Assembly: GCA_030539115.1 (NCBI GenBank)
Contig: JAUNSR010000006.1
Span: 1-64,000 of the forward strand
Origin: Bacteroidales bacterium
Lineage (GTDB): Bacteria > Bacteroidota > Bacteroidia > Bacteroidales > JAUNSR01
Length of the DNA: 64,000 nt
Direction: 5' to 3'
The notes beneath the pieces are model-generated. The model saw nothing but the letters and a program-made list of their open reading frames with translations. It was not told where the DNA came from and searched no databases. Made by a program: the position numbers and the translations under genes. Of the stretch, positions 1 to 64,000 are shown one piece after another; position 1 is the stretch's first letter, and each line of letters opens with the position of its first letter.

Positions 1-234
1 AAAATTATTTTGTTTTGGTTGAAATTATATCAGTACTTTATATTAATAAACAGCTATTAATATTTAATTTAAATATCAAACACTTATACGAATCTACAAC
101 CATCGTGAGCAAATAAAATGATAATTGATTTCAAGATTATTGACAATAAACACAGTAATTACATACTAATATTGCAAACATTTTTTATTGTAATTTTCAA
201 AACGACAATTATATTTTTTTAATAAATCCACAAT

Positions 235-267
235 AAAAAAGGGTTCAACTTTTAAAAAGAAGAACCC
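235..267 (-). terminator. Intrinsic terminator of the ferritin-like gene
   Basis: Outer arms GGGTTC (241-246) and GAACCC (262-267) enclose a second CTTTT/AAAAG stem. Read on the minus strand the hairpin is followed by six T at 240-235. It lies about 40 bp beyond the stop codon of the minus-strand gene that ends at 305. Nothing else is recognisable in 1-304. Confidence 0.75.
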
Positions 268-304
268 GTAAATACGTTTTTGAAATATCTCTTTAACAAG
301 AATA

Positions 305-700
305 TTACTTTCTTTTTTCCTCAATAAATTTCTCAAGAATTCTTTTATGTCTTTTTTCATCGTTAAGAATATCTCTCATAAGAGGAGTATTTTTAGCTGC
401 GGGCGTATAGCCCTCAATAGTCTTTGTTTCAGTCATAAGCATCATCTTCATAACGAACTTTATACCTAACATTTTTGCAGTAAGACGGAACAAAAATTTT
501 GGTTTTTCTCTTCTTTTCAAAGACTGTCCTGTATATTTTCTTAAAATTCCTGCATGTCTTCCCTCTTCGGTAGCCATCTTAGAGAAAGCATCTTTCATTT
601 CAGGATCTTTTGCTATAGAAGAAAGATATTTATATATCACAACCGACTCCAACTCACCCTCCTGAGCCTTTAATAATGCCTCTTTTACATCCTCATTCAT
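305..700 (-). CDS. Ferritin-like diiron (rubrerythrin-type) protein
   Basis: A 131-residue, all-helical, soluble protein. It has the spaced ligand pattern of a rubrerythrin/ferritin-like four-helix diiron domain: Glu18, an ExxH at Glu46/His49, a Glu at 91 or 96, and a second ExxH at Glu115/His118. The C-terminal rubredoxin domain of classical rubrerythrin (two CxxC knuckles) is absent. Family members reduce peroxide or handle iron in anaerobes; which role applies here cannot be told. The gene stands alone, with its own terminator downstream. Start is the ATG at 700. The short reading frame at 166-360 overlaps its 3' end and is not taken as a gene. Confidence 0.75.
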   Translation of the reverse strand: MNEDVKEALLKAQEGELESVVIYKYLSSIAKDPEMKDAFSKMATEEGRHAGILRKYTGQSLKRREKPKFLFRLTAKMLGIKFVMKMMLMTETKTIEGYTPAAKNTPLMRDILNDEKRHKRILEKFIEEKRK

Positions 701-1213
701 TTGTTAAACGTATATTAGGTTTAGTATTTTCAAAAAATAAAATTTCCAAATACAACTACACTATTAAGAGTAATAATATAATTATATTTTCACTAATCAG
801 GGTGCAAATTAATACTAATTTTTTTCTTATACAAGGAGGAGCTCCAAAGCTGTTTTCCCAAATTCTCTTTCATAATGTCAGAATTGGATGATAATTTTAT
901 GGCATAATATGATGGGAGGTTCCATTTTGTTTTGAAAAGGAGAAAATAAAGGATAAATATTCAAGTTTTATATTAAAAAAAGATTCTTTATTATCACTTA
1001 AAAATTTATCTTTGCCATGCCTTGTATATAATTGTAGTCTTCCAAACCAAGAAAACCACTCTATTGAAAAATAAATAATATTATATACAAAATTTTACTG
1101 TTAAAATTACCAATATCAATTACCCTTACAATTAGAAAGTGCGTTGTAGGGTGCATTAATAAAAGGAAACAATAAACATTTTATTAATTATATAAAATAA
1201 AAAATCTATAATT
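701..1213. other. Gene-free divergent region with one candidate promoter
   Basis: This AT-rich spacer separates two divergent genes. The only match I see to the Bacteroides -7 element is TATCTTTG at 1007-1014 on the plus strand, about 200 bp ahead of the epimerase gene; no convincing -33 TTTG is at the right distance. A 71-codon frame (676-891) starts inside the neighbouring gene on the opposite strand and resembles nothing. No RNA gene or riboswitch was recognised. Confidence 0.4.
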
Positions 1214-1624
1214 ATGAATTTATCACACATTGAACATTTAGGCATCGCTGTAAAGAGCCTTGATGAGGCAATCCCTTATTACGAAAATGTATTAGGATTG
1301 AAGTGCTATTCAGTTGAGGAGGTTCCTTCTCAAAAAGTTAAAACAGCCTTTTTTAAGATAGGTCAGACAAAACTTGAATTGCTTGAAGCAACAGCTGAAG
1401 ATTCTCCTATTGCAAAATTTATTGAGAAAAAAGGTGAAGGCGTTCATCATGTTGCCTTTGCAACCAATGATCTTCCTGCTGCTTTGGCTGAAGCTGCCGA
1501 CAAAGGCGTTCAGCTAATCGACAAGACTCCAAGAGGCGGGGCTGAAGGCTTGGAAATAGCTTTTCTTCATCCAAAATCTACTAAGGGTGTTCTTACGGAA
1601 CTTTGCTTTGACCCTAAAAAATAG
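1214..1624 (+). CDS. mce: Methylmalonyl-CoA epimerase
   Basis: 136 residues, the usual length for this vicinal-oxygen-chelate enzyme. It interconverts (R)- and (S)-methylmalonyl-CoA, linking methylmalonyl-CoA mutase to the decarboxylase encoded next door. Two beta-alpha-beta-beta-beta modules are visible. Probable metal ligands are His8 (in HIEHLGIAV), His79 (in GVHHVAF) and Glu129 (in LTELC). It is the first gene of a five-gene set (mce-mmdA-oadG-like-mmdC-mmdB) on the plus strand. A 98-bp spacer with a perfect hairpin separates it from mmdA, so it may be expressed at a different level from the rest. Confidence 0.93.
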   Translation: MNLSHIEHLGIAVKSLDEAIPYYENVLGLKCYSVEEVPSQKVKTAFFKIGQTKLELLEATAEDSPIAKFIEKKGEGVHHVAFATNDLPAALAEAADKGVQLIDKTPRGGAEGLEIAFLHPKSTKGVLTELCFDPKK

Positions 1625-1640
1625 GATTTAAAAACAGACA

Positions 1641-1672
1641 TTAAGGAGAATAACAAATCTTATTCTCCTTAA
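1641..1672 (+). repeat. Perfect 13-bp hairpin between mce and mmdA
   Basis: Arms TTAAGGAGAATAA (1641-1653) and its exact complement (1660-1672) surround a 6-nt loop. The sequence after it is AT-rich but lacks a run of T, so it is not a standard terminator. It could be a weak terminator, an mRNA-stabilising end for mce, or a processing site. Confidence 0.6.
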
Positions 1673-1722
1673 TATATTATTAAATATATTAAATAAAAAA
1701 ATAATCTAACAGAAAAAACACT

Positions 1723-3276
1723 ATGAGTAACCAACTTGACAAAGTTAAAGAGCTCATCGCATTGCGTGAACAGGCTCGTCTTGGAGGTGGTGAACGAAGA
1801 ATCGAATCACAACACAAAAAAGGGAAATATACTGCACGCGAAAGAATAGCCATGCTTCTCGACGAAGGAAGCTTTGAGGAAATAGACATGTTTGTTCGCC
1901 ACAGAAGTACAAACTTCGGCATTGACAAAGAGAGCTATCTTGGCGATGGTATAGTTACCGGTTCAGGAACTATCGAGGGAAGATTAGTTTATGTTTATGC
2001 TCAGGATTTTACAGTTTTTGGAGGGTCTCTTTCTGAAATGCTTGCATCAAAAATATGCAAGATTATGGATCAGGCCATGAAGATGGGCGCACCTGTCATT
2101 GGTATAAATGATTCGGGAGGCGCACGTATTCAAGAGGGTGTAAATGCTCTTGCGGGATATGCTGAAATATTCCAAAGAAATATTCTTGCATCCGGAGTTG
2201 TACCTCAGATATCAGGAATTTTTGGCCCTTGTGCCGGCGGTTCTGTTTACTCTCCTGCTCTTACCGACTTTAATATCATGACTAAGGGCACATCTTATAT
2301 GTTCCTTACAGGTCCTAAAGTTGTAAAGACAGTAACAGGTGAAGATGTAACTCAGGAACAGCTTGGCGGAGCAAGCGTTCATTCAACAAAATCCGGTGTA
2401 GCTCAGTTTGCTGTCGATTCGGAAGAAGAGGGATTGACATTAATAAGAAAATTGCTTAGCTATATGCCTCAGAATAATATGGAAGAGGCTCCTCAGTTTG
2501 AATGCAGCGACCCAATCGACCGTCTTGAAGACGGATTGAATGAAATTATCCCTGACTCAGCAAACAAATCTTACGATATGTACGAGGTGATCGGAGCTAT
2601 TGTCGATAATGGCGAATTTCTTGAAGTACATAAAGACTACGCTCAAAATATAATTGTAGGCTTTGCCCGTTTCAACGGTCAATCTGTCGGATTGGTTGCC
2701 AATCAGCCAAAAGTTATGGCAGGATGTCTTGACAGCAATGCCTCAAGAAAGGCTGCTCGTTTTGTTCGTTTTTGCGATGCCTTTAATATTCCTTTGGTAA
2801 CATTGGTTGACGTTCCGGGATTCCTTCCGGGCACAGGTCAGGAATACAATGGCGTAATTCTTCATGGCGCAAAACTTCTTTATGCTTATGGAGAGGCTAC
2901 AGTTCCTAAAGTTACAGTAACACTTCGTAAATCTTATGGCGGCGCTTATTGCGTAATGAGTTCAAAACATTTAAGAGGTGATGTAAACTATGCTTGGCCA
3001 ACTGCTGAAATCGCAGTTATGGGTCCTTCAGGTGCTGTTGAGATTATTTTTGCCAAGGAAGTTGCCGGCTCTGAAGATCCTAAGGCTACTGCATTGCAAA
3101 AAGAGGAAGAATATAGAAAAGCATTTGCAAATCCTTACATGGCTGCAAAATATGGATATATAGATGATGTTATAGAGCCAAGAAATACTCGTTTTCGTAT
3201 TATCAGAGCTTTACAACAACTTCAGACAAAGAAATTGTCTAATCCGGCAAAAAAACATGATAACTTACCTTTGTAA
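1723..3276 (+). CDS. mmdA: Methylmalonyl-CoA decarboxylase alpha subunit (carboxyltransferase)
   Basis: 517 residues, the full length of the family related to propionyl-CoA carboxylase beta chain. It transfers the carboxyl group of (S)-methylmalonyl-CoA to the biotin of the carrier subunit, giving propionyl-CoA. The two crotonase-fold halves are clear, each with its glycine-rich oxyanion and CoA-binding segments ([13 protein letters not shown] in the N-half, [15 protein letters not shown] and [13 protein letters not shown] in the C-half). It is cytoplasmic but docks on the membrane subunit MmdB. In the order found (epimerase, alpha, gamma/delta-like, biotin carrier, beta) it belongs to a Na+-pumping decarboxylase operon of the propionate pathway. 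A carboxyltransferase of propionyl-CoA carboxylase is the alternative, but mmdB four genes on argues against that. Confidence 0.93.
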
Positions 3277-3287
3277 CAGTATATATT

Positions 3288-4184
3288 ATGATTAAGTATA
3301 AAATCGGACTGCTGTTGCTAATGAGTTGCTTTATATTTTCAAATATAAAGGCACAAAGAACTTCTGATTTGGTGATAAATGAAGTTTTGGTTAACAATCA
3401 AAACAGCTTTATGGACCAAAACGGAGAGCGTGGCGCCTGGATTGAAATATACAACAAGTCGGCAGGTACAGTAAATATTGCAGGCTGTTATCTTACCTTG
3501 GATAAGAATAACTTAAAACAATATCCTATAACCAAGGGTGATGCCCGCACTCGTATTGAGCCTCATCAAAGAATTGTTTTTTATTGCAATTCCCAAACTC
3601 ACAGAAGTGTATTCCATACAAATTTTTCTTTGAATCCAAACTCAACAAATTCAATTTATCTTGTCAGTGCAAACGGCAAGGATATAATCGATGAAGTTGT
3701 GGTTCCTGTTCTTTCTCCGGATGTAAGCTGGGGATGTCAGTTTGATGGCAAAAAAGAGACAAGAACGATCTTGAAAAATGCAACTCCAAGTGCTGCAAAC
3801 TACGTTGATATGGGCAGCACCTCTGTTGAAAAATTCAAAGAGAGCGATCCGTTTGGTATAGGTATGGCAATTACTGCTATGAGTGTGGTTTTTGTTGCTC
3901 TATTGTGTTTATTCTTAAGCTTTAAGATTATTGGCAAGATTGCATTGTCTCTTACCAAATCAAGAGCAAGAAAGGCAGGTGCATCGCTTGATGGAACAGA
4001 TGTTGATACTACCGAGATTTCAGGTGAAGTATATGCTGTTATTGCTATGGCGTTGCATCTTCACGAAGAGGATGCTCATGATTATGAAGATACAATTCTT
4101 ACAATGAAAAAAGTTGAAAAGAGATATTCTCCATGGTCATCTAAAATTTACGGTCTTCGTGAGAATCCTTCAAAGAAAAATTAA
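3288..4184 (+). CDS. OadG-type subunit fused to a lamin-tail domain
   Basis: 298 residues. Residues 1-23 are a signal peptide. Residues about 26-165 resemble a lamin-tail domain (LTD): DLVINEVLVNN followed by WIEIYNKS and a string of beta strands. Residues 192-214 form a transmembrane helix with the look of the small OadG/MmdD subunit (DPFGIGMAITAMSVVFVALL), and an Ala/Glu-rich cytoplasmic tail follows. Classical OadG is under 100 residues, so an exported beta-sandwich has been added in front. By homology it anchors and stabilises the alpha and beta subunits of the pump; the job of the extracytoplasmic domain is unknown. It sits 11 bp after mmdA. Confidence 0.8.
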   Translation: MIKYKIGLLLLMSCFIFSNIKAQRTSDLVINEVLVNNQNSFMDQNGERGAWIEIYNKSAGTVNIAGCYLTLDKNNLKQYPITKGDARTRIEPHQRIVFYCNSQTHRSVFHTNFSLNPNSTNSIYLVSANGKDIIDEVVVPVLSPDVSWGCQFDGKKETRTILKNATPSAANYVDMGSTSVEKFKESDPFGIGMAITAMSVVFVALLCLFLSFKIIGKIALSLTKSRARKAGASLDGTDVDTTEISGEVYAVIAMALHLHEEDAHDYEDTILTMKKVEKRYSPWSSKIYGLRENPSKKN

Positions 4185-4298
4185 TATTCTAAATAGTGTT
4201 AACCAAAAATCGTCGCTGAGTCTGATATTTTTTCTATATCTGTAAACCATGCTATAGTAAATATTATTGGAGACTCAAAACAAAAAGATAAGACTTAT

Positions 4299-4730
4299 AT
4301 GAAAGATTATAAATTCACAATAAATGGTAATATATATAAGGTGTCTATTACCAGTGTTGATGACAATATAGCTAATGTTGAAGTTAACGGAACTCCATAT
4401 AAAGTTGAGATGGACAAACCTGCTAAAAAACAAATTCGTCCTTTGACAAGACCTCAAAAAGCTCCAACAACAACAAGCGGAGAACCTGTTATCAGCCGTC
4501 AACCCTCTTCAAGTCAACCGGGAGCTATAAAATCACCACTTCCGGGTGTGATATTGGCTATTGATGTAAAGATTGGAGATACAGTAAAACGTGGACAAAA
4601 ACTTGCTGTTCTTGAAGCAATGAAGATGGAAAACAGTATTCTTGCAGACAGAGACGGAGTTGTAAAGGAAATAAAAATTAATAAAGGTGATTCAGTTCTT
4701 GAAGGTGCTGACCTTGTAATAATAGGCTAA
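4299..4730 (+). CDS. mmdC: Biotin carboxyl carrier subunit of methylmalonyl-CoA decarboxylase
   Basis: 143 residues. The C-terminal 75 or so form a biotinyl domain with the biotinylation motif EAMKMEN; the modified lysine is Lys109. A Pro/Thr/Ser-rich linker (about residues 42-75) joins it to a small N-terminal beta domain, the normal architecture for MmdC/OadA-type carriers. It shuttles CO2 from MmdA to MmdB at the membrane. A 114-bp spacer separates it from the gene before, while mmdB follows one base after its stop codon. Confidence 0.92.
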   Translation: MKDYKFTINGNIYKVSITSVDDNIANVEVNGTPYKVEMDKPAKKQIRPLTRPQKAPTTTSGEPVISRQPSSSQPGAIKSPLPGVILAIDVKIGDTVKRGQKLAVLEAMKMENSILADRDGVVKEIKINKGDSVLEGADLVIIG

Positions 4731-4731
4731 T

Positions 4732-5892
4732 ATGGGAGATAGTTTTATATCATTCCTGGGCAATAATATCGTAGATTTTTTGTCATATACAGGATTTGCC
4801 AACGTTGAGTTTGGCAATATAGTGATGATTCTCTTCGGATTCCTGTTTATGTATCTTGCCGTTGCAAAAGAATTTGAACCAATGCTGCTTATCCCTATCG
4901 GATTTGGTATTCTTATTGGTAATATTCCTTTTAAAGATGCGGGACTTGAACTTGGTGTTTATGAAGAGGGTTCAGTGTTGAATATTCTTTATCAAGGTGT
5001 GGCTAAAGGATGGTATCCTCCACTTATTTTCCTTGGTATCGGTGCTATGACAGATTTTTCATCCCTTATAGCCAATCCGAAATTAATGCTTGTTGGTGCT
5101 GCTGCCCAATTTGGTATTTTTGGTGCTTATGCTATTGCTCTTGCTTTAGGGTTTGAACCTGATCAGGCTGCTTCAATTGGTATTATCGGTGGTGCCGACG
5201 GTCCAACTGCTATATTTCTTTCTTCTAAACTTGCGCCAAACTTAATGGGAGCCATTGCAATCTCTGCTTATTCCTATATGGCTTTGGTGCCGGTTATTCA
5301 GCCTCCGGTAATGAGACTTTTAACTACGGAAAAAGAGAGAAAAATCAAGATGAAGGCTCCGAGAGTTGTTTCTCAGACAGAAAAAATAATTTTCCCTATA
5401 GTTGGACTGTTGTTGACTTGTTTTGTTGTTCCAACCGGTCTCCCTCTTTTGGGAATGTTGTTCCTTGGAAACTTGCTTAAAGAATCGGGTGTTACTCGTC
5501 GTTTGGCTGACACTGCAAAAGGTCCGCTTATTGATACAATTACAATACTTTTAGGAACTATGGTTGGTGCTTCTACTCAGGCTGCCTATTTCTTAACTTG
5601 GGATTCCATCTTAATATTTGTAATTGGTGCCATTTCATTCTTTATTGCAACTGCATCAGGTGTGCTTTTTGTAAAACTATTCAATCTGTTCTTAAAGGAT
5701 GGCAATAAGATCAATCCTCTTATTGGTAATGCAGGTGTTTCGGCTGTGCCTCACTCTGCAAGAATTTCACAAAAGCTCGGTTTGCAATACGACCCTTCAA
5801 ACTATCTTTTGATGCACGCTATGGGTCCTAATGTTGCCGGTGTTATAGGTTCAGCTGTCGCTGCCGGTGTTTTGTTAGGATTCCTAATCTAA
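4732..5892 (+). CDS. mmdB: Na+-transporting decarboxylase beta subunit
   Basis: 386 residues, about ten membrane helices, the OadB/GcdB/MmdB family. It decarboxylates carboxybiotin and exports Na+, turning the free energy of decarboxylation into a sodium gradient. The conserved GGADGPTAIF segment, with the Asp that binds Na+, lies near residue 155, and the second conserved stretch (GNAGVSAVPHSARISQ) near residue 335. It is coupled to mmdC by a single-base spacing and is the last gene of the operon, closed by the terminator at 5916-5948. Confidence 0.95.
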   Translation: MGDSFISFLGNNIVDFLSYTGFANVEFGNIVMILFGFLFMYLAVAKEFEPMLLIPIGFGILIGNIPFKDAGLELGVYEEGSVLNILYQGVAKGWYPPLIFLGIGAMTDFSSLIANPKLMLVGAAAQFGIFGAYAIALALGFEPDQAASIGIIGGADGPTAIFLSSKLAPNLMGAIAISAYSYMALVPVIQPPVMRLLTTEKERKIKMKAPRVVSQTEKIIFPIVGLLLTCFVVPTGLPLLGMLFLGNLLKESGVTRRLADTAKGPLIDTITILLGTMVGASTQAAYFLTWDSILIFVIGAISFFIATASGVLFVKLFNLFLKDGNKINPLIGNAGVSAVPHSARISQKLGLQYDPSNYLLMHAMGPNVAGVIGSAVAAGVLLGFLI

Positions 5893-5915
5893 ACAATAAG
5901 TTTTTTTAAATATTC

Positions 5916-5948
5916 AAGTCGGATTTGAGTTCAAATCCGACTTTTTTT
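5916..5948 (+). terminator. Intrinsic terminator of the mmd operon
   Basis: Perfect 13-bp stem (arms 5916-5928 and 5931-5943, loop GT) running into seven or more T. It stands 23 bp after the mmdB stop codon. Confidence 0.92.
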
Positions 5949-6077
5949 GTATAAAATCATATCTTTTAAAAATTATTTTCTTACAATAAAGATGCTCTGA
6001 AATACCTACAGGCTATTTTTTTAAAATATTTAAAAAAAATGAAACATAAATGAAACGTTGGTTTGTTAATAAATATG

Positions 6078-6085
6078 TATTTTTG
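6078..6085 (+). promoter_or_regulatory. -7 promoter element of the Oar-like receptor gene
   Basis: TATTTTTG matches the Bacteroides -7 consensus TAnnTTTG. GTTG at 6057-6060 could serve as a weak -33 (17-bp spacing, shorter than the usual 19-21). Transcription would begin near 6091, which rules out the in-frame ATG at 6050 and favours the start at 6146. Confidence 0.6.
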
Positions 6086-6145
6086 CGAACTAATATAACA
6101 AATGACATTTTTTTCATTCTCAATAATTTAATTAAATCAAGATTT

Positions 6146-9100
6146 ATGTTGAAAAGATTACTATTATTAATCAGTTTACTTAGTATCTTCATTTCGAGCG
6201 CCATGTCACAGGTGACAACGGCCTCAATGAGTGGAAAAGTAATTTCAAACAACGAGGCTGTAATTGGAGCTACGGTGGTGGCTGTACATGAACCATCAGG
6301 TACTCGTTATGGAACCATTACAAATGTAGATGGTCGTTATGCTATTGAGGGTATGCGTACCGGAGGTCCTTACAAGGTCACATTTTCTTATGTAGGTTTT
6401 GAGTCTGTTAACAGAACAGGAATAAACCTTCAATTAGGGGACAATTATGTATTAAATGTTGACATGAAAGAATCCTCGGAAGTTCTTGCAGATGTGATTG
6501 TAACAGGAACAAAATCAAAATTTAATACAATGAAGACAGGAGCTTCAACCAATATCTCAAATGAACAATTGAAGCTTCTCCCATCAATCAACAGAAGTAT
6601 TACAGACTTTACCCGTCTTTCACCTTATGCCGGAGCAAACAATTCTATAGGCGGTCGTGACGGAAGAACAAATTCATTTACTATTGATGGTGCAAATCTT
6701 AACAATAACTTTGGTCTTAGCAACAATCTTCCTGGCGGTGGAAATCCAATATCTTTGGATGCTATCGAAGAGGTTCAGGTTGTTGTAGCTCCTTATGATG
6801 TTCGTCAGACTAATTTCGTTGGTGGAGGTATCAATGCTATTACCAAATCAGGTACAAACAAATTTACCGGAAGCGCTTATACTTATCAAAGGAATGAGGA
6901 TTTCCGTGGTAATTCAGTAGATGGTGTAGATTTGGGCACACGTGCTCCGGAATCAACAGAAACTTATGGTGCTACTTTGGGTGGACCTATCATTAAGGAT
7001 AAATTATTCTTCTTTGTAAATGGTGAATATGAAAACTCTCCAAACCCGATTACAAAATGGAAAGTTTCTAAGGATGGAGTTGCTAATACTAAAACTTATA
7101 CAAGTAGAGTAACAGGCACAGATATGCAGAACTTTGCTGATATTCTTCAAAATACTTATAATTACAATCCGGGGTCATATACTAACTATGATGGAGGAAC
7201 AAAGAATTATAAGTTCTTGGGACGTATCGACTGGAATATAACTGATGCCCACAAATTGAGCATGAGATATAACTATACAAAAAACAGTAATGATTTGCCA
7301 ACCAACGTAAATTCTACAGTAGGATCAAAAGCTACATCAGGACGTATTTCAAGTGATGCAATGTCATTTAGAAATGCATGCTATGCAATGGACAATTTGG
7401 TTTCTTCATTTACTGCTGAGTTGAACAGCCGCTTTGCATCGAACATCTCAAACAGAGCATTGTTTACTTTCTCTAAATTAACAGACCAAAGAAGCACAGG
7501 TTCATCCCCATTCCCATTTATTGATATTTGGAAAGAGGGACAGGCATTTATGAGTGCAGGTTATGAATTGTTCTCTTGGAACAATAAGGTTGAAAATACT
7601 ATTATCAACTTCCAGGACAATGCAACAATGATTGTTGACAACCATAAATTTACTGCCGGTTTAAGCTTCGAGTACCAGAAGGCTGTCAACAACTTTATGC
7701 GTTTTGGAACAGGTTATTATAAATATGCATCTTTTGATGACTTCAAAAATCAAGCTGCCCCTATTGCTTTTGGTTTGACTTACGGTTACGGCGGTGAGGC
7801 TAATCCGGCTTCTGAGGTTGCTTTTGGTCAATATGCAATCTATGGTCAGGATGAATGGTCAATTGGTAATAACTTTAAATTGACTTATGGTATTCGTTTG
7901 GATTATATGCAATTTTTGAATGACCTTGAAAGAAACGAGGCATTCTATAATCTTGATTGGAAAGACCATTTTGTTGCAAAAGATAATGCAGATTACAGCA
8001 ACTATAATGCTCCTAAAATTGATACTGGTCTTTGGCCTTCATCAAAAGTTCTTGTTTCTCCTCGTATAGGTTTCAACTGGGATGTTTATGGTGATAAGTC
8101 TCTTAAGATTCGTGGTGGTTCAGGTGTGTTTACAGGCCGTATTCCTTTGGTATTCTTCACTAACATGCCTACAAATGCAGGTATGATACAGAATACATAC
8201 CAAACATCTGATGCAAAAGTATTGGCAAATTTGTCAGGAAAGATGTTGACTAATGTAAATGATATGATTTCAGCACTTGGTTTGGACTCAAGTAAGTCTC
8301 CATATACTAATGGAAGCTACAAAGTGTCGGGTGCTACTGTTGTTGGTGTTTCTGAAGATTTCAAATTGCCTCAGGTTTGGAAAAACTCTTTAGGTGTTGA
8401 CTATCAATTGCCGGTTTATTTCCCATTAACTGTTTCTGCAGAGTTAATGTTTAATAAAGATATCAATGCAGTTACTCAGGACAACTACAACATTACTAAT
8501 GTTGGTAATCTTTCTCGTTTCCCTGGTCCGGATAATCGTATTAATTATGGAACAAGCTCTTCTTGTCTTGTACAAAGCGGTGTATCTAATGGTGCAATGG
8601 TTTTAACAAACACTCACAAAGGTTACAGTGGCAGTTATAATATTATGGTTAATGCAGAACCTGTTAAGAACTTAAACTTGATGGCTTCATATACAAATAT
8701 GTATGCAAAAGAGATTTCCGGTCTTCCGGGCTCTCAGGCATATTCTGCATGGCAAAACTGCTACTCTGTTGATGGTCCTAACCAAAACGGTCTTTCTTAT
8801 TCTCAATACTTAACACCTAACAAAGTTATCGCTTCTGCTTCTTACAGAATTGAATACGGAAAGAACAAAAACTTTGGAACAAACTTTGGTCTTTATTATG
8901 CAGGTTATAACGCTGGTACATTTAGCTACTATTTTGACAGCTTCTCTGTATATAATGCACAGAAGGACAAAACTGATACTTATGATATGAATGGTGATGG
9001 TATAAATACTGACTTGGTATATATTCCAAAATCAAAAGATGAATTGACATTTGTTGATTATGTTAATCCTAACAACACAAGTGAAGTTTGGTTCACAGCT

Positions 9101-9532
9101 GCTGAACAAGCTGATGCTTTCTGGGAATTTATTAATCAAGATGATTATTTGAAAAATCGTAAAGGCAAATATGCAGAAGCTTATGGTGCTAAACTTCCTT
9201 GGGTAAACAGAATTGACCTTAAGATTTCTCAGGATTTTAAACTAAAAGTTGGAAATTCTGTAAATACTCTACAAGTTAGCTTGGATGTTTTAAATGTTGG
9301 TAACCTTATTAATGATAGTTGGGGTGTTACAAATACTACAGCTCCTTCTAATTATGGTAAGATTTTATCTAAAACATTAACTTATACTTCAAATGGTGTT
9401 CCTACATATAATATGTCCTATATTACAGGAAGTGATAAGAAAAAACATCTTATCAATCATTCATTTGACAAAAACTATACATCTTCAAATTGCTGGCAAC
9501 TTCAATTAGGTGTTAGATACATCTTTAATTAA
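6146..9532 (+). CDS. TonB-dependent receptor, Oar-like
   Basis: 1128 residues from the ATG at 6146, which opens directly on a signal peptide (MLKRLLLLISLLSIFISSAMSQ); the longer in-frame start at 6050 would precede the promoter. A CarboxypepD_reg-like beta-sandwich follows (TASMSGKVISNNEAVIGATVV), then a plug domain (SINRSITDFTRLSPYAG ... FTIDGANLNNNFG) and a large 22-strand barrel ending in the aromatic C-terminus LGVRYIFN. The plug wording and size fit the Oar-like group of Bacteroidota receptors rather than SusC. No SusD partner or regulator is adjacent, so the substrate cannot be guessed. It is a single-gene unit with its own promoter and terminator. Confidence 0.88.
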   Translation: MLKRLLLLISLLSIFISSAMSQVTTASMSGKVISNNEAVIGATVVAVHEPSGTRYGTITNVDGRYAIEGMRTGGPYKVTFSYVGFESVNRTGINLQLGDNYVLNVDMKESSEVLADVIVTGTKSKFNTMKTGASTNISNEQLKLLPSINRSITDFTRLSPYAGANNSIGGRDGRTNSFTIDGANLNNNFGLSNNLPGGGNPISLDAIEEVQVVVAPYDVRQTNFVGGGINAITKSGTNKFTGSAYTYQRNEDFRGNSVDGVDLGTRAPESTETYGATLGGPIIKDKLFFFVNGEYENSPNPITKWKVSKDGVANTKTYTSRVTGTDMQNFADILQNTYNYNPGSYTNYDGGTKNYKFLGRIDWNITDAHKLSMRYNYTKNSNDLPTNVNSTVGSKATSGRISSDAMSFRNACYAMDNLVSSFTAELNSRFASNISNRALFTFSKLTDQRSTGSSPFPFIDIWKEGQAFMSAGYELFSWNNKVENTIINFQDNATMIVDNHKFTAGLSFEYQKAVNNFMRFGTGYYKYASFDDFKNQAAPIAFGLTYGYGGEANPASEVAFGQYAIYGQDEWSIGNNFKLTYGIRLDYMQFLNDLERNEAFYNLDWKDHFVAKDNADYSNYNAPKIDTGLWPSSKVLVSPRIGFNWDVYGDKSLKIRGGSGVFTGRIPLVFFTNMPTNAGMIQNTYQTSDAKVLANLSGKMLTNVNDMISALGLDSSKSPYTNGSYKVSGATVVGVSEDFKLPQVWKNSLGVDYQLPVYFPLTVSAELMFNKDINAVTQDNYNITNVGNLSRFPGPDNRINYGTSSSCLVQSGVSNGAMVLTNTHKGYSGSYNIMVNAEPVKNLNLMASYTNMYAKEISGLPGSQAYSAWQNCYSVDGPNQNGLSYSQYLTPNKVIASASYRIEYGKNKNFGTNFGLYYAGYNAGTFSYYFDSFSVYNAQKDKTDTYDMNGDGINTDLVYIPKSKDELTFVDYVNPNNTSEVWFTAAEQADAFWEFINQDDYLKNRKGKYAEAYGAKLPWVNRIDLKISQDFKLKVGNSVNTLQVSLDVLNVGNLINDSWGVTNTTAPSNYGKILSKTLTYTSNGVPTYNMSYITGSDKKKHLINHSFDKNYTSSNCWQLQLGVRYIFN

Positions 9533-9569
9533 TATTTTATTATATATATTTGAAATATTGATTTTTTAT

Positions 9570-9612
9570 AAAAGGCTATTAGAAATTTTTTATTTCTAAT
9601 AGCCTTTTCTTT
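9570..9612 (+). terminator. Intrinsic terminator of the Oar-like receptor gene
   Basis: Perfect 16-bp stem (9570-9585 with 9593-9608) around a short T-rich loop, followed by CTTTT. It lies about 40 bp beyond the stop codon. Confidence 0.92.
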
Positions 9613-9828
9613 TTATATTATAAACTATCTTCAATTATTTATAAGTTATCGACTTACATATCTATATATTTTATAGATAAAGATATCATTAAGAGTTATT
9701 CAATTATGTAAATAATATATTATCAATTATAAATACATCTTCTAAATATTTAATAAATAGGAACTATAGTAATCCCATAGAGAAAAGATTAAATTAATTA
9801 ACTTTTGTTTAATATTTAAACTGATATT

Positions 9829-9861
9829 ATTGGCAATATTTATTTTTATTAACTATTTTTG
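9829..9861 (+). promoter_or_regulatory. Promoter of the thioredoxin-like lipoprotein gene
   Basis: ATTG (9829-9832), 21 bp, then TATTTTTG (9854-9861), a good Bacteroides-type -33/-7 pair. The in-frame TTG at 9859 is part of the -7 box, so it cannot be the start codon. Between the preceding terminator and this site (9613-9828) I see nothing else. Confidence 0.65.
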
Positions 9862-9885
9862 CTGAATAAAATCAAATTTCAACTG

Positions 9886-10977
9886 ATGTCCAATATAAAA
9901 AACATAATATACTTTTTAATAATAGTCCTTTTTACATGCTGCAGGAATGATAAACAGCAAACAGACAATTATTTAGTAAACGGAAACTTTAGCGATGAGT
10001 CGTATCAGGGGAAATATGTTTATCTAAAAGACAAAAGCACAGATGAAGTCTTGGACAGTTGTTTAATAGAGAATGGCATATTTCATTTTGAGGGTGAAGT
10101 AAAGGGCACTCGACTTTGTACTGTTTTTACAAATGATATAAAAACAAGTTTTATTCTTGAAAAGGGAGAAATTAATATTGATCTTTCTTTGCCTGAGAGA
10201 CCTGAAGGAACTAAATTAAATAATCTTCTTAGCTATATGGCTACTCAAAGGGAAGAGATAAGAGATGATTTTCTTTCCACTTCAAGAGCAATTTGGCAAA
10301 TGGAGGATGTAGATGATGAAGAGAGAGACAGCTATTTTGAGGAGAATTACGATTATTTTAAATCAAGAATTGATTCACTTTATAGAGATACTTTTATTGA
10401 AAATTCAAGCAACTCACTCGGCGTTCAACTTATGCTTAAATGGTCTGAATACCTTACTCCTACCGAATTTGACGAAATTATCTCAAAAGCTGATTCAACA
10501 ATAATAAATAATAATCTTATTGCCAAGATTGCCGAAGTCAACAAAAACCTTAACAATACCTCTGTCGGTAAAAAGTTTGTCGATTTTGATGTAATTGAAT
10601 ATGACGGCAGCAATTCTACTTTTGGAAATTTTGTAGGCAATGGAAAATATACACTTGTTGAGTTTTGGGCTTCATGGTGCAAGACTTGTGAATATGAAAG
10701 GCCTATATTAAAACATCTTTATTCAAAATATAAGGATAAGAATATTGAGTTTCTCGGAGTGGTTGTTTGGGAGGAAGAATATAATTTCCCAAAGATTTGC
10801 CAAGAAATAACAAACTATGAATGGCCTCAATTATTGGATCCGACAGATGTGTCAATAAAAAAATATGGGATATTGGGCATTCCTCATTTTATTCTTTTCG
10901 ACCCTGATGGCATTGTGGTTGCAAGAGGATTTAGAAGCCATAAAATTGAGAAGGAGTTAATGAAAGCTATCAAATAG
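9886..10977 (+). CDS. Thioredoxin-like (TlpA/AhpC-type) lipoprotein
   Basis: 363 residues from the ATG at 9886. The N-terminus is a lipoprotein signal (IIVLFTCC, lipidated Cys18 or Cys19). Residues about 25-110 resemble the DUF4369 beta domain common in Bacteroidota thioredoxin-like proteins, a helical linker follows, and the C-terminal ~125 residues are a thioredoxin fold with WASWCKTC (Cys265, Cys268) and a cis-Pro segment GIPHF. Such proteins reduce or exchange disulfides at the periplasmic face of the envelope. The next gene is also a lipoprotein, 38 bp on, probably co-transcribed. The disulfide partner is unknown. Confidence 0.82.
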   Translation: MSNIKNIIYFLIIVLFTCCRNDKQQTDNYLVNGNFSDESYQGKYVYLKDKSTDEVLDSCLIENGIFHFEGEVKGTRLCTVFTNDIKTSFILEKGEINIDLSLPERPEGTKLNNLLSYMATQREEIRDDFLSTSRAIWQMEDVDDEERDSYFEENYDYFKSRIDSLYRDTFIENSSNSLGVQLMLKWSEYLTPTEFDEIISKADSTIINNNLIAKIAEVNKNLNNTSVGKKFVDFDVIEYDGSNSTFGNFVGNGKYTLVEFWASWCKTCEYERPILKHLYSKYKDKNIEFLGVVVWEEEYNFPKICQEITNYEWPQLLDPTDVSIKKYGILGIPHFILFDPDGIVVARGFRSHKIEKELMKAIK

Positions 10978-11015
10978 ATTATACATTTTTTTTATTATCA
11001 TATCATATCCTTTAA

Positions 11016-12161
11016 ATGAACAAGTTTGCTCTCTATACATTTATTCTTCTTGGCAATATTTTAATTGGTTGTTCAAAAACCACAAATTACACCTCAAAAC
11101 TGAATGCAGACAATAATAATTTATTGTTATTTGCCGGTACATATTCGAATAAGATAAATGGAGACACAGGTGTATTTGTATATATGTTTGATACAATAAC
11201 AGCAGACTTCGAGAAAATTTCAGGGGTGAAAAACATTGTCAACCCCTCCTATCTTCATCTTTCAAAAAAGAATAACAAACTTTATGCAGTGAGTGAGGGT
11301 GGCAAAAACGGGAATCTTGCAAACACGCTTGTTTTTAACAGAAATGATTCTTCTTTAAATATTATCAATTCATTTAAGACTGAGGGTGAAGATCCATGCT
11401 TTATAATTACAGACAATGATGAGAAGATTCTCGCAACTGCAAATTACTCAGGCAGCAGCATTTCTTTATTTTCACTAAAAGATGGAATTATCGAAAGCCT
11501 TATTAGAACAATCGGTTTTAAGGGTGAGGGCGTAATAAAAAGCCGTCAGGAAAAATCTCATCTGCATAATATTATCTTTTCACCTGACAATAAATATTTT
11601 TTTGCAACTGATTTAGGCACAGATAAAATTTATCGAATAAGGGTTAATTCTGCACTTTTTGACAAAAATGTGAATCCCGATATAGATTCAATAGATGTAA
11701 AACCGGGTTCCGGTCCACGCCATTTAGCTTTTGGCAAAGATTTCAAACATCTTTATCTTATCACTGAGCTTTCCGGTGAGATAAATGTTTTTAGCTTTGA
11801 AGATAACAATTTAAATAATATACAAACCATTGCTGCCGATACCACAAATGCACAAGGGAGCGCAGATATTCATATCACCAATAACGGAAAATATCTTTAT
11901 GCTTCTCACAGACTAAAAAATGATGGCATCTCAATTTTTAAAATACTTGATGATGGAAGAATCGAAAATATTGGATATGTAAATACCGGTAAACACCCAA
12001 GAAACTTTGTAATCTCTCCTAATGATAAATATCTTTTGGCAGCTTGTCGTGATGACAATATGGTTGAGATTTTCAGTATCAATCAAGAGACCGGAATGTT
12101 GGAAAAAACAAATAAGCAAATCCAACTTGGCTCTCCTGTTTGCTTAAAATTTGGCTTTTAA
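11016..12161 (+). CDS. Lactonase-family seven-bladed beta-propeller lipoprotein
   Basis: 381 residues. A lipoprotein signal ends at Cys19 (NILIGCSK). The rest is a seven-bladed propeller of the Pgl (YbhE) family, with repeated blades such as PSYLHLSKKNNKLYAVSE, KYLYASHR and KYLLAACR, plus the family motif SHLHNIIFSPDNKYFFATDLGTDKI and GSGPRHLAF. Cytoplasmic relatives hydrolyse 6-phosphogluconolactone; this exported copy would act in the periplasm or on the surface, so that substrate is unlikely and it may instead open another sugar lactone. It follows the thioredoxin-like lipoprotein by 38 bp. No terminator is evident between it and crtB. Confidence 0.78.
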   Translation: MNKFALYTFILLGNILIGCSKTTNYTSKLNADNNNLLLFAGTYSNKINGDTGVFVYMFDTITADFEKISGVKNIVNPSYLHLSKKNNKLYAVSEGGKNGNLANTLVFNRNDSSLNIINSFKTEGEDPCFIITDNDEKILATANYSGSSISLFSLKDGIIESLIRTIGFKGEGVIKSRQEKSHLHNIIFSPDNKYFFATDLGTDKIYRIRVNSALFDKNVNPDIDSIDVKPGSGPRHLAFGKDFKHLYLITELSGEINVFSFEDNNLNNIQTIAADTTNAQGSADIHITNNGKYLYASHRLKNDGISIFKILDDGRIENIGYVNTGKHPRNFVISPNDKYLLAACRDDNMVEIFSINQETGMLEKTNKQIQLGSPVCLKFGF

Positions 12162-12320
12162 AACAAAACTGTCATCATTGATCCAATAAACTTTTTTGAC
12201 AAAAATTCTATTGTAATTTGCAGTAATTATGCTCCTAATTAATTTCTTAAGTTAAAGTTTAGGTTAAGAACAAATCAGCTCTTTTAGATGTTAATAAGGC
12301 ATATTTATAGAGTTGAAAGA

Positions 12321-13160
12321 ATGGATCCTATTTATACAAAAACTGCTTTTGAGATTGGTAAGATTGTTACAAAAAATTACAGCACCTCATTTTTTTCCGC
12401 CACAAAGCTGTTGGATAAATCTATCCGCGATGACATCTATGCCATCTATGGCTTTGTAAGATTAGCCGACGAGATTGTCGATACGTTCTCTGTTTATGAT
12501 CAAAAAGCTCTTTTTAATCGTTTTGAAGCTGACTATTCTGCCTGCGCAAGATTAGGTTTTAGCTTAAATCCGATCCTTTACGCCTTTCAATGCGTTGTAA
12601 ACAAATACAATATTCCGGCTTCAACCGTTGAAAGTTTTATTGAAAGCATGCGTGCCGACCTTTCAAAAAAAATCTATACCAATGAAGATGAAGTTTCAAA
12701 GTATATTTTCGGTTCTGCCGAGGCTGTCGGCATGATGTGTCTTCGTGTTTTTGTAAATGGCGATGAGAATGAATATAATAAACTTGAGCCTATGGCGCGA
12801 AAACTTGGAGCTGCCTTTCAAAAAGTCAACTTTCTGAGAGATATAAAGCATGACATCGAGGTTCTTGACAGATGTTATTTTCCTGGTGTCAACAGAAGTA
12901 ATTTTGACGACATAAGAAAAGGAAAGATAATAAAACAAATCGAGGATGAGTTTAAAGAGGCATACAAAGGGATTCTTAAACTTCCAGACAACAGCAGAAA
13001 AGGCGTGTATACCGCCTACATATATTATACTAAGCTTTTGGAAAAAATCAAAAAGACTCCGGCTCCCGCCCTTATTTCAAAACGAATCCGTCTTTCCGAT
13101 TCCTCTAAAATGCTTCTAAAGATGCAGATTATGTTTTACAACACTGCAGGCATTATTTAA
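12321..13160 (+). CDS. crtB: Phytoene (or diapophytoene) synthase
   Basis: 279 residues from the ATG at 12321, which sits just ahead of the conserved start of the fold (KIVTKNYSTSFF); an in-frame ATG at 12288 would add 11 residues with no homology. This squalene/phytoene synthase family enzyme condenses two isoprenoid diphosphates head to head. Both Mg2+-binding aspartate motifs are present: ADEIVD (Asp50, Asp54) and NFLRDIKHD (Asp174, Asp178), with the DDIYAIYGFVRLAD segment typical of Bacteroidota CrtB. It leads a four-gene cluster with idi, a TPR-like gene and crtI. No prenyl diphosphate synthase gene is nearby, so whether the substrate is C20 (phytoene) or C15 (diapophytoene) is open. Confidence 0.88.
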   Translation: MDPIYTKTAFEIGKIVTKNYSTSFFSATKLLDKSIRDDIYAIYGFVRLADEIVDTFSVYDQKALFNRFEADYSACARLGFSLNPILYAFQCVVNKYNIPASTVESFIESMRADLSKKIYTNEDEVSKYIFGSAEAVGMMCLRVFVNGDENEYNKLEPMARKLGAAFQKVNFLRDIKHDIEVLDRCYFPGVNRSNFDDIRKGKIIKQIEDEFKEAYKGILKLPDNSRKGVYTAYIYYTKLLEKIKKTPAPALISKRIRLSDSSKMLLKMQIMFYNTAGII

Positions 13161-13178
13161 TCCAAACCAAAATCAGTT

Positions 13179-13688
13179 ATGAATAATGATGTTGTTCTTG
13201 TAGATGCCCTTGATAATATTATTGGTTATCAAGAAAAAAATCTTGCCCACATTAACGGCTCGCTTCACAGGGCAGTTTCTGTTTTTATTTTTAATTCCAA
13301 AGGAGAATGGCTTCTTCAAAGAAGATCTTTCAGTAAATATCACTCTCCCGGCTTATGGTCCAATGCTTGCTGCACTCATCCTTTCCCCGGTGAAAGCAAT
13401 TTACAGGCAGCAAAGAGAAGAGTTAAGGAAGAACTTGGTATGGAAATAAATGTGGAGGAAAGATTTCGAATAATATATGATTTTTCCCTTGACAATGGCA
13501 TGAGAGAGCATGAATTAGACACTATTTATATTGCTGTTTGCGATAAAACTCCAATGATTAACAAAGACGAAATTCATGAATACAGATATATAACTCTTGC
13601 TCAGATAGAAAAGAAACTTTCCAATGAACCTTTTTCTTTTACATGTTGGTTTAAACAAATATTCAGGAGAGTTGATTTTAATATTTAA
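13179..13688 (+). CDS. idi: Isopentenyl-diphosphate delta-isomerase, type I
   Basis: 169 residues, a Nudix-fold enzyme of normal length. It interconverts isopentenyl and dimethylallyl diphosphate. The hallmark NACCTHP contains the catalytic Cys65 and metal ligand His67; the Nudix-like helix lies near residues 71-88 (GESNLQAAKRRVKEEL); the second catalytic segment is REHELD with Glu110 and Glu112. It lies 18 bp after crtB and 25 bp before the next gene, so it is in the carotenoid operon and presumably raises precursor supply for it. Confidence 0.93.
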   Translation: MNNDVVLVDALDNIIGYQEKNLAHINGSLHRAVSVFIFNSKGEWLLQRRSFSKYHSPGLWSNACCTHPFPGESNLQAAKRRVKEELGMEINVEERFRIIYDFSLDNGMREHELDTIYIAVCDKTPMINKDEIHEYRYITLAQIEKKLSNEPFSFTCWFKQIFRRVDFNI

Positions 13689-13713
13689 TGGCAGTTAAAA
13701 GCATTTATCTTTT

Positions 13714-14451
13714 ATGAATTCACTATTAACAATAATACTATCGGTTTTTCTTGTGTTAACTCCAAAACAAGAGGTTATCGACAGCACTTTAAATTATGCT
13801 GTTGTTTCTAACAACAAAGTTTTATGGGAAAAGGAGATTAATCATTTGGCGGCACACAAGGATTCTTTGGATGATTTTCATAAGAAAAAATTCATTGAAC
13901 TTATTTATGGATATATAGGTTGGAACATTAGGGAGGGAAAGAAAGAGGAGAGCTTAAAATTTGTTGAATATTTAAACAGCCTCATTAACAGCAACCAAGA
14001 TGTTATCTCTATTGCCGAACAATCTGCCTATCTTGCCGCCGTGTTAGGCTATAAAATCTTACTTAATAAAGAAGATATTATTATTGGCGGCGTCAAATGC
14101 TATAATGCCGCGAAAAAAGCTTTAGATGAAAATCCGGATCTTCCTTTAGCCAACATTATTATGGCAAAAGTCACTGAAAATATGCCATCTTTTCTTAAAA
14201 ACAAGCACAAAGAGGCTCTCAAATATTATTATAAGGCTGTTTCCATATTCGAAAATTCAAATAATACTCTAAACAATTGGCAATACTATGAAACTCTAAA
14301 CTCAATTGCCAATATTTACAAGAAAATGAACAAAGAGAAGAATTTAAAGAATATTATTAAAAAAATCGATTCCTTGAAAAAGAATATAATGAATATTGAT
14401 CCCATGAAAAATGACACGGTTATCAAGGTTGACACTATACTTTTTAAATAA
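13714..14451 (+). CDS. Exported TPR-like protein of unknown function in the carotenoid cluster
   Basis: 245 residues. The N-terminus (MNSLLTIILSVFLVLT) is a signal peptide or membrane anchor. The rest is helical, with stretches resembling tetratricopeptide repeats (LPLANIIMAKVTEN, ALKYYYKAVSIFEN, ETLNSIANIYKKMNK). No catalytic motif is visible and I do not recognise the family. It is 25 bp after idi and only 6 bp before crtI, so it is part of the carotenoid transcript. A scaffold or envelope factor for pigment synthesis is possible, but that is a guess from position. Confidence 0.65.
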   Translation: MNSLLTIILSVFLVLTPKQEVIDSTLNYAVVSNNKVLWEKEINHLAAHKDSLDDFHKKKFIELIYGYIGWNIREGKKEESLKFVEYLNSLINSNQDVISIAEQSAYLAAVLGYKILLNKEDIIIGGVKCYNAAKKALDENPDLPLANIIMAKVTENMPSFLKNKHKEALKYYYKAVSIFENSNNTLNNWQYYETLNSIANIYKKMNKEKNLKNIIKKIDSLKKNIMNIDPMKNDTVIKVDTILFK

Positions 14452-14457
14452 TTAATT

Positions 14458-15945
14458 ATGAAGGATAAGATTATTGTAATTGGCAGCGGGCTTGCCGGAC
14501 TTGCAACGGCTTTAAGACTGGCTAAAAGAGGTTATAAAGTTAAGATTATTGAGAAAAACTCTACTCCGGGTGGCAAACTCAACATTCTTTCTAATGATGA
14601 TTACACTTTCGACATTGGTCCGTCATTTATCAGTATGACCTATGAATTTAAGGAACTTGAAAATGACTGCAATTTCAATTTTCCTTTTTCCTTCATCCCT
14701 TTAAACCCATTGTTCAGCGTAAAATTTCAAGGTAACAGCAATAAATATTTGTTATATAAAGAACTTAACCGCACTTCTGCCCAATTTAAATCGTCTGATA
14801 TCTTTGAAAAAGAGATGATTGCCTATCTAAAAAAGACTGAGAATCTATATAAAAACATCATAGATATTGGAACCAGAACTAATTATTATTCTTTTCTTGA
14901 TTACATTATCAAGCTGAATAAAATTCCCAAAAAATATATTGGATATCTTTTCAAGAACTTTCAAGGAGTTATAGACAATAATTTTTCAGATGGTGAAATA
15001 AGAAAAATAATGTCTCTTTCCTCCTATTTTCTTGGCTCGACACCAACAAGGACAAGCAGTATTTATAATATTCTTTCACATATTGAATTTAGAGATAACG
15101 GATACCATTATATCAAAAATGGGATTTACAGCATAGTAAATTCATTGACGGAGGAGCTTAAGAGATACGATACTAAGATTATTTTCAACAAAGAAATTGT
15201 TGATTATAAGGCAAATAACAGTCAAATAGCCACATTTATCGACAGCCAAGGGAATGAATACTTTGCAGATAAATATGTAATTAACAGCGATGCCTGTTAT
15301 TTTAGGAATAAAGTACTTAAATCAAAAATTTATTCTGACAGCATAATCAAGAAAATGGACTGGTCATCCGGGATGCTTACAATTTATGTCGGTCTTTCCA
15401 TGCCTATTGAAAATCTCGATTACCATACATTCTTTATTGGCAATGAAACCTCAAAGAAAATCGGCTCATACTTTAAAAACAAAAACTCATTGGCTAATCC
15501 TTATTATTATGTAAACAAAGGATGTGGAAAATCATTAAGCAACTCAATGCCTGAAGCCAAAACATTGACATTTGTTGTCCCTGTTCCCAATCTTTTATAT
15601 AAAAATGATTGGAGCGATGCCCCTCATATTGTGGATTTGATACTGACGGATTTTTCTAAACAAACCAATTTTGATCTTTTCAACCATATAAAATACATTT
15701 CTTGGTTTACTCCCAAAGATTGGGAAGACAAATTTAACCTTTATGCAGGCAGCGCCTTGGGTCTTGCCCATACATTAAAACAAAGCTGTTATTTACGGCC
15801 TTCAAACACTGATGAAATTTACAATAATGTTTTCTATACCGGCTCATCCACTGTTCCCGGCATCGGGCTTCCTATGGCAATAATAAGTTCGCGCCTTACA
15901 ACTGAAAAAGTTATTCAATCTGAAATCATTCCCAATTATAATTAG
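14458..15945 (+). CDS. crtI: Phytoene desaturase family oxidoreductase
   Basis: 495 residues, the normal size of CrtI/CrtN. The FAD-binding GxGxxG is at residues 9-14 (GSGLAG) followed by a GGK segment (STPGGKL), and the family's C-terminal FAD motif is present as YTGSSTVPGIGLPMAIISS. The enzyme introduces double bonds into phytoene (to lycopene or neurosporene) or into diapophytoene. It closes the crtB-idi-TPR-crtI set. No lycopene cyclase, hydroxylase or ketolase gene is present up to 20 kb, so the predicted product is an acyclic carotenoid unless later genes lie elsewhere. C30 versus C40 specificity cannot be read from the sequence by eye. Confidence 0.87.
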   Translation: MKDKIIVIGSGLAGLATALRLAKRGYKVKIIEKNSTPGGKLNILSNDDYTFDIGPSFISMTYEFKELENDCNFNFPFSFIPLNPLFSVKFQGNSNKYLLYKELNRTSAQFKSSDIFEKEMIAYLKKTENLYKNIIDIGTRTNYYSFLDYIIKLNKIPKKYIGYLFKNFQGVIDNNFSDGEIRKIMSLSSYFLGSTPTRTSSIYNILSHIEFRDNGYHYIKNGIYSIVNSLTEELKRYDTKIIFNKEIVDYKANNSQIATFIDSQGNEYFADKYVINSDACYFRNKVLKSKIYSDSIIKKMDWSSGMLTIYVGLSMPIENLDYHTFFIGNETSKKIGSYFKNKNSLANPYYYVNKGCGKSLSNSMPEAKTLTFVVPVPNLLYKNDWSDAPHIVDLILTDFSKQTNFDLFNHIKYISWFTPKDWEDKFNLYAGSALGLAHTLKQSCYLRPSNTDEIYNNVFYTGSSTVPGIGLPMAIISSRLTTEKVIQSEIIPNYN

Positions 15946-16337
15946 AGGCTTCTTAATCTTCAATTACTATATAATTTGATGAATAAATGTTTTTCAGGTT
16001 ATTCTAAGCCGTATTTTTGCCGTGAAATATTTTTAAGTTTAGATTTAATCTGAAACTCAGATCATAAAAAAAGTATATAATTCTTCCGTTTGCCCATTAT
16101 CAATTAAAATCTTTAATTATTCGACAAAAAGTATTCAAATTCTCATCATTAACCATTATAGACTGATTTTTAATCTCTTTTGAAAGATAGATGGAAGCAT
16201 CATTTATATTTTTAATATTATGTTTGTGTAGGAAATAATTCAATGGATGTACTTATATAATCTATATAAACATCTTTAAAAGTGTAATTATTACATCTCT
16301 ATATTATAAGCAATAATATAATTTACCAATTATTACT
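15946..16337. other. Gene-free spacer with one candidate promoter
   Basis: AT-rich spacer with no reading frame or hairpin I can support. TATGTTTG at 16219-16226 (plus strand) fits the Bacteroides -7 element and may drive the glycosidase gene about 110 bp on; no good -33 is seen. Confidence 0.4.
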
Positions 16338-17372
16338 ATGAAACAGTACACAAAATTCTGCTTAAGGATAATAATAGTCTTTATATCATTGTTATATCCA
16401 TTTTTCTTTTCATTTTCTCAAATAAGAAAAGCTCCTGCTCCTTTGTTTAGAGATCCTATAACTGATGGGGCTGCAGATCCTGTTGTTGTTTGGAACAGAG
16501 ACTCAAAGACTTGGTACATGTTCTATACTCAAAGAAGGGCTAATGTTGAGAGTGCTGACGTTGCCTATTGCCATGGCAACAGCATTGGCGTTGCAGAGAG
16601 CGAAGACAATGGCAGAAGCTGGGTTTATAGGGGTGTCTTGGATTTAAATTTTGAAAAGGGACATAATACATTTTGGGCTCCTGAAATTGTTTATGACAAT
16701 GGCACCTATCACATGTTTCTTGCTTATATAAAAGGTGTCAGAAATCATTGGGGTGGCGTTGCAAGGATAGCTCACTATACAAGTAAAAATCTTTGGGACT
16801 GGAAATTTAAAGGTTTCCCTGTCTTAACATCAGATAGAGTCATCGATGCCACACTTTTCAAGGACAAAGATGGATTTTGGAACATGTGGTACAAAGATGA
16901 GACCAAAGGTTCAGTTACAATGGTGGCAAAAAGCAAAAACCTAAAGAAATGGAAGCTTGACGACAAGCCTGCCATTGGAGGAAATGCTCATGAAGGACCT
17001 AAAGTGTTCCGCTTTGGCAATTATTATTGGATGATTACCGACGAATGGCACGGCATGAGAGTATATCGCTCTGAGGATTTAAAAAATTGGGAAAAGCAAA
17101 ATCTCATATTAGACAAGCCGGCTTCCCGTCCCGACGACGGACCTCAGGGAGCTCACGGTGATGTGGTGGTTGTTGGAGACAAAGCCTATGTTTTTTACTT
17201 CACACATCCGGGAAGAAAAAGCCATACCGATGCTCCAAACAATGAAATTGGCAATCTTCCTTATGAACTCAGAAGATCATCCATCCAAGTTGCGCCTTTG
17301 GAAATTAAAGATGGTATTTTGGTTTGCGACAGAAGCAAAGATTTTGACTTCTTTCTGCCGAACATGGATTAA
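16338..17372 (+). CDS. Exported GH43-like five-bladed propeller glycosidase
   Basis: 344 residues with a signal peptide of about 29 residues ending near FSFSQ. The rest is a five-bladed beta-propeller of the GH43/GH32/GH117 type. A likely catalytic Asp lies in GAADPVVVWN, a further acidic site in TFWAPEIVYDNGTYHMF, VIDATLFKDKDGFWNMWYKD forms another blade, and a candidate acid Glu sits in NAHEGPKVFRFGNYYW. Substrate specificity cannot be assigned; the family acts on arabinose, xylose, galactose or anhydro-galactose linkages. It has no Sus partner nearby and is followed by a terminator shared with nfo. It is probably a lone secreted hydrolase. Confidence 0.75.
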   Translation: MKQYTKFCLRIIIVFISLLYPFFFSFSQIRKAPAPLFRDPITDGAADPVVVWNRDSKTWYMFYTQRRANVESADVAYCHGNSIGVAESEDNGRSWVYRGVLDLNFEKGHNTFWAPEIVYDNGTYHMFLAYIKGVRNHWGGVARIAHYTSKNLWDWKFKGFPVLTSDRVIDATLFKDKDGFWNMWYKDETKGSVTMVAKSKNLKKWKLDDKPAIGGNAHEGPKVFRFGNYYWMITDEWHGMRVYRSEDLKNWEKQNLILDKPASRPDDGPQGAHGDVVVVGDKAYVFYFTHPGRKSHTDAPNNEIGNLPYELRRSSIQVAPLEIKDGILVCDRSKDFDFFLPNMD

Positions 17373-17489
17373 TAAAATGAATTTGGTTATTATATAAAGA
17401 AATATTTAATGTTAGGTTAAATGGTTTTTTTAAAGATTGGGTTATATAAAAATGGAAAAAGGTTTATTTTAAAGACTTTTATTTAATGC

Positions 17490-17520
17490 AAATGCCGTTT
17501 CTGTGATAGAAACGGCATTT
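17490..17520. terminator. Bidirectional terminator between the GH43-like gene and nfo
   Basis: Perfect 13-bp stem (17490-17502 with 17508-17520), loop GTGAT, flanked by A/T runs on both sides and placed between convergent genes. Confidence 0.8.
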
Positions 17521-17543
17521 GAAATTTTATTAAAGATACTTTT

Positions 17544-18395
17544 TTAATCTTCTACTGCAACCATATCTCTTAGCATTTGTATTTCCTGCTTCCAAATCTC
17601 CTCATCCGGAGTTTCAAGAATGAAAGGCAGATTATCAAAGCGGGAATCATTCATTATACGATTGAAAAAATCAATTCCAAGAGTACCTTTTCCTATTGAT
17701 TCATGTCGGTCAACTTTAGAGCCAAGTTCTTTTTTCGAATCATTAAGATGAAATGCCTTTAAGTAGCTAAGTCCGATAATACGGTCAAAATCTTCAAATG
17801 TCTTATTATATCCCTCCTCAGTAGCAAGGTCAAGACCTGCAGAATAGCTGTGGCAAGTGTCAATACATACTCCGACACGTGACTTATCCTCAACTCTTTC
17901 AATGATATAGGCTATTTGCTCAAAGGTATATCCGAGGTTTGTTCCCTGACCGGCAGTATTTTCTATAACTGCAATAACACCATTTGTTTTACTTAGAGCC
18001 ATATTTATTGATTCGGCAATAAGCTCAAGACATTTGTTCTCATCAATAGCCTTTAAATGAGAGCCCGGGTGAAAATTGAGCATCGTAAGCCCCAATTGTT
18101 CGCACCTTGTCATCTCATCAAAAAAAGCAGTTCTCGATTTTAAAAGATTTTCTTCGTTTGGACTTCCCAAATTGATAAGATAGCTGTCATGAGGCAAGAT
18201 ATGCTCAGCCAAAAATCCCAAGTCTGATATATTCTTTTTAAAAGCATCAATGCTTTTCTTTGACAATGGGCTTGAAACCCATCTTTTTTGATTTCTTGTA
18301 AACAAAGCGAAGGCATTTGCACCGATTTTTGCAGCCTCTAATGGAGCATTCTCAACTCCGCCTTCAGCACTTACGTGTGCTCCGATGTATTTCAT
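17544..18395 (-). CDS. nfo: Deoxyribonuclease IV (endonuclease IV)
   Basis: 283 residues, standard length. This TIM-barrel, Zn-dependent enzyme cuts DNA 5' of abasic sites in base-excision repair. The metal-binding residues are all visible: [58 protein letters not shown] and ILETPDEE. A -7 element (TATATTTG, plus-strand coordinates 18442-18449) lies about 47 bp upstream; an alternative, TATGTTTG, is at 18490-18497. It is convergent with the GH43-like gene and divergent from the DUF456 gene. Confidence 0.96.
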
Positions 18396-18507
18396 AAAAA
18401 TAATGTTTATATTAAAAGAGCAATTATTAATTGCTATTGTTCAAATATATTCTTTTTCTTTGAAAAAAATATTAGTTCAAATCAATTTACAAACATAATA
18501 TTTTAAT

Positions 18508-18987
18508 ATGGATTATATTTTAGCATTCATTTCAATTCTATGCGCCATAACAGGCATTTTAGGAGCCTTTCTTCCTGTGCTTCCCGGACCTCCAATAAGT
18601 TTTGTGGGAATAGTTATTCTTCAGTTCACAAAACTTGCAAACTTCTCCCCCACATTTATCTGGATAATGGCAATTTCAACCATATTGGTAACCGTTCTTG
18701 ATTATATCGCCCCCGCTTGGATGACAGACAAGTTCGGAGGCTCAAAATATGCAACCAATGGCTCAATTATCGGACTTATTGCAGGCATTTTCCTTTTCCC
18801 TCCTGTTGGTATGATTATAGGGCCCTTTATTGGAGCCTTTATTGGAGAGCTTCTTTACAATAAAGACACCATTCATGCCTTAAAAATTGCATTTCTCTCC
18901 TTTTTGGCATTTCTTATAGGCACAGGTTTAAAATTTATTCTTTGTGCTGTAATGCTATTCTATATAATAAAAGAGATAGTAATCTAA
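18508..18987 (+). CDS. DUF456 membrane protein
   Basis: 159 residues, almost entirely hydrophobic, with about four membrane helices and glycine-rich turns (GAFLPVLPGPPISFVG near the start, FPPVGMIIGPFIGAFIGELL in the middle) typical of the DUF456 family. Function is unknown in the family. It is a single gene between nfo (divergent) and the HU/SPOR gene (convergent), with a shared terminator downstream. Confidence 0.8.
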   Translation: MDYILAFISILCAITGILGAFLPVLPGPPISFVGIVILQFTKLANFSPTFIWIMAISTILVTVLDYIAPAWMTDKFGGSKYATNGSIIGLIAGIFLFPPVGMIIGPFIGAFIGELLYNKDTIHALKIAFLSFLAFLIGTGLKFILCAVMLFYIIKEIVI

Positions 18988-19022
18988 GTAAGCACGTTTA
19001 TGCTTAGACACATGACAAAAAG

Positions 19023-19066
19023 AAAAGAGCATAATAAAATGTAATAACACATTATTATGCTCTTTT
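19023..19066. terminator. Bidirectional terminator between DUF456 and HU/SPOR genes
   Basis: 15-bp perfect stem (19023-19037 with 19052-19066), an inner AATGT/ACATT extension, and A/T runs on both flanks, placed between convergent genes. Confidence 0.82.
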
Positions 19067-19087
19067 ATATATTAAAAAATTTATTTA

Positions 19088-20293
19088 TTAGCCTTTAGCG
19101 GCAAGGAGCCAAGCATCTTTAAAATTATCATTTTCACTTCTTAGAATCTCCAAATATCTATTTGCCTCGTCTTTATTAGAAAATGAATTTATATAAAGTC
19201 TGTATTTATTGTCCTTATTTAAATAGTCGATGCCCGAAAGCCCTTTCTTGTCAAAATACTTGATTCTGTCAACTGCCTGTTTTTCTGACGGGAAACTGCC
19301 TACGATGATATAATATTTTTTTGAAGCTGCTTTTTTAGAAGCATTATTTTCCAAAAGATTGTTTGCCAATGTTGCCTCATTCTCTTTTGTGGAATTTTTA
19401 AACAAAGGCTTTATCTCAGGATCATTAATAACAACATCAACATTATGAGGAGTATCTGATTCTAAAACATCAATATTTTCCTCTTTTTTTTCCAAAGAGA
19501 TGTTATTGCTTTCTAATGATGCGTTCTCTTCATTTTCATTCAAAGCCTGAGAAACAACCTCATTCGAAACTGAAATATTATTATTGTTTTCTCCAAGTTC
19601 GGCAAACATATCACTGTTATTTAAAAGAGTGTCGCCAAGCAATTTTTCCACATCAGTCTCAGATACAGAGGGCACTATGGCATTTTTTATCAGCTGAGCT
19701 GAAATAAGCGACGCATAGTTGTCAGGAATATTCCCCTCATCCAAAGGATGCGATACAAAAAGCATTAATATTATGATTGCAGCTATTGAACTTACCCGCT
19801 TTAAAAGATGCATGTTTACCGGAATAAACACAATTTCTTTTTCATTTGCATCTTCATCAACTGCATTGCCGTCATTCAAATCTATTCTTGTAAGTGTCAA
19901 TCTTTCAAATCCGAACAAATTCAAATCAAAAAAATTATCCCTGCATGGAATAAATTGAATTAAGTTGTGGTCATCTTTTTTGAGTTCGCCTATAGAACCA
20001 AGACTCACGACATTGCCCTCATTAAGACTTTCATTCCATTCCTTAACACAAGAATTTATTATTATCATGGCTTCATTGAATGATATATTCCTTGCAGACA
20101 TCAAAGATGAAGCAAGCAAGCCATCATTATGAGAAAGGCTGGGATTAAAAGCGAGCGCTTTTGTCGGAGGTGTAATTATATCATTATTAAAAGATGACTC
20201 TTTATAACTTGATACAAAGCCACCTAATCCAGGCACAATTATGCAATCGTGCTTCGTTAATAAATATTCAATATGTTTAATAAGCGTATTCAT
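19088..20293 (-). CDS. HU-like and SPOR-domain membrane protein
   Basis: 401 residues from the ATG at 20293. The N-terminal half is the two-part HU/CCDC81-like domain found in Bacteroidota (MNTLIKHIEYLLTKHDCIIVPGLGGFVSSY, then FNEAMIIINSCVKEWNESL and the GSIG segment). A single membrane helix follows near residues 166-183 (SSIAAIIILMLFVS), then an acidic, low-complexity spacer and a C-terminal SPOR domain (KYYIIVGSFPSEKQAVDRI ... YRLYINSFSNKDEANRYLEIL). SPOR domains bind denuded peptidoglycan at division sites, so the protein probably links the cytoplasm to the septal wall. The in-frame TTG at 20302 falls inside a -7 promoter element and is not the start. Confidence 0.85.
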   Translation of the reverse strand: MNTLIKHIEYLLTKHDCIIVPGLGGFVSSYKESSFNNDIITPPTKALAFNPSLSHNDGLLASSLMSARNISFNEAMIIINSCVKEWNESLNEGNVVSLGSIGELKKDDHNLIQFIPCRDNFFDLNLFGFERLTLTRIDLNDGNAVDEDANEKEIVFIPVNMHLLKRVSSIAAIIILMLFVSHPLDEGNIPDNYASLISAQLIKNAIVPSVSETDVEKLLGDTLLNNSDMFAELGENNNNISVSNEVVSQALNENEENASLESNNISLEKKEENIDVLESDTPHNVDVVINDPEIKPLFKNSTKENEATLANNLLENNASKKAASKKYYIIVGSFPSEKQAVDRIKYFDKKGLSGIDYLNKDNKYRLYINSFSNKDEANRYLEILRSENDNFKDAWLLAAKG

Positions 20294-20299
20294 TGAGTA

Positions 20300-20307
20300 C
20301 AAACTTA
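20300..20307 (-). promoter_or_regulatory. -7 element just ahead of the HU/SPOR start codon
   Basis: The minus strand reads TAAGTTTG, a match to TAnnTTTG, ending 7 nt before the ATG at 20293. If used, the transcript would be leaderless or nearly so. No clear -33 TTTG is found at the proper distance, so it remains a candidate. Confidence 0.4.
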
Positions 20308-20456
20308 ATTAAAAAAACTTGAAGTGTATCTAAATTCTGATAAAAAATGGCTTCTCAGCAAGTATGGAGCTACTATTAAATAATTATTTAAGACACATTT
20401 TCACTGAATAATCATATTAACAACAATCATTTTCTGTGAAAGATTTTCAAATCTTA

Positions 20457-22097
20457 TTATTTCCATATAGAATTTACTTTATATGCTTCCAGCAATTCCA
20501 CATTAATATTATTTCCAAAGAAAGAAAATTTATTCTCTTTTATATCATCCTTGGCATCACGCTGCATAGAGTATGAATATGCACCATTGTCGACAAATAC
20601 CTCCACAGAAGTTCTGTCTATAAAAATATCGGCATAAATTGTCATAGAGGTCGGATCCTCAGGAGAATAAAAAACTCCATTAATGGTATTTGAATTCATA
20701 TCATAAAGGAAAATACGCTGATCATTCAACTTAATTCCGGCATCTGTGGCATGAGAGAGTTTAATTTTTACTTTAATTCTCATTCCATCATCATCTTTCA
20801 AAACATTCAAATTATCTGAAGCCTTATCTGAATTAAGGTTTTTCCACTCACCCTTTTTCTCACATACTGACTCAACTTCTTTAACTGGATTACTAACAAG
20901 GCGCACGCCGTTTTTTGTTTTATTTAAAGAAAGCTCGGTAGGCAAAAGCATCATTCCATTAAAAGGCATATCCTTATGAGAGATTCTTCCCCAGCCTATC
21001 TGTATTCTTCTTCCATCGCTCTGTGGAATATTGGAATATGTCTGAGCAGCATATATACTTCCTGTATTATAATAATATTTTCCCTCCTGAGGCGTAAATT
21101 TCTCACCATCAAAATCTCCAACCATATAAGTGCCCGATGCGCCATACATAACCCACTTTTTGTTTTTATCGTCTCCATCAACAGCAAGTTCAAACAATTC
21201 CGGACATTCCCAAAAACCTGTTACATGACTTTTATAAGTCCAATCCTTTAAGTCGATTGAATTATATATAGAATGTCCGTCTCTTTCATTCAAGACAAGC
21301 ACCCAATGTTTTTTCGGAGCATACCAGAACACCTTCGGGTCTCTCGTATCTTTGCTGTTCCACTTTTCTTTTGAATCTATAATCGGATTCTTATCATATT
21401 TTGTAAAACTTCTTCCATTGTCCAGACTGTATGCCATGCACTGCACCTCTTTTGATGGAGAATCTGCAGTATAAAAAACCACCATCGCAGGTTTGCCGTT
21501 TTTATTAAATCCTGCATTATTTTCATAGTCTATAACAGCCGAACCTGAAAACATCGTACCTAAATCATCAGGACACAATGCCTCCTCAATCTCATTCCAA
21601 TGAATCAAGTCTTTGCTCACTGCATGTCCCCAGTGCATATTTTCCCATTCCCTTTCAAAAGGATTATGCTGATAATACAGATGGTACTCGCCATCAAGAT
21701 AAACCAAGCCATTGGGGTCGTTAATCCATCCTCTTTGGGTGGTAAAATGAAACTGAGGTCTATATTTTTCCTTATACATCATTGATTCACCGAATATTGA
21801 ATCGCTCTGCACAATATTATTCAACCCGCTCCCATCAAAAGTGATGTTTAGCTTTTTTCCCTTTAATGCCGACACATCATAAAAGACCCAATAGTCAGGA
21901 TTGTCATTGGTTAGTCTGATAACAAACCTGTCGATTGTTTTATCATCGACATCAAAAAGCATTTTTCTTCTCTCAGCCTTGTGCGATACGGGAATATTTA
22001 AATATTTCTTGGTAATTCTCATATTTAATTCATCTGCACTGACATTCACAACAAATGTAAATGCAAAGAGAGAAATCAATGGTTTTAATAGATTCAT
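20457..22097 (-). CDS. Exported GH32 fructan hydrolase (levanase/inulinase/invertase type)
   Basis: 546 residues. A signal peptide ends near VNVSADE. Residues about 25-110 form an extra N-terminal beta domain seen in Bacteroidota GH32 proteins. The GH32 five-bladed propeller follows with all three catalytic motifs: WINDPNG (nucleophile Asp127), the RDP motif (Asp253, transition-state stabiliser) and WECPE (acid/base Glu297). The C-terminal ~130 residues are the usual beta-sandwich. It releases fructose from fructans or sucrose; exo- or endo-action cannot be judged. No SusC/D pair or fructokinase is adjacent. A LysR gene is divergent from it, and its putative mRNA leader contains a terminator-like hairpin. 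Confidence 0.92.
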   Translation of the reverse strand: MNLLKPLISLFAFTFVVNVSADELNMRITKKYLNIPVSHKAERRKMLFDVDDKTIDRFVIRLTNDNPDYWVFYDVSALKGKKLNITFDGSGLNNIVQSDSIFGESMMYKEKYRPQFHFTTQRGWINDPNGLVYLDGEYHLYYQHNPFEREWENMHWGHAVSKDLIHWNEIEEALCPDDLGTMFSGSAVIDYENNAGFNKNGKPAMVVFYTADSPSKEVQCMAYSLDNGRSFTKYDKNPIIDSKEKWNSKDTRDPKVFWYAPKKHWVLVLNERDGHSIYNSIDLKDWTYKSHVTGFWECPELFELAVDGDDKNKKWVMYGASGTYMVGDFDGEKFTPQEGKYYYNTGSIYAAQTYSNIPQSDGRRIQIGWGRISHKDMPFNGMMLLPTELSLNKTKNGVRLVSNPVKEVESVCEKKGEWKNLNSDKASDNLNVLKDDDGMRIKVKIKLSHATDAGIKLNDQRIFLYDMNSNTINGVFYSPEDPTSMTIYADIFIDRTSVEVFVDNGAYSYSMQRDAKDDIKENKFSFFGNNINVELLEAYKVNSIWK

Positions 22098-22212
22098 AAT
22101 GGCAATTAGATTTACTTTAAAATAAGATCCGAAATGAAATTTTCAGATGATTTGAAGATAACACAGTTTTATAAAATTATCAATAAATTCATTGTTTTAA
22201 ATGCAATATAAC

Positions 22213-22249
22213 AAAAAAGAGGCTTTCACATTGGTGATTACCTCTTTTT
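22213..22249 (-). terminator. Terminator-like hairpin in the presumed GH32 mRNA leader
   Basis: Outer arms of nine or more pairs (AAAAAAGAGG at 22213-22222, CCTCTTTTT at 22241-22249) with an inner TCAC/GTGA stem. Read on the minus strand it ends in six T. It lies about 115 bp upstream of the GH32 start codon and downstream of the candidate promoter at 22398-22405, so it would act on the GH32 transcript itself. Confidence 0.6.
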
Positions 22250-22397
22250 GCTTTTTATCTATATTTAATTCTACCAATGGTATTACATTCTATCGGCATT
22301 CAGGATATATAAACTTGACAGAATTTTTAACCCCGTTATTTAATTCATATACAATAGATATTTAAGCATTCATTGCTTTATTATTGTTTTAAGGCTG

Positions 22398-22433
22398 CAA
22401 AGTTATTCTCTAATTATTGTTTTACTATATTTG
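22398..22433. promoter_or_regulatory. Divergent -7 elements for GH32 (-) and lysR-type gene (+)
   Basis: The minus strand has TAACTTTG (plus coordinates 22398-22405) and the plus strand TATATTTG (22426-22433). They face away from each other with 20 bp between, so their upstream regions overlap, an arrangement typical of a LysR regulator that controls its divergent neighbour. -33 elements are weak on both sides. Confidence 0.5.
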
Positions 22434-22484
22434 CTAATCATTATATTTCTATAATATCAATCGAAAAAACCGATTAATTTTCAT

Positions 22485-23378
22485 ATGGAACTACGTCAAT
22501 TAAGATATTTTGCAGAAGCTGCCGAATCACTAAATTTCACTGATGCCTCAAAAGCCCTTTTTATAAGCCAAAGCACTCTTTCACAACAGATAAAGCAACT
22601 TGAAAACGAACTTGGCGTCTCTCTTTTTGACAGAATAGGCAAGAGAGTTTATCTTACTGAAGTTGGAGTCGAGTTTTTAGCTCATGCTAAAAAAACTTTG
22701 CAGGCGGCTGAATCAGGAAAACAAAAAATCATGGATCTTCAAAATCTAAAGACCGGGATTTTAAAAATTGGAGTTACCTATACTTTAAGCATTCTTCTTG
22801 CCGATGCTCTTGTGAAATTTTCAAAAAAATATCCTTTTATAAAACTTGAGATAGTTTCCAACAATTCGGAAGAGTTGTTTGAGCTGTTAAACAATCATAA
22901 AATTGACATGATGCTCTCATTTAACAATACTTGTATAGTTTCAAATATTATCAGCCGTCCTTTGTTTAATTCCTCTCTTTCAGTTATCGTACATGCAAAT
23001 CATCCTTTTTGCTCATTAAAAAGCATCTCATTTTCAATGCTCGATTCAATTCCATTAATACTGTTGTCAAAAGGTTTTACAGCAAGAAGAAAATTGGATG
23101 AAATATTGAAAAAGAAAAATATAGAGGTTTCTCCAGTTATGGAACTCAATGATGTGCATATTCTACTGCAACTTGTAAATAAAGGCAATTGGGCTACAAT
23201 TTTATCCAATTCAACAGCAGTAGGTCATAATGAACTGAAGGCAATACCTCTACAGGATAAAGAATGTAATCTTACAGCATCACTGTATATACTTGAAGGT
23301 ACATATATAAGCAATTCCATGAAAGCATTTGAAGAGACGCTTTTAAATATGCCACTGCCTGAAAGCCTTGAAAAATAG
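22485..23378 (+). CDS. LysR-family transcriptional regulator
   Basis: 297 residues. The N-terminal winged helix-turn-helix is unmistakable (MELRQLRYFAEAAESLNFTDASKALFISQSTLSQQIKQLENELGVSLFDR), followed by the linker helix and a periplasmic-binding-like effector domain (about residues 90-290). The closest relatives by eye are CynR/CbbR-type activators. It is divergent from the GH32 gene, with interlocking promoter elements, which suggests but does not prove that it controls that gene. A role in oxidative stress, as for OxyR, is less likely because the redox cysteine pair is not evident. Confidence 0.9.
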   Translation: MELRQLRYFAEAAESLNFTDASKALFISQSTLSQQIKQLENELGVSLFDRIGKRVYLTEVGVEFLAHAKKTLQAAESGKQKIMDLQNLKTGILKIGVTYTLSILLADALVKFSKKYPFIKLEIVSNNSEELFELLNNHKIDMMLSFNNTCIVSNIISRPLFNSSLSVIVHANHPFCSLKSISFSMLDSIPLILLSKGFTARRKLDEILKKKNIEVSPVMELNDVHILLQLVNKGNWATILSNSTAVGHNELKAIPLQDKECNLTASLYILEGTYISNSMKAFEETLLNMPLPESLEK

Positions 23379-23535
23379 TATTTTTTATTTTTATATTATT
23401 ATTGATTACAATTAATAAATACATCAAATAGTCTATATAATAAAAAAACAAGGACTCTATTCGCTCTTTATTATACAGACCATTTATAATGCCTTTGTAT
23501 AATTAAAACTCCCTATTTGCCGGTATCGCAACAAT

Positions 23536-23772
23536 TTAATAAATAACCACATCCGAATGCTGCTGAATAGCATAAGCTATTGCTCCTGCAGCAGCTTCGT
23601 CGGGAGCAGCAATTTTATAGAATCCGATAATATTATCGGAACTTTCCTTATGTGAATATCCGAACTTCAGTTCTGATTCAACAACTACGGGTTCAAAAGT
23701 TGAAATCACATAACACCCATCTGTATAATTATAAATATAAAGGCTTCCCAATAAAGAGAAGCCTTTTATCAT
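23536..23772 (-). CDS. Small reading frame of uncertain status downstream of the C1 peptidase
   Basis: 78 codons. The second half (ESSDNIIGFYKIAAPDEAAAGAIAYAIQQHSDVVIY) reads like real protein, but the first dozen codons lie inside the terminator hairpin of the upstream peptidase gene (23738-23767). It may be a true small protein starting farther in, or a gene remnant. I do not recognise any family. No promoter was found; it would depend on readthrough from the gene 16 bp upstream. Confidence 0.3.
   Translation of the reverse strand: MIKGFSLLGSLYIYNYTDGCYVISTFEPVVVESELKFGYSHKESSDNIIGFYKIAAPDEAAAGAIAYAIQQHSDVVIY
23738..23767 (-). terminator. Hairpin terminator after the C1 peptidase gene
   Basis: On the minus strand AAAGGCTTC pairs with GAAGCCTTT (plus coordinates about 23739-23747 and 23759-23767) and is followed by a T-rich stretch. 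It stands about 20 bp past the peptidase stop codon. Confidence 0.7.
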
Positions 23773-23788
23773 AAAATAAGAATTAACA

Positions 23789-25162
23789 TTAAAACATATA
23801 ATCCCACGCAGGCAATGAAACAGGTTTTGTTTTTAAAGCCTCCAACGCTTTTTGCGAAAGATATTCCTTACGGATTACAATTCTGAAAAGATATTCATCA
23901 AACCATTTATCTGTAAATGTCAGATATCCGTTGTTGCCGCTTGCACTCCCCCAACTGTTTTCAAACTCCCATTTAACGGGAACATCATTCTCATCTGTAT
24001 CAACAGCCACAACAGCCATAGCATGTGAAGAACCGCTTTGTCTTGTTAGAATACGAGCTTTCTTATCCATATCAAAGTTAACGCCAAACAAAGATTCGTA
24101 ATCATACATCTCAGGATCCAGAATTCCATCCTCCCTATTATTTTGTTTTCCAACATCACAAGAAGCATACATCGCTTCATTGTTTTTAATCGAAGCCAAA
24201 GCAGACTTTTTTATATCCTCATTAGGAAGGTTAAGATATTTCCAATTCACACCCTCAATGGTGTTACGGTAGTTATCAATATCATAAACTTGATAATATG
24301 GACGGGTAGGATCATTCATTATCATAACAAACTCTTCAGGCGAATAATTTTGAGGCACATTTTCCTTGTAAAATTCCATAGGAGTAGTCTTCAAGGATTT
24401 AACCTCGCCATCTTTTGTTTTATATCTCCATGTAAACTCTGTAGGCGGCTCGCCAAGAGTGTAGGTAAGGATTTTATAAATATCAGTCATGGTTTTTTGC
24501 TTAGCCTCTCTAAGCTGTTTTTCCTTTTTGCCCGACTGCGCAAGCTCTCTAATCTCATAACCACCCTTTCTTAAACGCTCATTAAGGAAAGAGCCCAATA
24601 AAGATGTATTTTCAGAATGTGCAGTCTCAGGCATCACCTCCTTCGGTACAAATCCATATTTACTTGCAGCATTATAAAAAAGATTCCAAACACCTCCGTC
24701 ACCTACCGGAGAAGAAAAATAAAACACCACCTCTCTGTCATTAATGTCCTTGCCTGATGTCTTGATAATATTTTCAAGAAAAAGATTGGATTTCTCAAGC
24801 AAATCATAGAAATACAGATAATTCTGAGAAAAATCAAATGAGGAAAGATTGTATTTCTTCATTATGCTCGGACGAAGCACATTCATTGAAGTAAACATCC
24901 AGCAACGCCCCGAACTTTTCTGATCTGTAATACCCTTTACGTCAACTTTGTATTTAAAAAAATGATCTATCTTTCCTTTAAGATCATGATTAAGAGCCTT
25001 GTCTCTCAACTTAACATCACCAATAATTGAATTTTGTCTAAGATGCAGATTCGGGTCTGAATTAACCTCTTTTCTAAAATATTCAAGCTGAGTGTTGTCT
25101 ATAGACTGCGCACTTACTGCAGCACAAAGCGATAAAAAAGCAATAGATAATAAATTCTTCAT
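23789..25162 (-). CDS. Exported C1-family aminopeptidase (PepC/bleomycin hydrolase type)
   Basis: 457 residues. A signal peptide (MKNLLSIAFLSLCAAVSAQ) precedes a papain-like bleomycin-hydrolase fold. The catalytic triad is visible: Cys87 in SSGRCWMFTSMNVLRP, His380 in SGSSHAMAV and Asn402 in WEFENSWG. Cytoplasmic relatives trim N-terminal residues from peptides inside a hexameric barrel; the signal peptide puts this copy in the periplasm, as in many Bacteroidota. It probably finishes the digestion of imported oligopeptides. The TPR gene upstream has its own terminator, so this is likely a separate unit. Confidence 0.9.
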   Translation of the reverse strand: MKNLLSIAFLSLCAAVSAQSIDNTQLEYFRKEVNSDPNLHLRQNSIIGDVKLRDKALNHDLKGKIDHFFKYKVDVKGITDQKSSGRCWMFTSMNVLRPSIMKKYNLSSFDFSQNYLYFYDLLEKSNLFLENIIKTSGKDINDREVVFYFSSPVGDGGVWNLFYNAASKYGFVPKEVMPETAHSENTSLLGSFLNERLRKGGYEIRELAQSGKKEKQLREAKQKTMTDIYKILTYTLGEPPTEFTWRYKTKDGEVKSLKTTPMEFYKENVPQNYSPEEFVMIMNDPTRPYYQVYDIDNYRNTIEGVNWKYLNLPNEDIKKSALASIKNNEAMYASCDVGKQNNREDGILDPEMYDYESLFGVNFDMDKKARILTRQSGSSHAMAVVAVDTDENDVPVKWEFENSWGSASGNNGYLTFTDKWFDEYLFRIVIRKEYLSQKALEALKTKPVSLPAWDYMF

Positions 25163-25250
25163 TTGAACAACAATTTATATAAGAAACGTAAATATAAATC
25201 ATATTAATGATATCAATATAATAATTTCTCAAACAATTTGAGCGTAGCAC

Positions 25251-25285
25251 AAAAAAAGCCTTCTGTTTTAAATAAAACAGAAAGC
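25251..25285 (-). terminator. Intrinsic terminator of the TPR gene
   Basis: Minus-strand hairpin with arms 25273-25285 and 25258-25270 (ten-pair core TTCTGTTTTA plus a closing GC), followed by seven T at 25257-25251. Confidence 0.85.
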
Positions 25286-25376
25286 ATAAGCAATAATAAT
25301 TTTATATATATACTCTTCTAAACTATACGAATTATTATTCAATCGTTTAGTTTTTGATTTAATTATTTCTATGATT

Positions 25377-26198
25377 TTATTTTGACTTGTCAATTAATTG
25401 GTCAATTATGTTGTCATTGAATCCCATCGACTTTGCAGTCTGAAAATCTTTCAATGCCGATTGCTTGTCATATTGTGCATACCTTATTCTTCCTCTTACA
25501 ACATAAGCGTAAGAGTCATCCTTGTTTAACTCAATACATTTATTTATATCCTCTGCGGCTTTTGCCAATTTACCCGCCTGATAGTACAATTCTGATCGCT
25601 TTAAATACAGATCTGATTGTTTGGGATTAACCTTTATAACTTGGCTCAACATCTCAGCAGCCATTACATAATCTCCATTAGACTGCAAAAGTGAAGAAAT
25701 ACCAATTCTTGCCTTTGAACTGTTTGGGTTAATCTTTAAAAGTCTCTCAAAATCACTTCTCGAAGCAATCGTGTCACCTTTTTCCTGTCTTACCAATCCT
25801 CTCATGTAAAGCGCATCCTCATTTTCATCCTCAAGAATCAATATAGCCGAGTAGTCAGACTCTGCCTTATCCCACTGCTCTATTTCTGAATAAAGGGCAG
25901 CTCGGTTTGAAAGAAGAGTGGTCGATTTTGGAACTATCATCAAAGCAGAAGAATATGACACTAAAGCATCATCAATTTTATTAAGCTTGCGCTGTATTGT
26001 CCCCAAATTGGAAAGAAGAAGAAAATTCTGAGGATTGGCAGGCTCAAGCCTCATTGCATTTTTTAAAGCATTCTCAGCCTTTGAAAGACTGTCGCACTTT
26101 AATAAAACAAAAGACGAATCGACCCACTCATTATATGACTGAGAGTTAGCGGAAAATGAAAATGTTATTAATATAAGTATAAAGAATATTTTTTGCAT
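25377..26198 (-). CDS. Exported tetratricopeptide-repeat protein
   Basis: 273 residues with a signal peptide (FFILILITFSFSANSQ). About six consecutive TPR units follow, recognisable by their Trp/Tyr-Ala-Pro spacing (AENALKNAMRLEPANPQNFLLL, DALVSYSSALMIVPKSTTLLS, AESDYSAILILEDENEDALYM, SRSDFERLLKINPNSSKARI, AAEMLSQVIKVNPKQSDLYL, AAEDINKCIELNKDDSYAYV). It is a periplasmic protein-interaction scaffold with no catalytic domain; partners are unknown. A -7 element TATTTTTG lies at plus coordinates 26230-26237. Confidence 0.85.
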   Translation of the reverse strand: MQKIFFILILITFSFSANSQSYNEWVDSSFVLLKCDSLSKAENALKNAMRLEPANPQNFLLLSNLGTIQRKLNKIDDALVSYSSALMIVPKSTTLLSNRAALYSEIEQWDKAESDYSAILILEDENEDALYMRGLVRQEKGDTIASRSDFERLLKINPNSSKARIGISSLLQSNGDYVMAAEMLSQVIKVNPKQSDLYLKRSELYYQAGKLAKAAEDINKCIELNKDDSYAYVVRGRIRYAQYDKQSALKDFQTAKSMGFNDNIIDQLIDKSK

Positions 26199-26229
26199 AT
26201 AAAAGAATTAAATAATTCAAAGAGTTATG

Positions 26230-26337
26230 CAAAAATAGCATTTAGAATTTCACACTATGGTTTAATAGCTCTAAATAACATTAAAAGAAACTTGAACCGC
26301 CCCGTAAATAGAGTTTAAATAAAAAAGATTATTTTTG
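26230..26337. promoter_or_regulatory. Divergent -7 elements for the TPR (-) and mscS-type (+) genes
   Basis: Minus-strand TATTTTTG at 26230-26237 and plus-strand TATTTTTG at 26330-26337. The plus-strand box contains the TTG (26335) that would otherwise extend the channel gene. -33 matches are weak. Confidence 0.5.
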
Positions 26338-26361
26338 ACCGAAAATATATCATTCTCATTT

Positions 26362-27279
26362 ATGTTACCATTATTACAAATCTTATCTGCACAAAGTACG
26401 GCAGAAACAGTTGAAAAATCATCTGAAATAGTCACTAAATTAAAATCTCTATCCTCAATGTCATTGGGCGATATCATTGATTCCGTAATAAAGGGAACAA
26501 TTACATTCGGTTTTAAAATTGCTCTTGCAATATTTCTTTTTGTTGTCGGCAAATGGATCATCAGCAAGGTTGAATCATTGATGGTTAAGATTATGGAGAA
26601 AAGAAAGGTTGACCTTTCACTTCGCACTTTTCTTGAAAGTCTTGTCAAAATCACAATGATGATAATTCTTCTTATCATTATCATTGGTATTCTTGGCATA
26701 AACACAAGCTCCTTTCTTGCTCTTTTTGCCTCTGCCGGTGTCGCTGTGGGTATGGCTCTCAGCGGTACACTGCAAAATTTTGCAGGCGGAGTAATGATTC
26801 TTCTTTTCAAACCTTATGAAGTTGGCGATTTTATTGAAGCTCAGGGTCAAATAGGCACTGTAAAGCAGATTCAGATAATCAACACGGTTCTTAACACCGT
26901 TGACAACAAAGCCATCATAATTCCGAACGGTAGTCTTTCCACCGGAATTATAAACAACTATTCAAAAGAGGGCATTAGAAGAATTGACTGGACTTTCGGA
27001 ATTGCATACGGCAACGATTACGACCAGGCTAAAAAGCTTATTTTGGAGCTAATCAGCGAAGACAAAAGAATCTTCACCTCCCCCGCTCCATTTGTGGCAC
27101 TTAGCAGCCTTGGCGAAAGTTCTGTAAACATTACAGTGCGAGTATGGGCAAATCTTTCCGATTATTGGGACATCTTCTTTGAGCTTAATGAAAAGGTTTA
27201 CAAACGTTTCCCTGAAAAAGGATTGAATATTCCTTTCCCTCAAATGGATGTTCATCTTTACAACACGCCAAATACTTAA
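26362..27279 (+). CDS. MscS-family mechanosensitive channel
   Basis: 305 residues from the ATG at 26362. The MscS core is complete: three membrane helices (roughly residues 48-65, 96-116 and the pore helix), the Gly/Ala-rich TM3 (FASAGVAVGMALSGTLQNFAGGVMILLFKPYEVGDFIE) and the soluble beta/alpha-beta vestibule (NTVDNKAIIIPNGSLSTGIINNYS). It opens under membrane tension to release solutes on osmotic downshock. The length equals E. coli MscS plus a slightly longer N-terminus. It is monocistronic with its own terminator. The alternative TTG start at 26335 lies inside the promoter. Confidence 0.93.
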   Translation: MLPLLQILSAQSTAETVEKSSEIVTKLKSLSSMSLGDIIDSVIKGTITFGFKIALAIFLFVVGKWIISKVESLMVKIMEKRKVDLSLRTFLESLVKITMMIILLIIIIGILGINTSSFLALFASAGVAVGMALSGTLQNFAGGVMILLFKPYEVGDFIEAQGQIGTVKQIQIINTVLNTVDNKAIIIPNGSLSTGIINNYSKEGIRRIDWTFGIAYGNDYDQAKKLILELISEDKRIFTSPAPFVALSSLGESSVNITVRVWANLSDYWDIFFELNEKVYKRFPEKGLNIPFPQMDVHLYNTPNT

Positions 27280-27350
27280 TTGATGTTTGTGTTTATTATC
27301 ATCTCTTTTCTTGAGACTATTATTTAAACACCAAATCAAAATAAATTTTC

Positions 27351-27394
27351 AGCCTGCATTAACAGAACCTTTGTTCTTAATGCAGGCTTTTGTT
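27351..27394 (+). terminator. Intrinsic terminator of the mscS-type gene
   Basis: 12-bp stem (27351-27362 with 27377-27388), an inner GAAC/GTTC stem and a TTTTGTTTC tail, about 70 bp after the stop codon. Confidence 0.88.
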
Positions 27395-28023
27395 TCTTGT
27401 ATGCTGCCTTTATGTTTATATAAACACTCTCTCGATTAAAGGTTTTTCTATAATTAACCTGAAAAAACTTCAACATCAACCCACTAATTTTCAACAGTAT
27501 TTTTTAAATTTTGATTCGAGAAAAATTCAAAACACTAAAGTATTTTCAATAAAAAACTAAAACAATTTATATATTTAACTTGAATATATTTTATTTGATA
27601 CTTTAGTGTTTAAAAAAAATATTCAATCAAAATTTACAAATAACCGATCAAAACAGGATTACTGCCAAATATAATTTATAACCCGATATAACTAAAAAAT
27701 ATTTAATTGTATATTCTTTCACACCCATCGACAATAAATGGGGAATTACAGCAATCGGAGATTCTATTATTTACAAACAATTTATGTTTTAAGCAATTAA
27801 GGAATCGCCCAACAACAGATTCTACAGCATCGCTGAAAACATCATAATAATATTAAATCATTCATCAAGACTCCCGAGTCAGTTAGAATCAAAGGCAGAA
27901 AATAAAAATGCGCTTTATTTAGATTTGTTATAAAAATATAATCCCTTTGTATGAAAAAAAATGGAAAATATCACATTGATTTAGTACCTTTACAACATTG
28001 GAAAAAATGAAAAACAAAATATA
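27395..28023. other. Gene-free region with a symmetric inverted repeat
   Basis: About 630 bp without a supported gene. It holds the paired inverted repeats described at 27506-27635. A weak promoter candidate for recJ, TACCTTTA at 27985-27992, differs from the -7 consensus at the last base. Nothing else was recognised. Confidence 0.5.
27506..27635. repeat. 130-bp imperfect palindrome made of two nested perfect inverted repeats
   Basis: Outer arms AAATTTTGATT (27506-27516) and its complement (27625-27635); inner arms AAACACTAAAGTAT (27530-27543) and its complement (27598-27611). Outer and inner arms are separated by exactly 13 bp on both sides and share one centre (27570.5). The 54-bp middle is AT-rich with only partial symmetry. 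Confidence 0.7.
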
Positions 28024-29751
28024 ATGAGCAATGAATGGAATTATCACACATTAACTCCGGAGGAAGAAAGCATTGAGCAGGTACTTGCTCAAGAGCTCGC
28101 AATAAACACATCGATTGCAAATCTGCTTGTTCAGCGAGGTATAGATACGGTTGAAAAAGCTAAAAAATTCTTCAGGCCGCAACTGACAGACCTATATGAT
28201 CCATTCTTAATGAAAGATATGGACAAGGCTGTTGACAGGCTTAACAAAGCGATGGGCAAAAAGGAAAAGATCCTAATTTACGGAGACTACGATGTTGACG
28301 GAACTACTGCCGTATCCTTAGTTTATAAGTTTCTCCGAACATTTTACACCTCACTCGATTACTATATTCCCGACAGATATGACGAGGGCTATGGCATATC
28401 AAAGAAAGGTATAGATTATGCGACAGAAAACGGCATTACACTAATTATAGCCCTCGACTGCGGCATAAAAGCCATAGAAAAGATAGCTTATGCCAAGGAG
28501 CAGGGTATTGACTTTATTATCTGCGATCATCACATGCCTGATGATGAGCTTCCGGTAGCGGTTGCCATACTCGACCCAAAGAGAAGAGATGCGAGCTATC
28601 CTTATCAGCATCTTTCGGGATGCGGCGTTGGCTTTAAGTTTATGCAGGGCTTTGCGATAAACAACGGGCTGGATATTCACACACACCTTCTTCCACTTCT
28701 CGACTTGGTTGCCGTCAGCATAGCTTCGGATATTGTCCCTATCACTGACGAAAACAGGATTATGGCTTATCATGGGCTTAAGCAACTTAACAATAATCCG
28801 AGTCTTGGACTTCAGGGTATTATCGATTTATGCGGTTTAAGAGACAAGGACATCACCATTTCAGATATTGTATTTAAAATCGGTCCACGTATCAACGCTT
28901 CCGGAAGAATGATGTGCGGAAAAGAGGCTGTTGATCTTCTTACAGCAAAAGACTGGCAGACGGCAAAGGCAAAGAGTGAAAACATTAATCAATATAACGA
29001 GAACCGAAAAGAGCTTGACAAGAAAATCACTGAAGAGGCAACTGCAATAATTGACAATCTTGAGGGATTTGAAAACAGAAAGTCCATTGTAATTTACAAT
29101 GAAAACTGGCACAAGGGGGTGATTGGAATTGTTGCTTCGCGTTTGACCGAGCTTCATTATAGACCTGCCGTTGTTCTTACATTATCTAATGGTTTGGCAA
29201 CCGGATCAGCCCGTTCTGTTCAGGGATTTGATGTGTATAAGGCAATTGAATCTTGCAGAGATATAATTGAAAATTTCGGCGGACACACCTATGCTGCCGG
29301 TCTGTCTCTTAAAGTAGAAAATATCCCTATGTTTATGGAAAGATTTGAGAAGTTTGTTACTGACAATATTCTTCCTGTTCAAATGGTGCCTCAACATGAG
29401 ATAGATGCCGTGATAGGATTTAAGGATATTACTCCAAAGTTCTTTAAAGTTCTTAAACAGCTCAATCCTTTTGGACCGGGAAATCCAAAACCTGTGTTCT
29501 GTACCAAAAGAGTTTTTGATTTCGGAACATCAAGGCTTGTGGGAAGAGATCAGGAGCATTTGAAACTTGAATTGGTTGACAGTCATTCCGAAAATATAAT
29601 GAACGGCATTGCATTTGGAATGCATGAACACAACGAATATATAAAGGGATTCAATCCTTTTGATATATGCTATACCATTGAGGAAAACAATTATAATGGC
29701 AACTCCTCTATACAGCTTCTGATCAAGGATATCAAACCATCTGATGACTGA
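28024..29751 (+). CDS. recJ: Single-stranded-DNA-specific exonuclease RecJ
   Basis: 575 residues, normal for RecJ. It degrades single-stranded DNA 5' to 3' in recombination and repair. The DHH phosphoesterase motifs are clear: YGDYDVDGTTAVSL (motif I), IALDCGIK (II), CDHHMPDD (III) and SDIVP (IV). The DHHA1 motif GGHTYAAG and the C-terminal OB-fold segment (FGPGNPKPVFCTKRV) follow. The gene stands alone and converges on lrgB, with a long shared terminator. Confidence 0.96.
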   Translation: MSNEWNYHTLTPEEESIEQVLAQELAINTSIANLLVQRGIDTVEKAKKFFRPQLTDLYDPFLMKDMDKAVDRLNKAMGKKEKILIYGDYDVDGTTAVSLVYKFLRTFYTSLDYYIPDRYDEGYGISKKGIDYATENGITLIIALDCGIKAIEKIAYAKEQGIDFIICDHHMPDDELPVAVAILDPKRRDASYPYQHLSGCGVGFKFMQGFAINNGLDIHTHLLPLLDLVAVSIASDIVPITDENRIMAYHGLKQLNNNPSLGLQGIIDLCGLRDKDITISDIVFKIGPRINASGRMMCGKEAVDLLTAKDWQTAKAKSENINQYNENRKELDKKITEEATAIIDNLEGFENRKSIVIYNENWHKGVIGIVASRLTELHYRPAVVLTLSNGLATGSARSVQGFDVYKAIESCRDIIENFGGHTYAAGLSLKVENIPMFMERFEKFVTDNILPVQMVPQHEIDAVIGFKDITPKFFKVLKQLNPFGPGNPKPVFCTKRVFDFGTSRLVGRDQEHLKLELVDSHSENIMNGIAFGMHEHNEYIKGFNPFDICYTIEENNYNGNSSIQLLIKDIKPSDD

Positions 29752-29811
29752 CAGACGAAAACTAACAATAAAAGTGATTTGATACATACAAACCACCTTT
29801 TACAAACAGAT

Positions 29812-29856
29812 AAAAACATAGGCTTTATCGGTATTACCGGTAAAGCCTATGTTTTT
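29812..29856. terminator. Bidirectional terminator between recJ and lrgB
   Basis: About 20 pairs of near-perfect stem (29812-29832 with 29836-29856; one G-T pair), A-run on the left and T-run on the right, between convergent genes. Confidence 0.92.
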
Positions 29857-29895
29857 CAAATATGCCCGGAAAGTCATCATATACGACTTTTCAGA

Positions 29896-30591
29896 CTAAT
29901 TGATGATATAATGTATAACAGGAATTGCAAAAGATGTCATTGCTCCCATCAAGCCTATGGACAATCCGCTTATTGCACCCTCAACTGCGCCAATCTCCAT
30001 AGCTCTTGCAGTGCCAAGACCATGTGAAGCGGCTCCAAGTGAGAGTCCCTTTGCCACACTGCTGTCTATTCCTATAAGTTCGAGAAGTTTTGGACCGAAA
30101 ACCGCTCCAATTATTCCACACACGACCACTGTTACGGCAGTTACTGCAGGAAGTCCGCCATTGGCATTTGAAAGACTTATGGCAATGGGTGTTGTAACCG
30201 ACTTCGGTTCAAGAGAGAATATCAATTGAGCATCCACTCCCATTATTTTACCGATAGCAATGACGCTTCCAACGCCGATAAAGCTGCCTATAGTGATTGC
30301 GGTAAACATTGAAACAATATTTTGTTTAAGATATTCGGTTTGTTCATATAAAACTACCCCTAAAGCCACTACGGCAGGGCCAAGAAGAAAATGTATTATG
30401 CGGCTTCCCTTAGAAAATGTTTCATAACTGATGTCAAAGACAAGCAAAAAAGAAATAATTACCGCCATGGCTATAATGCATGGGTGAAAAAGAGCGAACT
30501 TTGTCTTTTTATAAATATATGTTCCCAATAAAAACGAGCCGCAAACAAGCATAAGCATAAATGGCTCGGAGGAAAAAATAATATCTTTCAT
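29896..30591 (-). CDS. lrgB: LrgB/CidB-type membrane protein
   Basis: 231 residues with about seven membrane helices, the LrgB family. Conserved stretches include EPKSVTTPIAISLSNANGGLPAVTAVTVVVCGIIGAVFGP and GAASHGLGTARAMEIG. With LrgA it forms a two-part system that is linked to control of murein hydrolase activity in staphylococci and to pyruvate or glycolate transport in other organisms and plants (PLGG1). It lies downstream of lrgA on the same strand, with an unusually long 191-bp spacer. Confidence 0.9.
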   Translation of the reverse strand: MKDIIFSSEPFMLMLVCGSFLLGTYIYKKTKFALFHPCIIAMAVIISFLLVFDISYETFSKGSRIIHFLLGPAVVALGVVLYEQTEYLKQNIVSMFTAITIGSFIGVGSVIAIGKIMGVDAQLIFSLEPKSVTTPIAISLSNANGGLPAVTAVTVVVCGIIGAVFGPKLLELIGIDSSVAKGLSLGAASHGLGTARAMEIGAVEGAISGLSIGLMGAMTSFAIPVIHYIIN

Positions 30592-30782
30592 TTGTATATA
30601 ATTTAATTTTTTACACTAAGGTACAAGTGCGCCATTTATATACCTTTTGTCGGGTATCCCATCTTTAGGTGAGTTATGGCGATTAAATATCTAAAAGTAA
30701 ATTACAGTGCCGATAGTCTTAATGTCAACCTGACAATAGAAAACATTGGCATTTTTTTCAACAATCACCGGTTACAGAGATG

Positions 30783-31130
30783 CTATCTTCTTCTTTTCTC
30801 AAAAAACTCCTGAATCAATGACACTACAGCTATTATCAAGAATGTCGTTATGAAAGAGACAATCAAAAAGAAAGTCAGATTATCAGATAAAGCACGCCAT
30901 GCTTCCATTATTCCTATAGAGGCAGGGATAAAAAACATTGCCATATTTTTTGTAAGGAAATCAGCTACAACCTTAACACTTTCAACCTTTACAATCTTCA
31001 AAGACAATGAAGCAAACATCAGGAGCATTCCGACAACTGAACCGGGAATAAATCCTCCTATAAAATAAGAAACCGTTTCTCCTAAGAAAAGAAACAGAAG
31101 AATAATAAAACTACCTTTAATAACAACCAT
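30783..31130 (-). CDS. lrgA: LrgA/CidA-type holin-like membrane protein
   Basis: 115 residues from the ATG at 31130 (a TTG seven codons earlier is the alternative). Four hydrophobic helices and the family segment GGFIPGSVVGMLLMFASLSL mark it as LrgA/CidA. It presumably forms an oligomeric membrane complex with LrgB. It is 64 bp downstream of recQ on the same strand, so recQ-lrgA-lrgB may share a transcript, though no functional link is obvious. Confidence 0.88.
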   Translation of the reverse strand: MVVIKGSFIILLFLFLGETVSYFIGGFIPGSVVGMLLMFASLSLKIVKVESVKVVADFLTKNMAMFFIPASIGIMEAWRALSDNLTFFLIVSFITTFLIIAVVSLIQEFFEKRRR

Positions 31131-31194
31131 TTTATAAACTACATATTTCAAAACGACAAAGATTCAGGCTTTTCCTGCTTTTCAAATCGGGGTC

Positions 31195-33102
31195 CTAACT
31201 CTTTTTCAAAAAAAATTTATTTTCATTTTCATAAATAACCTTCTCATCAATAAGATATCTTAATGTCTGTATAATATGATCCTCATTAAATTGAAAGAGT
31301 GCATCTACAAGATGTGTATAATCATATTCATCCTTGGAAAGAAGAATTTTAATTTGATCATAAATCATATTAAATATATTGGAAGAAAGATATCCGGCTT
31401 TTTTTTTCAGGCATACATCACAACATCCGCAATCTTTTTCAGATTTTTCGCCAAAATAATCAAGAAGCATTCTTTCTCTGCACTTATCGGACGAAGAGGA
31501 GTATTCAATCATTGAATTAATCCTCTCTTCGTATCGTTTCCTTCTATCCTCATAAACAGACTTAGGTATAATTAGATATTGAGAATCTATTCTTGACTGA
31601 GTAAATGTTATGACAGCACCCTTTCTTGCGGGAATGTAATTGAGAATATGGAATTTTGAAAGAGCTAAAAGCTTATGATATATATCACCTCTTGAGAGTT
31701 TGGTACGTTGAATCAAATATTCTTCCCTGATAAATGTATAATCAGAAAACAATCCAGTATATGACCTTAGCAAAACATTAATAAGATTGTTTGTCTCACG
31801 GTCAAAATTCTTTAGCTTATAAAGTTCCTCCCTTCCAATTGTAAACATAATTCTTGACAAGGAATCCTGATCCTCGTCATATTCAATATATCCCGACTGA
31901 TGTATAATTTTCAATGCGTTGTGGGTCTGAATCATAGGTAATGAATAGGCGGAACAGAACCTTGCAAGGTCAAAGTCAAATGTTGCCTCAAAAGCCGCTC
32001 CTTCTGCTATCGAAAAAAAGCAACCAAGAAGGTGATATACCCTGCGGATAAAATCTTTATCCGGAAAACCGTCTGTAATTCTCTTTTTAAGCTTTGCCTT
32101 GTCTGCCTTGGAGTAAAGGATTATTGCATAAGCTTTTTTTTCATCCCTGCCGCCTCTTCCGGCTTCCTGGAAATATTCCTCAATAGAATTGGGCAGATCC
32201 ATGTGAACAACGACTCTTACATCAGATTTGTCAATACCCATTCCAAAGGCATTGGTGGAAACAATGATTCTTGTTTTGTCGTTTTTCCACTCCTCTTGTT
32301 TTGTTTCTTTGACTTTGTGAGAAAGGCCGGCATGATAGAAATCGGATGAAAAGCCATTTTCTTTAAGCAGGTCTGAGATTTCCTTTGTTTTCTTTCTGCT
32401 TCTTACATATACGATAGAGCATCCTTGAACTTTGGATAGTATCCTTATAAGATCCGAAAATTTATTTTCAGAATTTCTTACAACATAACACAAATTATCT
32501 CTTTTAAAACTCTTTTGAAAAAGATTCTTCTTCTTAAATTTTAATTGCAGTTGTATATCATTGACAACCTCAGGAGTTGCTGTTGCAGTTAGTGCAAGTA
32601 CCGGTACATTGGGAATCAGCTCTCTGATATCGGCAATTTTAAGATAAGAGGGTCTGAAATCATATCCCCACTGTGAGATGCAGTGAGATTCATCTACAAC
32701 AATCATACTAATCTTCATAGCCTTGAGCTTTGCGAGAAAGAGCTGAGAGGAAAGACGTTCCGGAGAAATATAAAGGAACTTGTAGTTGCCGTAAATACAA
32801 TTTTCCAAAGCAACTGTTATCTCTTCTCTTGTCATGCCGGAATAAACGGCGGCAGCCTTTATCCCCATATTTCTAAGGTTGTCTTTCTGATCCTTCATTA
32901 AGGCAATAAGAGGAGTAACAACGAGACAGACTCCATCCAAAAGAAGAGCGGGCACCTGAAAGGTTATTGACTTACCCCCACCTGTAGGCATAAGGCCAAG
33001 TGTGTCCTTACCCTCAAGAACGGATTTTATAATATCTTCCTGAAGGGGCCTAAAGGCATCGTATCCCCAATAGTGCTTTAATATTTGATGAATAGAATCC
33101 AA
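31195..33102 (-). CDS. recQ: ATP-dependent DNA helicase RecQ, short form without HRDC
   Basis: 635 residues. It unwinds DNA 3' to 5' in recombination repair. The Q-motif region (FRPLQEDIIKSVL), Walker A (MPTGGGKS), DESH box, aromatic loop (SHCISQWGYDFRPSY) and motif VI (QEAGRGGRD) are intact, and the zinc-binding Cys cluster (CRERMLLDYFGEKSEKDCGCCDVC) is present. The usual C-terminal HRDC domain is missing; only about 50 residues follow the cluster. The start appears to be TTG at 33102, since no in-frame ATG lies between the preceding stop and the Q motif. Confidence 0.93.
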   Translation of the reverse strand: MDSIHQILKHYWGYDAFRPLQEDIIKSVLEGKDTLGLMPTGGGKSITFQVPALLLDGVCLVVTPLIALMKDQKDNLRNMGIKAAAVYSGMTREEITVALENCIYGNYKFLYISPERLSSQLFLAKLKAMKISMIVVDESHCISQWGYDFRPSYLKIADIRELIPNVPVLALTATATPEVVNDIQLQLKFKKKNLFQKSFKRDNLCYVVRNSENKFSDLIRILSKVQGCSIVYVRSRKKTKEISDLLKENGFSSDFYHAGLSHKVKETKQEEWKNDKTRIIVSTNAFGMGIDKSDVRVVVHMDLPNSIEEYFQEAGRGGRDEKKAYAIILYSKADKAKLKKRITDGFPDKDFIRRVYHLLGCFFSIAEGAAFEATFDFDLARFCSAYSLPMIQTHNALKIIHQSGYIEYDEDQDSLSRIMFTIGREELYKLKNFDRETNNLINVLLRSYTGLFSDYTFIREEYLIQRTKLSRGDIYHKLLALSKFHILNYIPARKGAVITFTQSRIDSQYLIIPKSVYEDRRKRYEERINSMIEYSSSSDKCRERMLLDYFGEKSEKDCGCCDVCLKKKAGYLSSNIFNMIYDQIKILLSKDEYDYTHLVDALFQFNEDHIIQTLRYLIDEKVIYENENKFFLKKS

Positions 33103-33275
33103 TAGATGAATTGTTGTTTGATTTATACTTTAATTCAATAGATAATAACTGTTTTAATAACTTATCAGTGTTAATATAGCAGATATTAGGCATAAAACTC
33201 TTATCCGAAAATTTATCATGCCTTTACTATGAATCAAAAGCTGTGCAAAAGTAAGAATTCAGAATAAGTAAAAAG

Positions 33276-33332
33276 AAAAAATCCATATTTAAGAATCCAC
33301 AAAATGTGAATATTCTTAAATATGGATTTTTT
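33276..33332 (-). terminator. Long intrinsic terminator of the first M16 peptidase gene
   Basis: Perfect 21-bp stem (33276-33296 with 33312-33332), an inner CACA/TGTG pairing, and T-run when read on the minus strand. It follows the minus-strand gene that ends at 33380. Confidence 0.92.
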
Positions 33333-33379
33333 CATTATGTAAAATGACCTTTAAAAAAGAATAACCAATATTGTATTAA

Positions 33380-36232
33380 TTAATTATTCTGAGATAAATT
33401 GTTGTCACTATTGATTGCAACACCTGTTGCCACGATTTGCGCCCTATTGTTTGAGTTAAGGAGTTTGGATGCAAAATCCTTAATATCATCGCTTGTAATT
33501 GAATTTAAAGTTTGAAGATAGAAGCTCTCCTTATCCAAACCAGAGATCACTCTTTTATCAATAATTGAGAGCCAATAACCGTTTTCCTTAATATTTTCAT
33601 TGTATTGCTTTACCATATATTCCTTAACCTTTCCAAAGTTTTCCTCTTCAGGACCCTGCTGAGCGATTTTTTTAATCTGGTCGAAAGCAATTTGTTCAAG
33701 TTTGTCTCTCTTCTCCTCACCGGTATCGAATGAATAGATCAAATAATACTGATCTTTTGGAAAATCTGAAATCTCACCTTCTACAGACACGCCGTAACTG
33801 CCACCCTCTTCCTCTCTGATTGTTTTGGTATATGCCATTTTAAGCACCTGCTGGAATATAGACGCCTTTTGAGCATTTAAAAGAGTGTTGTACATATCAA
33901 TAGAGTAAACATTGATGACAGTAACCTTTGGTGTAAGCATTGGAACCTCAAACCTTTTTTCAAAATTACCTGAGACAATCTTAGGGTATATCTCTTTAAA
34001 GTTTTCCTTTTTTCCTTTGCTTGGAAGAGAGGCTATATACTGCTCGACAAGTGGATAAAGAGCTGTTGCATCGATATTCCCCACAAAAATAAATGTAAAG
34101 TCCGAAGCATCTGAAAAACGTTTTTTGTAGACATCCAAAATATGATTCAAATCTATATTGTCAATCTCCTCAATTTTGAGATCAGTGGTATACGGATTGT
34201 TGTTGTAGACGGCTGAAGTCAGAGAATCTTGGATTATTTTTCCTGGATTGTTGGATATATTTTTCAACTGATTCTTCGAATTGTTTTTCCATGCCATAAA
34301 AGCATCATTATCCGGACGAGGTGCGGTAAAAAAAAGGTATTGAAGCTGCATAAGTGTCTCTATATCCTTAGGAGAACAGGCTCCATTCATTGATTCCTCA
34401 TGTAAGGAGATGGAAGGGGTAAAAGATACATTTTTGCCGGCAAGCATTTTTCTTAAATTTGTATCAGAAAAGTTTGCTACACCCCAAGAACTGATTATTG
34501 ATGAAATAACCTTTGATGTTACAGCATCCGATTCCGGCAAAAGAGAGGTGCCACCTTTACTTACGGCAGAGAAAAGAATTTCATTTTTTTTAAAATCCGT
34601 ATTTTTAAGAATAACAGTCGCTCCGTTTGAGAGTTTCCACACTTTAGTATTAAAGAACCCATCACTTACGTTGTCAATTTTTCCTGACTTTGGAAGTTTT
34701 GTAATTAATGGTTCATTGGAGACCTCATCTACATAGGCAACAGCAGTCTTTGACATGCTATTGTTATACTCTGCAATAAGTTCATCCTTTGTAGGATAGT
34801 TCATTCCGTCTTTATCGATACCAAGCATCATTATGGCAAGGTTATCATCTGTAATGTAGCTTTTTGCCAAATTATTTATATAGTCAAGAGTAATGTTAGG
34901 AATAATCTGATTGAATAAGGCATATTCAATTTCAATACCAGGTGCAGGCACACTCTCAAGAAAGTTGTTTACATATTGGGTTACATAGCTTTCGTTTTCA
35001 GCTTTATCCTTCTCTTTGAATGAATTATCAAACATACTTTTCATCTGAGCCTTCGCTCTTTCAAATTCAGAAGCTGTAAAACCATAGCCTTTGACACTGT
35101 TTACTACAGCAAGAGCTGCATCCAAACTCTTTGCCCACTCGTTTTCTTTATATAAAACATCAACATTAAAAGCTTTTTTTGTCTTTGCTATTAGGAATGA
35201 GCTGAAATCTGCAGAGGCATTAATAAATGGAGCATCAGACTTTTGAGCCAGTTCATTGAAACGTGAAGAATACATTAATGATATGAGCTTATTGCTCATC
35301 ATAAAGGTAAATCCCTGAGCTGAAGCCATGACAGAATCTGGCAAAACATCTTTTTTATACATTAATGAAATGATATTTCTTGTTGCCTCCTTATCTTTGG
35401 ATATTGCAGCAAGAGGTTCTTTATTGTCTTCAATAGAGTAATAGATACGTTTGGCGGGATTTTCCTGCTTAGGAATATCCTTCCACATATCCTTAATCTT
35501 TGCTTCTACTTTGTTGACATCAATGTCGCCGACAATGACTATTGCCTGCAAATCCGGGCGATACCATTTATTATAATAGTTTCTTAATTCTTCGTAAGAG
35601 AAATTATCGACGACATCCATTTTACCAATCGGCAAGCGATTTCCATATCTGTTGTTTGGATAGATAACCGGAAGAACATCCTTTTCAAGCATTCTCATCT
35701 GAGCATTTGAACGTGTTCTCCACTCTTCATGAATAACGCCACGCTCCTTGTCTATCTCTTCATCTTCAAGAGAAATGAAATTTGACCAATCGTGAAGAAT
35801 TAAAATGCAGGAATCGACAAACCCAGGATTAGTTGTTGGGACGGATGATAGATTATATACTGTTTGATCAATGGAAGTATAGGCGTTTACGTTGGCTCCA
35901 AACTTAACGCCGTTCTTTTCAAGGTAGCTTATAATGCCGTTACCGGGAAAATTTTTAGTTCCATTGAATGCCATGTGCTCAAGAAAATGAGCCAGCCCCT
36001 GTTGGGAATCCTCTTCAATAACAGAACCGACTTTTTGGACGATATAAAAATCAGCCCTGTCTTTTGGTTTTTCATTATGACGGATATAGTAGGTTAATCC
36101 ATTGTCAAGTTTGCCATATCTTACTGCCGGATCTAAAGGCAATAGATTATTTTCCTGCGATTGTGCGCTAATTCCTGATGTAAAAACAAAACTGAATAAA
36201 ATAGCGTAAACCAATAATAAGTTACTTTTCAT
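33380..36232 (-). CDS. Exported M16-family zinc metallopeptidase (pitrilysin/PqqL type), paralogue 1
   Basis: 950 residues. A signal peptide (MKSNLLLVYAILFSFVFTSGISAQ) is followed by two M16 halves. The active N-half has the inverted zinc motif HFLEH (His82, Glu85, His86) and the third ligand Glu163 (in DKERGVIHEEWR); the C-half is the inactive partner. Such clamshell enzymes degrade peptides or small folded proteins in the periplasm. It is a one-gene unit with a consensus promoter and a strong terminator. A second, clearly related M16 peptidase is encoded 6 kb away at 39514-42312 in a TonB-receptor operon. Confidence 0.93.
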   Translation of the reverse strand: MKSNLLLVYAILFSFVFTSGISAQSQENNLLPLDPAVRYGKLDNGLTYYIRHNEKPKDRADFYIVQKVGSVIEEDSQQGLAHFLEHMAFNGTKNFPGNGIISYLEKNGVKFGANVNAYTSIDQTVYNLSSVPTTNPGFVDSCILILHDWSNFISLEDEEIDKERGVIHEEWRTRSNAQMRMLEKDVLPVIYPNNRYGNRLPIGKMDVVDNFSYEELRNYYNKWYRPDLQAIVIVGDIDVNKVEAKIKDMWKDIPKQENPAKRIYYSIEDNKEPLAAISKDKEATRNIISLMYKKDVLPDSVMASAQGFTFMMSNKLISLMYSSRFNELAQKSDAPFINASADFSSFLIAKTKKAFNVDVLYKENEWAKSLDAALAVVNSVKGYGFTASEFERAKAQMKSMFDNSFKEKDKAENESYVTQYVNNFLESVPAPGIEIEYALFNQIIPNITLDYINNLAKSYITDDNLAIMMLGIDKDGMNYPTKDELIAEYNNSMSKTAVAYVDEVSNEPLITKLPKSGKIDNVSDGFFNTKVWKLSNGATVILKNTDFKKNEILFSAVSKGGTSLLPESDAVTSKVISSIISSWGVANFSDTNLRKMLAGKNVSFTPSISLHEESMNGACSPKDIETLMQLQYLFFTAPRPDNDAFMAWKNNSKNQLKNISNNPGKIIQDSLTSAVYNNNPYTTDLKIEEIDNIDLNHILDVYKKRFSDASDFTFIFVGNIDATALYPLVEQYIASLPSKGKKENFKEIYPKIVSGNFEKRFEVPMLTPKVTVINVYSIDMYNTLLNAQKASIFQQVLKMAYTKTIREEEGGSYGVSVEGEISDFPKDQYYLIYSFDTGEEKRDKLEQIAFDQIKKIAQQGPEEENFGKVKEYMVKQYNENIKENGYWLSIIDKRVISGLDKESFYLQTLNSITSDDIKDFASKLLNSNNRAQIVATGVAINSDNNLSQNN

Positions 36233-36347
36233 TGTAGTAAGATTTTATCTGTTATTTTTAAATGTTTATTGAAAATTCATTAATTTATCACCTGCTAAGA
36301 ATAAAGCTTTCTGAATAGATTATAAAACTTCGCTCTTAATGACTCAA

Positions 36348-36378
36348 CAAATATAATTGATAAAAATAAAATAACAAA
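36348..36378 (-). promoter_or_regulatory. Consensus promoter of the first M16 peptidase gene
   Basis: On the minus strand TTTG (plus coordinates 36375-36378), 19 bp, then TATATTTG (36348-36355): an exact match to the Bacteroides TTTG-N19-TAnnTTTG promoter. Transcription should start near 36342, giving a leader of about 110 nt. Confidence 0.8.
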
Positions 36379-36579
36379 CATTTTTCAATTATTTTTTATC
36401 GTTTTTCAATATATCATCATCGAATACATTTTTCAGTCTGTTTATAGCATTGTTTTTCTTTTCATCGACCTCTTTATTTATTATATAAGTAGTATATATT
36501 GAGATATTTATGATTGAAAAATCTTTATTATGTCAATAAATGTAAATGTTATTTTATTATACACTGCAGGGATAAAATA

Positions 36580-36623
36580 CAAAAAGCTTCAGTTTTGAGA
36601 AATCTCAGAACTGAAGCTTTTTG
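36580..36623 (-). terminator. Intrinsic terminator of the serine palmitoyltransferase gene
   Basis: About 20-bp near-perfect stem (36580-36600 with 36603-36623, one mismatch), flanked by A5 on the left and T5 on the right. It begins 21 bp after the spt stop codon. Confidence 0.88.
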
Positions 36624-36643
36624 TAAATCAACAAGGGAAAACC

Positions 36644-37831
36644 TTATTTAATTATATCAAGAGCTTTAAAGCATTTTCCAATTTTTTCAAGTGCAAAGTC
36701 AACCTGTTCCTTTGTATGAGTTGCCATTAAAGAGAAACGAATCAAAGTACTGTCAGGTGATGTTGCAGGAGCGACTACAGGATTGACAAAAATACCCTCG
36801 TCAAGCAGATCTCTTGTAACTCTAAATGTTTTCTCATTATCTCTTACATAAAGAGGGATAATAGGTGTAGATGTATGACCAATCTCACAACCAAGATTCC
36901 TGAATCCATCAAGAGCATAATTAGTAATATCCCAAAGATGCTGTTGACGTTCCGGTTCATTAAGCATAATATCAAGAGCGGCATTAGCAGCACCGATAGC
37001 AGCCGGAGTAGCAGAAGCAGAGAATATGTAAGATCTTGAATTATGACGAAGATAATTTGCAGTAATAGAATCAGTAGCAATAAAACCACCTAAAGAAGCA
37101 AACGATTTGGAGAAAGTACCCATAATCAAATCAACATCATCAGTCAATCCGAAATGGTTACAGACACCGCGTCCATGATCTCCGATAACGCCAAAGCCAT
37201 GAGCCTCGTCAACCATTACACTTGCATTATATTTCTTGGCAAGAGCAACGATTTTATCAAGATGAGCGATATCACCCTCCATACTAAAGATACCATCAAC
37301 AACAATAAGCTTGACTTTGTCGGGAGCACAAGTTTTTAGAACCTTTTCCAAAGATTCCATATTGTTGTGTTTGAATTTCAATGAATTTGAAAAAGAAAGA
37401 CGACGCCCCTCAATAATTGAAGCATGGTCCAACTCATCACAAATAATGTAATCTTCACGTCCTGTAACACAAGAAACTACGCCAAGATTAACCTGAAATC
37501 CTGTAGAGTAAACAATAGCCTCCTCTTTGCCGACCCATTTTGCAAGACGGTTTTCCAATTCTACATGAATATCAAGAGTACCATTTAAAAAACGGGAACC
37601 TGCACATCCTGTGCCGTATTTTTTTGTTGCTTCTATTGCAGCTTCTTTAACCTTTGGGTGATTAGTAAGTCCTAAATAGGAATTAGAACCAAACATTAGC
37701 ACTTTTTTGCCATCGATATAGACCTCTGTATCTTGATCGCTTTCTATCATTCTGAAATATGGGTAAACACCTGCCGCTTTAGCAATCTGCGGAGCATCAT
37801 ATTTCGACAATTTTGTTTGAAGTAAGTTCAT
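36644..37831 (-). CDS. spt: Serine palmitoyltransferase (alpha-oxoamine synthase)
   Basis: 395 residues from the ATG at 37831. A longer frame from 37900 is rejected because a -7 promoter element (37899-37906) lies across it. This PLP enzyme condenses serine with palmitoyl-CoA, the first step of sphingolipid synthesis. The PLP lysine is Lys242 (GTFSKSFASLGG); the DEAH segment is at 208-211. The wording (YPYFRMIE, GTGCAGSRFLNGTLDIHVELE, YIFSASATPAA) closely follows the Bacteroides SPT as I remember it, which favours SPT over 2-amino-3-ketobutyrate CoA ligase. A lipid-kinase gene is divergent from it. Confidence 0.87.
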   Translation of the reverse strand: MNLLQTKLSKYDAPQIAKAAGVYPYFRMIESDQDTEVYIDGKKVLMFGSNSYLGLTNHPKVKEAAIEATKKYGTGCAGSRFLNGTLDIHVELENRLAKWVGKEEAIVYSTGFQVNLGVVSCVTGREDYIICDELDHASIIEGRRLSFSNSLKFKHNNMESLEKVLKTCAPDKVKLIVVDGIFSMEGDIAHLDKIVALAKKYNASVMVDEAHGFGVIGDHGRGVCNHFGLTDDVDLIMGTFSKSFASLGGFIATDSITANYLRHNSRSYIFSASATPAAIGAANAALDIMLNEPERQQHLWDITNYALDGFRNLGCEIGHTSTPIIPLYVRDNEKTFRVTRDLLDEGIFVNPVVAPATSPDSTLIRFSLMATHTKEQVDFALEKIGKCFKALDIIK

Positions 37832-37898
37832 TTTATTATAAAATATTCTTATTACTCTAATTATTCCTTCCAGAAAGTCATTTTTACTAATAGGATGC

Positions 37899-38083
37899 AA
37901 ACATAGCTATTTTTATTTTTTTTGTTGACATTATATTTCATTTTTTTAATATTGAGGTAAATAAAAACATATTAGCGCAGATGTATACATCTGAAATATA
38001 ATTCATTACAAAACAAATATTTTTTATCATTTTATTGTAGAATGTCACATGTGGGTAAAAGATGCTTTTTTGTTGTACATTTG
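37899..38083. promoter_or_regulatory. Divergent -7 elements for spt (-) and the lipid kinase (+)
   Basis: Minus-strand TATGTTTG at plus coordinates 37899-37906 (68 bp before the spt ATG) and plus-strand TACATTTG at 38076-38083 (31 bp before the kinase ATG). -33 sequences are poor on both sides. Confidence 0.55.
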
Positions 38084-38114
38084 CGATAAATTTCAGAATG
38101 AGGAACAAACTTGA

Positions 38115-39128
38115 ATGAAAAAGAAAAAACTTTTTGCAATAATAAACCCTATTTCAGGAATCAGACCAAAAGATAATATTCCTGACCAACTACGTGAATA
38201 TCTCAATCATGATCTCTTTAATATTGAAATAGAATTTACTCAATATGCCGGTCATGCCACTGAGCTTGCTTCCAATGCAGTTGCAAAAGGCTATGATTAT
38301 GTTTTGGCCATTGGCGGAGATGGAACCATTAATGAAACTGCCAAAGCTCTTATTCATTCCGACACCGCCCTTGGCATTATACCTTTAGGGTCAGGTAACG
38401 GACTGGCAAGACATCTTCAGATTCCAATGGAGACAAGCAAGGCTATTGCCATAATTAATGAACAAAACGTAATTTCAATAGATTATTGTAAGGCAAATGA
38501 TAATATCTTCTTCTGCACTGCCGGCATCGGCTTTGATGCCTGGATAAGCAAAAAATTCTCTGAAGATAAACATCGCGGAGGCATTGTTTACATTAAGAAT
38601 GTCCTTACCGAATATCTAAACTATGCTCCAAGGGAATATACGATTGATACCACTCAGGGAAGATTAAATGAAAAGGCTTTTCTTATCGCCTGCGCCAATG
38701 CTTCTCAGTACGGAAATAATGCTTTCATTGCTCCAGGTGCAAGCATGCAGGATGGTCAGATGGATATTACAATTCTTCATCCTTTTAATCATTTGGAAGC
38801 GCCACAATTGGCTATTCAATTGTTTACCCGTCAAATCACAAAAAACGGAAAGATTGAGACCTTCAAGGACAACAAAATCAGCATTCATTTGAATAAAGAG
38901 GAGGTAATGCATCTTGACGGCGAACCTAAAATGCTTGGTAAGGATATTACAATACAGACCGTTCCTAACGGCTTGAAAATCCTTACTCCTTTGAATCCCT
39001 CTACCTCAATCATTGAACCCATTCAGCATGCCATTGAAGAGATTCAGTATAATATAATTTCCGATATTAAAGAGGTGGTAAAGAAAACCGACCAGACAAT
39101 AAAGAAAATTAAAGGGGAGTTTGAATAG
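38115..39128 (+). CDS. Diacylglycerol/sphingosine kinase-family lipid kinase
   Basis: 337 residues. The catalytic domain of the DagK/YegS/sphingosine-kinase fold is clear: a start of FAIINPISGIRP, the nucleotide-binding GGDGTINE (residues 67-74) and GSGNGLARH (92-100). The C-terminal beta-sandwich ends in HLDGEPKMLGKDITIQT, the usual family signature. It phosphorylates a lipid hydroxyl. The divergent serine palmitoyltransferase makes a sphingoid substrate possible, but diacylglycerol is equally allowed by the sequence. The last ~35 residues form a charged helix not typical of the family. Confidence 0.87.
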   Translation: MKKKKLFAIINPISGIRPKDNIPDQLREYLNHDLFNIEIEFTQYAGHATELASNAVAKGYDYVLAIGGDGTINETAKALIHSDTALGIIPLGSGNGLARHLQIPMETSKAIAIINEQNVISIDYCKANDNIFFCTAGIGFDAWISKKFSEDKHRGGIVYIKNVLTEYLNYAPREYTIDTTQGRLNEKAFLIACANASQYGNNAFIAPGASMQDGQMDITILHPFNHLEAPQLAIQLFTRQITKNGKIETFKDNKISIHLNKEEVMHLDGEPKMLGKDITIQTVPNGLKILTPLNPSTSIIEPIQHAIEEIQYNIISDIKEVVKKTDQTIKKIKGEFE

Positions 39129-39345
39129 TGAGGTAAATCATTTTTATACTCACTAATTTTATCCTCAGTAAGTTTCTTAGATTTAACGATAGGTTTAAAT
39201 TGAACAATTATCAAAAAGCATTTAATTAATGAGTAGTTTTTTTGTCTTTATTACCAATTTAAAATACATCATTGACAAAGAGCTTTAGATTAAGCCTTGA
39301 AATAATGCGTTTAACTATACTGTAAAATTCACATTATATAAAATA

Positions 39346-39391
39346 GAAAAGAGAAAATTCATAACAAATGAATGAGTTTTCTCTTTTTTAT
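39346..39391. terminator. Hairpin between the lipid kinase and the second M16 gene
   Basis: AAAAGAGAAAA pairs with TTTTCTCTTTT around an inner ATTCAT/ATGAAT stem, with A-rich and T-rich flanks. It lies 220 bp past the kinase gene and 120 bp past the convergent M16 gene. Apart from this, 39129-39513 holds nothing I recognise; a 19-codon frame at 39439 is not supported. Confidence 0.6.
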
Positions 39392-39513
39392 TTTTTAGTT
39401 ACAATCTATATCTCAATTTCAGTAAGACATTTATTTACTATGGCTTTAAAAAAATTAAAATATAAAAGTCCTGACGGTATAACTGCTATGATTAATTGAA
39501 AGAAACAAGCTAT

Positions 39514-42312
39514 TTATTTGATAGCAGGACTTTCTTTTTCAAAATCTTTTGGCATTAAAATAAATCTTATGCTTTCTTCAGGATCTAAATATTTACGAGC
39601 TGAGTTAATTACAGAATTTATATCTATTTGTTCTGTTTCTTTAAGTTTATATTCAGTAGTATATGGAAGTTGCTTCATTCTTAAAGCTGAATAAACAGAT
39701 GTAAGCGTGGCTGCATTACTGTTTGTTTCCGAATTGATAGAGACTCTTGTTTTTTCTTTATATCTATTTAATTCATCCACTGTTGGACCCTCGCTCCATA
39801 GTTTGTTAATTTCAAAGAGCGTTCTGTTTAATAAAGAATCTGCCATACTCGGATTGCAGCCAAAAGTAAGATTTAAAGAAGCGTCGTTATTTAACAAAGG
39901 ATTTACACCTCCAACTACGCTTACTCCATAGACTCCGCTCATTTCCATTCTTAATGATTGAAATAACCTTGAATTAAGTATATCAATGAATGCATCAAAA
40001 CCGGCAGCATCAAACCTATTGTAGCCTGAATATTTCCTGAATTTTATTTTAACTGTCGATTTATCTTCATTGTTGATATTCTTTATATAAGTTACATTGG
40101 TTTTTGGATTTTCCGGCAACCATTTTTTTATTCTTTTTTTAGAATCGGGGGCAACAGGCAAAGAAGCTATATAAGTTTCAACATAATCTCTCATTTTATC
40201 AAAATCGATATTACCGACGAATATATAATTAAAGCCTGCCGCATTTGAGAATCTGTCTTTATATATATCCATTGATTTTTCAAAATTCACCTTTTCAAGT
40301 TCTGATATCAAAGGCCATGGAGACATCCTGAAATTTCCTCCGTTCATAATGCTGTCGACAAAATAGTCAAAACAAGTTTGCGGAGTAGACTTTAGATAAC
40401 TGTAGTCTGACTTATTCTTTTTAATCATTTTTGAGGCAGCTTTATTATCAAAATAGGGAGAAACATGATAAAGATTGATAAGCTGCATAAGGGACTCCAA
40501 GTCATCCGGAGTTGTCTTGCCCCACATTGATTCAAAGTAATAAGAAATCGACTGAGTGATGGCAATATTTTTGCCTGACATAAGATGTTTTAATTGACGG
40601 TTGTTTATTCCATTGACTCCGCTTTCATCTTGAATGCGGGTAGCATTGACAGCCGACATTACATCTTGATCATTCACATTCGAGTAGCCTCCATCTGAGG
40701 TTGCCCTATACAAAATCTCATTATCCTTAAAATCTGTCTTGCTTAGATAAACGTTTAATCCGTTTGACAAGGTCCATTTTACAATATTAAGGGAATCGAT
40801 CTTCTGCTCCTTTATTATAGAACCTTTTTCAGGCTTACGGCTCATCAATTCATCAACGGCATCATCCTCCTTGAAAGGCACAATGTCATTATTACCCTTT
40901 AAAAGATAATTTTTCAAATCCTCTTCCTTGGGATAATTTTTATTATCAGGACCTGTGATAACAATTACCCTCTCTTTTTTCTTCATATATGAAGAGGCAA
41001 GAGAATTTAATTCAGACACATTAATTGTTGGAAGAATTTTGTTGACAAATTCATACTCCCACTCAATTCCGGGGTCATTTTGACTATAAAGGAAAGAAGT
41101 TTGAAAGCTGTCGGCATAATCTTCCGAAGCAGTTTTATCTCTTTCTCTATACCATTTGGTATAAGAGGCAATTAAAGCTTTCTTTGCCTGCTCCAATTCA
41201 TTATTTGAGAAGCCATATTTAAGAACTCGATTGTGCTCATCTACTAAAAAACGGAAGGCAGAATTAACTTCATCAATGTCACAAAGAGCAAACAGGGAGT
41301 AAGTATCGATAAACCTAAAATGTTTTGAATAAGATATTTCAGCTCCCGAGATATTCATATCGGAAGTATCGCAGTCGGCTTCAAGTCTGTTGTCCATCAT
41401 GCGCGAATAGAGCTTATCAAGAATATTGCTTTTGTAATCATTCTCTGTTTTTATTCTTTTTGAGGGATGTTTGCAGATAACCTCCACAGAACAGTTTTTC
41501 TTTTCCTGGTCTGTTGCAATAACACTTTTTATTTTCTTGTTAACTTTGGGATAATATGTTGGTCTGACGCTTTTTTTTGTTGGCTTGTAATCTGATTCAA
41601 AATATTTGTCAAGAAGTTTTTTTGCTTCATCAGTTTTAATATCGCCAACAACAATAACAGCCATTAATTCAGGGCGGTACCATTTTTTATAGAAAGAGCG
41701 AAGTGCATTATATTCAAATCCGGCGATAACTTCGGCAGTACCAATGGGTAAACGATTGGGATATGGAGAGCCATCGAAAATCACAGGCAAATATTGATTT
41801 TGAAGTCTTGTTCTTGAGCTGGAGCCAAGCCTCATTTCCTCAAGGATAACATTTCTTTCCCTATCAATTGTTTTATCTGCAAGGTTTAGATGAAAAGCCC
41901 AGTTTGAAACTATCCTCATTCCCAAATCCACTTTATCGGAAGATATAGGCAAATAAAATACTGTCTCATCAAAAGATGTATATGCATTAAGTTCTTTGCC
42001 AAACCTGACGCCCACACTTTGAAGAGTGTCAATCAAAAGGCTGCCCGGGAAATCCTTTGTTCCACTAAAAGCCATGTGTTCCAGAAAATGGGCAAGCCCT
42101 CTCTGATTTTCATTCTCCAAAGCGGAGCCGGCATTTACAACAAGCCTAAGCACGACCTTATTTTCGGGATAATTATTCTCCCTTATATAATAGGTAAGGC
42201 CGTTTTTTAATTTTCCTTTCACTGTGTTTGGATCACTTGGAATGTCTTTTGAAAAACACCCAAATATATTTACAACAAAAAGGATAATTACATATAAATA
42301 ATTTTTACTCAT
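39514..42312 (-). CDS. Exported M16-family zinc metallopeptidase, paralogue 2, in a TonB-receptor operon
   Basis: 932 residues. The signal region ends VVNIFGCF, so it may be a lipoprotein (Cys19) although the lipobox is imperfect. The zinc motif is HFLEH (His75, Glu78, His79) with Glu152 (in DRERNVILEEMR) as third ligand; an inactive C-terminal half follows. It starts only 4 bp after the DUF6850 gene and is the last of four tightly packed genes that begin with a TonB-dependent receptor. In Pectobacterium an M16 protease (FusC) digests ferredoxin brought in by the TonB receptor FusA; a comparable protein- or peptide-processing role is a reasonable inference here. Confidence 0.93.
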   Translation of the reverse strand: MSKNYLYVIILFVVNIFGCFSKDIPSDPNTVKGKLKNGLTYYIRENNYPENKVVLRLVVNAGSALENENQRGLAHFLEHMAFSGTKDFPGSLLIDTLQSVGVRFGKELNAYTSFDETVFYLPISSDKVDLGMRIVSNWAFHLNLADKTIDRERNVILEEMRLGSSSRTRLQNQYLPVIFDGSPYPNRLPIGTAEVIAGFEYNALRSFYKKWYRPELMAVIVVGDIKTDEAKKLLDKYFESDYKPTKKSVRPTYYPKVNKKIKSVIATDQEKKNCSVEVICKHPSKRIKTENDYKSNILDKLYSRMMDNRLEADCDTSDMNISGAEISYSKHFRFIDTYSLFALCDIDEVNSAFRFLVDEHNRVLKYGFSNNELEQAKKALIASYTKWYRERDKTASEDYADSFQTSFLYSQNDPGIEWEYEFVNKILPTINVSELNSLASSYMKKKERVIVITGPDNKNYPKEEDLKNYLLKGNNDIVPFKEDDAVDELMSRKPEKGSIIKEQKIDSLNIVKWTLSNGLNVYLSKTDFKDNEILYRATSDGGYSNVNDQDVMSAVNATRIQDESGVNGINNRQLKHLMSGKNIAITQSISYYFESMWGKTTPDDLESLMQLINLYHVSPYFDNKAASKMIKKNKSDYSYLKSTPQTCFDYFVDSIMNGGNFRMSPWPLISELEKVNFEKSMDIYKDRFSNAAGFNYIFVGNIDFDKMRDYVETYIASLPVAPDSKKRIKKWLPENPKTNVTYIKNINNEDKSTVKIKFRKYSGYNRFDAAGFDAFIDILNSRLFQSLRMEMSGVYGVSVVGGVNPLLNNDASLNLTFGCNPSMADSLLNRTLFEINKLWSEGPTVDELNRYKEKTRVSINSETNSNAATLTSVYSALRMKQLPYTTEYKLKETEQIDINSVINSARKYLDPEESIRFILMPKDFEKESPAIK

Positions 42313-42316
42313 GTAT

Positions 42317-43891
42317 TTAAAAATTGTAAGATAATGAGATTAAAGGATAATGACGATAAAAGCCATTTTCCGTTCTCAAATATTTATAATCGACATTCAT
42401 AATTAATGAATTGCCGTTATCAAAGGAATAGCCAATTGAAGCTGCTCCACCCAACGAATAATAGTTCTGAGAAAGAATGTCTGTTTCTTTATCAAAAAAC
42501 ATCTCTTTTACGGTTGGATTATCCTCTTCTCTCTCCTTATAATTGGCATTAAAATCAGTAACGATGCAATATTCACCATTCAGTTTAAAGGAAGCCAAAA
42601 GATGATTTCCTAAAAGAGTATTCATCTCAGGAGAAAGGGAGATAATATTGTTTTTGAAATTGATGTAGGTATCCATTACCTCATATTTTTCATCAAAACT
42701 CTTGTTTTGATATCCAACCTCAATGCCGTAAGGTGAATAATTCTTGTCTGAACTCAACGATTTTAGGGAATAAACGGCTTTAAAGTTCTTTTTATTTCCC
42801 TTCCATCTGTTGGGAGCTTCAGAATCGGTCTGCCAGGCATTCACATTTTCGGAGGAATTATATATCTGTATAATCTCTTTTCCGGACTCCTTATTAATAT
42901 CGGGAATAATCTTAATCTGATTCAAAAAATTATCTCCGTACAATTTAAAGTCCACAATGGCAAAATATTTGTCACTAAAGTATTTTCCCCTTAAACGAGG
43001 CTTATTGTTTTCAATATCCGAGACCTCCTCACCATAATTGGTATATTTTCCCTGAATATCAATCTCAAAATTATTCTCCCTATATCTATAAGAGATCATA
43101 CCGCCAATTCCATGTCCGTCATATCTTCTTTCCCTCTCTGTGGTTGAGAAAATATCAAAAGTGTATTGTCCCAATCCTTTAAAGGCATAGATCTTTTGAG
43201 TTTCACTTGTGTTATATAATATAAAGTTTGTCAGTTCGTTAAACCTCTCATAGACAAAAGCACCTCCTATCCTATTTTTTCCAAGATTTAACGTCAAAGA
43301 TGGCACAGCCTCTATTCTATTGTTGTTGCTCTTTGGTCGTGGGTCAATCATCTTGGCACCTCTTGCAACATTCAATGAAAGAAAAACTCCGGCTGAAAGC
43401 TTTTTGTCAATTATTTCAGTAGCAAGCTTTGTCCACATAGAATAATTTTGTATTCTCCAATTTGAATCTGTGCTGTCTGCCAGTTGATAAGGAGTTCCTC
43501 TATAAGGATCTATCAAAGAATTAAAACGAACAGAGTTTTTATAATTCTGAGAAAAATGAAATCCTCCGCCCATGTATATTTTTTCTGATGGAATTACACA
43601 TCCCTGCGCATCAAAAATATAACCGGTCTGATTTTTTGCTGTTTGTGGTCTATGATAAGTTCCATATTCTCCGCTATATTTTATTGCTATATCTGAAAAT
43701 TCCTGATTATTGGAATAAATCATATCAGATGCAACAATAGAATTATAATCAAAGGAAGTTTGTTTGTAAAGTAACCTATGAAAATAAAGTTCATCATTAT
43801 TATTCTGCGCTTTTGCATGGGAGCTGCCCAAAACAGCAAAAGCAAAGCAGAAAAAAGCAATGAATATTTTTCTAATATTAAATAGTATCAT
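42317..43891 (-). CDS. DUF6850 outer-membrane beta-barrel protein
   Basis: 524 residues with a signal peptide (FFCFAFAVLGSSHAKAQ). The body is a run of amphipathic beta strands with alternating aromatic residues and ends in the outer-membrane insertion signature (YRHYPLISLSYNF). The N-terminal part (HRLLYKQTSFDYNSIVASDMIYSNNQEFSDIAIKYSG) fits the DUF6850 family of Bacteroidota. Function is unknown; the family is not established as a transporter. It lies 9 bp after the DUF4876 gene and 4 bp before the M16 gene, so all are translated from one message. Confidence 0.75.
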   Translation of the reverse strand: MILFNIRKIFIAFFCFAFAVLGSSHAKAQNNNDELYFHRLLYKQTSFDYNSIVASDMIYSNNQEFSDIAIKYSGEYGTYHRPQTAKNQTGYIFDAQGCVIPSEKIYMGGGFHFSQNYKNSVRFNSLIDPYRGTPYQLADSTDSNWRIQNYSMWTKLATEIIDKKLSAGVFLSLNVARGAKMIDPRPKSNNNRIEAVPSLTLNLGKNRIGGAFVYERFNELTNFILYNTSETQKIYAFKGLGQYTFDIFSTTERERRYDGHGIGGMISYRYRENNFEIDIQGKYTNYGEEVSDIENNKPRLRGKYFSDKYFAIVDFKLYGDNFLNQIKIIPDINKESGKEIIQIYNSSENVNAWQTDSEAPNRWKGNKKNFKAVYSLKSLSSDKNYSPYGIEVGYQNKSFDEKYEVMDTYINFKNNIISLSPEMNTLLGNHLLASFKLNGEYCIVTDFNANYKEREEDNPTVKEMFFDKETDILSQNYYSLGGAASIGYSFDNGNSLIMNVDYKYLRTENGFYRHYPLISLSYNF

Positions 43892-43900
43892 AACATTCTT

Positions 43901-45148
43901 TTATTTGGAAAGAGGATTATCATTTATTTCAAAATCCTCACTCGAATTGTTTGTGTCTTGATAAATGATAAAATCACCCTCTTGTTTTTGAACTTTACGA
44001 ATTACACTCTTGGAATTATATGTAGCCTCAACCGAAGCAACGCCGGCATCAAGCACAGGAGGAAATCTTTTTGACACTGTAGAGGATTTGTTCTCCGACA
44101 AATCAACTGCATCTACAATATATTTATTGGGGATTTTCTTACACAGCCAATATTCCTCATCTTCAAAAGGATCCTGGAATGATTCGGGAAGAGTGACAGT
44201 CTCGAATGAGTTCATCTCCTCTTCAGTGGCTTTAATAAGCACAATGCCTTGTCCAAACACACTGATTCTCCATAAATAGCTGAATGAGGGCCAAAAAATC
44301 AGCTTCATATTCTGAGCCTGAAAGTCAGGATAACTATTTGACGGATTACTAATATAAGCCTCAAAATCTGCATTTGACAAATCGACAGGAGAATTTAAAT
44401 TATAATCAGCATTTTTATTATGAGGAGCAGCCATAACAGCTATAGTGGCATCTTCCCCACCTTTTAGATAGTATGAAGAATTTGAAGATACAATCTTCCA
44501 AATAGTCATAGCATATATATTTTTGTAATTACCTGTCTCTTCGCCGGGCCATTGGGGTCCCGCTATTCCTTTACCGCCAAAATTTTCAACAGAGGCGATA
44601 TAATAGTCATTAAGCTTAACATCATCTAACGAATTGTTGTGAATAGTGTAAAAGCCGTCATTCCTATAGGTCATATTAGAGGGAGTTCTTGAACCTGCAT
44701 AATACAATTCCTTAATTATCACCGGATTTGACGAAGAAACCATAAGCAATAAAGAAGAAAGGTCCGGTTGACTGCCAAGACGCATTTTCACATTTGCCAA
44801 AAAGCCTGACAATGTTCCCTCCTGAGCCTCAGGGTTTTCAGTAACCAATGCCATTTCCTGAGCTGTCAATGATGATGTTACATTTATTGTATATTCTCCC
44901 GGGAGAAGCTTTTCAAGAATTACATTTCCTTTTTTATCTGCATAAAAAGTATATGTGATTTGCTCGGTATTATTTACTAAAGAAATTTTTGGCACATTGG
45001 TATATTCCAAATTTTCACCTATTTGTTTGTAAACCAAGTGAAGCTTTATAGGAGATATATAAGAATCAACCCCTTCTGTGTCTCTTTGACATGAGAAAAA
45101 CAGGCAAAGAGAAATAGTCAGAAGAATATAAAACACTTTTCTTATCAT
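43901..45148 (-). CDS. DUF4876 lipoprotein
   Basis: 415 residues with a clear lipoprotein signal (LLTISLCLFFSCQRD, lipidated Cys20). An N-terminal beta-sandwich resembling a carboxypeptidase-regulatory or Ig-like fold (residues about 30-110, ...GEYTINVTSSLTAQEM) is followed by a domain with segments VIIKELYYAGSRTP and GFYTIHNNSLDDVKLNDYYIA, as in DUF4876 proteins and reminiscent of lamin-tail folds. It probably sits on the cell surface next to the TonB receptor encoded 24 bp upstream, in the way SusD-like or HmuY-like lipoproteins accompany their receptors. The ligand is unknown. Confidence 0.75.
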   Translation of the reverse strand: MIRKVFYILLTISLCLFFSCQRDTEGVDSYISPIKLHLVYKQIGENLEYTNVPKISLVNNTEQITYTFYADKKGNVILEKLLPGEYTINVTSSLTAQEMALVTENPEAQEGTLSGFLANVKMRLGSQPDLSSLLLMVSSSNPVIIKELYYAGSRTPSNMTYRNDGFYTIHNNSLDDVKLNDYYIASVENFGGKGIAGPQWPGEETGNYKNIYAMTIWKIVSSNSSYYLKGGEDATIAVMAAPHNKNADYNLNSPVDLSNADFEAYISNPSNSYPDFQAQNMKLIFWPSFSYLWRISVFGQGIVLIKATEEEMNSFETVTLPESFQDPFEDEEYWLCKKIPNKYIVDAVDLSENKSSTVSKRFPPVLDAGVASVEATYNSKSVIRKVQKQEGDFIIYQDTNNSSEDFEINDNPLSK

Positions 45149-45172
45149 AATGTCTTTCTATTTATTTAATAA

Positions 45173-47974
45173 TTAAAACTTCAACCAAATCTCTGCTCCA
45201 AAAAACTGTTCAGGATTTCTTTGTTTGAAAGTACCCGGAGTTCTTTTGCTTTCTTCATAAGGTTGTGTCATGAAAAGATTGTTTACAAAAAAGGCAAAAC
45301 CGCCCCACTTCTTCATTTCTTTTGTCAATCTAAGATTAAACAAAAACAAAGGATCATAAGAATCAGTAATAAACCTATTCTGAAGTATTTGTTTTTGAAT
45401 ATCCGAAGGAATATTATCACCGGGATTTATTTCATGATAGGAAAGATCACCCGCAGATAGATATGCATAAGGAGTTTGATTTTCCAAACCTAAATATCTG
45501 TGAGTGTCACTCCATATTGTCTGCATGGACAAAGAAACCAAAAGGCTGATTTTAGGAATATTATGAATAACTCTCAATGTTGTCAAAAACCTATCATATC
45601 TGCTCCCATCACCTGAAGCATAAATACCTATGTCTTTATATTTTCCGTTTGAATCTGCATTTTTTTGATAATAGCTCTCTGAAGAGGAATAGGTCTTACT
45701 GTTCATATAAGCTCCATTAAATACAAAAGTTGTATGAATAGATTTTATCTGACCGAAGTTTATATCAAATTCCACTCCTCTGTTTTCATTCACCTTATTG
45801 TTTAAAGGGCGATAATAACTCAAAACAACATTGTTGGAGCCATTTTTTGAAAGAAGAGGATATGTTCCATCCCTATTCTCACCGCTATATTTTATATGTT
45901 CAAAGAGTTGGAAAGAGGATGCGTCATAGCCAAAGCTATAGCCGTTGACAAGTTTTTCATTATAGGCTGTAAATGTAGCGTCTATCTGACCTAATGTAAA
46001 ATCGAGACCCACTTCACTCTTTGTATTCTTTGCTATTTTCAAATCCTTGTTCTCGGTATCATAAACCTTGGTTGTAATCACACAAAGACGTTCAGGACTA
46101 TCAGCTGTAGTAGTTGCAATATTATCATAATTCAAAAAATCAAAATAAGCCTTGTCAGGATACAAATACATCAAAGGAGGAGCTTTCATTGCAATACCCC
46201 AACCGCCTCTTACAGAGAGCCGGTTTGGAATTAACTCATAGCTTAAGTTTAATCGTGGGGAAACTCCAAAAAACTGTTCATCTTTTCCCGGCTGAATAAG
46301 CTCAGTTCTTACACCTGCCTGAAGCTTAAGCTTTCTTCCAAGGATAGTCTTTTCTGCATTCTCCTCGGCAAACACGCCCAGCTGGTTTAAAGCAGGAATA
46401 TCACTGAACGGTCTCATCCTAACGCCTGAGGTAGGAGGATAAAGAGGGTCAAAAACCACACCCTGTCCAAAGTTTACATCGGTTTTCCAGTCAGCTCCCA
46501 AAATCATTCTATTGCTAAAGCCAATAAAATTTGCCAAAAATCCTGTCGTCACCTTAGCAAACACATTCAAAGGCTTGCCTTTTGTGGTGCTTTTTGTAAG
46601 AAATTCATAAGGCAGAAAGTTTGTTCTTGCTTCAGGGTCGACAGTTTGATTATTTGTAATTGCTGTTCCCCAAATGTTTTCTACAACTCCGTCAATATTT
46701 GAAGTTATACAGCCGTCTTTGGTAGCTGTTGTTACCATATAGCCGAAATTACCTTTCAGCTCCTGATAATAGCCGTTTTGAACAGCATAGTTTGCAGATA
46801 GATTAAACCTAATATATTTAAGATAGGTCTTATCAACATTCCACATAATGTTTGTATTGGCTTTAAAGCTGCTGTTCTTGGAACTTCTTTTTCTTTGATA
46901 CCTTGTATCGGAAGGATCCAGTTTTTGAGCATCAAGATCATAGCCAAAACCGACACCTGTAGTGCTTGTTATTGACTTTGTAATGTTTTTTGAATACAAA
47001 AGATTGGAAGTGACTCTCGAATATCCCTGATAAGGTCTTCTTTCATCACTTAAAGAGGAGGCATAATCAGCATCAAAACTCAGTTTTCCATATTTATCAC
47101 CTAAATTAAAGCCTTTGCCTATAGATGCCTGAGTTAAAGTAGGATTAATTTTTGAACGCACCTGCCAAGGAAATTCTCCCGCCTTGGGATTTACAATTAT
47201 AACCCCGGAAGTTAAGTCTCCGTATTCAACAGATGGAATACCTCGGATTACATCTACAGATTCGACATTATCTACCGAAACCTGCCTCATATCTGTGCCG
47301 CTTCCTGCTGTTGAAGTGAAATTTGTATTTAAGCCTCCCTCGGAAGCTGTATTGCCAATTTGAAGATTCGCATTATTTGATACCGGAGAACCATTGATAA
47401 CCAACGATGTTCCAAGGCTATTTAAAGGATCGGTCTGTATTTGTCTTATTATCGCCTTTCCAGGAGAGGAAAGTGTGGGATTTGACGCACTTTGTCCGGG
47501 CAAAAGCTCCATAATATCTGTAAGAGATGTAGCCTGGAGGTGATCTATTGCAGAACGTGAAATGGAAGATGCGGTAGAGGCTCCAACTCTGTTGTTTGTT
47601 GCAGTAACAACCACTTCATTCAAGCCGAAACTCTCCTCCTCCATCTCGATTTTCAATTTTTTCGACTTGAAATTTGAAGGATTGATTTTCTCTTCAATAG
47701 TTACCATACCAACCATTCTAACAATCAAAGATGTATTTCCAACAGGTACTTTCTTAAAAACAAATCGTCCCTCCACATCAGAAATCGCCCAAAGCCCAAA
47801 TTGAGGCAATTGAATCGTTGCTCCGGGAAGCGGTTCATTAGTTTTCTTTTCAACTATTGTTCCTGAGAAATCAACATCATTCTTTTGGGCATATAAAGAG
47901 AAATTTATTATTTCTGCTATTGAAAAAACAACAAATGCAATGATAACCTTAATATTTAAAGCAGTAGTTCTCAT
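45173..47974 (-). CDS. TonB-dependent receptor
   Basis: 933 residues. The signal peptide ends near FSLYAQ. A CarboxypepD_reg-like domain follows (VDFSGTIVEKKTNEPLPGATI, residues about 33-120), then the junction NEVVVTATNNR, the plug (SAIDHLQATSLTDIMELLPGQ ... VESVDVIRGIPSVEYGDLTSGVIIV) and the barrel, which closes with FFGAEIWLKF. It has no SusC-type motif and no SusD partner. It heads a four-gene operon with a DUF4876 lipoprotein, a DUF6850 protein and an M16 peptidase. A terminator hairpin lies 17 bp upstream of the start, leaving no room for a separate promoter, so expression must come by readthrough from the Ig-like lipoprotein gene. Confidence 0.9.
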   Translation of the reverse strand: MRTTALNIKVIIAFVVFSIAEIINFSLYAQKNDVDFSGTIVEKKTNEPLPGATIQLPQFGLWAISDVEGRFVFKKVPVGNTSLIVRMVGMVTIEEKINPSNFKSKKLKIEMEEESFGLNEVVVTATNNRVGASTASSISRSAIDHLQATSLTDIMELLPGQSASNPTLSSPGKAIIRQIQTDPLNSLGTSLVINGSPVSNNANLQIGNTASEGGLNTNFTSTAGSGTDMRQVSVDNVESVDVIRGIPSVEYGDLTSGVIIVNPKAGEFPWQVRSKINPTLTQASIGKGFNLGDKYGKLSFDADYASSLSDERRPYQGYSRVTSNLLYSKNITKSITSTTGVGFGYDLDAQKLDPSDTRYQRKRSSKNSSFKANTNIMWNVDKTYLKYIRFNLSANYAVQNGYYQELKGNFGYMVTTATKDGCITSNIDGVVENIWGTAITNNQTVDPEARTNFLPYEFLTKSTTKGKPLNVFAKVTTGFLANFIGFSNRMILGADWKTDVNFGQGVVFDPLYPPTSGVRMRPFSDIPALNQLGVFAEENAEKTILGRKLKLQAGVRTELIQPGKDEQFFGVSPRLNLSYELIPNRLSVRGGWGIAMKAPPLMYLYPDKAYFDFLNYDNIATTTADSPERLCVITTKVYDTENKDLKIAKNTKSEVGLDFTLGQIDATFTAYNEKLVNGYSFGYDASSFQLFEHIKYSGENRDGTYPLLSKNGSNNVVLSYYRPLNNKVNENRGVEFDINFGQIKSIHTTFVFNGAYMNSKTYSSSESYYQKNADSNGKYKDIGIYASGDGSRYDRFLTTLRVIHNIPKISLLVSLSMQTIWSDTHRYLGLENQTPYAYLSAGDLSYHEINPGDNIPSDIQKQILQNRFITDSYDPLFLFNLRLTKEMKKWGGFAFFVNNLFMTQPYEESKRTPGTFKQRNPEQFFGAEIWLKF

Positions 47975-47991
47975 TATATATGTATGTTAAT

Positions 47992-48030
47992 AAAAAAGCA
48001 GTCTTTGATTTGCCATCTAAAGACTGCTTT
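47992..48030 (-). terminator. Intercistronic terminator upstream of the TonB-receptor gene
   Basis: Perfect 12-bp stem (47995-48006 with 48019-48030) followed by T on the minus strand (47997-47992). It separates the Ig-like lipoprotein gene from the receptor gene and would attenuate transcription into the operon. Confidence 0.85.
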
Positions 48031-48050
48031 AATTTTTATTTAGTACAAAA

Positions 48051-49013
48051 TTATTTTACACAGCGAATAGGAAGAGCAGCATTAACCTCCATTGTTTTTT
48101 CTAAAACCACAAAGTTATTGTCGCCTAATGCATAAGCTTGTTTAAATCCTCTTGCTGAAGTTTCTTTTCCGTCAGTTTTGTTTAATTCACCTGCCCAGAA
48201 ATAGCCTGCTTTGGGAAGATATAATTTTGCATCAGCCTGAGCTCTTGCAGCTTCGTCATCACCTTCAATTTTGTAATATCCTGTTCCCATAATCAAAAGA
48301 GAGTTATAAAAATCAAGGGCAGCGTAATATTCTTCATCAGATTGGAATATGCCATCATAATCAACCCAAGCGGCATTTGTAAGCTTTTTCATCTCTTCCA
48401 TAGTAGGGATTCTCCAGCCTTCAGGACAAGGAGTATTTGCAGCAACGCTCCAATCCAAATCTCCACCTTTAGATTCCTTGTTGTAGAAAGAATTTACACC
48501 TGAAGCATCAGCAACAGGAATACTGTTTCCAAACTGATAGTAATCGCCTATTGCCTGAGCATTTTCTTCAGCAGTAGCAGTTTTTGAATAAGCCTTTGTT
48601 GCACCAAGGTTTCTATCCAAGATATCAAATCCCATCGTTTCTTTCAAAGAGATTGCTTTATAATCATTTATGTCCGCCTTTTTTATAGCCAATTGAATTT
48701 GACAAGAAGCTGTTTGTCCTGAAGTTTCATTTTTAGCTGATATAGTTACATTTCCGTAACTAAACTTTTTCAAAGACAAAGTACCTGTATTATCAACAGC
48801 TAAAATTTCGGGATTAGATGAACTCCATGTTATATCTTTATTATCAGCATTATTCGGAGTAATTGTCAAAGTAAGAGAAGGTGCTTTACTGTCATAATAA
48901 ATTACACTTTCAGAACTTTTCAGTGCCAAATTAGTTACCAAAATTGGATCATCTTCTGAAGAACAACCTGAAAACAATGCACCGATTGCTAAAACGACAA
49001 ATAGTTTTTTCAT
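48051..49013 (-). CDS. Ig-like (BIG2) domain lipoprotein
   Basis: 320 residues. Lipoprotein signal IGALFSGCSSED (Cys18). Residues about 28-115 form a bacterial Ig-like BIG2 domain (LTITPNNADNKDITWSSSNPEILAVDNTGTLSLKKFSYGNVTISAK). The C-terminal ~190 residues resemble the FISUMP / C-lectin-like module (FDILDRNLGATKAYS, CPEGWRIPTMEEMKKL, LPIRCVK). It is probably displayed on the surface and may bind the substrate of the TonB system downstream. It has its own -7 element (TACATTTG, plus coordinates 49060-49067) and its own terminator, and should be made in greater amount than the genes behind it. Confidence 0.8.
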   Translation of the reverse strand: MKKLFVVLAIGALFSGCSSEDDPILVTNLALKSSESVIYYDSKAPSLTLTITPNNADNKDITWSSSNPEILAVDNTGTLSLKKFSYGNVTISAKNETSGQTASCQIQLAIKKADINDYKAISLKETMGFDILDRNLGATKAYSKTATAEENAQAIGDYYQFGNSIPVADASGVNSFYNKESKGGDLDWSVAANTPCPEGWRIPTMEEMKKLTNAAWVDYDGIFQSDEEYYAALDFYNSLLIMGTGYYKIEGDDEAARAQADAKLYLPKAGYFWAGELNKTDGKETSARGFKQAYALGDNNFVVLEKTMEVNAALPIRCVK

Positions 49014-49059
49014 TTCTTACAAAAATTTAAATTAATTAATATGGTGTTTTTTTATACCC

Positions 49060-49067
49060 CAAATGTA
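49060..49067 (-). promoter_or_regulatory. -7 element of the Ig-like lipoprotein / TonB operon
   Basis: The minus strand reads TACATTTG, matching TAnnTTTG, 47 bp before the ATG. No good -33 element at 19-21 bp. The rest of 49014-49340 shows no other feature; the plus-strand gene at 49341 lacks a recognisable promoter. Confidence 0.5.
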
Positions 49068-49340
49068 TACTATATTTTTATAATTTTAATATTTATGCAA
49101 ATATTTTTCTGTTTTCACATTCATTTTTACTACATTTTGTTACTATATCAATTTATTTAGTTTCATTTTCAAAGTTCACAGAGGTTATTTTATATAATAT
49201 TAGTTAATAAAAAGAAGTGATACTATATTAAATTTTTAATATTTACTTTGTGTAAAATTATTTTCATGGGCAATAAGGTTATATAATGCCTTAGTTAAAG
49301 CATGAATTAAGCTATCGTTCAGCAATTCAATTAAAAATAT

Positions 49341-50306
49341 ATGCTTCATAATAAATCAAACCTATTTATCAGTCTGTTTTTCTCTCTCATAGCTGTTACC
49401 TGCACAACCAAAGAATCAAATAAATCAATTTTAAAAGATACAGTAAAAGCTGCCAAGACATCCCCGGCATTTACATTCAAAGAGATCGATTATCCCATTT
49501 TTATTGACAATAAAGAAATGAAAATTGAATACAAGCTTTGTCATTTTTGGGACAGCACCTATTTTGAAAATTTCATACCAAAAAGAGATTCAGACTATCT
49601 CAGCAATATTTTAGATAGGTATATTATGTTCCTGTCAATCAACGACTCGGCGTATCTAAACAACAGCATAAAAAATTTTTACAAGAGACTAAACACAAAT
49701 AAAGATGCCGTTATTACAACTAAAAGTATTTCAGATCATATCCTCTATAACCCTATTTCAAACAAAAGAGATGATAAAATATATGAGATATTTCTAAAAA
49801 ACTATCTTCTTTCACCTTTTGCAAATAAGGAAACATATTTTTCAGACTCGGTAAGGCTGGCGTTAGTAATGAAAAATCAAATTGGCAATACAGCGATTGA
49901 TTTTAAATATCTGAACAAAAATGGGACAATAAGCCAAATGCATAATCTGAAAGCAGAAAATCTGATTCTCTTCTTTTATAATCCCGGGTGTCATGCATGC
50001 CAAGAAACAATAGAAAGCCTCAAGTCTTCACAGACTATCAATGATTATATAAAGAAAAAGAAAATCAAAATTCTTGCTGTTTTCCCTGACAATAATATTG
50101 ATGAATGGAAAAATGGTTTTTCTGAAATACCCGATTTCTGGATAAACGGATATGATTCTGAAAGGGCTATCGATGATATTCCTCTTTACGATTTAAAAGC
50201 CATCCCAACAATATATCTTCTCGACAAGAATAAAAAGGTTATAATAAAGGATGGCACAACAGGCAAAATAGAGAATTTTCTTAAAATAATCAATACCTAC
50301 AATTAA
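49341..50306 (+). CDS. Thioredoxin-like lipoprotein (DUF5106-like)
   Basis: 321 residues. Lipoprotein signal SLIAVTCTT (Cys21). The N-terminal part (KLCHFWDSTYFENF ... LDRYIMFL) looks like the helical DUF5106 domain that precedes thioredoxin folds in Bacteroidota. The thioredoxin domain follows, with active site NPGCHACQ (Cys217, Cys220) and cis-Pro segment LKAIPTIYLLD. CHAC is an unusual dipeptide between the cysteines. It would act as a periplasm-facing thiol reductase or isomerase. It is divergent from the Ig-like lipoprotein gene and convergent with the trp operon. Confidence 0.8.
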   Translation: MLHNKSNLFISLFFSLIAVTCTTKESNKSILKDTVKAAKTSPAFTFKEIDYPIFIDNKEMKIEYKLCHFWDSTYFENFIPKRDSDYLSNILDRYIMFLSINDSAYLNNSIKNFYKRLNTNKDAVITTKSISDHILYNPISNKRDDKIYEIFLKNYLLSPFANKETYFSDSVRLALVMKNQIGNTAIDFKYLNKNGTISQMHNLKAENLILFFYNPGCHACQETIESLKSSQTINDYIKKKKIKILAVFPDNNIDEWKNGFSEIPDFWINGYDSERAIDDIPLYDLKAIPTIYLLDKNKKVIIKDGTTGKIENFLKIINTYN

Positions 50307-50312
50307 ACCAAT

Positions 50313-50373
50313 AAAAAAGGTAGGATTTTTATCATTACAAATATCCTTGTAATCATATAAATCTCACCTTTTT
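50313..50373. terminator. Bidirectional terminator between the thioredoxin-like gene and trpA
   Basis: AAAAAAGGT (50313-50321) pairs with ACCTTTTT (50366-50373), with an inner ATTACAA/TTGTAAT stem. It lies between convergent genes. Confidence 0.75.
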
Positions 50374-50459
50374 AACAAAGCCTCTGCAATGATCATTATT
50401 TCAACAATCAACGCATCATCCAAAACATTTTATTATTGCTAAAATAAAACTCAAAGGTA

Positions 50460-51233
50460 TTAGTTCTTAAGTTTCTTTACAAGTTTCTCAACAGCCTCAT
50501 CAATAGAATTATTTTCGCCAAGAAGTTTGACAAACAAAGATCCTACAATAGCTCCGTCAGCATATTTGTTTGCCAATGAATAAAGCTTATTGTTTGAGAT
50601 GCCAAAGCCTATCATTCTTGGATTATTCAAATTCATTTGCTTGACACGCTTAAAATATTCAACCACATCACTGTCAAAATCATCCTTTGCTCCGGTTGTG
50701 GATGCAGTTGAAACCATATAAATAAAACCATCGGTAGCTTTATCTATCTCCATGATTCTCTCTTTGGAAGTTTCAGGAGTTATAAGCATTGTAAATTTTA
50801 GCTCATTCTTTAAAATAATATCCTTGTAATGCTCAATATACTCCTTAAAAGGCAGATCGGGAATAATAAGCCCATCAACACCTACCTCTTTACATTTCTC
50901 ACAAAACCTTTCAAAGCCAAAATGCATGATAGGATTAAGATAACCCATAAAAACAAGAGGAATTGAGCAATCTTTTCTGACATCTTTAATTTGAGAGAAA
51001 ATCTCATCAAGAGACATTCCATTTTTTAATGCCATCGTTGAGGAATCCTGAATGGTTTTACCATCTGCCATTGGGTCAGAAAAAGGAATACCAATTTCAA
51101 TCATATCAACGCCATGTTTTTCAAGACTCACAATAATTTCTTTTACAGAATTTTTTACAGGATATCCTGCAGTAAAGAAAACAGACAACTTATCTTTTTT
51201 GTCTGATTTAAAAAGCTTAGTAATTCTATTCAT
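50460..51233 (-). CDS. trpA: Tryptophan synthase alpha chain
   Basis: 257 residues. It cleaves indole-3-glycerol phosphate to indole, which is channelled to TrpB. Catalytic Glu46 and Asp57 are in the signature DMIEIGIPFSDPMADG; the phosphate-binding segments GFGISN and GAIVGS are present. It is the last gene of the trp operon, 15 bp after trpF. It is separated from its partner trpB, which is the first gene, as in other Bacteroidales. Confidence 0.97.
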   Translation of the reverse strand: MNRITKLFKSDKKDKLSVFFTAGYPVKNSVKEIIVSLEKHGVDMIEIGIPFSDPMADGKTIQDSSTMALKNGMSLDEIFSQIKDVRKDCSIPLVFMGYLNPIMHFGFERFCEKCKEVGVDGLIIPDLPFKEYIEHYKDIILKNELKFTMLITPETSKERIMEIDKATDGFIYMVSTASTTGAKDDFDSDVVEYFKRVKQMNLNNPRMIGFGISNNKLYSLANKYADGAIVGSLFVKLLGENNSIDEAVEKLVKKLKN

Positions 51234-51248
51234 AATCTTTTATATTTT

Positions 51249-51857
51249 TTATTTCCTAATTTCTTCGATAAATTTTTTCAACAGTGGAATATTCTTTATT
51301 CCGGGTTCAATCTCAAAGCGGCTGTTTAGATCCACTCCATAAAAATTTTCATTTCTTATTTTTTTAATCTCCCCGGCATTTTCAACCCCTATTCCACCGC
51401 TTATAAAAAAAGGTTTTCTTCCTTTATAATTTTCCACAATACTCCAATCAAACTGCCTGCCGCTTCCTCCATAGGTTTTACATTTTGTATCAAAAAGCAG
51501 AAAGTCACAGCAATCGTCATTTTGATAATCATAGCTCAATTCAATATCACTTTCATCTTCTATTGAAATTGCCTTGATAACCTTAGCGCCATTTTCTTTT
51601 ATTAACCTGCAAAATTCAGGCTTTTCGCTGCCATGAAGCTGAATGACAGATAGATTATACCTCTTTATCATATCATCAATAATCTCTTTGCTCTCATTTA
51701 CAAAAACTCCGACACGTTCAGCAAAAGTCGGTGGCATCACATTCTCAACAAATCTTTTTGACTTGCTGTAGAATATCATCCCAACATAGTCCACTTCGCA
51801 TCTATCAACGGAACTCATATTTTCAGGATTTTTCAGTCCGCAAACCTTGATCTTCAT
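51249..51857 (-). CDS. trpF: Phosphoribosylanthranilate isomerase
   Basis: 202 residues, a compact TIM barrel. The catalytic Cys is in MKIKVCGLKNPENM and the catalytic Asp in DFLLFDTKCKTYGGSGRQFDW; the phosphate loop is FFISGGIGVENAGE. It converts N-(5'-phosphoribosyl)anthranilate to CdRP, the substrate of TrpC. It follows trpC after a 96-bp spacer, the longest within the trpD-C-F-A part of the operon. Confidence 0.96.
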   Translation of the reverse strand: MKIKVCGLKNPENMSSVDRCEVDYVGMIFYSKSKRFVENVMPPTFAERVGVFVNESKEIIDDMIKRYNLSVIQLHGSEKPEFCRLIKENGAKVIKAISIEDESDIELSYDYQNDDCCDFLLFDTKCKTYGGSGRQFDWSIVENYKGRKPFFISGGIGVENAGEIKKIRNENFYGVDLNSRFEIEPGIKNIPLLKKFIEEIRK

Positions 51858-51953
51858 TTTTATATATTGTATGTAAAACTCCTAAATAAATATCTTTTCT
51901 TATTCTAAATAATACATTCCATCAACCGGAATATATCAGCTCGTTTTTTGATT

Positions 51954-52709
51954 TTATCTTATCAGATTGCCGTTCATCAAATTTTCACCTACAAGAAATC
52001 CGTCATAGCCCACATTTTTGAGCATCTCCATATCCTCCCATGAAGATATCCCGCTTTCAGAGATTTTAACAACATCATTAGGCAGTTTGTCAAACAAATC
52101 AACCGACTGTTTAATATCAGTCCTGAATGTTGTCAAATCCCTGTTATTGACACCTATTATATCAACATAATCGCAGAAATGATCAAGCTCTTTTTCATTG
52201 TGAACCTCAAGAAGCACCTCCAATTTCAAAGAATGAGCAAGGAATGCCAAGTCTTTCAATTTATTCTTTTCCAAAGCAGCCGCTATAAGCAGTATTGTGT
52301 CTGCCTGAGCAAGAGCAGCTTCAAAAATCTGATACTCATCGATTACAAAATCTTTTCTAAGCACAGGAAGGTCAGTGATTTTTCTGACATTCTCGAGATC
52401 TTTAAGCGAACCGCCAAAATATTTCTTATCTGTTAGCACTGATATCCCTGAGGCGCCCAACTTCTCGTACAATGGAATTATTTCTTCTACATTTGCATTC
52501 TCCTTTATCACACCTTTTGAGGGCGAAGAGCGTTTAAATTCAGATATTATTCCATATTTAGATTTTTTTATTGAATGGCTCATTGAGCATCTCTTCTCTT
52601 TAGCCGAATAATCGCCGAGCATCTCAACAATCAATGACTTTGAAACCACAGATTTTCTTATCTCTATTTCACCGACTTTATCGGCAAGTATTTTATTTAG
52701 GATATTCAT
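51954..52709 (-). CDS. trpC: Indole-3-glycerol-phosphate synthase
   Basis: 251 residues. The TIM barrel carries the expected motifs: SEFKRSSPSKG (catalytic Lys), VLTDKKYFGG, VLRKDFVIDEYQI, LLIAAAL, LLEVHNEKEL, GVNNRDL and SESGI. It closes the indole ring from CdRP. The C-terminus stops at GFLVGENLMNGNLIR, about ten residues short of the usual last helix, and an unusually long spacer follows. This may be natural or may reflect a small frameshift near the 3' end. It lies 15 bp after trpD. Confidence 0.94.
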   Translation of the reverse strand: MNILNKILADKVGEIEIRKSVVSKSLIVEMLGDYSAKEKRCSMSHSIKKSKYGIISEFKRSSPSKGVIKENANVEEIIPLYEKLGASGISVLTDKKYFGGSLKDLENVRKITDLPVLRKDFVIDEYQIFEAALAQADTILLIAAALEKNKLKDLAFLAHSLKLEVLLEVHNEKELDHFCDYVDIIGVNNRDLTTFRTDIKQSVDLFDKLPNDVVKISESGISSWEDMEMLKNVGYDGFLVGENLMNGNLIR

Positions 52710-52724
52710 ACCATCAAATATTTT

Positions 52725-53720
52725 CTAAGAAACACATTCAATAAATTTTTCAAAACATCTCTTTGCTCTTCCATCAATCAATGAACGCTCTGCCTCTTCA
52801 AGGCATGATTGAATATCAGCATCACTTTTAAATGTATTTATAGCATAGGCTGCATTTGCAAGCACAGTGTTTCTTTTGTCGGCTGAACAAGTATTGTTAA
52901 GCACGGTATCAAACACATGCGCTGCTTCAGCCACACTGCTTCCACCGTAAAGCTCCTCCTCTTTTGATATTTTAAGCCCTAATTCAGATGGTGAAACAAT
53001 TTTCTCGCCCTTTTTGCTAAAGCACTTGAAATCTCCGGTAAGTGATATCTCATCATAGCCATCAAGAGAATGCACAATCATATATTTTGCATTGCTTTGC
53101 TGAAAAAGATAATTATAAAGTCTGCCCATCTTTAGATTATATACACCAAGAAGCTGCTTTTGAGGCATTCCAGGATTAACAAGTGGTCCCATCATATTGA
53201 AAAAAGTTCTTACTCCCAACTCTTTTCTTATCGGTGCCACCTGTTTCATAATAGGGTGAAAATAAGGAGCGTGAAGGAAAGTAAAATTAGACTTTTCAAG
53301 AGTTCGCTTCAAGTCATCCTTGTTTTTCTGGAACTTAGCACCGTGAAATTCAAGTACATTTGAAGCCCCGCTTACAGAAGTTGCCGCATAATTGCCATGT
53401 TTGATTACAGGATAGCCGGCTCCTGCCACAACAAAAGATGCTGCAGTCGAGATATTAAAGGTATTTTTGTTGTCTCCTCCGGTTCCTACAATATCAACAG
53501 CACCATATTCCGACAAATCAAGTTGTGTGCATGTCTCCAAAAGAGCTTTTCTAAACCCGGAAAGCTCATCAAGGGTTATTCCTCTCATTTGAAACACTGT
53601 CATGAATGAGGCTATTTGAGAATTATTGTATTTATTCTCGCCAATATTCAGGAGTACCTTTTCTGCCTCATCCTCTGAAAGGCATTGGTGTGTATATAAT
53701 TTGTTTAATATATCTTTCAT
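52725..53720 (-). CDS. trpD: Anthranilate phosphoribosyltransferase
   Basis: 331 residues, standard length, with no fused amidotransferase domain. It joins anthranilate to PRPP. The PRPP-binding signature GTGGDNKNTFNISTAASFV and the anthranilate-binding segments KHGNYAATSVSGASN and VRTFFNMMGPLVNP are intact. It lies 49 bp after trpE, where trpG would normally be found in Bacteroidales. Confidence 0.96.
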   Translation of the reverse strand: MKDILNKLYTHQCLSEDEAEKVLLNIGENKYNNSQIASFMTVFQMRGITLDELSGFRKALLETCTQLDLSEYGAVDIVGTGGDNKNTFNISTAASFVVAGAGYPVIKHGNYAATSVSGASNVLEFHGAKFQKNKDDLKRTLEKSNFTFLHAPYFHPIMKQVAPIRKELGVRTFFNMMGPLVNPGMPQKQLLGVYNLKMGRLYNYLFQQSNAKYMIVHSLDGYDEISLTGDFKCFSKKGEKIVSPSELGLKISKEEELYGGSSVAEAAHVFDTVLNNTCSADKRNTVLANAAYAINTFKSDADIQSCLEEAERSLIDGRAKRCFEKFIECVS

Positions 53721-53769
53721 CTTATCCTACATTATAAAATTCGTACGTTTACTTTATTTTCTCAATCAA

Positions 53770-55248
53770 TCATTTCACAAAGGAAAGATTATTTGCCTTT
53801 GAACAGTCATCAGCCAGAATAATAGCTTTTCTTAAAGCCCCTAATTTATTGTGAACCTCCTGAAGCTCATTCTCCGGGTCAGATTTGGCAACAATTCCGC
53901 CGCCGGCCTGAAAGAAAAGAGTATTTTCCTTACTCAAAAAGCTTCTTATGGTGATAGCCTGATTTACATCGCCATCAAAACCGATATAACCTATACAGCC
54001 ACCGTAAAAGCCTCTTGCCTGTGGCTCCAGCTCTCCGATTATTTGCAAAGCCCTGACTTTAGGCGCTCCTGAAAGAGTACCGGCAGGGAAAGTATCCAAG
54101 AATATCTGCATAGGATTATCCTTCGTTTTCAACTCTCCCGTAACCCTTGAAACGATATGAATTACGTGAGAATAATATTGAAGCTCCTTAAACTTCTTTA
54201 CATGAACATTCTCAGCATGTCTTGAGAGATCATTTCTTGCCAAATCAACAAGCATTACATGTTCAGCATTTTCTTTTGGATCTTTCAATAGAGCTTCAGA
54301 AATCAATGCATCCTGTTTTTCATCACCGCTTCTTTTAAATGTCCCTGCAATAGGATCTATATAAGCCTCATCACCCTTAATTCTAAAGTGTGTTTCAGGC
54401 GATGAACCGAAGATTTTGTAACTTCCGAAATCAAAATAAAAAAGATACGGAGAAGGATTAATTGATCGAAGAGCACGATACACATTAAAATCATCACCCA
54501 AGAAATGCTGGCTGAACTGACGTCCAAGCACTACTTGAAAGACATCACCTCTTTTGCAGTGCGCTATTCCTTTTTCTATAATATCAATATGCTCCTTGTC
54601 TGTGAGATTAGACCTTATTTCACCTGTTGCTGAAAAGCCGAAAACATCAAAATTGTTGTTCTCTATGTTTTTTACGACATTATCTATTGTAAGCTCCTCC
54701 CCTTCAGGCAGATTCTCAACAATATACATTTCATTCTTAAACATATTCATTACGATAAGATATCTATAATAGATATATTTCATGAAAGGCACTGTTTTAA
54801 AAGCCTCCTGTGAGGGATGAAACTTTACAGGCTCAATGAATGAGACTGCATCGTAGGATGTAAATCCAAAAACCCCATTAATGCCGGTTGGGTTCTGATT
54901 TGAAATTCTGCAAATCTCATCTTCTCCCTGATTTTTTGAAGTTACATCAAACATTGAACAAAAGTCGTTAAACTTCTCACTGATAAAATTCTTATTCTCA
55001 ATATCTATTTTAATATTTGAAATTGTATTATCCGGGCTTTTAATCTCTATCTCTTCATTCTTAACCTCGAAATGTGCAAGAGGACAAAATCCAATAAAGG
55101 AATAACTGCTCTCCGGGGTGCGGTATTCTGTAGATTCAAGCAATGCCGATTCGGGATATAAATCCCTTATTTTTAGATAAAGGGACACCGGTGTATGAAA
55201 ATCTGATAGCAAGCGTATGCTATATGTATTGAATTTAAATGTTTGCAT
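53770..55248 (-). CDS. trpE: Anthranilate synthase component I
   Basis: 492 residues. It makes anthranilate from chorismate with ammonia normally supplied by TrpG. The Trp feedback-binding motif LLES (residues 36-39) is present, so the enzyme is probably inhibited by tryptophan. The chorismate-binding core is complete (GDVFQVVLGRQFS, PSPYLFYFDFGSYKIFGSSPE, IAGTFKRSGDE, LPAGTLSGAPKVRA in the form TFPAGTLSGAPK, and YGGCIGYIGFDGDVNQAITIRSF). There is no glutaminase domain at the C-terminus, so it is not a TrpE-G fusion. It starts 119 bp after trpB. Confidence 0.96.
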   Translation of the reverse strand: MQTFKFNTYSIRLLSDFHTPVSLYLKIRDLYPESALLESTEYRTPESSYSFIGFCPLAHFEVKNEEIEIKSPDNTISNIKIDIENKNFISEKFNDFCSMFDVTSKNQGEDEICRISNQNPTGINGVFGFTSYDAVSFIEPVKFHPSQEAFKTVPFMKYIYYRYLIVMNMFKNEMYIVENLPEGEELTIDNVVKNIENNNFDVFGFSATGEIRSNLTDKEHIDIIEKGIAHCKRGDVFQVVLGRQFSQHFLGDDFNVYRALRSINPSPYLFYFDFGSYKIFGSSPETHFRIKGDEAYIDPIAGTFKRSGDEKQDALISEALLKDPKENAEHVMLVDLARNDLSRHAENVHVKKFKELQYYSHVIHIVSRVTGELKTKDNPMQIFLDTFPAGTLSGAPKVRALQIIGELEPQARGFYGGCIGYIGFDGDVNQAITIRSFLSKENTLFFQAGGGIVAKSDPENELQEVHNKLGALRKAIILADDCSKANNLSFVK

Positions 55249-55367
55249 TTTTTTTTATCATTTAATGTAAAAAGAGAAAGATTTTCAACTTACTCTTTTT
55301 GAGTAATATTACTTTTTAAGACTCTACTCTCTTTATTACTTATTAATAATTAGTTATTAATAAAAGA

Positions 55368-56552
55368 CTAAAACTTATCAATATACTTTAGATAAGTATC
55401 CATATCCTTGTCGCCTCTTCCCGAAAGAGTTATCACCACAACATCATTGGGGTTGAATTTCTTTTTATCCAAAACGGCAAGTGCATGAGAAGATTCCAAA
55501 GCAGGTATTATCCCCTCAACTCTTGTAAGCTGAAAAGCCGCCTTTAAAGCCTCATCATCAGTTATAGCAAAAACCTGAGAACGGCCTATGCCTGCAAGGT
55601 ATGAATGAAGAGGTCCGATACCCGGATAATCAAGACCTGCAGAAACAGAATAAGGCTCTATTATCTGACCATCCTTATCCTGCATAACCATTGTTCTTGA
55701 CCCGTGAATAACTCCTTTGCTTCCAACAGTCAGGGTAGCGGCTGTTTTGTCAGTATCGGCTCCCATGCCTCCAGCCTCGGCTGCAATAAATTTGGTTTCA
55801 GGACGGTTTAGATAATGGTAGAAAGTTCCTGCCGCATTGCTTCCTGCGCCGACACAGGCTATCAAATAATCCGGATAGTCCCTGCCCTCCTTTTCAAGAA
55901 GCTGTTTTTGAATCTCTTCACTTATAACAGACTGAAGTCTTGCCACCATATCGGGATATGGATGAGGACCTATAGTTGAACCGATTATATAGTAAGTATC
56001 CTTTGGATTGCAGCACCAGTCACGAATTGCCTCATTGGTTGCATCCTTTAATGTTTTGTTTCCTGAAACCACCGGAACGACTTCTGCTCCAAGCATTCTC
56101 ATTTTCTCGACATTAAGATGCTGACGTGCCACATCAAGCTCTCCCATATAAACTATACACTTCATATTCATCAAAGCACAAACGGTAGCTGTGGCAACTC
56201 CATGCTGACCTGCACCTGTTTCAGCAATTATCCTTGTCTTTCCCATCTCTCTTGCAATCAATATCTGACCTATTGTATTGTTGATTTTATGAGCTCCCGT
56301 ATGATTTAAATCCTCTCTTTTAAGATATACTTTAGTATTGTATTTTTCTGAAAGTCTTTCAGCAAAATAAAGAGGCGATGGACGTCCTACATAGTCTCTC
56401 AACAGCTGGTCGTATTGTTTTTTGAACTTCTCAGAATTCATAATTTTAAGATATGAGTTTCTAAGATTCTCTACATTCTTGTAAAGGATTTCAGGAATAA
56501 ACGCTCCACCAAATTCACCGTAATACCCGTTTTTGTCAACTTCAATTTTCAT
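55368..56552 (-). CDS. trpB: Tryptophan synthase beta chain
   Basis: 394 residues, TrpB1 type. PLP-bound Lys89 is in HTGAHKINN, the phosphate loop is GAGSNAAG, and the C-terminal LSGRGDKD segment is typical. It condenses indole with serine. It is the first gene of the operon, behind a 300-nt leader that contains a Trp-rich leader peptide and an intrinsic terminator. The gene order B-E-D-C-F-A is the Bacteroidales order minus trpG. Confidence 0.97.
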
Positions 56553-56600
56553 AATTCTTAATTCTTTAAATATTTTTATTTGTTATATTTTTTTTGGAAT

Positions 56601-56631
56601 AAAAAAAAGGCTGTCGTGAGTAACGACAGCC
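56601..56631 (-). terminator. Attenuator terminator of the trp operon
   Basis: Perfect 9-bp GC-rich stem GGCTGTCGT/ACGACAGCC (56609-56617 with 56623-56631), extended by A-T pairs, followed on the minus strand by eight T (56608-56601). It lies between the leader peptide and trpB. Its loop and 3' arm (CTCACGAC on the minus strand, 56620-56613) are exactly complementary to GTCGTGAG inside the leader reading frame (56686-56679). Confidence 0.9.
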
Positions 56632-56674
56632 TTTTTCTATATATAGCTTTTACAACGATTATAGATATGACAGT

Positions 56675-56728
56675 TTAGCTCACGACTTTAAAAAGTTGCA
56701 AGTGCCACCACCAAAATTTATTTATCAT
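56675..56728 (-). CDS. trpL: trp leader peptide with three consecutive Trp codons
   Basis: A 17-codon frame, MINKFWWWHLQLFKVVS, stop TAA at 56677-56675. Codons 6-8 (56713-56705) are TGG TGG TGG. It lies about 120 nt after the predicted transcription start and 44 nt before the terminator stem. A ribosome stalled at the Trp codons would leave codons 15-17 (GTC GTG AG) free to pair with the terminator's 3' arm and prevent termination. A ribosome that reaches the stop would cover this segment and let the terminator form. Chance occurrence of three adjacent Trp codons exactly here is very unlikely. Confidence 0.9.
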   Translation of the reverse strand: MINKFWWWHLQLFKVVS

Positions 56729-56855
56729 TGAAACTCTCATTTTTATCAAAAACTATTTAATTATTAATTATTTTATTTTTCCGTTCGAGATATATTCTCT
56801 TCGGAAAATTATTTTAAGAGAATAGTGAACAAATCCAAATCCTCCGTTATGCTTG

Positions 56856-56885
56856 CAAATGTATATATTATTTGGAAAATGCAAT
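56856..56885 (-). promoter_or_regulatory. Promoter of the trp operon
   Basis: On the minus strand ATTG (plus coordinates 56882-56885), 18 bp, then TACATTTG (56856-56863), a good -7 match with a near-consensus -33. Transcription should begin near 56850, giving a leader of about 300 nt. Confidence 0.65.
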
Positions 56886-57898
56886 ACATATTGCCAATAA
56901 AATTACAGCTTAATTATTTTTTTAACAATTAACCTATTTACCTTTATAAATAACAATCAAGGCTATCAAATTATTTTTCAACAAATTAACCGGATAAAAA
57001 ATGCTTCACATTTCATTGCAAAAAAATAAAATTAAATTACAGACATCATATCATTGGCAATTTTCCAAACTATCCAACAAACAATTGCCATAAAAACAAT
57101 ATTGTATCATATATACAATCCCTTATTTCCATTAAGTCTTAGGTGCCTGTAACCTTTTATAATTCTGTAAATAATAAAAATGCCGGGCAATACAAAAAGA
57201 ATAATAAAAAGACAGCTATAAAAAACTCAAAAACAAAGACAAAAAAGATACAGTCTCCAATATCGAAAGCAAAGTTTTACACTTAAAGTATTTTTCATGA
57301 ATTATAGTGAGATCCGACAATAAATAAAGATATATTGTTATAAAGTTAAATTTGTAAATAATAACTTTGAAAAGTTGAGTAAAAATTCATTTATAATCAT
57401 TCCTTTTTAAAATAAATATTCTTCATGACTATAAACATATAAATAATTATTGATACAATTCTTCAAATTGCCGCTCCATTAAAAACATTAATGCTTATTG
57501 ATTGATTAATTGACAACTTTCCTTATTTTAACAATCACTGTCATCGATTATTTTGGAAAAACAAACATCATTTTTTAAATATCATTTATATAAACTCGAA
57601 TTTTGACCGTCGATTCGTGCAATTTTCATCAATGATTTTCGCAAATCGACGGTCAAAATTCAAAAAAGACCGGTCAAAATTCAATCTTCTTGAATCAAAA
57701 CAAAAAAAAAACTGAAAAAAAATCTGAAAAGACAAATAAAATTTTTGACAAGACCGACATAATGCTAATAATCAATATATTACAAAACACAACCGATAAA
57801 ACAATTTTAAAAGTGTCAAATTTTAGAAATAAGGCATAAATTGATTTATAAAAGCGGCAGAAACATATCAATAGTGATTTGAATATTTTTTGAAGAAA
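56886..57898. other. 1-kb gene-free region
   Basis: Very AT-rich, no supported reading frame on either strand. It holds the inverted repeat and repeated 12-mer at 57598-57682 and a minor 8-bp inverted repeat (TGGCAATT at 57055-57062, complement at 57083-57090). It lies between the end of the SDR gene and the trp promoter, both on the minus strand. An untranslated RNA cannot be excluded. Confidence 0.5.
57598..57682. repeat. 18-bp inverted repeat plus a third copy of its 12-bp end
   Basis: GAATTTTGACCGTCGATT (57598-57615) is followed after 28 bp by its exact complement (57644-57661). The 12-mer CGGTCAAAATTC then occurs twice in the same direction, at 57650-57661 and 57671-57682, exactly 21 bp apart. 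The second direct copy overlaps a GACCGGTC palindrome (57668-57675). Confidence 0.8.
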
Positions 57899-58621
57899 TC
57901 ACAGCTTATTTGATGAAAAATTCCAACCATTTTCGCCCGAATAAATCATAAGTTTTGTCATTCCCCCATCAATGCAAATGTTCTCTCCGGTAATAAAGCC
58001 TGCTTTATCGGAAGTTAAAAAAATCACCATGTTTGCAATATCTTCAGGGGTGCCTATCCTTTCAACCGGATGCTGGAGCTTGTCGTTTAAAGAATATTCA
58101 TTTGAGGTTGTATTTATCCAACCCGGGGATATTGAATTGACTCTTACTCTCGGTGCCAGTGAAATGGCAAGAGAATGGGTCAGTGCGCTGATTCCGCCCT
58201 TTGAAGCTGAGTAACTCTCGGTTTGAGGCTGGCTCATTCTGTCTCTTGAAGATGATATATTAATGATGCAGGCATTTTTATTCCAATAATTGTCGAAAAG
58301 TTTTGCCAAATAAAACGGAGCGGTAACTCCAACTCTTAATGCATACTCAAACTCTTCATAACTACACTCGTCAATGCCCTTCATCGGAGGAAGTGCATTG
58401 TTTATCAGGATATCAATATGTTGGTGTTCGGAAATTACCTTTAAGGCAAAACTTTCTAAAGAAAGTTTGTCGGAGAGGTCTCCAACAAAACAATTATTTT
58501 CCTTTATATCAATTATACATATTTTAGCGCCAAGCTTTTCATATTCAGTGGCGATAACTTTTCCGATGCCCGATGCGCCACCTGTTATAACCACCACCTT
58601 GTCTTTAAAAAAATTTTCCAT
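57899..58621 (-). CDS. Short-chain dehydrogenase/reductase
   Basis: 240 residues from the ATG at 58621, which directly precedes the fold (MENFFKDKVVVITGG); the longer frame from 58693 adds an unrelated tail. NAD(P)-binding TGGASGIG (about residues 14-21), the NNA segment (ILINNALPPM), catalytic Ser (NISSSRDR) and YSASK are all present, with the C-terminal segment FITGENICIDGG. IIDIKE after the second strand ends in Asp, which favours NAD over NADP. The substrate is unknown. It follows the YgbA-like gene by 108 bp on the same strand. Confidence 0.88.
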   Translation of the reverse strand: MENFFKDKVVVITGGASGIGKVIATEYEKLGAKICIIDIKENNCFVGDLSDKLSLESFALKVISEHQHIDILINNALPPMKGIDECSYEEFEYALRVGVTAPFYLAKLFDNYWNKNACIINISSSRDRMSQPQTESYSASKGGISALTHSLAISLAPRVRVNSISPGWINTTSNEYSLNDKLQHPVERIGTPEDIANMVIFLTSDKAGFITGENICIDGGMTKLMIYSGENGWNFSSNKL

Positions 58622-58729
58622 AGCGTTTTGTAGATTATTATTAGATATAAATTTGTTGCTATATTTTATTAATAAACATGCAATTACCCTCAAAAGAGGA
58701 ACAAAAATTATTTAATAATATAGTTTTTA

Positions 58730-59047
58730 TTATCTTTTTGGTGTTTTTGCCTCATCTATAAGATGACGAATAGCCATAATAGGATGAACAAACAACATTC
58801 TTGGGCCTGCAACTTTCATCACCTCTTTTATTCTTTGCTTCATTTGAGGAGAATAACAATGAATAGGACACTTTCTACAGCTCGACTTGTTGTTTCCAAA
58901 AGGACATCTGTCGAGACGTTCCTTTGCGTACTCCAAAAGCTCCGTACAGGCAGGGCACAATGCTTCATCACCTTTGCTCCACTTGCAATATATATGAATC
59001 ATCTCTTCAACGGTCTCTTTCTCTCTTTGTATTTTATTTTTTTTCAT
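58730..59047 (-). CDS. YgbA-like (nitrous oxide-stimulated promoter family) Cys-rich protein
   Basis: 105 residues, soluble, with seven cysteines in the family pattern: IYCKWSKGDEALCPACTELLEYAKERLDRCPFGNNKSSCRKCPIHCY, then PQMKQRIKEVMKVAGPRMLFVHPIMAIRHL. Proteins of this family are linked to nitric oxide or nitrosative stress regulons in enterobacteria and probably bind a metal or an Fe-S cluster. The -7 element TATATTTG at plus coordinates 59101-59108 lies 53 bp upstream. The SDR gene follows. Confidence 0.8.
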   Translation of the reverse strand: MKKNKIQREKETVEEMIHIYCKWSKGDEALCPACTELLEYAKERLDRCPFGNNKSSCRKCPIHCYSPQMKQRIKEVMKVAGPRMLFVHPIMAIRHLIDEAKTPKR

Positions 59048-59100
59048 AATGTGTAAATCGGCAACATTAGTTAGTAAAGTACATGTCTATAGGTCTAATG

Positions 59101-59223
59101 CAAATATATTCATTATAGATTGTTTTTTTCATGCCCGAATAATTCTTTAATTGAGTTAATCATTATTTAAGAAAAATTTTATCCTTTTTAAATGACAATG
59201 AAATAGAATATATTTTACATTTG
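59101..59223. promoter_or_regulatory. Divergent -7 elements for the YgbA-like (-) and TetR (+) genes
   Basis: Minus-strand TATATTTG at plus coordinates 59101-59108 and plus-strand TACATTTG at 59216-59223. -33 elements are weak. Confidence 0.5.
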
Positions 59224-59228
59224 TATTA

Positions 59229-59257
59229 TTAACAATATTGTTAAACATTTTTGTTAA
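59229..59257 (+). promoter_or_regulatory. Operator-like palindromes at the tetR promoter
   Basis: TTAACAATATTGTTAA (59229-59244) is a perfect 16-bp palindrome that begins at the expected transcription start, 6 bp after the -7 element. It overlaps a second, imperfect copy (59241-59257). This is where a TetR-family repressor would be expected to bind to control its own operon. Confidence 0.65.
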
Positions 59258-59303
59258 TACAGTAAATCAATACAGAACACCGAGAAACAAAAACGTATAA
59301 AAT

Positions 59304-60062
59304 ATGAGTGAATCAAAAAACAGCACCAACACTGAGCATTTAATACTTGAGGCGGCTGAAAATGAATTTTTAAATAAAGGCTTCGATTCTGCCAAGACAA
59401 CAGAAATAGCAAAATCGGCAGGAGTAACTCATGCAATGCTTCACTATTATTTCAGGACAAAAGAGAATCTGTTTAACAAAGTATTTGAAGATAGAATCGA
59501 ACTCTTCAGCAGCTCATTATTTTTAAACGACAGGGATAATGATTTTGAAATCAAACTTGACAGAATACTGGAATCACAAATGGCAGGCTGCAATAATTAT
59601 GAAAAGGAGCTTAGAAAAAAAACAATAAACTTTCTGTTGATAGTATCTCAAATGATGAGCCGGCATTTTGATTTTATTGTGGAAAACCCGCTGCTTCCGA
59701 GATTTGTTGTCAATGAATTAATATCGCGTCCTGAAAGAATGGATAATTTTTCAGAAAGGCTGAAAGATATAGCAGGCGATCTCAAATCATCCTTTGAAAA
59801 AGATTTGAATTTTCTAATCTCACAAGGCTCAATCAACAGTGTAAGCAGTATAAATCTTCTTCTGGATATTGTCTCTCTCAATGTATTTGTGTTTATAACT
59901 TTCCCTATTGTAAAGCTTTTCGCCCTGAATGATTCAAAATCGGCTGAAGAGTTTTTTATGGAAAGAAAAAAAGAAAATATATCAACAATTCTTCATCGGT
60001 TAACAAACGACAAGAATCTTATAGCTGAAATACTTGATGTAGTGGAAAAGAGACATCAATAG
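59304..60062 (+). CDS. TetR-family transcriptional regulator
   Basis: 252 residues. The N-terminal TetR helix-turn-helix is typical (EAAENEFLNKGFDSAKTTEIAKSAGVTHAMLHYYFRTKENLFNKVFEDR). The C-terminal ligand domain is diverged and helical. It heads a run of genes, 28 bp before tolC, encoding a TolC-HlyD-ABC exporter. The arrangement resembles the E. coli CecR (YbiH)-YbhGFSR set, where the TetR protein represses the exporter. Palindromes at its promoter suggest autoregulation of the whole operon. Confidence 0.9.
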   Translation: MSESKNSTNTEHLILEAAENEFLNKGFDSAKTTEIAKSAGVTHAMLHYYFRTKENLFNKVFEDRIELFSSSLFLNDRDNDFEIKLDRILESQMAGCNNYEKELRKKTINFLLIVSQMMSRHFDFIVENPLLPRFVVNELISRPERMDNFSERLKDIAGDLKSSFEKDLNFLISQGSINSVSSINLLLDIVSLNVFVFITFPIVKLFALNDSKSAEEFFMERKKENISTILHRLTNDKNLIAEILDVVEKRHQ

Positions 60063-60090
60063 AAATCATAAAAGAAAAGATCATTTATTT

Positions 60091-61395
60091 ATGAAAACAA
60101 AAATCGTTATTCAACAAGGATTATTAATGATACTCTCTCTGATGCTATCCTCTAATGTGTCTGCACAATATACGATAGAGGAGCTCCAAAAGAGTGCACA
60201 AGAAAATTATCCATTGATTGATAAATATTCATTACTTGAAAAAAGCGAAGAGTTTACTATATCAAATATCGACCGACAGAATCTTCCTCAAGTTACTGTT
60301 GTTGCTCAGGCAACTTATCAGTCAAAAGTTACAGGATTTCCCAATCAAATGAAGGATATTTATTCTCAGATGGGAATTGACTTGAAAGGATTAAATAAAG
60401 ACCAGTACAAAGCTGTTGTTGATGTCAATCAAAATATTTGGGACGGTGGAAATATTTCTGCTTCAAAAAATATTGCCAAAGCTGAGAATGAGGTCAAAGT
60501 CAAAGAAACAAACCTGCAAATTTACGAGATAAATAAAAGAGTAAACGATATATTCTTTTCTTTGCTTCTTCTCAATGCTTCTCAAAAACAGAATGAAATC
60601 TATAGAGAACTTTTAAATGCCAATCTTGAAAAGGTTAAATCATTTGTCAAAAATGGAGTTGCCCTAACATCAGATGCACAAATGATTGAAGTGGAAATTT
60701 TAAAATCCGAACAACAATTGGTATCGATAGAGTCTAATAAGGAAGCTTTTCTTCAAATGCTCTCTCTTCTTACGGGAAAGGATATAAAATCATCGGCAAT
60801 GCTTTTAGAACCGACCATTAATGAATATGGTTTTTCAGGGGATATAAAGAGTCCTGAATTGGAAATATTCGATTCTCGGATTAATCTTTTAAATAAAAGA
60901 AAAGAGGAAATTAAAGCCTCCTCTATGCCAAGGATAAGCGCATTTGTACAAGGAATGTATGGAAATCCCGGATTGAATATGTTTGAAAACATGATTAATG
61001 ACAAATGGTCGTGGGATTATATTGCAGGTTTAAGACTGCAATGGAATATAAGCTCATTATATTATAAGAAAAATAGGACAAAAATATTAGATACCGACAA
61101 AGAGATAATTAATAATCAAAAGGAGACATTCTTATTCAATACCAACCTGAAGATTTCTCAGCAGCAGGCAATGATTTTAAAGGCAGAGAAAGTGCTTTCT
61201 CAGGATGAAAAGATTATAGAGCTTAGAGAATCGATAAGGAAGTCCGGTGAATCAAAACTTAAAAATGGGATTATTGACATAACAGACTTGCTCAATGATA
61301 TAAGCAATGAAAATCTTGCCAAAACAGACAGGATACTGCATAAGACCGAGCTTCTAAAAAGCATATATGATCTAAAATTCACTACAAACAATTAA
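60091..61395 (+). CDS. TolC-family outer-membrane efflux protein
   Basis: 434 residues. A signal peptide ends at SSNVSAQ. The two-fold repeat of long coiled-coil helices and short beta segments is visible (first half about residues 26-210, second half 240-430), with typical wording such as VDVNQNIWDGGNISASKNIAKAENEVK and DYIAGLRLQWNIS. It forms the trimeric channel-tunnel through the outer membrane. It is placed between the regulator and the HlyD adaptor, 10 bp before the latter, so the exporter carries a dedicated exit duct. Confidence 0.88.
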   Translation: MKTKIVIQQGLLMILSLMLSSNVSAQYTIEELQKSAQENYPLIDKYSLLEKSEEFTISNIDRQNLPQVTVVAQATYQSKVTGFPNQMKDIYSQMGIDLKGLNKDQYKAVVDVNQNIWDGGNISASKNIAKAENEVKVKETNLQIYEINKRVNDIFFSLLLLNASQKQNEIYRELLNANLEKVKSFVKNGVALTSDAQMIEVEILKSEQQLVSIESNKEAFLQMLSLLTGKDIKSSAMLLEPTINEYGFSGDIKSPELEIFDSRINLLNKRKEEIKASSMPRISAFVQGMYGNPGLNMFENMINDKWSWDYIAGLRLQWNISSLYYKKNRTKILDTDKEIINNQKETFLFNTNLKISQQQAMILKAEKVLSQDEKIIELRESIRKSGESKLKNGIIDITDLLNDISNENLAKTDRILHKTELLKSIYDLKFTTNN

Positions 61396-61405
61396 TATTC
61401 ACATT

Positions 61406-62293
61406 ATGAAAAAAATATATTTCCTTGTTTTAATATTATTCTCAGCTTGCAGCTCGAATGATAAAAACTTTGATGCAACAGGATTTTTTGAAACGACAGA
61501 AGTTACTGTTTCTGCAGAAGCAAACGGAAGAATTACGAGTTTGAATATTTCTGAAGGCTATGAGCTGAATAAAAATCAGTCAGTCGGAGCAATCGATTCC
61601 ATTCAGCTTTATTTAAATAAGCTTCAATTGGAAGCTTCAATGAAGTCTGTAACGAGCAGCAAGCCGGATATATCCAAACAGATTGCAGTATTGAATGAGC
61701 AGATTGCCAAACAAAAAACCGAGAAAAAACGTATTGAAAATCTTTTGAAAGATAACGCAGCAACAACAAAACAGCTTGATGACATAAACTCGGTAATAAA
61801 AGTTCTTGAAAATCAACTCTCAGCCACTCAATCAACTCTTAATAAAAATTTTTCAAGCCTTGATGCTCAAAGCTCGGCTTTGGATATTCAGATAGCACAG
61901 ATAAATGACAGGCTCGAAAAATGCAGAATAATTTCTCCTATTAACGGTACTGTGTTAAATAAATATGCTCAGGAGGGAGAACTTGCTAATATCGGAAAAC
62001 CGTTGTTTAAGCTCGGAGATACAAAAAACATGTTTCTTAGAGCCTATGTCACCTCCGGTCAGCTTGCCGGGATAAAGACAGGCGACAAGGTAAAGGTAAC
62101 AGCAGATTTCGGAGGTGATAAACAAAGAGAGTATGAAGGCATAGTAACCTGGATATCTTCGAAAAGCGAGTTTACTCCTAAAACAATTCAAACCAAAAAT
62201 GAAAGGGAGAATTTGGTTTATGCCGTGAAAATTGCTGTTGAAAACGACGGATATATAAAAATAGGAATGTACGGTGAGGTGATATTTAAATAA
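61406..62293 (+). CDS. HlyD-family membrane-fusion lipoprotein
   Basis: 295 residues. Lipoprotein signal LVLILFSACSSN (Cys16). The biotinyl-lipoyl half-motifs flank a long coiled coil (roughly residues 70-165), followed by the second half-motif (CRIISPINGTVLNKYAQEGELANIGKPLFKLGD) and a beta-barrel domain (LRAYVTSGQLAGIKTGDKVKV). It bridges the inner-membrane ABC transporter to TolC. The layout equals that of E. coli YbhG. Confidence 0.9.
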   Translation: MKKIYFLVLILFSACSSNDKNFDATGFFETTEVTVSAEANGRITSLNISEGYELNKNQSVGAIDSIQLYLNKLQLEASMKSVTSSKPDISKQIAVLNEQIAKQKTEKKRIENLLKDNAATTKQLDDINSVIKVLENQLSATQSTLNKNFSSLDAQSSALDIQIAQINDRLEKCRIISPINGTVLNKYAQEGELANIGKPLFKLGDTKNMFLRAYVTSGQLAGIKTGDKVKVTADFGGDKQREYEGIVTWISSKSEFTPKTIQTKNERENLVYAVKIAVENDGYIKIGMYGEVIFK

Positions 62294-62313
62294 CAATATT
62301 TGAATCTATTTAT

Positions 62314-63225
62314 ATGTCAATAATAGATATAGAAAATGTCAGCAAGCATTACGCCAAGACTGTGGCTGTTGACAATGTGAGTTTAAATATAGAGAAAGGT
62401 GAAATTTTTGGCATTATTGGTCCGGATGGAGCAGGTAAAACCACTCTTTTTAGAATGATGACCACACTTATCGTGCCTGACACGGGCAAGATTAATGTAA
62501 ACGGTAGTGACAGCGTAAAAGATTACTTCAGAATAAGAGAGAATATCGGTTATATGCCGGGGAAATTCTCTCTTTATCCTGATCTATCGGTTGAAGAGAA
62601 CATTAATTTTTTTGCTTCAATCTTTGGCACAACACTAAAGGAGAATTATCATTTGGTTGAAACAATTTATAAGCAAATTGAGCCATTTAAAAAGAGAAAA
62701 GCCTCTGCCCTGTCCGGCGGCATGAAGCAAAAACTTGCTCTTTGCTGTTCGCTTATCCATGCACCTGAAATACTATTTCTCGATGAACCGACAACCGGCG
62801 TTGACCCGACTTCAAGAAAGGAGTTTTGGAATATGCTCGATCAGCTGAAAAACATAGGTCTTACAATAGTTGCCTCAACTCCATATATGGATGAAGCCTC
62901 AAGATGCGACAGAATAGGATTGATGAGAAATGGGAAGTTTCTCGGTGTGGATAGTGTTGAAAATATCATTAAAAAGTATGATAAGCAACTCTGGGGAGCC
63001 AAGAGCAATGACATGTATAAGCTGCTCATTGATTTGAGAAAACACAAAGATATTGAGAGTTGCTTTACTTTTGGCGCAGAACATCACTTCACGACCTATA
63101 AAGGCACGACATTGGATATAGAAGAGCTTAAGAAATATCTGAGAGAGAAAAATCACAACAATATATCTGTTTATCCATTGAAAGCAAATATAGAGGATTG
63201 TTACATTAATCTTGCACATAATTAA
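62314..63225 (+). CDS. ABC transporter ATPase, first half of a YbhF-like pair
   Basis: 303 residues. Walker A GPDGAGKTT (near residue 35), signature LSGGMKQ and Walker B ILFLDEPTTGVDP are intact. The switch histidine is missing: the segment reads ASTPYMDEA where THYMDEA is usual. A C-terminal extension of about 70 residues follows the nucleotide-binding domain. In E. coli the two ATPase domains of YbhF are one polypeptide; here they are separate genes one base apart. The degenerate H-loop suggests that one of the two ATP sites is inactive. Confidence 0.92.
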   Translation: MSIIDIENVSKHYAKTVAVDNVSLNIEKGEIFGIIGPDGAGKTTLFRMMTTLIVPDTGKINVNGSDSVKDYFRIRENIGYMPGKFSLYPDLSVEENINFFASIFGTTLKENYHLVETIYKQIEPFKKRKASALSGGMKQKLALCCSLIHAPEILFLDEPTTGVDPTSRKEFWNMLDQLKNIGLTIVASTPYMDEASRCDRIGLMRNGKFLGVDSVENIIKKYDKQLWGAKSNDMYKLLIDLRKHKDIESCFTFGAEHHFTTYKGTTLDIEELKKYLREKNHNNISVYPLKANIEDCYINLAHN

Positions 63226-63226
63226 T

Positions 63227-63964
63227 ATGGAAAATGCCATTCATGTTGAAAATCTCACAAAGAGCTTTGGCAGTTTTAAGGCTGTTGACAGTATCTCTTT
63301 TGAAGTTGAAAAGGGGGAAATATTCGGGTTTCTTGGAGCAAACGGGGCAGGGAAAACTACTGCAATGAGAATGTTGTGCGGATTAAGCATTCCTACCTCC
63401 GGAAAAGGGACTGTTGCCGGCTTTGACATCTTCAGTGAATCTGAGAAAATAAAGCAAAGCATAGGATATATGAGTCAGAAGTTCTCACTTTATGAGGACT
63501 TGACTGTAAGTGAAAACCTTACTCTTTTTGCAGGCATTTATGGAATGAAAAGAGCGGTTATAAAAGAAAAAAGCGGTATTATTCTTAAAGAGCTTGATTT
63601 GTGGAGAGAAAAAGATTCTCTTGTAAAGTCTTTGCCCACAGGATGGAAACAAAAGCTTTCGTTCTCTGCTGCAATTTTCCATAACCCAAAAATAGTTTTT
63701 CTTGATGAACCGACAGGTGGCGTTGACCCAATGGCAAGAAGACAGTTTTGGGAAATGATTTACAAAGCATCTGAAAACGGAATAACTGTTTTTGTAACCA
63801 CACATTATCTTGATGAATCTGAATACTGCAACAGGGTCTCAATAATGGTTGATGGGAGAATTGAAGCTCTCGATACCCCTAAAAAGCTAAAAGAAAAATA
63901 TAATGCCGATTCTATGGATACTGTTTTTCAAAAGATTGCCGTCAAAGCACAAAGAGGGGAATAG
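63227..63964 (+). CDS. ABC transporter ATPase, second half of a YbhF-like pair
   Basis: 245 residues from the ATG at 63227, one base after the preceding stop; the in-frame TTG at 63212 lies inside the previous gene. Walker A GANGAGKTT, Walker B IVFLDEPTGGVDP and the switch histidine (TTHYLDESE) are present, but the signature reads SLPTGWKQ in place of LSGGQ, as in the second domain of YbhF-type proteins. Together with its partner it should form one canonical ATP site (this protein's Walker motifs and His, the partner's LSGGM signature). Confidence 0.92.
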   Translation: MENAIHVENLTKSFGSFKAVDSISFEVEKGEIFGFLGANGAGKTTAMRMLCGLSIPTSGKGTVAGFDIFSESEKIKQSIGYMSQKFSLYEDLTVSENLTLFAGIYGMKRAVIKEKSGIILKELDLWREKDSLVKSLPTGWKQKLSFSAAIFHNPKIVFLDEPTGGVDPMARRQFWEMIYKASENGITVFVTTHYLDESEYCNRVSIMVDGRIEALDTPKKLKEKYNADSMDTVFQKIAVKAQRGE

Positions 63965-63988
63965 TGTGCGTGAATTATCGATATAAAT

Positions 63989-64000
63989 ATGCTTAAAGAA
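63989..64000 (+). CDS. Start of a further gene, probably the ABC-2 permease (cut by the window end)
   Basis: Only ATGCTTAAAGAA is visible, 24 bp after the ATPase stop. By analogy with YbhGFSR the next gene should be an ABC-2 type permease. This rests on context alone. Confidence 0.35.

Follow-up and report, generated by a model that had tools for sequence, protein, structure and literature searches.

The leader region upstream of trpB in the 64,000-nucleotide stretch of Bacteroidales DNA analysed here (the window) very likely controls the trp operon by ribosome-mediated transcription attenuation. It is a homologue of the Bacteroid-trp RNA family and would work through capture of the terminator loop and descending arm by a strand at the end of a leader peptide reading frame (segment 2). 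Together, this leader and its terminator would very probably turn the trp genes on at low tryptophan. Read directly from 5' to 3' on the minus strand, the window presents a promoter-like sequence, a leader open reading frame (ORF), a terminator and trpB. The promoter-like sequence was already part of the initial annotation and is present as TTG-N18-TACATTTG; we take it to be of the Bacteroidetes -33/-7 promoter type, and transcription of the leader is expected to start near 56849. The operon has the order trpB-E-D-C-F-A (56552 to 50460) and trpG is absent from it, a gap noted at window positions 53720-53770. The features are as follows.

56884-56856, minus strand: promoter-like TTG-N18-TACATTTG, read from the sequence
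56740-56675, minus strand: leader ORF encoding MRVSMINKFWWWHLQLFKVVS and a stop codon, 21 amino acids, from direct reading and the start kept in relatives
56713-56705, minus strand: three tandem Trp codons (WWW), the putative sensor
56702-56695, minus strand: segment 1, CTTGCAAC, protector strand able to pair with segment 2
56686-56679, minus strand: segment 2, GTCGTGAG, antiterminator strand, within the final codons of the leader
56656-56650, minus strand: GTTGTAA, partner of TTGCAAC (56701-56695) in the ribosome-free minimum-energy fold
56636-56623, minus strand: segment 3, ascending terminator arm, from direct reading, fold and covariation
56620-56613, minus strand: target of segment 2, CTCACGAC, loop and beginning of the descending arm
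56617-56601, minus strand: segment 4, descending terminator arm and T-run, from direct reading, fold and covariation
56552-55368, minus strand: trpB, first gene of the operon
55248-50460, minus strand: trpE, trpD, trpC, trpF and trpA, the remainder of the putatively regulated operon

The terminator (56636-56601) has a 14-bp stem, A/U pairs included, a 5-nt loop and a run of 8 T, and segment 2 is exactly complementary over 8 nt to its loop and 3' arm; for both the terminator before trpB and this match, the coordinates of the initial annotation were right. The duplex between segment 2 and the terminator has an energy of -14.3 kcal/mol that none of 200 dinucleotide shuffles of the leader attained (p 0.005), and the pattern GTCGTGAG-N45-75-CTCACGAC occurs a single time in the genome, at this locus (the pattern is its own reverse complement and is thus listed on both strands). 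Folding of the 231-nt leader, a check proposed at the outset, gave -44.3 kcal/mol compared to -30.9 kcal/mol for shuffles (z -3.6), more stable than all 200 of them. The stretch of about 110 nt between promoter and leader ORF is itself capable of forming hairpins (56772-56850, minus strand; z -2.1), including TTTTCCG with CGGAAAA. The three Trp codons lie where they had been claimed. The leader holds two in-frame ATGs, at 56740 (21 amino acids) and 56728 (17 amino acids), and the initial annotation had chosen the 17-codon frame with Trp at positions 6-8. In most relatives the start codon sits about nine codons 5' of WWW (MNFLLTNTFWWW, MNLTSVNKFWWW), so the start is most likely 56740, which places the Trp residues of the 21-residue peptide at positions 10-12.

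To examine these elements in relatives, we searched for TrpB first in 60 and later in 393 genomes of the order and read the upstream regions. In 50 trpB upstream regions, two or three tandem Trp codons occur in a leader that precedes a terminator, and all 94 distinct aligned leaders carry WW or WWW (WWWW in one), the rows having been selected for TGGTGG. Compared to shuffles, the mean duplex z was -2.0 for segment 2 with the loop and descending arm, -1.8 for segment 1 with segment 2 and -1.6 for WWW and its preceding codons with a stretch 3' of the stop codon. Pairing with the ascending arm, as in a classical 2:3 antiterminator, showed no excess over shuffles in the trpB leader set (z -0.26 and +0.25) and was rejected in favour of the loop and descending arm. 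In an alignment of 30 sequences, with the same strands slid as controls, 94.1% of cells were paired for the antiterminator (23-47% slid), 87.4% for the protector (30-44% slid) and 93.8% for the terminator (32-58% slid), and 11 of the 14 terminator pairs have undergone double changes among relatives. The alignment of trpB upstream regions called for by the initial annotation thus shows conserved Trp codons and pairs that covary with compensatory changes, and its placement of an antiterminator strand where the leader ORF ends, facing the loop and descending arm, is borne out. A covariance model of the terminator and protector, built from the window and its relatives, yielded a wider set; although antiterminator pairing is not included in this model, the antiterminator was paired in 78.5% of cells (25-48% slid) across 89 distinct blocks. 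About three relatives (L018, L067 and L082) are without a clear antiterminator.

At gathering scores, Rfam gave no match in the window. The idea that the element is unlisted there, a point on which the initial annotation is silent, was dropped since a relaxed search recovered RF01692, the 'Bacteroidete tryptophan peptide leader RNA' (Bacteroid-trp), at 37.7 bits, below the gathering score of 49, with an E-value of 0.004-0.006 and an alignment over the full length (1-131). The corresponding element of Bacteroides cellulosilyticus and those of two further relatives reach the cut-off, and because relatives above the cut-off have it at the orthologous place, we describe the window element as a homologue of RF01692; judged by its sequence, it is a divergent member of this known family. 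Like the window element, RF01692 lies upstream of a trp gene in Bacteroidota (here trpB, in Bacteroidales relatives) and has a leader with Trp codons. Its hairpin, in which AAAUACAUAUUGG pairs with AUGUAUAU and cAAcuu with agUCgUaAG, recurs in the relatives, most of which keep the consensus pairs well; several of these pairs are broken in the window, which forms another hairpin instead. RF01692 and our model coincide on loci (for example, on contig 71 of genome G108), and RF01692 reaches its cut-off in 21 of the 393 genomes of the order compared to 174 for our model at E <= 0.001, an upper figure whose weakest matches include chance matches and bare terminators. The RF01692 model stops in the ascending arm of the terminator and contains neither the full terminator nor the antiterminator pairing; the detailed mechanism, with its antiterminator on the descending arm, may be new. 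Bacteroid-trp itself was published as a cis-regulatory element (Weinberg et al. 2010, PMC2864571).

The protector consists of codons directly 3' of WWW paired with the antiterminator strand. Segment 1 resembles the terminator loop and 3' arm in sequence, and the reading frame of the protector strand CTTACAAC with respect to the Trp codons differs between leaders, which argues that the RNA and not the peptide is under conservation. The helix has a conserved A-C mismatch (columns 47 and 60 of alignment A3, window positions 56697 and 56684; 21 of 30 sequences), which may keep the protector weaker than the antiterminator. The E. coli trp attenuator is built of tandem Trp codons, a protector, an antiterminator and a terminator. 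It shares with the window a short leader ORF with Trp codons, an intrinsic terminator before the first gene and a 1:2 protector, the latter covarying in relatives and weak in the window. By contrast, its antiterminator forms on the ascending arm whereas that of the window forms on the loop and descending arm; furthermore, the window operon starts with trpB, unlike the E. coli trp operon, and has no match to Rfam Trp_leader. As far as sequence comparison goes, the element is one of classical protector, antiterminator and terminator logic in which the antiterminator is formed on segment 4 and the loop, not on segment 3.

We next folded growing transcripts of 50 leaders at equilibrium, an approach that can only approximate a kinetic switch, using ribosome and polymerase footprint sizes from E. 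coli. With a ribosome stalled on the Trp codons, an interval of roughly 8 nt of emergence in which the antiterminator is favoured was found in 47-49 of 50 leaders (47, 47 and 49, with the ribosome edge set at three different positions), and shuffling segment 2 lowered this to 37 of 150. Such an interval was found in 5 of 50 leaders when no ribosome was present and in 0 of 50 when the ribosome was at the stop codon, the latter trivially so as segment 2 is then masked. These folds bear on the simpler two-structure layout of the initial annotation, in which an antiterminator competes with the terminator alone and a ribosome at the stop codon is the only mask. In the window, the predicted ribosome-free fold prefers TTGCAAC:GTTGTAA over the 1:2 helix and a short (2 nt) antiterminator-favoured interval persists, as this layout would have it. 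However, the alternative hairpin closes over segment 2, 45 of the 50 ribosome-free folds are without an antiterminator-favoured interval, and the protector pairing covaries in relatives and forms the core of the Rfam consensus hairpin. We therefore regard an attenuator of only two structures as improbable, and that part of the initial annotation was abandoned.

Once the transcript is complete, the terminator always exceeds the antiterminator in stability. Because the terminator wins once its arm has fully emerged, the decision must fall during transcription, making this a kinetic switch. With the polymerase on the seventh U and 14 nt covered, approximately 6-13 nt of the loop and descending arm are exposed and the antiterminator outcompetes the terminator in 49 of 50 leaders. 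From the computed parts, their conservation and covariation, and these folding preferences, we infer tryptophan control in the cell, ribosome stalling and the coupling of ribosome to polymerase, and propose the following scheme. When charged tRNA-Trp is scarce, a ribosome would stall at the Trp codons, covering or opening segment 1 and leaving segment 2 free. The terminator loop would leave RNA polymerase ahead of the descending arm, allowing segment 2 to seize the loop and zip along the arm, such that the terminator would not close in time and trpBEDCFA would be transcribed. When tryptophan is plentiful, the ribosome would reach the stop codon in or beside segment 2 and mask it, and the terminator would form; it would likewise form when the ribosome is absent and segments 1 and 2 are held in the protector hairpin. 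This scheme assumes that translation is coupled to transcription in Bacteroidota. The stop codon had been placed in or beside the antiterminator strand, and this is upheld by its overlap with segment 2 in 62 of 94 leaders and its position within a ribosome footprint of segment 2 in 83; in the remaining 11 of 94, it is too far for a terminating ribosome to cover segment 2, which counts against the proposed mechanism. In five leaders (L047, L115, L083, L076 and L082), the frame runs past segment 2 to a stop codon further 3', and a terminating ribosome would leave segment 2 uncovered.

Segment 2 and the ascending arm are alike in that both match the same descending arm, and no rival fold is as strong as the terminator. 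It could thus be argued that segment 2 is a mere copy of the ascending arm and that there is no antiterminator, the terminator being blocked directly by a ribosome or acting as a hairpin alone. We consider this very improbable given that segment 2 also covaries with the loop, which the ascending arm leaves unpaired (column 63 with 159: GC 21, AU 8), and that some 70 nt separate the Trp codons from the terminator 3' of them, a distance over which a stalled ribosome could not block it. Compensatory changes in the antiterminator include a TGA to TAA change of the stop codon within segment 2 that accompanies a CTCAC to CTTRC change in the loop, CAGGGAG with CTCCCTG (L030), and CGTTGTG with CACGACG and CACAACG (L063 and L078). 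At the position of the first of these changes, the G/A of segment 2 and the C/U of the loop show no mispairs across 37 leaders; approximately four changes map to the TrpB tree, all of them matched, although the number of independent pairs that the tree supports is too small for a sign test.

Our model also matched 128 of 395 genomes of the phylum, the weak matches among them including bare terminators; low-scoring matches (about 43 bits or less) without Trp codons were taken for such bare terminators. Of 45 further matches checked, 43 precede trpE, trpC, trpD, trpB or trpB2, and the best 25 matches outside the order all lie before trpE, with leaders such as MKTILNNTWWWNNLRQTS. For 2 of 20 extra matches (L282 and L287), the downstream gene is not a trp gene. 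The element occurs in Bacteroidales and in further families of the class, is conserved in dozens of families, and has among its carriers B. cellulosilyticus, Proteiniphilum acetatigenes, Paludibacter and Alloprevotella. Leaders of this type also precede trpB2, which encodes a TrpB-like enzyme (L271, L273-L276 and L288); in genomes G017, G018, G044 and G049, the trpB2 leader locus is the distant TrpB match of the first search. That an ordinary terminator of an upstream transcript lies next to a chance short ORF, without regulation, is compatible with the window sequence taken alone, but in dozens of families the leader is conserved together with its terminator and pairings, and this conservation, the location before differing trp genes and the existence of a known Rfam family leave this reading with scarcely any credence.

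Several trp units of one genome can carry separate copies of the leader, as seen at the trpE, trpC and trpB units on contig 19 of genome G327 (L269, L270 and L258). In the genome of the window, a second match consists of a WW leader, MNMFNVNNEYWWNSFYKNE, and a terminator, arranged as in the trpB leader, approximately 140 nt 5' of an unlinked trpG (L241:474-1305, contig 25), which passes TIGR00566. Its protector strands, CTCATTTT and AAAATGAG, form an 8-bp helix without mismatches, and its antiterminator, read by eye, forms 7 of 8 pairs using bases quite unlike those of the window. Upstream of trpG in two congeners (G001 and G004), no such leader was found.

Bacteroidota are the main Gram-negative phylum of the gut and hardly use Shine-Dalgarno sequences. 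Tentatively, and with slightly more doubt than belief, we suggest that their trp leaders represent a distinct, previously undescribed attenuator design, in which the loop is captured first and then the descending arm while that arm is still inside the polymerase, together with a regulon that comprises several separate trp units per genome (the trpB operon and trpG here; trpB, trpE and trpC elsewhere). Attenuation of amino acid operons seems little studied in Bacteroidota, the literature that we found consisting of predictions only. For Flavobacterium psychrophilum, another member of the phylum, strong clues for leader-peptide attenuation at amino acid operons have been described (PMC9723704), the parts of that report considered here giving no structure or mechanism. 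The covarying pairing pinpoints bases for mutation and suggests a purpose for the Rfam hairpin, and a leader that depends on a ribosome close behind the polymerase would provide a test of transcription-translation coupling in vivo in Bacteroidota.
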